A stretch of DNA of 7,665 nt from JBHIBR01 sp046759145 [NCBI: Nitrospinota bacterium]. GTDB taxonomy: Bacteria; UBA8248. The DNA is taken from contig JBHIBR010000079.1 of NCBI GenBank assembly GCA_046759145.1, positions 1 through 7,665 on the forward strand, read 5' to 3'. The notes below the pieces were generated by a model. The model did no database searches. It saw only the letters and a program-made list of their open reading frames with translations, and was not told the DNA's origin. Below, one piece after another: positions 1 through 7,665 of this stretch. The number at the start of each line of letters is the position of its first letter. Position 1 is the first letter of the stretch. A program made the position numbers and the translations under genes.

Positions 1-448
1 TCAGGCCCAGCCAGAAGGAGGGCATGGAGATGCCCAGGAGCGCCCCCGACATGCTCCCGTAGTCGAACCTCGAGTAAGGGTGGGTGGCCGAGAGCACCCC
101 GGCCACCAGACCCAGCACAGTCGCCAGCAGCATGCTCAAGGAGGCGAGCTGGAGCGTGTTGGCGAAGCGGGCCAGCACCTCCTCCAGCACCGGGCGGTCG
201 GAGCGGATCGACCGGCCCAGGTCGCCCCTCAGCGCCCGGTCCATGTAGATGAGGTACTGGACGTGGAGGGGCCGGTCGAGCCCGTACTCGCGGCGGATCT
301 CCTCGACGTACTCGGCCGTGGCGAACTCCCCCGCCAGGGCCTCGGCCGGGTCGCCCGGGATGAGGCGGATGGAGAGGAAGATCACCACCGACACCCCGAA
401 GAGCACGGGCACGAGCAGGAGCAGCCGCCTCAGAAGGTATTCGGCCAT
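1..448 (-). CDS. ABC transporter permease, DppB/OppB type (N-terminal part, cut by window edge)
   Basis: Inner-membrane permease of a peptide/nickel-type ABC importer. It would pair with a DppC-like permease, ATPases and a periplasmic binding protein. The 149 visible residues begin MAEYLLRRLLLL and run into a first membrane segment (about residues 8-30), then the family-typical RLIPGDPA (28-35). A periplasmic stretch with YGLDRP (55-60) and GDLGRSI (75-81) follows, then a second hydrophobic segment (about 98-121). This order is the standard DppB N-terminus; the full family length is about 300-330 aa, so roughly half is missing beyond the left edge. The ATG (complement of 446-448) has a GAGGG ribosome site (complement of 454-458) five bases upstream, which supports the start. 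It is divergent from the acyl-CoA dehydrogenase with only about 130 bp between them. Substrate cannot be told; dipeptide, oligopeptide, glutathione or nickel are all possible. Confidence 0.9.
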   Translation of the reverse strand, partial: MAEYLLRRLLLLVPVLFGVSVVIFLSIRLIPGDPAEALAGEFATAEYVEEIRREYGLDRPLHVQYLIYMDRALRGDLGRSIRSDRPVLEEVLARFANTLQLASLSMLLATVLGLVAGVLSATHPYSRFDYGSMSGALLGISMPSFWLGL

Positions 449-575
449 GGCTTCCCTCGCCGAGGTGGCCGGAACAGAGAGGGGGTGCCGAAGAGCCTGG
501 CCCTTTCGCAGGATGCCTTCGCCGGGATCGCCCGTCAATCGGAGGGGCGGGCGGGGTCAAGGGGGTGTGGCTCAG

Positions 576-1676
576 ATGCGCGGTGCCATCCCGCCCCGCC
601 AGCGGGGGCTGCGGCGAATCATAGCACAGACTCTCTCGGTGCCGGGCGCGGCGCTGGGCTTCAAGGGGCTGGCCGTCCCCAGGCAGTACGGCGGCGAGGG
701 GGCGGACGTCCTCACCCAGACCCTCGTCATCGAGGAGCTCTCGGCGGGCGACGCGGGCGTCTCGAAGGTGTTCAGCCACTGCTGGAAGGCCGTCTTCGGC
801 CTGCTGGCCCTCGCCACCGGGGAGCAGGCTGCGCGCGTCATCCCCGGCTACCTGGAGGACCCCCGCTACCTCCTCGGCATCGCCATCACCGAGCCCGACG
901 CGGGGAGCGACAACACCCTCCCCTACGACGACCCATCGGGGGGCCCCCGGCTCTCGGCGGTGCGGATCGGCCGGGGCTACGTGCTGAACGGCCTGAAGCA
1001 CTTCATCGCCCTCGGCGCTCAATCCAAGATGTTCACCGTCTTCGCCCGGACGGACAAGACGGTCGGCCTCACCCGGGGGATGACGGCCTTCATGTTCTTC
1101 CCCCCGGCCGAGGGTTTCGAGGTGGGGCGCCTCCACGACAAGCTGGGTCTGCGCCTCTACCCCCAGCACGAGCTCCTCTTCCGCGACGTCTGGGTGCCCG
1201 AGGGGGACCGCCTGGGGGAGGAGGGAAAGGCCCACTCGCCCGAGCGGGTCATCGCCAAGACGGGCACCACGGAGGCGGCCGCCACCGTCTTGGGCATCGG
1301 CCGGCGGGCCTACGAGCTCGCGCGGGAGTTCGCCCGCGAGCGCGTCCAGGGCGGAAGGCCCATCATCCAGCACACCGCCATCGGTTTCCTCCTCCTGGAG
1401 ATGTTCACCCGCCTCGAAGCCGCCCGTACTCTCCTCTGGCGGGCGGCCTGGAGCCTCGACCGGGGTGGCGCCGACGACCCCAAGCTGGCGCGCGCGGCCA
1501 AGGTGCTGGCGGTCGAGGCGACGCACTTCATCACCACGCGGGCGGTGGAGATCCTGGGCGGGATGGGCGTGATGAAGGAGGCCCCTGTGGAGAAGCTCTA
1601 CCGCGACGCCATCCTCTTCTACCACATGGGGGCGACGAACCAGGTGAACCTCCTCAAGGCCCTCCCCCACCTCTGA
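576..1676 (+). CDS. acyl-CoA dehydrogenase family flavoprotein, short N-terminus and unusual active site
   Basis: Predicted FAD enzyme of the acyl-CoA dehydrogenase family (alpha,beta-dehydrogenation of an acyl-CoA, electrons to ETF). From the ATG at 576 it has 366 residues, against 380-400 usual. Visible marks: GFKGLAVPRQYGGEG (28-42) from the end of the N-terminal helical domain; ITEPDAGSD (104-112), the FAD/substrate loop; RLHDKLGLR (185-193) in the beta domain; and GGMGVMKEAPVEKLYRDA (328-345) in the C-terminal domain. The canonical catalytic Glu, within the family's Y-E-G-T, is replaced: here the segment reads YHMGAT with Met351. Glu223 in SPERV falls where long-chain and isovaleryl enzymes carry their alternative catalytic Glu, so activity is still possible. 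Start is uncertain: ATG 576, GTG 567 and ATG 513 are all in frame. None restores the usual first helices, and upstream codons look like a shadow of the divergent permease. Identity is firm, substrate unknown; a 5'-truncated remnant is an alternative. Confidence 0.8.
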   Translation: MRGAIPPRQRGLRRIIAQTLSVPGAALGFKGLAVPRQYGGEGADVLTQTLVIEELSAGDAGVSKVFSHCWKAVFGLLALATGEQAARVIPGYLEDPRYLLGIAITEPDAGSDNTLPYDDPSGGPRLSAVRIGRGYVLNGLKHFIALGAQSKMFTVFARTDKTVGLTRGMTAFMFFPPAEGFEVGRLHDKLGLRLYPQHELLFRDVWVPEGDRLGEEGKAHSPERVIAKTGTTEAAATVLGIGRRAYELAREFARERVQGGRPIIQHTAIGFLLLEMFTRLEAARTLLWRAAWSLDRGGADDPKLARAAKVLAVEATHFITTRAVEILGGMGVMKEAPVEKLYRDAILFYHMGATNQVNLLKALPHL

Positions 1677-2177
1677 CCGGGGGGAGCCCCTCCGACCTCT
1701 CGGGCTTCTTCTCCCGTTGGCCCTTAACGGCCGGGGTTCCCGCTGCATCGGCGTAGGAGGAAAGGGCGAGGAGCTTCGCCCGTTCGGCGAGCACGCGCAG
1801 GCGCCCTCCCGCAGCATCGGCGCAGGCCGCCCGCACTCTCCTAAATAATAATTTAAGGCCTTTTCATCTAGAATTCAAGGGGAGAGATTCAATTTTCCCC
1901 CTGAAGGACCATTGCCGAGGCGCCCTCGAGGTAGCCCCTTGGGCGAGGGCATCGCCGTGAGCGCAAAATTTGGGGGCTGAGCGTTAGAGTCGAGAAGGGT
2001 CAAGGGATGGTTTTGTTCCTGGACCGAATTTGCTTTGCCACCGGCGTCCATTTCGTGCCATAGTTAAGGCCAAAAACCAATCCCAGTGCTCTGCAGCCAG
2101 TCGGCTTTGACCGGGGCCCCGCCGACGTGGCGTGCCTCGAGGGAGTTCCGGTAAAGAGGAGGAGGAGTCTTTGGGAT

Positions 2178-2203
2178 GGCCGGGAGGTCCCACCTCGCGG
2201 GCC
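2178..2203 (+). other. hairpin in the leader region of the 87-aa gene
   Basis: GAGGT (2184-2188) and ACCTC (2192-2196) form a perfect 5-bp stem around a CCC loop. Outside it, GGCC (2178-2181) can pair with GGCC (2200-2203) across a small internal loop. No T tract follows, so it does not look like an intrinsic terminator. The function is unknown, and a chance GC-rich fold is possible. Confidence 0.35.
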
Positions 2204-2266
2204 ACTGCGTAGAATCCCTGGGGAAGCCTTGTGCATGCCCCGTGATGGGACCCGGGGAGTGAGTGC

Positions 2267-2284
2267 GAGCGGTTCTGGCCGCTC
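2267..2284 (+). other. perfect 6-bp hairpin just before the ribosome binding site of the 87-aa gene
   Basis: GAGCGG (2267-2272) and CCGCTC (2279-2284) pair perfectly around TTCTGG. The stem ends three bases before the GGGAGGA ribosome site at 2288-2294. A stem this close to the site could influence translation or protect the 5' end of the message. This is inference from position only. Confidence 0.4.
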
Positions 2285-2302
2285 CGAGGGAGGATAGCCC
2301 AC

Positions 2303-2566
2303 ATGTCCGCCGAGGAAACTCGCCGCATGCTGAAGGTGTTCGGCGTCACTGTGACCGACTTCGAGCAGGAGGCAGCCAGGCTGCAGGGACGCCTGAAGGA
2401 GATCTCGGCGTGGCCCCCCGGGGAGCGGGCGACGCTGAAGGACCTGTGTGAATTGCTGTTGGATTTGAGCGGCAAATGGCTCCAGGTCACCCAGCACCTC
2501 TTCCAGACGCAGGTGGGGCTTCTGGAGTCATTGGCGCGCGCGGCGGGAGAGAGTCCCCCCAAATAG
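2303..2566 (+). CDS. small helical hypothetical protein, 87 aa
   Basis: I do not recognise this protein. The ATG follows a strong GGGAGGA site (2288-2294) with an 8-base gap, and the translation has balanced, protein-like composition, so I consider it real. It is soluble, with no signal peptide or membrane segment. Residues 1-35 (MSAEETRRMLKVFG onward) are charged and should be helical. A WPPGER turn (37-42) separates them from a second, amphipathic helical stretch, TLKDLCELLLDLSGKWLQVT and onward to about residue 82, rich in Leu, Gln and Thr. Two helices with this pattern loosely recall phasin-like or coiled-coil adaptor proteins, but no family motif is visible. There is one Cys (49). It stands alone, with 626 bp before it and 424 bp after it, and is followed directly by two hairpins, suggesting its own transcript. 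Confidence 0.7.
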   Translation: MSAEETRRMLKVFGVTVTDFEQEAARLQGRLKEISAWPPGERATLKDLCELLLDLSGKWLQVTQHLFQTQVGLLESLARAAGESPPK

Positions 2567-2627
2567 CGGCATCGGTGCCGCGCTGCGCCCGCCCCCGGGG
2601 TGCGGCTGCCGGGGGATGCGGCGGGCG
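2566..2627 (+). terminator. two tandem GC-rich hairpins directly after the 87-aa gene
   Basis: The first stem, GCGGCA (2566-2571) with TGCCGC (2576-2581), is perfect, has a TCGG tetraloop and starts on the last base of the stop codon. The second is larger: CGCCCGCC (2586-2593) pairs with GGCGGGCG (2620-2627), and CCCGG (2594-2598) with CCGGG (2609-2613), leaving a 6-base bulge and a 10-base loop. The position fits transcript termination or 3'-end protection. No T tract follows, so classic intrinsic termination is not shown. Confidence 0.5.
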
Positions 2628-2717
2628 AATGGGTGGGTCCCGCGCGGGGGCGAGATAGGCCGCCGGGGCGGTCCCGGAGGGGAAGGTCTTGCCTCCTGCC
2701 CGCCAAAGGATACCACT

Positions 2718-2744
2718 CGGCCCGCCCAAGAGGAGGGCGGGTCG
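2718..2744 (+). terminator. 10-bp GC-rich hairpin, possible second terminator
   Basis: CGGCCCGCCC (2718-2727) pairs with GGGCGGGTCG (2735-2744), with one G-T pair and an AAGAGGA loop. Four T (2756-2759) follow 11 bases later, which is too far for a textbook intrinsic terminator. It lies between the 87-aa gene and the operon promoter and may insulate the two transcripts. Confidence 0.4.
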
Positions 2745-2835
2745 GCGGGCACGGGTTTTCTGGGCGCGTGTTTTCAATGGGATATCGGTGGCTGAAATAA
2801 TTAAAATTTTTTTGAACTTCTTTCCCTTCGGAGGC

Positions 2836-2863
2836 TTGACCCGTAGGATAAGTAGTATAAGAT
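2836..2863 (+). promoter_or_regulatory. candidate sigma70-type promoter of the formate dehydrogenase operon
   Basis: TTGACC (2836-2841) as -35, a 16-base spacer, then TAAGAT (2858-2863) as -10, matching consensus at five and four of six positions. An AT-rich patch ends about 16 bases upstream. It is the best promoter-like site in the gap and would give a leader of about 120 bases. This is a motif match only. Confidence 0.4.
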
Positions 2864-2990
2864 CAACCTGCCCCATATCTGAGTAACAGCAGCTGTCGAA
2901 GAGGGGGCCAGGCGGTTCGCCCGGGCGGGCCTCGAGGGGGGCCTGATATACCGCGGGCGTAGTTGCCCGTCCTTTCGGAGCACGGCGAAG

Positions 2991-5141
2991 ATGGTGGGCA
3001 AGGGTTGGGGGATTTTCCTCTGTACCTGTAATGGCGCGTTGCGTCCCGACCCCGTCCGCGTCCAGCAGCTCCTGGGCCTTGCCGAGCCACCCACCGTCCT
3101 CAACCGGCTCTCCCGCGATGAATTCCACAAAGTCTGCGCCAAGACCAAGGAGGCGGGCTACCGCCATCTGCTTCTGGGCTGTTGTGGCAGCCGTGAGCAG
3201 CTCGAGTTCCTCCAGGGCTCGAGCGGGGAGGACCTGCCCCCGCTCCATCTCCTCAACCTCAAGGAGCGCTGCTTCTGGCCTCATGGCGAGGGGGCCATCG
3301 CCCAGGGGAAGGCCGCCCGGCTCATCCGCGCCGCCGTCGCCGCTGCGGACTCCGCCTCCAGGCGCGGACCTCAGGCCGTACAGGTCCGGGCCGAGAGCCG
3401 CGTCCTGCTGGCGGGCGAACCCGGGGCCTGCGCCCGGCTGGCCGCCAAGCTGCTCCCCCACGTCCAGCCCGTCTTGGCCGTCGATGAGTCCCTTCGGCTT
3501 CACGATGGCCGCCAATTCTATCCGGCCGGGATGGCCCTCAAGCGCGGGCGGGTGAGGGCCATCGAAGGTCATCTGGGCCAATTCCGGGTGAGGATTCAGA
3601 CTACCGACGCCATCGACCTCCACGCCTGCACCCGCTGCAACCGGTGCATACCCATCTGTCCCACCTCGGCCATCACCGAAGGCCTCCACCTCATCGAAGA
3701 GAGATGCGACGAGTGCGGCGATTGCATCGTGGCCTGCGGAGAGGTGAGGGCCATCCAGCTCCACCGGGTGGAGGAAGAGACCATCGAGGTGGACCAGGTC
3801 GTGCTGTGCGGTTGGGAGCCTGACCCCTCCCTGGGGACCCGGCGGCCCGGCATCCACGTGTGGCCGCTGGGCAAGTGGGCGCCCGAGGAGTTGCTCCTCT
3901 CGCAGGTGGTCGCCCTGGTCGGCGAGTTCTCCAAACCCCGTTTTGTGACCCATAGCGCCGACATCTGTGCGGCCGGGTCGGCCGACTTCAAGGGCTGCGG
4001 CATCTGCATCCCCCAGTGCCCCTATGATGCCATCGAGCGCGACGGGCGGCGCATCCGCCTGGACGCGGTGAGCTGCGAGGGCTGTGGTGCTTGCGTGGCG
4101 GCCTGCCCCACTTCCGCGCTGGAGTTCAGCGACCCGAGCTTCGGCGGGGTCCTGGCCCAACTGGACGCCCTGTTGGCGCCCCTGGCGGGGGCTGCGCCCT
4201 CGGAGGATGGCGGGCCCCCCCCAAAGCCCGTGGTGCTTTTCCACTGTGGCACGGCGGGAAGCCAGATGGTCGAGCGGGCGGGCATGCGGGGCCTGCCCTA
4301 CGATGGCGGCGTGTTCCCGGTCCAAGTCCCCTGCCTGCGCTATCTCTCGGAGGGCCACCTGCTGGGGGCCATCCGGCGGGGGGCGGCGGGGCTCTTCCTG
4401 TTGGGTTGCGCCCATTGCCCCAACGGGGAGGAGCGCCAGATCCTGCACGACAAGGTGGAGTTTGTCCGCACGATGCTGGAAGGCTTCGGCCTGGGTCGGG
4501 GGCGGGTCGCGCTGTGCACGGCCGAGCCCGATGAGGAGGAAGTGGCCCTAGAGGCTTTGGGCGAGTTCCTCGGGAGGCTGGCGCCCGGCCCGCTGCCCTC
4601 CGCTGGCCTCCCGGCGCGGGGGAGGCCGACGGCGCGGGAGGAGGTGAACGAAGCGCTCCACCGCCTCCTCTCCGTCACGGGTGAGACGCCGGCGCCGGTG
4701 GCGACGGAGGGCCCCCTGGGCTACGGCTTCGTCGAGGTGCGCGAGGGGGGCTGCACCCTTTGCCGGGGCTGCGTGTTCGTCTGCCCCAGCCACGCCCTGA
4801 GGCTCGTGGAAGAGGCCCGCGGCCTCGAGTTTTTGCACACCGCCTGCGTGGGCTGCGGCATGTGCGAGAAGGCCTGCCCCGAGGGGGTGGTCACCTTGAA
4901 GCGGGAGCTGCGGGTGGAGGAGGCGGCTTTCAGCTACCAGGTGAAGGCCCGGGACCAGATGGTGGGTTGCGCCAAGTGCGGCAAGCCCTTCGTCAACCGC
5001 CGGGCCCTCACCCGCATCCAGGAGAAGGTGACCGCCCTGGCCTTGCCCGCCTTTGTGCGGGGCGGGACGCACCTGCTGGAGATGTGCCCCGACTGCCGGG
5101 CCGTGGAGGCCATCATGGAGAGCGACAGATGGTCGATCTGA
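2991..5141 (+). CDS. soluble multi-cluster iron-sulfur protein with HdrA/MvhD-like parts, formate dehydrogenase associated
   Basis: A 716-residue cytoplasmic electron-transfer protein; no signal peptide or membrane segment. In order: an N-terminal GIFLCTCNG (7-15), like the start of HdrA; LLGCCG (61-66); RVLLAGEPGACARLAAKL (137-154), a Rossmann-like stretch without a clear GxGxxG, so FAD binding is doubtful. Two ferredoxin motifs follow at Cys213/216/219/223 and 239/242/245/249. A second pair is Cys336/339/343, with Cys326 as likely fourth ligand, and Cys362/365/368/372. Residues 413-530 resemble MvhD/FlpD, with Cys419, VPC448 and GCAHC (472-476). A C-terminal pair is Cys588/591/594/598 and 619/622/625/629. 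Last comes a zinc-ribbon-like Cys660/663...699/702. Thus up to six [4Fe-4S] clusters. As I recall, similar '4Fe-4S binding proteins' precede TorD-like chaperones and fdhA in betaproteobacteria, role unproven. The start has GGAG (2977-2980) ten bases upstream. It is the first gene of the operon. Electron transfer with FdhA or a maturation role are both possible. Confidence 0.85.
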   Translation: MVGKGWGIFLCTCNGALRPDPVRVQQLLGLAEPPTVLNRLSRDEFHKVCAKTKEAGYRHLLLGCCGSREQLEFLQGSSGEDLPPLHLLNLKERCFWPHGEGAIAQGKAARLIRAAVAAADSASRRGPQAVQVRAESRVLLAGEPGACARLAAKLLPHVQPVLAVDESLRLHDGRQFYPAGMALKRGRVRAIEGHLGQFRVRIQTTDAIDLHACTRCNRCIPICPTSAITEGLHLIEERCDECGDCIVACGEVRAIQLHRVEEETIEVDQVVLCGWEPDPSLGTRRPGIHVWPLGKWAPEELLLSQVVALVGEFSKPRFVTHSADICAAGSADFKGCGICIPQCPYDAIERDGRRIRLDAVSCEGCGACVAACPTSALEFSDPSFGGVLAQLDALLAPLAGAAPSEDGGPPPKPVVLFHCGTAGSQMVERAGMRGLPYDGGVFPVQVPCLRYLSEGHLLGAIRRGAAGLFLLGCAHCPNGEERQILHDKVEFVRTMLEGFGLGRGRVALCTAEPDEEEVALEALGEFLGRLAPGPLPSAGLPARGRPTAREEVNEALHRLLSVTGETPAPVATEGPLGYGFVEVREGGCTLCRGCVFVCPSHALRLVEEARGLEFLHTACVGCGMCEKACPEGVVTLKRELRVEEAAFSYQVKARDQMVGCAKCGKPFVNRRALTRIQEKVTALALPAFVRGGTHLLEMCPDCRAVEAIMESDRWSI

Positions 5142-5842
5142 TCGGCGACCGGGAGGTGGCCCAGTACCGTCGCCGCAACTACGAATTCTTCACCACCCTG
5201 CTCCTGGAGCCGCCCTCCGATGAGCTGGTGGATTTCATGGCGAGCGAGAGGGGTCTCCTCAAAGAGCGGCCCCCGGGGGAGGAGCCCGGAGAGGGCTGGC
5301 GGGAGATGGCCGAGATGGTGTCCCTCTCCCTGGGCAGGCTTGGGGAGTTTGCCGAAGAGCTCCGCGATGAGTTCACCGCGCTTTTCATCGGCCCCCAGGG
5401 TTACATCCTCCAACCCTATGAGTCCTACCAGCTCACGGGCGCCTTGATGGGTGCGCCGCTGCTGGAGGTGAAGGAGTTTTGCAGGCGGGCGGGGTTCGAG
5501 AAGGAGGAGGGGTTCAAGGAGTTCGAAGACCACGCTGCTTACGAGCTGGAGTTGATGCGCCAGCTCATCCTCAAACAGGAGAGGGCAGAAGACCCCGAGG
5601 GAGAGGCCGCGTGGCTCAGCTTGCAGAGAGAGTTCCTCCACAAGCATCTGCTGCGCTGGCTGTCGGACTTTTTGGGCGAGCTGGAGAGGCATCGCAGGGC
5701 GCAGTTCTACAAGGGGTTGGCCATCGCCGCCCGGAACTTTCTCGAGCTGGAGGAGGACCTCTTCCGGCTGAGCGAGACGGACTGGGGGGGCGGCGCCAAA
5801 CCAGCCGCTCTGGGGCATGATCTTCCGAGGGACTCGGGATAA
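5129..5842 (+). CDS. TorD/DmsD/NarJ-family molybdoenzyme chaperone
   Basis: A 237-aa cytoplasmic, all-helical chaperone. Members bind the Tat signal of a molybdoenzyme and hold it until cofactor is loaded, here most likely FdhA. Family marks are clear: an N-terminal helix with NYEFFTTLLLEPPSDEL (17-33); the signature DEFTALFIGPQGY...QPYESYQ (80-101), matching the family's E-x2-x-LF-x-GP...PYES pattern; and FEDHAAYELELM (132-143), the equivalent of the PDH-x3-EL-x-FM motif. Helical FLHKHLLRWLSDFLGELE (169-186) follows. Residues after about 215 are a loose Gly/Pro tail. The ATG at 5129 lies 13 bases inside the end of the Fe-S gene, with GGAG at 5117-5120 eight bases upstream, so the two are probably translationally coupled. 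The gene after it starts 15 bases past the stop. Identification is strong; the exact client is inferred from the neighbours. Confidence 0.9.
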   Translation: MVDLIGDREVAQYRRRNYEFFTTLLLEPPSDELVDFMASERGLLKERPPGEEPGEGWREMAEMVSLSLGRLGEFAEELRDEFTALFIGPQGYILQPYESYQLTGALMGAPLLEVKEFCRRAGFEKEEGFKEFEDHAAYELELMRQLILKQERAEDPEGEAAWLSLQREFLHKHLLRWLSDFLGELERHRRAQFYKGLAIAARNFLELEEDLFRLSETDWGGGAKPAALGHDLPRDSG

Positions 5843-5857
5843 GGGAGGTGCGAGCGT

Positions 5858-6115
5858 ATGGATGAGCAGGGCCTGTTTGAGGTGACGGTCAAGTCGGTGG
5901 TCCCCGAGCAGGGCATCGCCCGCGTCGTCGACGAGAGAGGAGAGGAGCTGGAGCTCTATGTCGATGACGAGACCTCCATCGAGGTCGTCGAGCACGAGAC
6001 GGTGGGCCACATCGAGGGCGAGCTCGGAGACATAGGGGAGGGCTATCTGGCCGAGGTCATCGTGGAGGACAGGGACGGGAAGAAGGTCTGCCGCCTGCTG
6101 CGCTGCTTGAGCTAG
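5858..6115 (+). CDS. very acidic small protein of unknown function in the formate dehydrogenase operon, 85 aa
   Basis: I do not recognise this protein. It begins MDEQGLFEVTVKSVVPEQG, has 23 Asp/Glu against 8 Lys/Arg (net charge about -15), and ends with a basic tail carrying two Cys, CRLLRC (78-83). The alternating hydrophobic/charged pattern (FEVTVKSVV, IARVVDERGEELELYVDDETSIEVVEH, LAEVIVEDRDGKKVCRLL) predicts a small all-beta fold, OB- or barrel-like. There is no signal peptide. The ATG has an excellent AAGGGAGGTG ribosome site (5841-5850), which overlaps the end of the chaperone's stop codon, so it is firmly inside the operon. Comparable betaproteobacterial clusters, as I recall them, carry DUF3305/DUF3306 genes; those are absent and this may fill a similar accessory role. 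A binding partner for the chaperone, a metal or Fe-S factor is conceivable but unsupported. Confidence 0.75.
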   Translation: MDEQGLFEVTVKSVVPEQGIARVVDERGEELELYVDDETSIEVVEHETVGHIEGELGDIGEGYLAEVIVEDRDGKKVCRLLRCLS

Positions 6116-6154
6116 CGGCGCAGCCTGCGGCCCGATGAGGGAGGAGGGTTGCGC

Positions 6155-6364
6155 GTGAGCGAACGCAAGCCAGAGGAAGGGGCCTCCAGCCGTCGGGGCT
6201 TCTTCAAGGCTCTGCTGGGCGGGACGGCGGCGCTGGCCGCCCTCGGGGGCCTGAAGGGCACCAAGAAGGCCGAGGCATCGGGCTCGCGCTGGGGGGGCCA
6301 CGGGGCGAGCCGTTACCGCCTGACGGCGGACATCCGCAAGTATTACGAATCGCTACTCAAGTAG
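6155..6364 (+). CDS. formate dehydrogenase region Tat-target mini-protein, 69 aa
   Basis: A tiny exported protein that matches the 'formate dehydrogenase region TAT target' type (TIGR02811) in size, position and layout. I chose GTG 6155, because GAGGAGGG (6141-6148) sits six bases upstream; the in-frame TTG at 6149 abuts that site. The N-terminus is MSERKPEEGA, then the twin-arginine motif SSRRGFFK (11-18) and a hydrophobic stretch rich in Ala/Gly/Leu (about 19-33). Next is KKAEAS, with likely cleavage after Ala41. The mature part would be only about 28 residues, with Gly/Arg-rich SRWGGHGASRYR and a conserved-looking tail ADIRKYYESLLK. Such proteins are encoded just before fdhA in several bacteria and their job is unknown. 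It begins 39 bases after the acidic protein and ends 13 bases before fdhA. No Cys or other metal-site cluster is present, apart from one His. Confidence 0.85.
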   Translation: MSERKPEEGASSRRGFFKALLGGTAALAALGGLKGTKKAEASGSRWGGHGASRYRLTADIRKYYESLLK

Positions 6365-6377
6365 GGAGGGCCGCACG

Positions 6378-7665
6378 ATGCAATTCAAGCGGATCGCCGG
6401 CAACGGCGCCTCCCGCTCCGCCCCTTTCCGCGCGAGCTGGGTGAACCCGGCCATCGACCGGCGCAGCTTCTTGAAAGCCAGCGGCGCGGGTCTGGGAGCC
6501 GGCCTGGCGGCCTCGTTGCTGCCCGCCGGCCTGGTGCGAAAGGCGGAGGCGCAGGCGGTTGAGGCGCCCAAGTATGAGGAGCACAAGACCATCTGTAACA
6601 AGTGCGCCGTCGGCTGCGGCATCATCGGGAAGGTGAAAGACGGCGTCTGGGTGAGGCAGGACTCCTGGCAGGACCACCCCATCAGCCTGGGGGGCCTCTG
6701 CTGCAAGGGCTCGGCGGCCCGGGAGGACGTGGTCGGCGCCAAGCGCCTGAAGTACCCCATGAAGAAGGAAGGGGGGAAGTGGAAGCGCATCCCCTGGGAC
6801 CAGGCGCTGAGCGAGATCAGCAAGCAGCTCCTGGAGATCCGCAAGCGCGCGGGCCCCGACGCGGTCTTCTGGCCGGGCTCGGCCCACTTCACCAATGAGG
6901 CGGCCTACCTCCACCGGAAGTTCGCCGCCTTCTGGGGGACCAACAACTCGGACCATCAGGCGCGCATATGACACTCCACCACCGTGGCCGGTCTGGCCAA
7001 CGTGTGGGGCTATGGGGCGATGACCAACAGCATGAACGACATCCGCAACTCCAAATGTGTGTTCATCATCGGCGAGAACCCCTCCGTGTCGCACCCCATC
7101 TCGATGCAGCACATCCTGACAGCCAAGGAGCGCAACGACGCCCCCGTCATCGTGGTGGACCCGCGCTTCACCAAGACGGCGGGGAAGGCGACCCACTACG
7201 TGCGGATCCGCCCGGGCACCGACATCGCGTTCATCATGGGGCTGATCAACGTCATCGTGAACAACGGCTGGGAGGACAAGCAGTTCCTCAAGGACCGGAC
7301 CTACGGCTATGAGAAGTACCTCTTGCCGGAGATCCAGAAGTATCCCCCGGAGGTGGTGTCGGAGATCACCGGCGCCCCCAAGCGGCAGATCGAGACGGTG
7401 GCCAAGCTCCTGGCGGACAACCGCCCGGGCACCATCATCTGGGCCATGGGGGGCACCCAGCATCACAACGGGCACGTCTTCACCCGCTCCTACTGCATGC
7501 TGCAGTTGGTGCTCGGCAACATGGGCAAGGCCGGGGGCGGCGCGAACGTGTTCCGCGGCCACGACAACGTCCAGGGGGTGACCGACCTGGGCGTGCTCTC
7601 CAACACCCTTCCCGGCTACTACGGCCTGAGCGACGGCGCCTGGAAGCACTGGTCGCGGGTGTGGG
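6378..7665 (+). CDS. fdhA: formate dehydrogenase catalytic subunit, selenocysteine-containing, Tat-exported (C-terminus beyond window)
   Basis: Molybdenum or tungsten bis-pterin enzyme oxidising formate to CO2 on the periplasmic side. 429 residues are visible; family members have about 800-1000. GGGAGG upstream (6364-6369) supports the ATG. An N-terminal extension leads to the twin-arginine motif DRRSFLKAS (27-35), a hydrophobic stretch and an AEAQA cleavage site (about residue 60). The [4Fe-4S] motif is Cys73/76/80 with Cys108 in LCCKG. The frame then meets TGA at 6969-6971 and continues without interruption as [20 protein letters not shown], exactly the family's catalytic U/C-H-S/G segment, so the TGA encodes Sec198, with His199 as the partner residue. 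Later blocks fit molybdopterin-enzyme folds: [48 protein letters not shown] and [22 protein letters not shown] standard gene caller would wrongly stop at 6971. Beta and gamma subunits likely follow outside the window. Confidence 0.93.
6969..7007 (+). promoter_or_regulatory. selenocysteine UGA codon and SECIS-like hairpin
   Basis: The bacterial SECIS lies inside the coding region directly after UGA and is bound by SelB. Here GGCC (6986-6989) pairs with GGCC (6995-6998) around a GGTCT loop, very like the GGUCU-containing loop of E. coli fdhF. Below it, G6984-C7001 and T6985-A7000 (A6999 bulged), then AC/GT (6981-6982 with 7002-7003) and CCAC/GTGG (6976-6979 with 7004-7007) extend the stem with single-base bulges. 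The loop lies about 20 bases after the UGA, the expected spacing. Confidence 0.75.

Follow-up and report, generated by a model that had tools for sequence, protein, structure and literature searches.

A predicted cytoplasmic iron-sulfur protein encoded beside TorD as a probable maturation factor for Tat-exported molybdoenzymes

The 716-residue iron-sulfur protein described here, P1, is probably a cytoplasmic maturation factor that serves Tat-exported molybdenum or tungsten enzymes beside a TorD-type chaperone, and its clients are likely to be above all formate dehydrogenases of the FdhABC/FDH3 type. A maturation role is the most likely reading of the gene context on which it rests, and the chemical step is one that we infer: Fe-S delivery as the specific step of P1 is a tentative proposal, held with less confidence than the role itself. 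The sequences themselves show a composite architecture, a linkage to TorD and Tat-signalled enzymes, a conserved cofactor core and, in several lineages, a grouping with genes for cofactor and Fe-S assembly; an apparent move to a non-formate enzyme is seen as well. Formate dehydrogenases of the exported Shewanella/FDH3 type attract interest in work on CO2 reduction and formate respiration, and to our knowledge little is established on how their Fe-S clusters are put in ahead of Tat export, NapF being the main precedent. P1, an unnamed and widely spread protein that accompanies TorD and the catalytic subunit, and here and there ApbC or NifU, puts this question within reach of tests in a laboratory strain.

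The window, by which we mean the whole 7,665-nucleotide stretch of DNA that was analysed, holds the following features:

2991..5141, + strand: P1, a 716-aa HdrA/MvhD/HycF-like iron-sulfur protein (ORF, families, structure)
2997..3365, + strand: HdrA-like N-terminal domain, residues 3-125 (profile match to HdrA, Cys positions)
3378..3614, + strand: HdrA flavoprotein-domain remnant, first part, residues 130-208 (dinucleotide motif degenerate)
3618..3755, + strand: ferredoxin pair 1, C213-C249 (Pfam, Cys positions)
3774..3935, + strand: HdrA flavoprotein-domain remnant, second part, residues 262-315 (structure match)
3942..4130, + strand: ferredoxin pair 2, C326-C372, first motif C-x9-C-x2-C-x3-C (Cys positions, conservation)
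4215..4613, + strand: MvhD-like fold, residues 409-541, with C419, C448, C473 and C476 (Pfam, structure, Cys positions)
4722..4910, + strand: ferredoxin pair 3, C588-C629 (Cys positions, conservation)
4953..5138, + strand: HycF-like end, with the quartet C660-x2-C663...C699-x2-C702, K665 and R703 (structure, conservation, HycF literature)
5129..5842, + strand: TorD-like chaperone (PF02613, E 1.9e-29)
5858..6115, + strand: 85-aa protein (no family matched in the family search)
6149..6364, + strand: small Tat-target-like protein of fdh regions, TIGR02811-like (29.1 bits, cut-off 48.45)
6378..7665, + strand: FdhA catalytic subunit with Tat motif, truncated by the window end (TIGR01591, E 4.5e-111, TGA as Sec)
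6969..6971, + strand: in-frame TGA in FdhA read as selenocysteine, [12 protein letters not shown]

The reading frame of P1 is open from 2991 to 5141 and clearly coding, with a third-codon GC of 0.88, where the window as a whole has 0.68. An earlier note had described the protein as an HdrA-like N-terminus followed by three ferredoxin pairs with up to six [4Fe-4S] clusters, an MvhD-like region and a zinc-ribbon-like end, with neither a clear FAD site nor an export signal; this description held up, and structure prediction of P1 alone, which the note had proposed, gave an AlphaFold model that matches HdrA, MvhD and HycF. Specifically, HdrA chains match a profile of the window protein and 19 relatives (20 full-length sequences) at E 3.7e-41 (2-214 on 13-267), and model residues 3-396 align with residues 11-654 of HdrA 8rvy_A with Z 12.8 and rmsd 4.7. 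The order of parts in HdrA, an N-terminal Fe-S domain and then a C-terminal ferredoxin, is present in P1 by both profile and model. Since only 348 of the 644 residues of 8rvy_A were aligned, a large part of the HdrA flavoprotein domain is missing, and neither alignment nor model yielded an FAD-binding site: GxGxxG is degenerate and the stretch after it is missing. The motif is degenerate in most relatives too, though one of them (L020) retains a GxGxxG-like sequence. All 24 cysteines of the three ferredoxin pairs (213-249, 326-372, 588-629) are intact, and judging from cysteine positions a seventh [4Fe-4S] site is possible in the HdrA-like N-terminus at C11, C13, C64/C65 and C94.

The MvhD-like region is recognized by the Pfam family FlpD (E 1e-12 at 414-528) and by the match of MvhD to the model (Z 13.9, rmsd 3.1, 133 residues); C419, C448, C473 and C476 could possibly hold a [2Fe-2S] cluster there. 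The zinc-ribbon-like end turns out to be specifically HycF-like, with HycF matching the C-terminal end of the model at Z 10.6 and rmsd 2.5 over 130 residues, and for short-form P1 this end also gives the top PDB match (Z 10.6, rmsd 3.4, 128 residues). By hydropathy, no membrane or signal-like segment is seen in P1, the highest 19-residue mean being 1.42. The export signal claimed for FdhA is likewise there as a Tat motif, with a TAT_signal match at residues 26-45 that lies below its cut-off.

With HdrA and the HdrA2-MvhD fusions P1 shares the N-terminal domain, the core of the FAD domain, the ferredoxin order and the MvhD fold, but it has no flavin site, lacks much of the flavoprotein domain, and scores 121.5 against a cut-off of 1100. 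With HycF it shares the ferredoxin pair and the CxxC...CPxC quartet, a cysteine site described in the available part of PMC9474812, including a basic residue two positions after the second cysteine (K665 in P1, Arg122 in HycF). However, HycF belongs permanently to a membrane hydrogenase complex whose formate dehydrogenase is cytoplasmic; in the annotated neighbourhoods of P1, hydrogenase structural genes were not noticed. For the contact between HycF Arg122 and FdhF Glu621, the C-terminal alignment of FdhA to FdhF scored -1.4 bits, too low to carry weight for or against conservation of the partner residue.

P1 has relatives in NC10, ANME-1, haloarchaea and the alpha-, beta- and gammaproteobacteria, and most of them have TorD and a Tat-exported molybdoenzyme as neighbours. 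TorD follows P1 at 77 of 80 loci, and at the remaining three P1 itself is broken by a contig end. A loose pattern finds Tat motifs in 66 of the 67 FdhAs linked to P1 and in 29 of 29 further alpha subunits. Among 229 gammaproteobacterial genomes P1 is present in 29 and a close FdhA in 27, with both in 25 (Fisher p 4.9e-27, uncorrected for kinship). The P1 count leaves out 29 of the 58 matched genomes, whose weak matches (E 1e-20 to 1e-28) are mostly open frames of ~720-840 aa, presumably HdrA; the FdhA count leaves out one of 28 (G089, E 7e-61), the weakest match kept having E 2.6e-84. Homologs consistently away from fdh genes, which the earlier note had named as a finding that would speak against it, are not what is seen, the exceptions being two loci (L015 and L053) where P1-TorD is present and FdhA was not found in 5.8 and 9.3 kb downstream, and the arsenic-type loci discussed below.

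Other departures are of several kinds. In one gammaproteobacterial genome (G154) TorD and FdhA are present but a search for P1 at E 1e-20 was negative, which may mean that P1 is dispensable; one locus (L202) has P1 and FdhA and no TorD match. Two apparent exceptions (G071, G110) have FdhA at a contig end; the locus of G146 is broken by a contig end and that of G031 lies at one. G213 holds a decayed fdh locus with FdhD (named by eye), DUF3305, DUF3306, P1, a short TorD and a cytochrome b fragment, where FdhA was not found. For NC10, six of eight matched genomes were kept (the partial matches of G324 and G268, E 1e-36 to 1e-34, were discarded), and a companion search kept five of 24 at at least 60% identity, leaving out 19 at 33-39%; G332 and G261 are near contig ends. 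One set of 20 archaeal regions, from 19 genomes, was hand-picked from 75 genomes with a match, and the plasmid sample is 11 records, one of them unannotated, out of 83 and 76 matched from largely the same organisms.

P1 and the fdh structural genes diverge at eight of the nine annotated FDH plasmid loci, as in several lineages, and P1 is often grouped with MobA, ApbC or NifU genes; at a beta locus, for example, P1, TorD and MobA share one strand. Genes for ApbC/NBP35 Fe-S carriers come directly after P1 at two loci (L170, L201) and downstream with one or two genes between at three more (L161, L168, L169), and NifU/IscU follows P1-TorD in 5 of 20 archaeal loci, a sixth having a piece at a contig end. 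The ApbC or NifU neighbours are confined to some lineages. At some loci P1 is grouped with FdhD, MobA and MoeA-type genes, which could suggest that it donates the sulfur or selenium completing the Mo/W ligand sphere. This is very unlikely: all 23 P1 genomes tested already have FdhD, which is the known sulfurtransferase, Pfam finds no sulfurtransferase domain in P1, and the linked FdhAs are mostly cysteine enzymes (64 Cys, 1 Sec and 2 not determined at the active site, n=67). With Cys in 64 of 67, a role of P1 as a Sec factor is ruled out.

A second alternative is that P1 senses redox or Fe-S state and controls whether the enzyme is exported or expressed, for instance by freeing the TorD-bound precursor only under reducing, iron-replete conditions. 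P1 has many Fe-S sites, its 3' end contains the TorD-like ATG, with a 13-base overlap of the two frames, and its end carries the HycF-like quartet, whose counterpart in FHL is proposed, in the available part of PMC9474812, to adjust the affinity for FdhF according to redox state. Against a sensor, Pfam finds neither a DNA-binding nor a signalling domain in P1, and a separate Lrp-type regulator gene lies near P1-TorD in 9 of 20 archaeal loci. We regard a sensor as unlikely.

The conservation of the cysteines was read from two sets of rows. The main set has 97 rows, including 73 gammaproteobacterial, 18 archaeal and 6 NC10-type, and a second set of 14 includes alpha, beta and haloarchaeal rows. 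Seven of the eight cysteines of pair 2 are kept in all 97 rows, pair 3 is invariant at 8/8 across the same rows, and the C-terminal quartet is present in 97/97 and in 14/14 of the second set. The two haloarchaeal rows of the second set that have lost C591 of pair 3 have also lost most of pair 1. The HdrA-like N-terminus and pair 1 are missing from 72 of the 73 gammaproteobacterial rows; the N-terminal cysteines are partly retained in some alpha and beta rows, and two beta rows retain seven of the eight cysteines of pair 1, so that this loss holds for the gamma rows and not for proteobacterial relatives generally. In the MvhD fold, C419 and C448 are present in 6/6 NC10-type rows, C419 in 7/18 and C448 in 13/18 archaeal rows; neither is among the residues listed for the 73 gamma rows, and the alpha and beta rows of the second set have lost the MvhD cysteines.

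These losses bear on the alternative that P1 is a cytoplasmic electron hub, linking a pool of formate dehydrogenase that stays inside to cytoplasmic carriers. It is assembled from HdrA, MvhD and HycF, all electron-transfer proteins, an origin that counts against maturation; the beta rows retain most of its ferredoxin cysteines; and the authors of a study of HydN and YsaA prefer alternative electron routes, which in the available part of PMC6004506 these proteins are proposed to provide for FDH-H. However, the rows just described lack pair 1, the N-terminus or the MvhD cysteines, P1 has no flavin site, and the linked alpha subunits carry Tat motifs. Moreover, FdhB and a cytochrome b subunit are present in 56 of 58 gamma loci and FdhB with NrfD at an NC10 locus (L002), so an electron path exists without P1.

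P1 also stands beside a non-formate enzyme. In Natronorubrum and in one further genome (G520, a haloarchaeon with two copies of P1) it is linked to an ArrA/PhsA-like enzyme, and these arsenic-type P1s are nested among FDH-linked P1s (100/98). In haloarchaea P1 has apparently been recruited to an arsenic-type molybdoenzyme. The recruitment, the grouping with cofactor genes and divergence from the structural genes, and the loss of pair 1 and the MvhD cysteines where pair 2, most of pair 3 and the quartet are retained favour maturation over an electron hub, which we consider improbable; a hub dedicated to formate is unlikely given the context of TorD, Tat motifs, cofactor genes and a non-formate enzyme. 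Of the three roles offered in the earlier note, electron hub, redox sensor and maturation factor, the last is the best supported. Gene context does not separate cluster delivery from electron supply or regulation.

For maturation, the HycF-like C-terminus of P1 would dock on the catalytic subunit, or on the FdhA-FdhB pair, in the cytoplasm. Fe-S clusters would next be delivered or repaired by the ferredoxin pairs, or these would provide electrons that set the state of the cofactors, after which the enzyme would leave via Tat and P1 would stay behind. A bolder version is rather unlikely: that P1 represents a new class of molybdoenzyme maturase, a bifurcating HdrA-MvhD stripped of its flavin and turned into a cytoplasmic docking and charging station, which would clamp the catalytic subunit through a formate-hydrogenlyase-type interface, test or load its Fe-S chain and gate its passage through Tat, and which could be re-targeted, as in the haloarchaeal arsenic-type loci. 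It is a guess that poor yields, if any, of such enzymes in foreign hosts without the P1 gene might be explained by its absence.

The nearest precedent in kind is NapF; the available text of PMC10609526 reports that it binds the nitrate reductase NapA and that Fe-S reconstitution of NapA requires it. NapF is cytoplasmic, as P1 is predicted to be, and like P1 it has several [4Fe-4S] sites and is encoded beside a Tat-exported Mo enzyme, and P1 is by these predicted properties NapF-like in functional class. HydN and YsaA (PMC6004506) serve as a further precedent. NapF is small, with four motifs, whereas P1 adds the HdrA, MvhD and HycF parts, and its score with the curated napF model (TIGR00402) is 52.5 bits against a cut-off of 102.2, over the ferredoxin-motif stretch. 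FdhE is also an accessory to Tat-exported formate dehydrogenases, with CxxC metal sites (PMC10609526, same part). Its presence in 1 of 23 P1 genomes, with FdhD in all 23, first suggested that P1 replaces it. This was rejected: FdhE is in 5 of the 229 gammaproteobacterial genomes, none with P1 or a close FdhA (Fisher p 1), and because it is so rare in the class, its absence from 22 of 23 P1 genomes is no evidence of replacement. The FdhE domain PF04216 is absent among the 15 Pfam matches of P1 at E 0.1. FdhE lies in an fdn-type cluster and P1 with fdhABC, also inside one genome (L221, L054): the two are accessories of different FDH lineages, even within one genome.

The gene has been drawn before. 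The 'fer4' of torD-fdh and related operons (Bay et al. 2015, PMC4464133), a figure-legend label, is very probably the same gene as P1, and no role for it is given in the part of that paper available; a functional study of P1 was not found in the literature searched, so the statement that its function is not established stands. SoFdhAB, an oxygen-tolerant member of these enzymes, was recently solved and is described in the available part of PMC13397495 as a dimer of FdhA and FdhB; its FdhA (9vap_A) scores 977 bits to the FdhA of the NC10 locus L002, and Shewanella oneidensis SO4506 is a probable ortholog of P1. Among the smaller genes of the window, the 85-aa protein has weak relatives only at the NC10 loci L001 and L002 (tblastn, 80 loci scanned). 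At gathering thresholds Rfam gives nothing within the window; the TGA of FdhA is followed by a hairpin whose loop is GGTCT, with a fold of -19.1 kcal/mol.

The genes for P1 (the 716-aa iron-sulfur protein), the TorD-like chaperone, an 85-aa protein, a small Tat-target-like protein and FdhA all run in one direction in the window:

2991-5141, forward strand, P1
from 5129 (ATG), forward strand, TorD-like chaperone, beginning inside the 3′ end of P1
5858-6115, forward strand, the 85-aa protein
6969-6971, forward strand, in-frame TGA of fdhA, read as selenocysteine in its 12-residue context; the gene is partial and runs off the window end

The 40 bases after this TGA can fold into a stable hairpin (-19.1 kcal/mol) whose loop is GGTCT and which we take to resemble a bacterial SECIS element; the region has no Rfam match at gathering thresholds. 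The window FdhA carries a Tat motif. The 85-aa protein is without a family and has weak relatives in the same place at two NC10 loci (36% and 33%).

The predicted structure of P1 (mean pLDDT 77, 38-row alignment) matches both the HdrA-like N-terminus and the MvhD-like region that the earlier note had read from the sequence: by model comparison, residues 3-396 resemble HdrA (8rvy_A; Z 12.8, rmsd 4.7, 348 aligned of 644) and residues 409-541 resemble MvhD (5odh_D; Z 13.9, rmsd 3.1, 133 aligned). The end previously called zinc-ribbon-like is present as a cysteine-quartet domain, for which the specific match is HycF (residues 578-709 against 7z0t_F; Z 10.6, rmsd 2.5, 130 aligned). In the HdrA part the flavoprotein domain is shrunken and split by ferredoxin pair 1 (C213-C249). 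This domain has a degenerate dinucleotide motif and has lost much of its length, so FAD binding by P1 is unlikely, in keeping with the earlier view that HdrA's clear FAD site is lacking. A GxGxxG-like sequence is still present in one relative (L020).

The closest relatives found are from NC10 bacteria (loci L001 and L002, 44-45% identity over the length), and the window P1 groups with the NC10 relatives in the tree. Ninety-seven sequences were aligned (6 NC10-type including the window, 18 archaeal and 73 gammaproteobacterial), and every row has seven of the eight cysteines of pair 2 (C326-C372), all eight of pair 3 (C588-C629) and the quartet C660/C663/C699/C702. Of the 73 gammaproteobacterial rows, 72 have neither pair 1 nor the HdrA-like N-terminal part, the sole exception being L137 from genome G130. 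The MvhD cysteines C419 and C448 are found in all six NC10-type rows and in 7 and 13 of the 18 archaeal rows respectively, and are absent from the residue list of the 73 gammaproteobacterial rows. This picture of module loss is tempered by a second alignment of 14 rows, including seven taken from plasmid entries (two beta, four alpha, one haloarchaeal) and a Natronorubrum protein: the two beta rows keep 7/8 pair 1 cysteines, and the N-terminal CxC is kept in one beta and one alpha row. The alpha rows are without pair 1, and the MvhD cysteines are gone from every alpha and beta row. In the two haloarchaeal rows, C591 of pair 3 is lost along with most of pair 1. All 14 rows have the C-terminal quartet. 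The short form, with its structure predicted for Vibrio tapetis (mean pLDDT 87.6), still best matches HycF (Z 10.6, rmsd 3.4, 128 aligned), with MvhD weaker (Z 8.2, rmsd 3.1, 119 aligned). Judged from the alignments, the end proposed to face the client and the greater part of two ferredoxin pairs are kept everywhere, and the HdrA-type entrance is optional.

TorD is the next gene after P1 in 77 of 80 loci on titled genome contigs, P1 being cut by the contig end in the remaining three, and FdhA is found in 67. In eleven of the 13 loci without FdhA the contig stops within P1 or near TorD; L015 and L053 have none across 5.8 and 9.3 kb downstream. A Tat motif is present in 66 of the 67 linked FdhAs, and for the exception, L048, only a C-terminal piece was read. 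Among 58 gammaproteobacterial loci, FdhD, FdhB and a cytochrome b subunit occur in 56 each, DUF3305 in 46 and DUF3306 in 49; among 20 archaeal loci, FdhB occurs in 8 and FdhD in 2. The order at NC10 L002 is P1, TorD, an 80-aa protein, a Tat-target-like protein of 82 aa, FdhA (Sec), FdhB, NrfD, FdhD, SelB and TatA, and at archaeal L012 (titled Methanomicrobiales; tree neighbour ANME-1 L005) it is P1, TorD, NifU/IscU, an Lrp-type regulator, FdhA, FdhB and NrfD/DmsC-type, with TatA and TatC beside. Twenty further, hand-picked archaeal regions have TorD beside P1 in 19 (exception L202) and FdhA in 19 (at L219 as an edge fragment only), L201 having an ArrA-like enzyme instead.

Of 229 gammaproteobacterial genomes, 29 have P1 (E at most 1e-50), 27 have a close FdhA (E at most 1e-83) and 25 have both (Fisher p 4.9e-27, kinship not corrected). 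Of 95 NC10-phylum genomes, 6 have full-length P1, 5 have a close FdhA (at least 60% identity) and 4 have both. Ten haloarchaeal or haloarchaeal-like loci (L167, L203-L211) have P1 and TorD divergent from fdhA; in L212-L218 the pair shares the strand of fdhA. P1 also diverges from the structural fdh genes in 8/9 annotated FDH plasmid loci, all nine with an annotated TorD. In Diaphorobacter P1 runs with DUF3305, DUF3306, TorD and MobA. In three Roseobacteraceae one or two genes separate P1 from a downstream gene for ApbC/NBP35, a carrier ATPase for [4Fe-4S] clusters. In an ANME-1 genome (L053, 9992-17945) P1-TorD has as neighbours hypF, hypD and hypA, which serve hydrogenase maturation, and a NUBPL-type ATPase gene. 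Such neighbours are those of an assembly factor.

In E. coli formate hydrogenlyase, the HycF quartet CxxC-x34-CPxC binds one metal ion adjoining the interface with FdhF, and Arg122 is seen in two orientations, toward the metal or toward an acidic patch of FdhF (PMC9474812). P1 has the same quartet and, in place of Arg122, a lysine (K665) at matching spacing in 84 of the 97 rows (5/6 NC10-type, 16/18 archaeal, 63/73 gammaproteobacterial), which by analogy makes docking on the FDH catalytic subunit through this end plausible. The authors of the formate hydrogenlyase study suggested redox control of FdhF affinity (PMC9474812), and a redox checkpoint exerted by P1 is the nearest rival to the reading that we favour, a maturation step. 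The earlier note had left hub, sensor and maturation roles side by side and found electron transfer across compartments not obvious. As a predicted soluble protein of the cytoplasm, P1 could not pass electrons to the Tat-exported enzyme, and the job is already possible for FdhB with NrfD or cytochrome b. There are also precedents. NapF, a cytoplasmic protein with four [4Fe-4S] motifs, is reported to bind NapA and to be required in one species for Fe-S reconstitution, with a marginal effect on activity in others (PMC10609526). The ferredoxin-like HydN and YsaA raise FDH-H activity, for which their authors prefer alternative electron routes (PMC6004506), and FdhM of Campylobacter is a TorD-family chaperone specific and essential for FDH (PMC4148689). 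We therefore favour maturation and set aside electron passage to the exported enzyme. The FDH precursor would be held by TorD in the cytoplasm while cofactors enter, the stage left for P1, which would deliver or repair Fe-S clusters, or supply electrons, on the bound precursor. The maturation role is supported by context and the chemical step is a proposal; the conserved, unnamed family is real, and a new architecture within redox-enzyme maturation proteins.

A second client is suggested by Natronorubrum bangense, where a PhsA/ArrA-related molybdoenzyme, an ArrB-like subunit and NrfD are followed by TorD and full-length P1 (26% identity along the length), with ApbC directly after P1 and arsR, arsD and arsA near. 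All family scores of the molybdoenzyme are below their cut-offs, and we therefore infer an arsenic-type substrate from its neighbours. Genome G520 has the same ArrA-like, ArrB-like, NrfD, TorD, P1 and ApbC set and a second P1 near FdhA. In the tree, the P1s of the arsenic-linked loci fall within those of FDH-linked haloarchaeal loci, beside G520's FDH-linked copy (100/98), and the TorDs of the arsenic-linked loci form a separate long branch. Thus P1 was apparently recruited from the formate enzyme to another exported enzyme, which apparently had its own TorD, the latter part being less sure because the TorD branch is long. Between the second P1 and fdhA of G520 is a frame (L202, 11811-13628) which presumably resembles aldehyde ferredoxin oxidoreductase; such an enzyme is annotated near P1 in Haladaptatus (L167).

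The function of the family is not established, as the earlier note had held: we found no functional study in the literature searched, which covered few subscription-journal papers. A 'fer4' gene is named in a figure legend of a 2015 survey of NarJ-family operons including torD-fdh (PMC4464133). Shewanella oneidensis SO4506, an 'iron-sulfur cluster-binding protein' numbered between SO4503 (FdhD) and SO4509 (FdhA), would by name and number be the P1 ortholog; PMC2535785 has it in a list of expression data and comments on it, and the number also occurs in PMC5826389. The structure of S. oneidensis FdhA of the P1-linked family is solved (9VAP; PMC13397495), and fdnG, fdnH and fdhE of this species are SO0101, SO0102 and SO0104 (PMC2535785). 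Photobacterium kishitanii (G020) has two separate Tat-FDH sets in one genome: an FdnG-type gene split at a stop, likely Sec, clustered with two small genes in the fdnH and fdnI places by position, FdhE and SelB (L221), and the P1-TorD-fdhABC set (L054).

A decayed fdh locus (L133, 4144-8421) has DUF3305, DUF3306 and P1 open, a short TorD, a cytochrome b fragment and fdhA missing. Alphaproteobacterial FDH3 loci (L161, L164-L166, L168, L169) share, near P1, a biotin/lipoate-protein-ligase-like protein, DUF6505 and, in most of them, DUF6494. In a Variovorax fdh operon a predicted CAE-1 beta-lactamase call over a short hypothetical gene (L162, 15333-15584) is probably false. Between the acyl-CoA dehydrogenase and P1 in the window, an 87-aa open frame (2303-2566) with no convincing family may be a real gene. 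The acyl-CoA dehydrogenase domain begins near residue 132-135 of its frame (249-1676), and the true start therefore probably lies some 390 bases past its first ATG.
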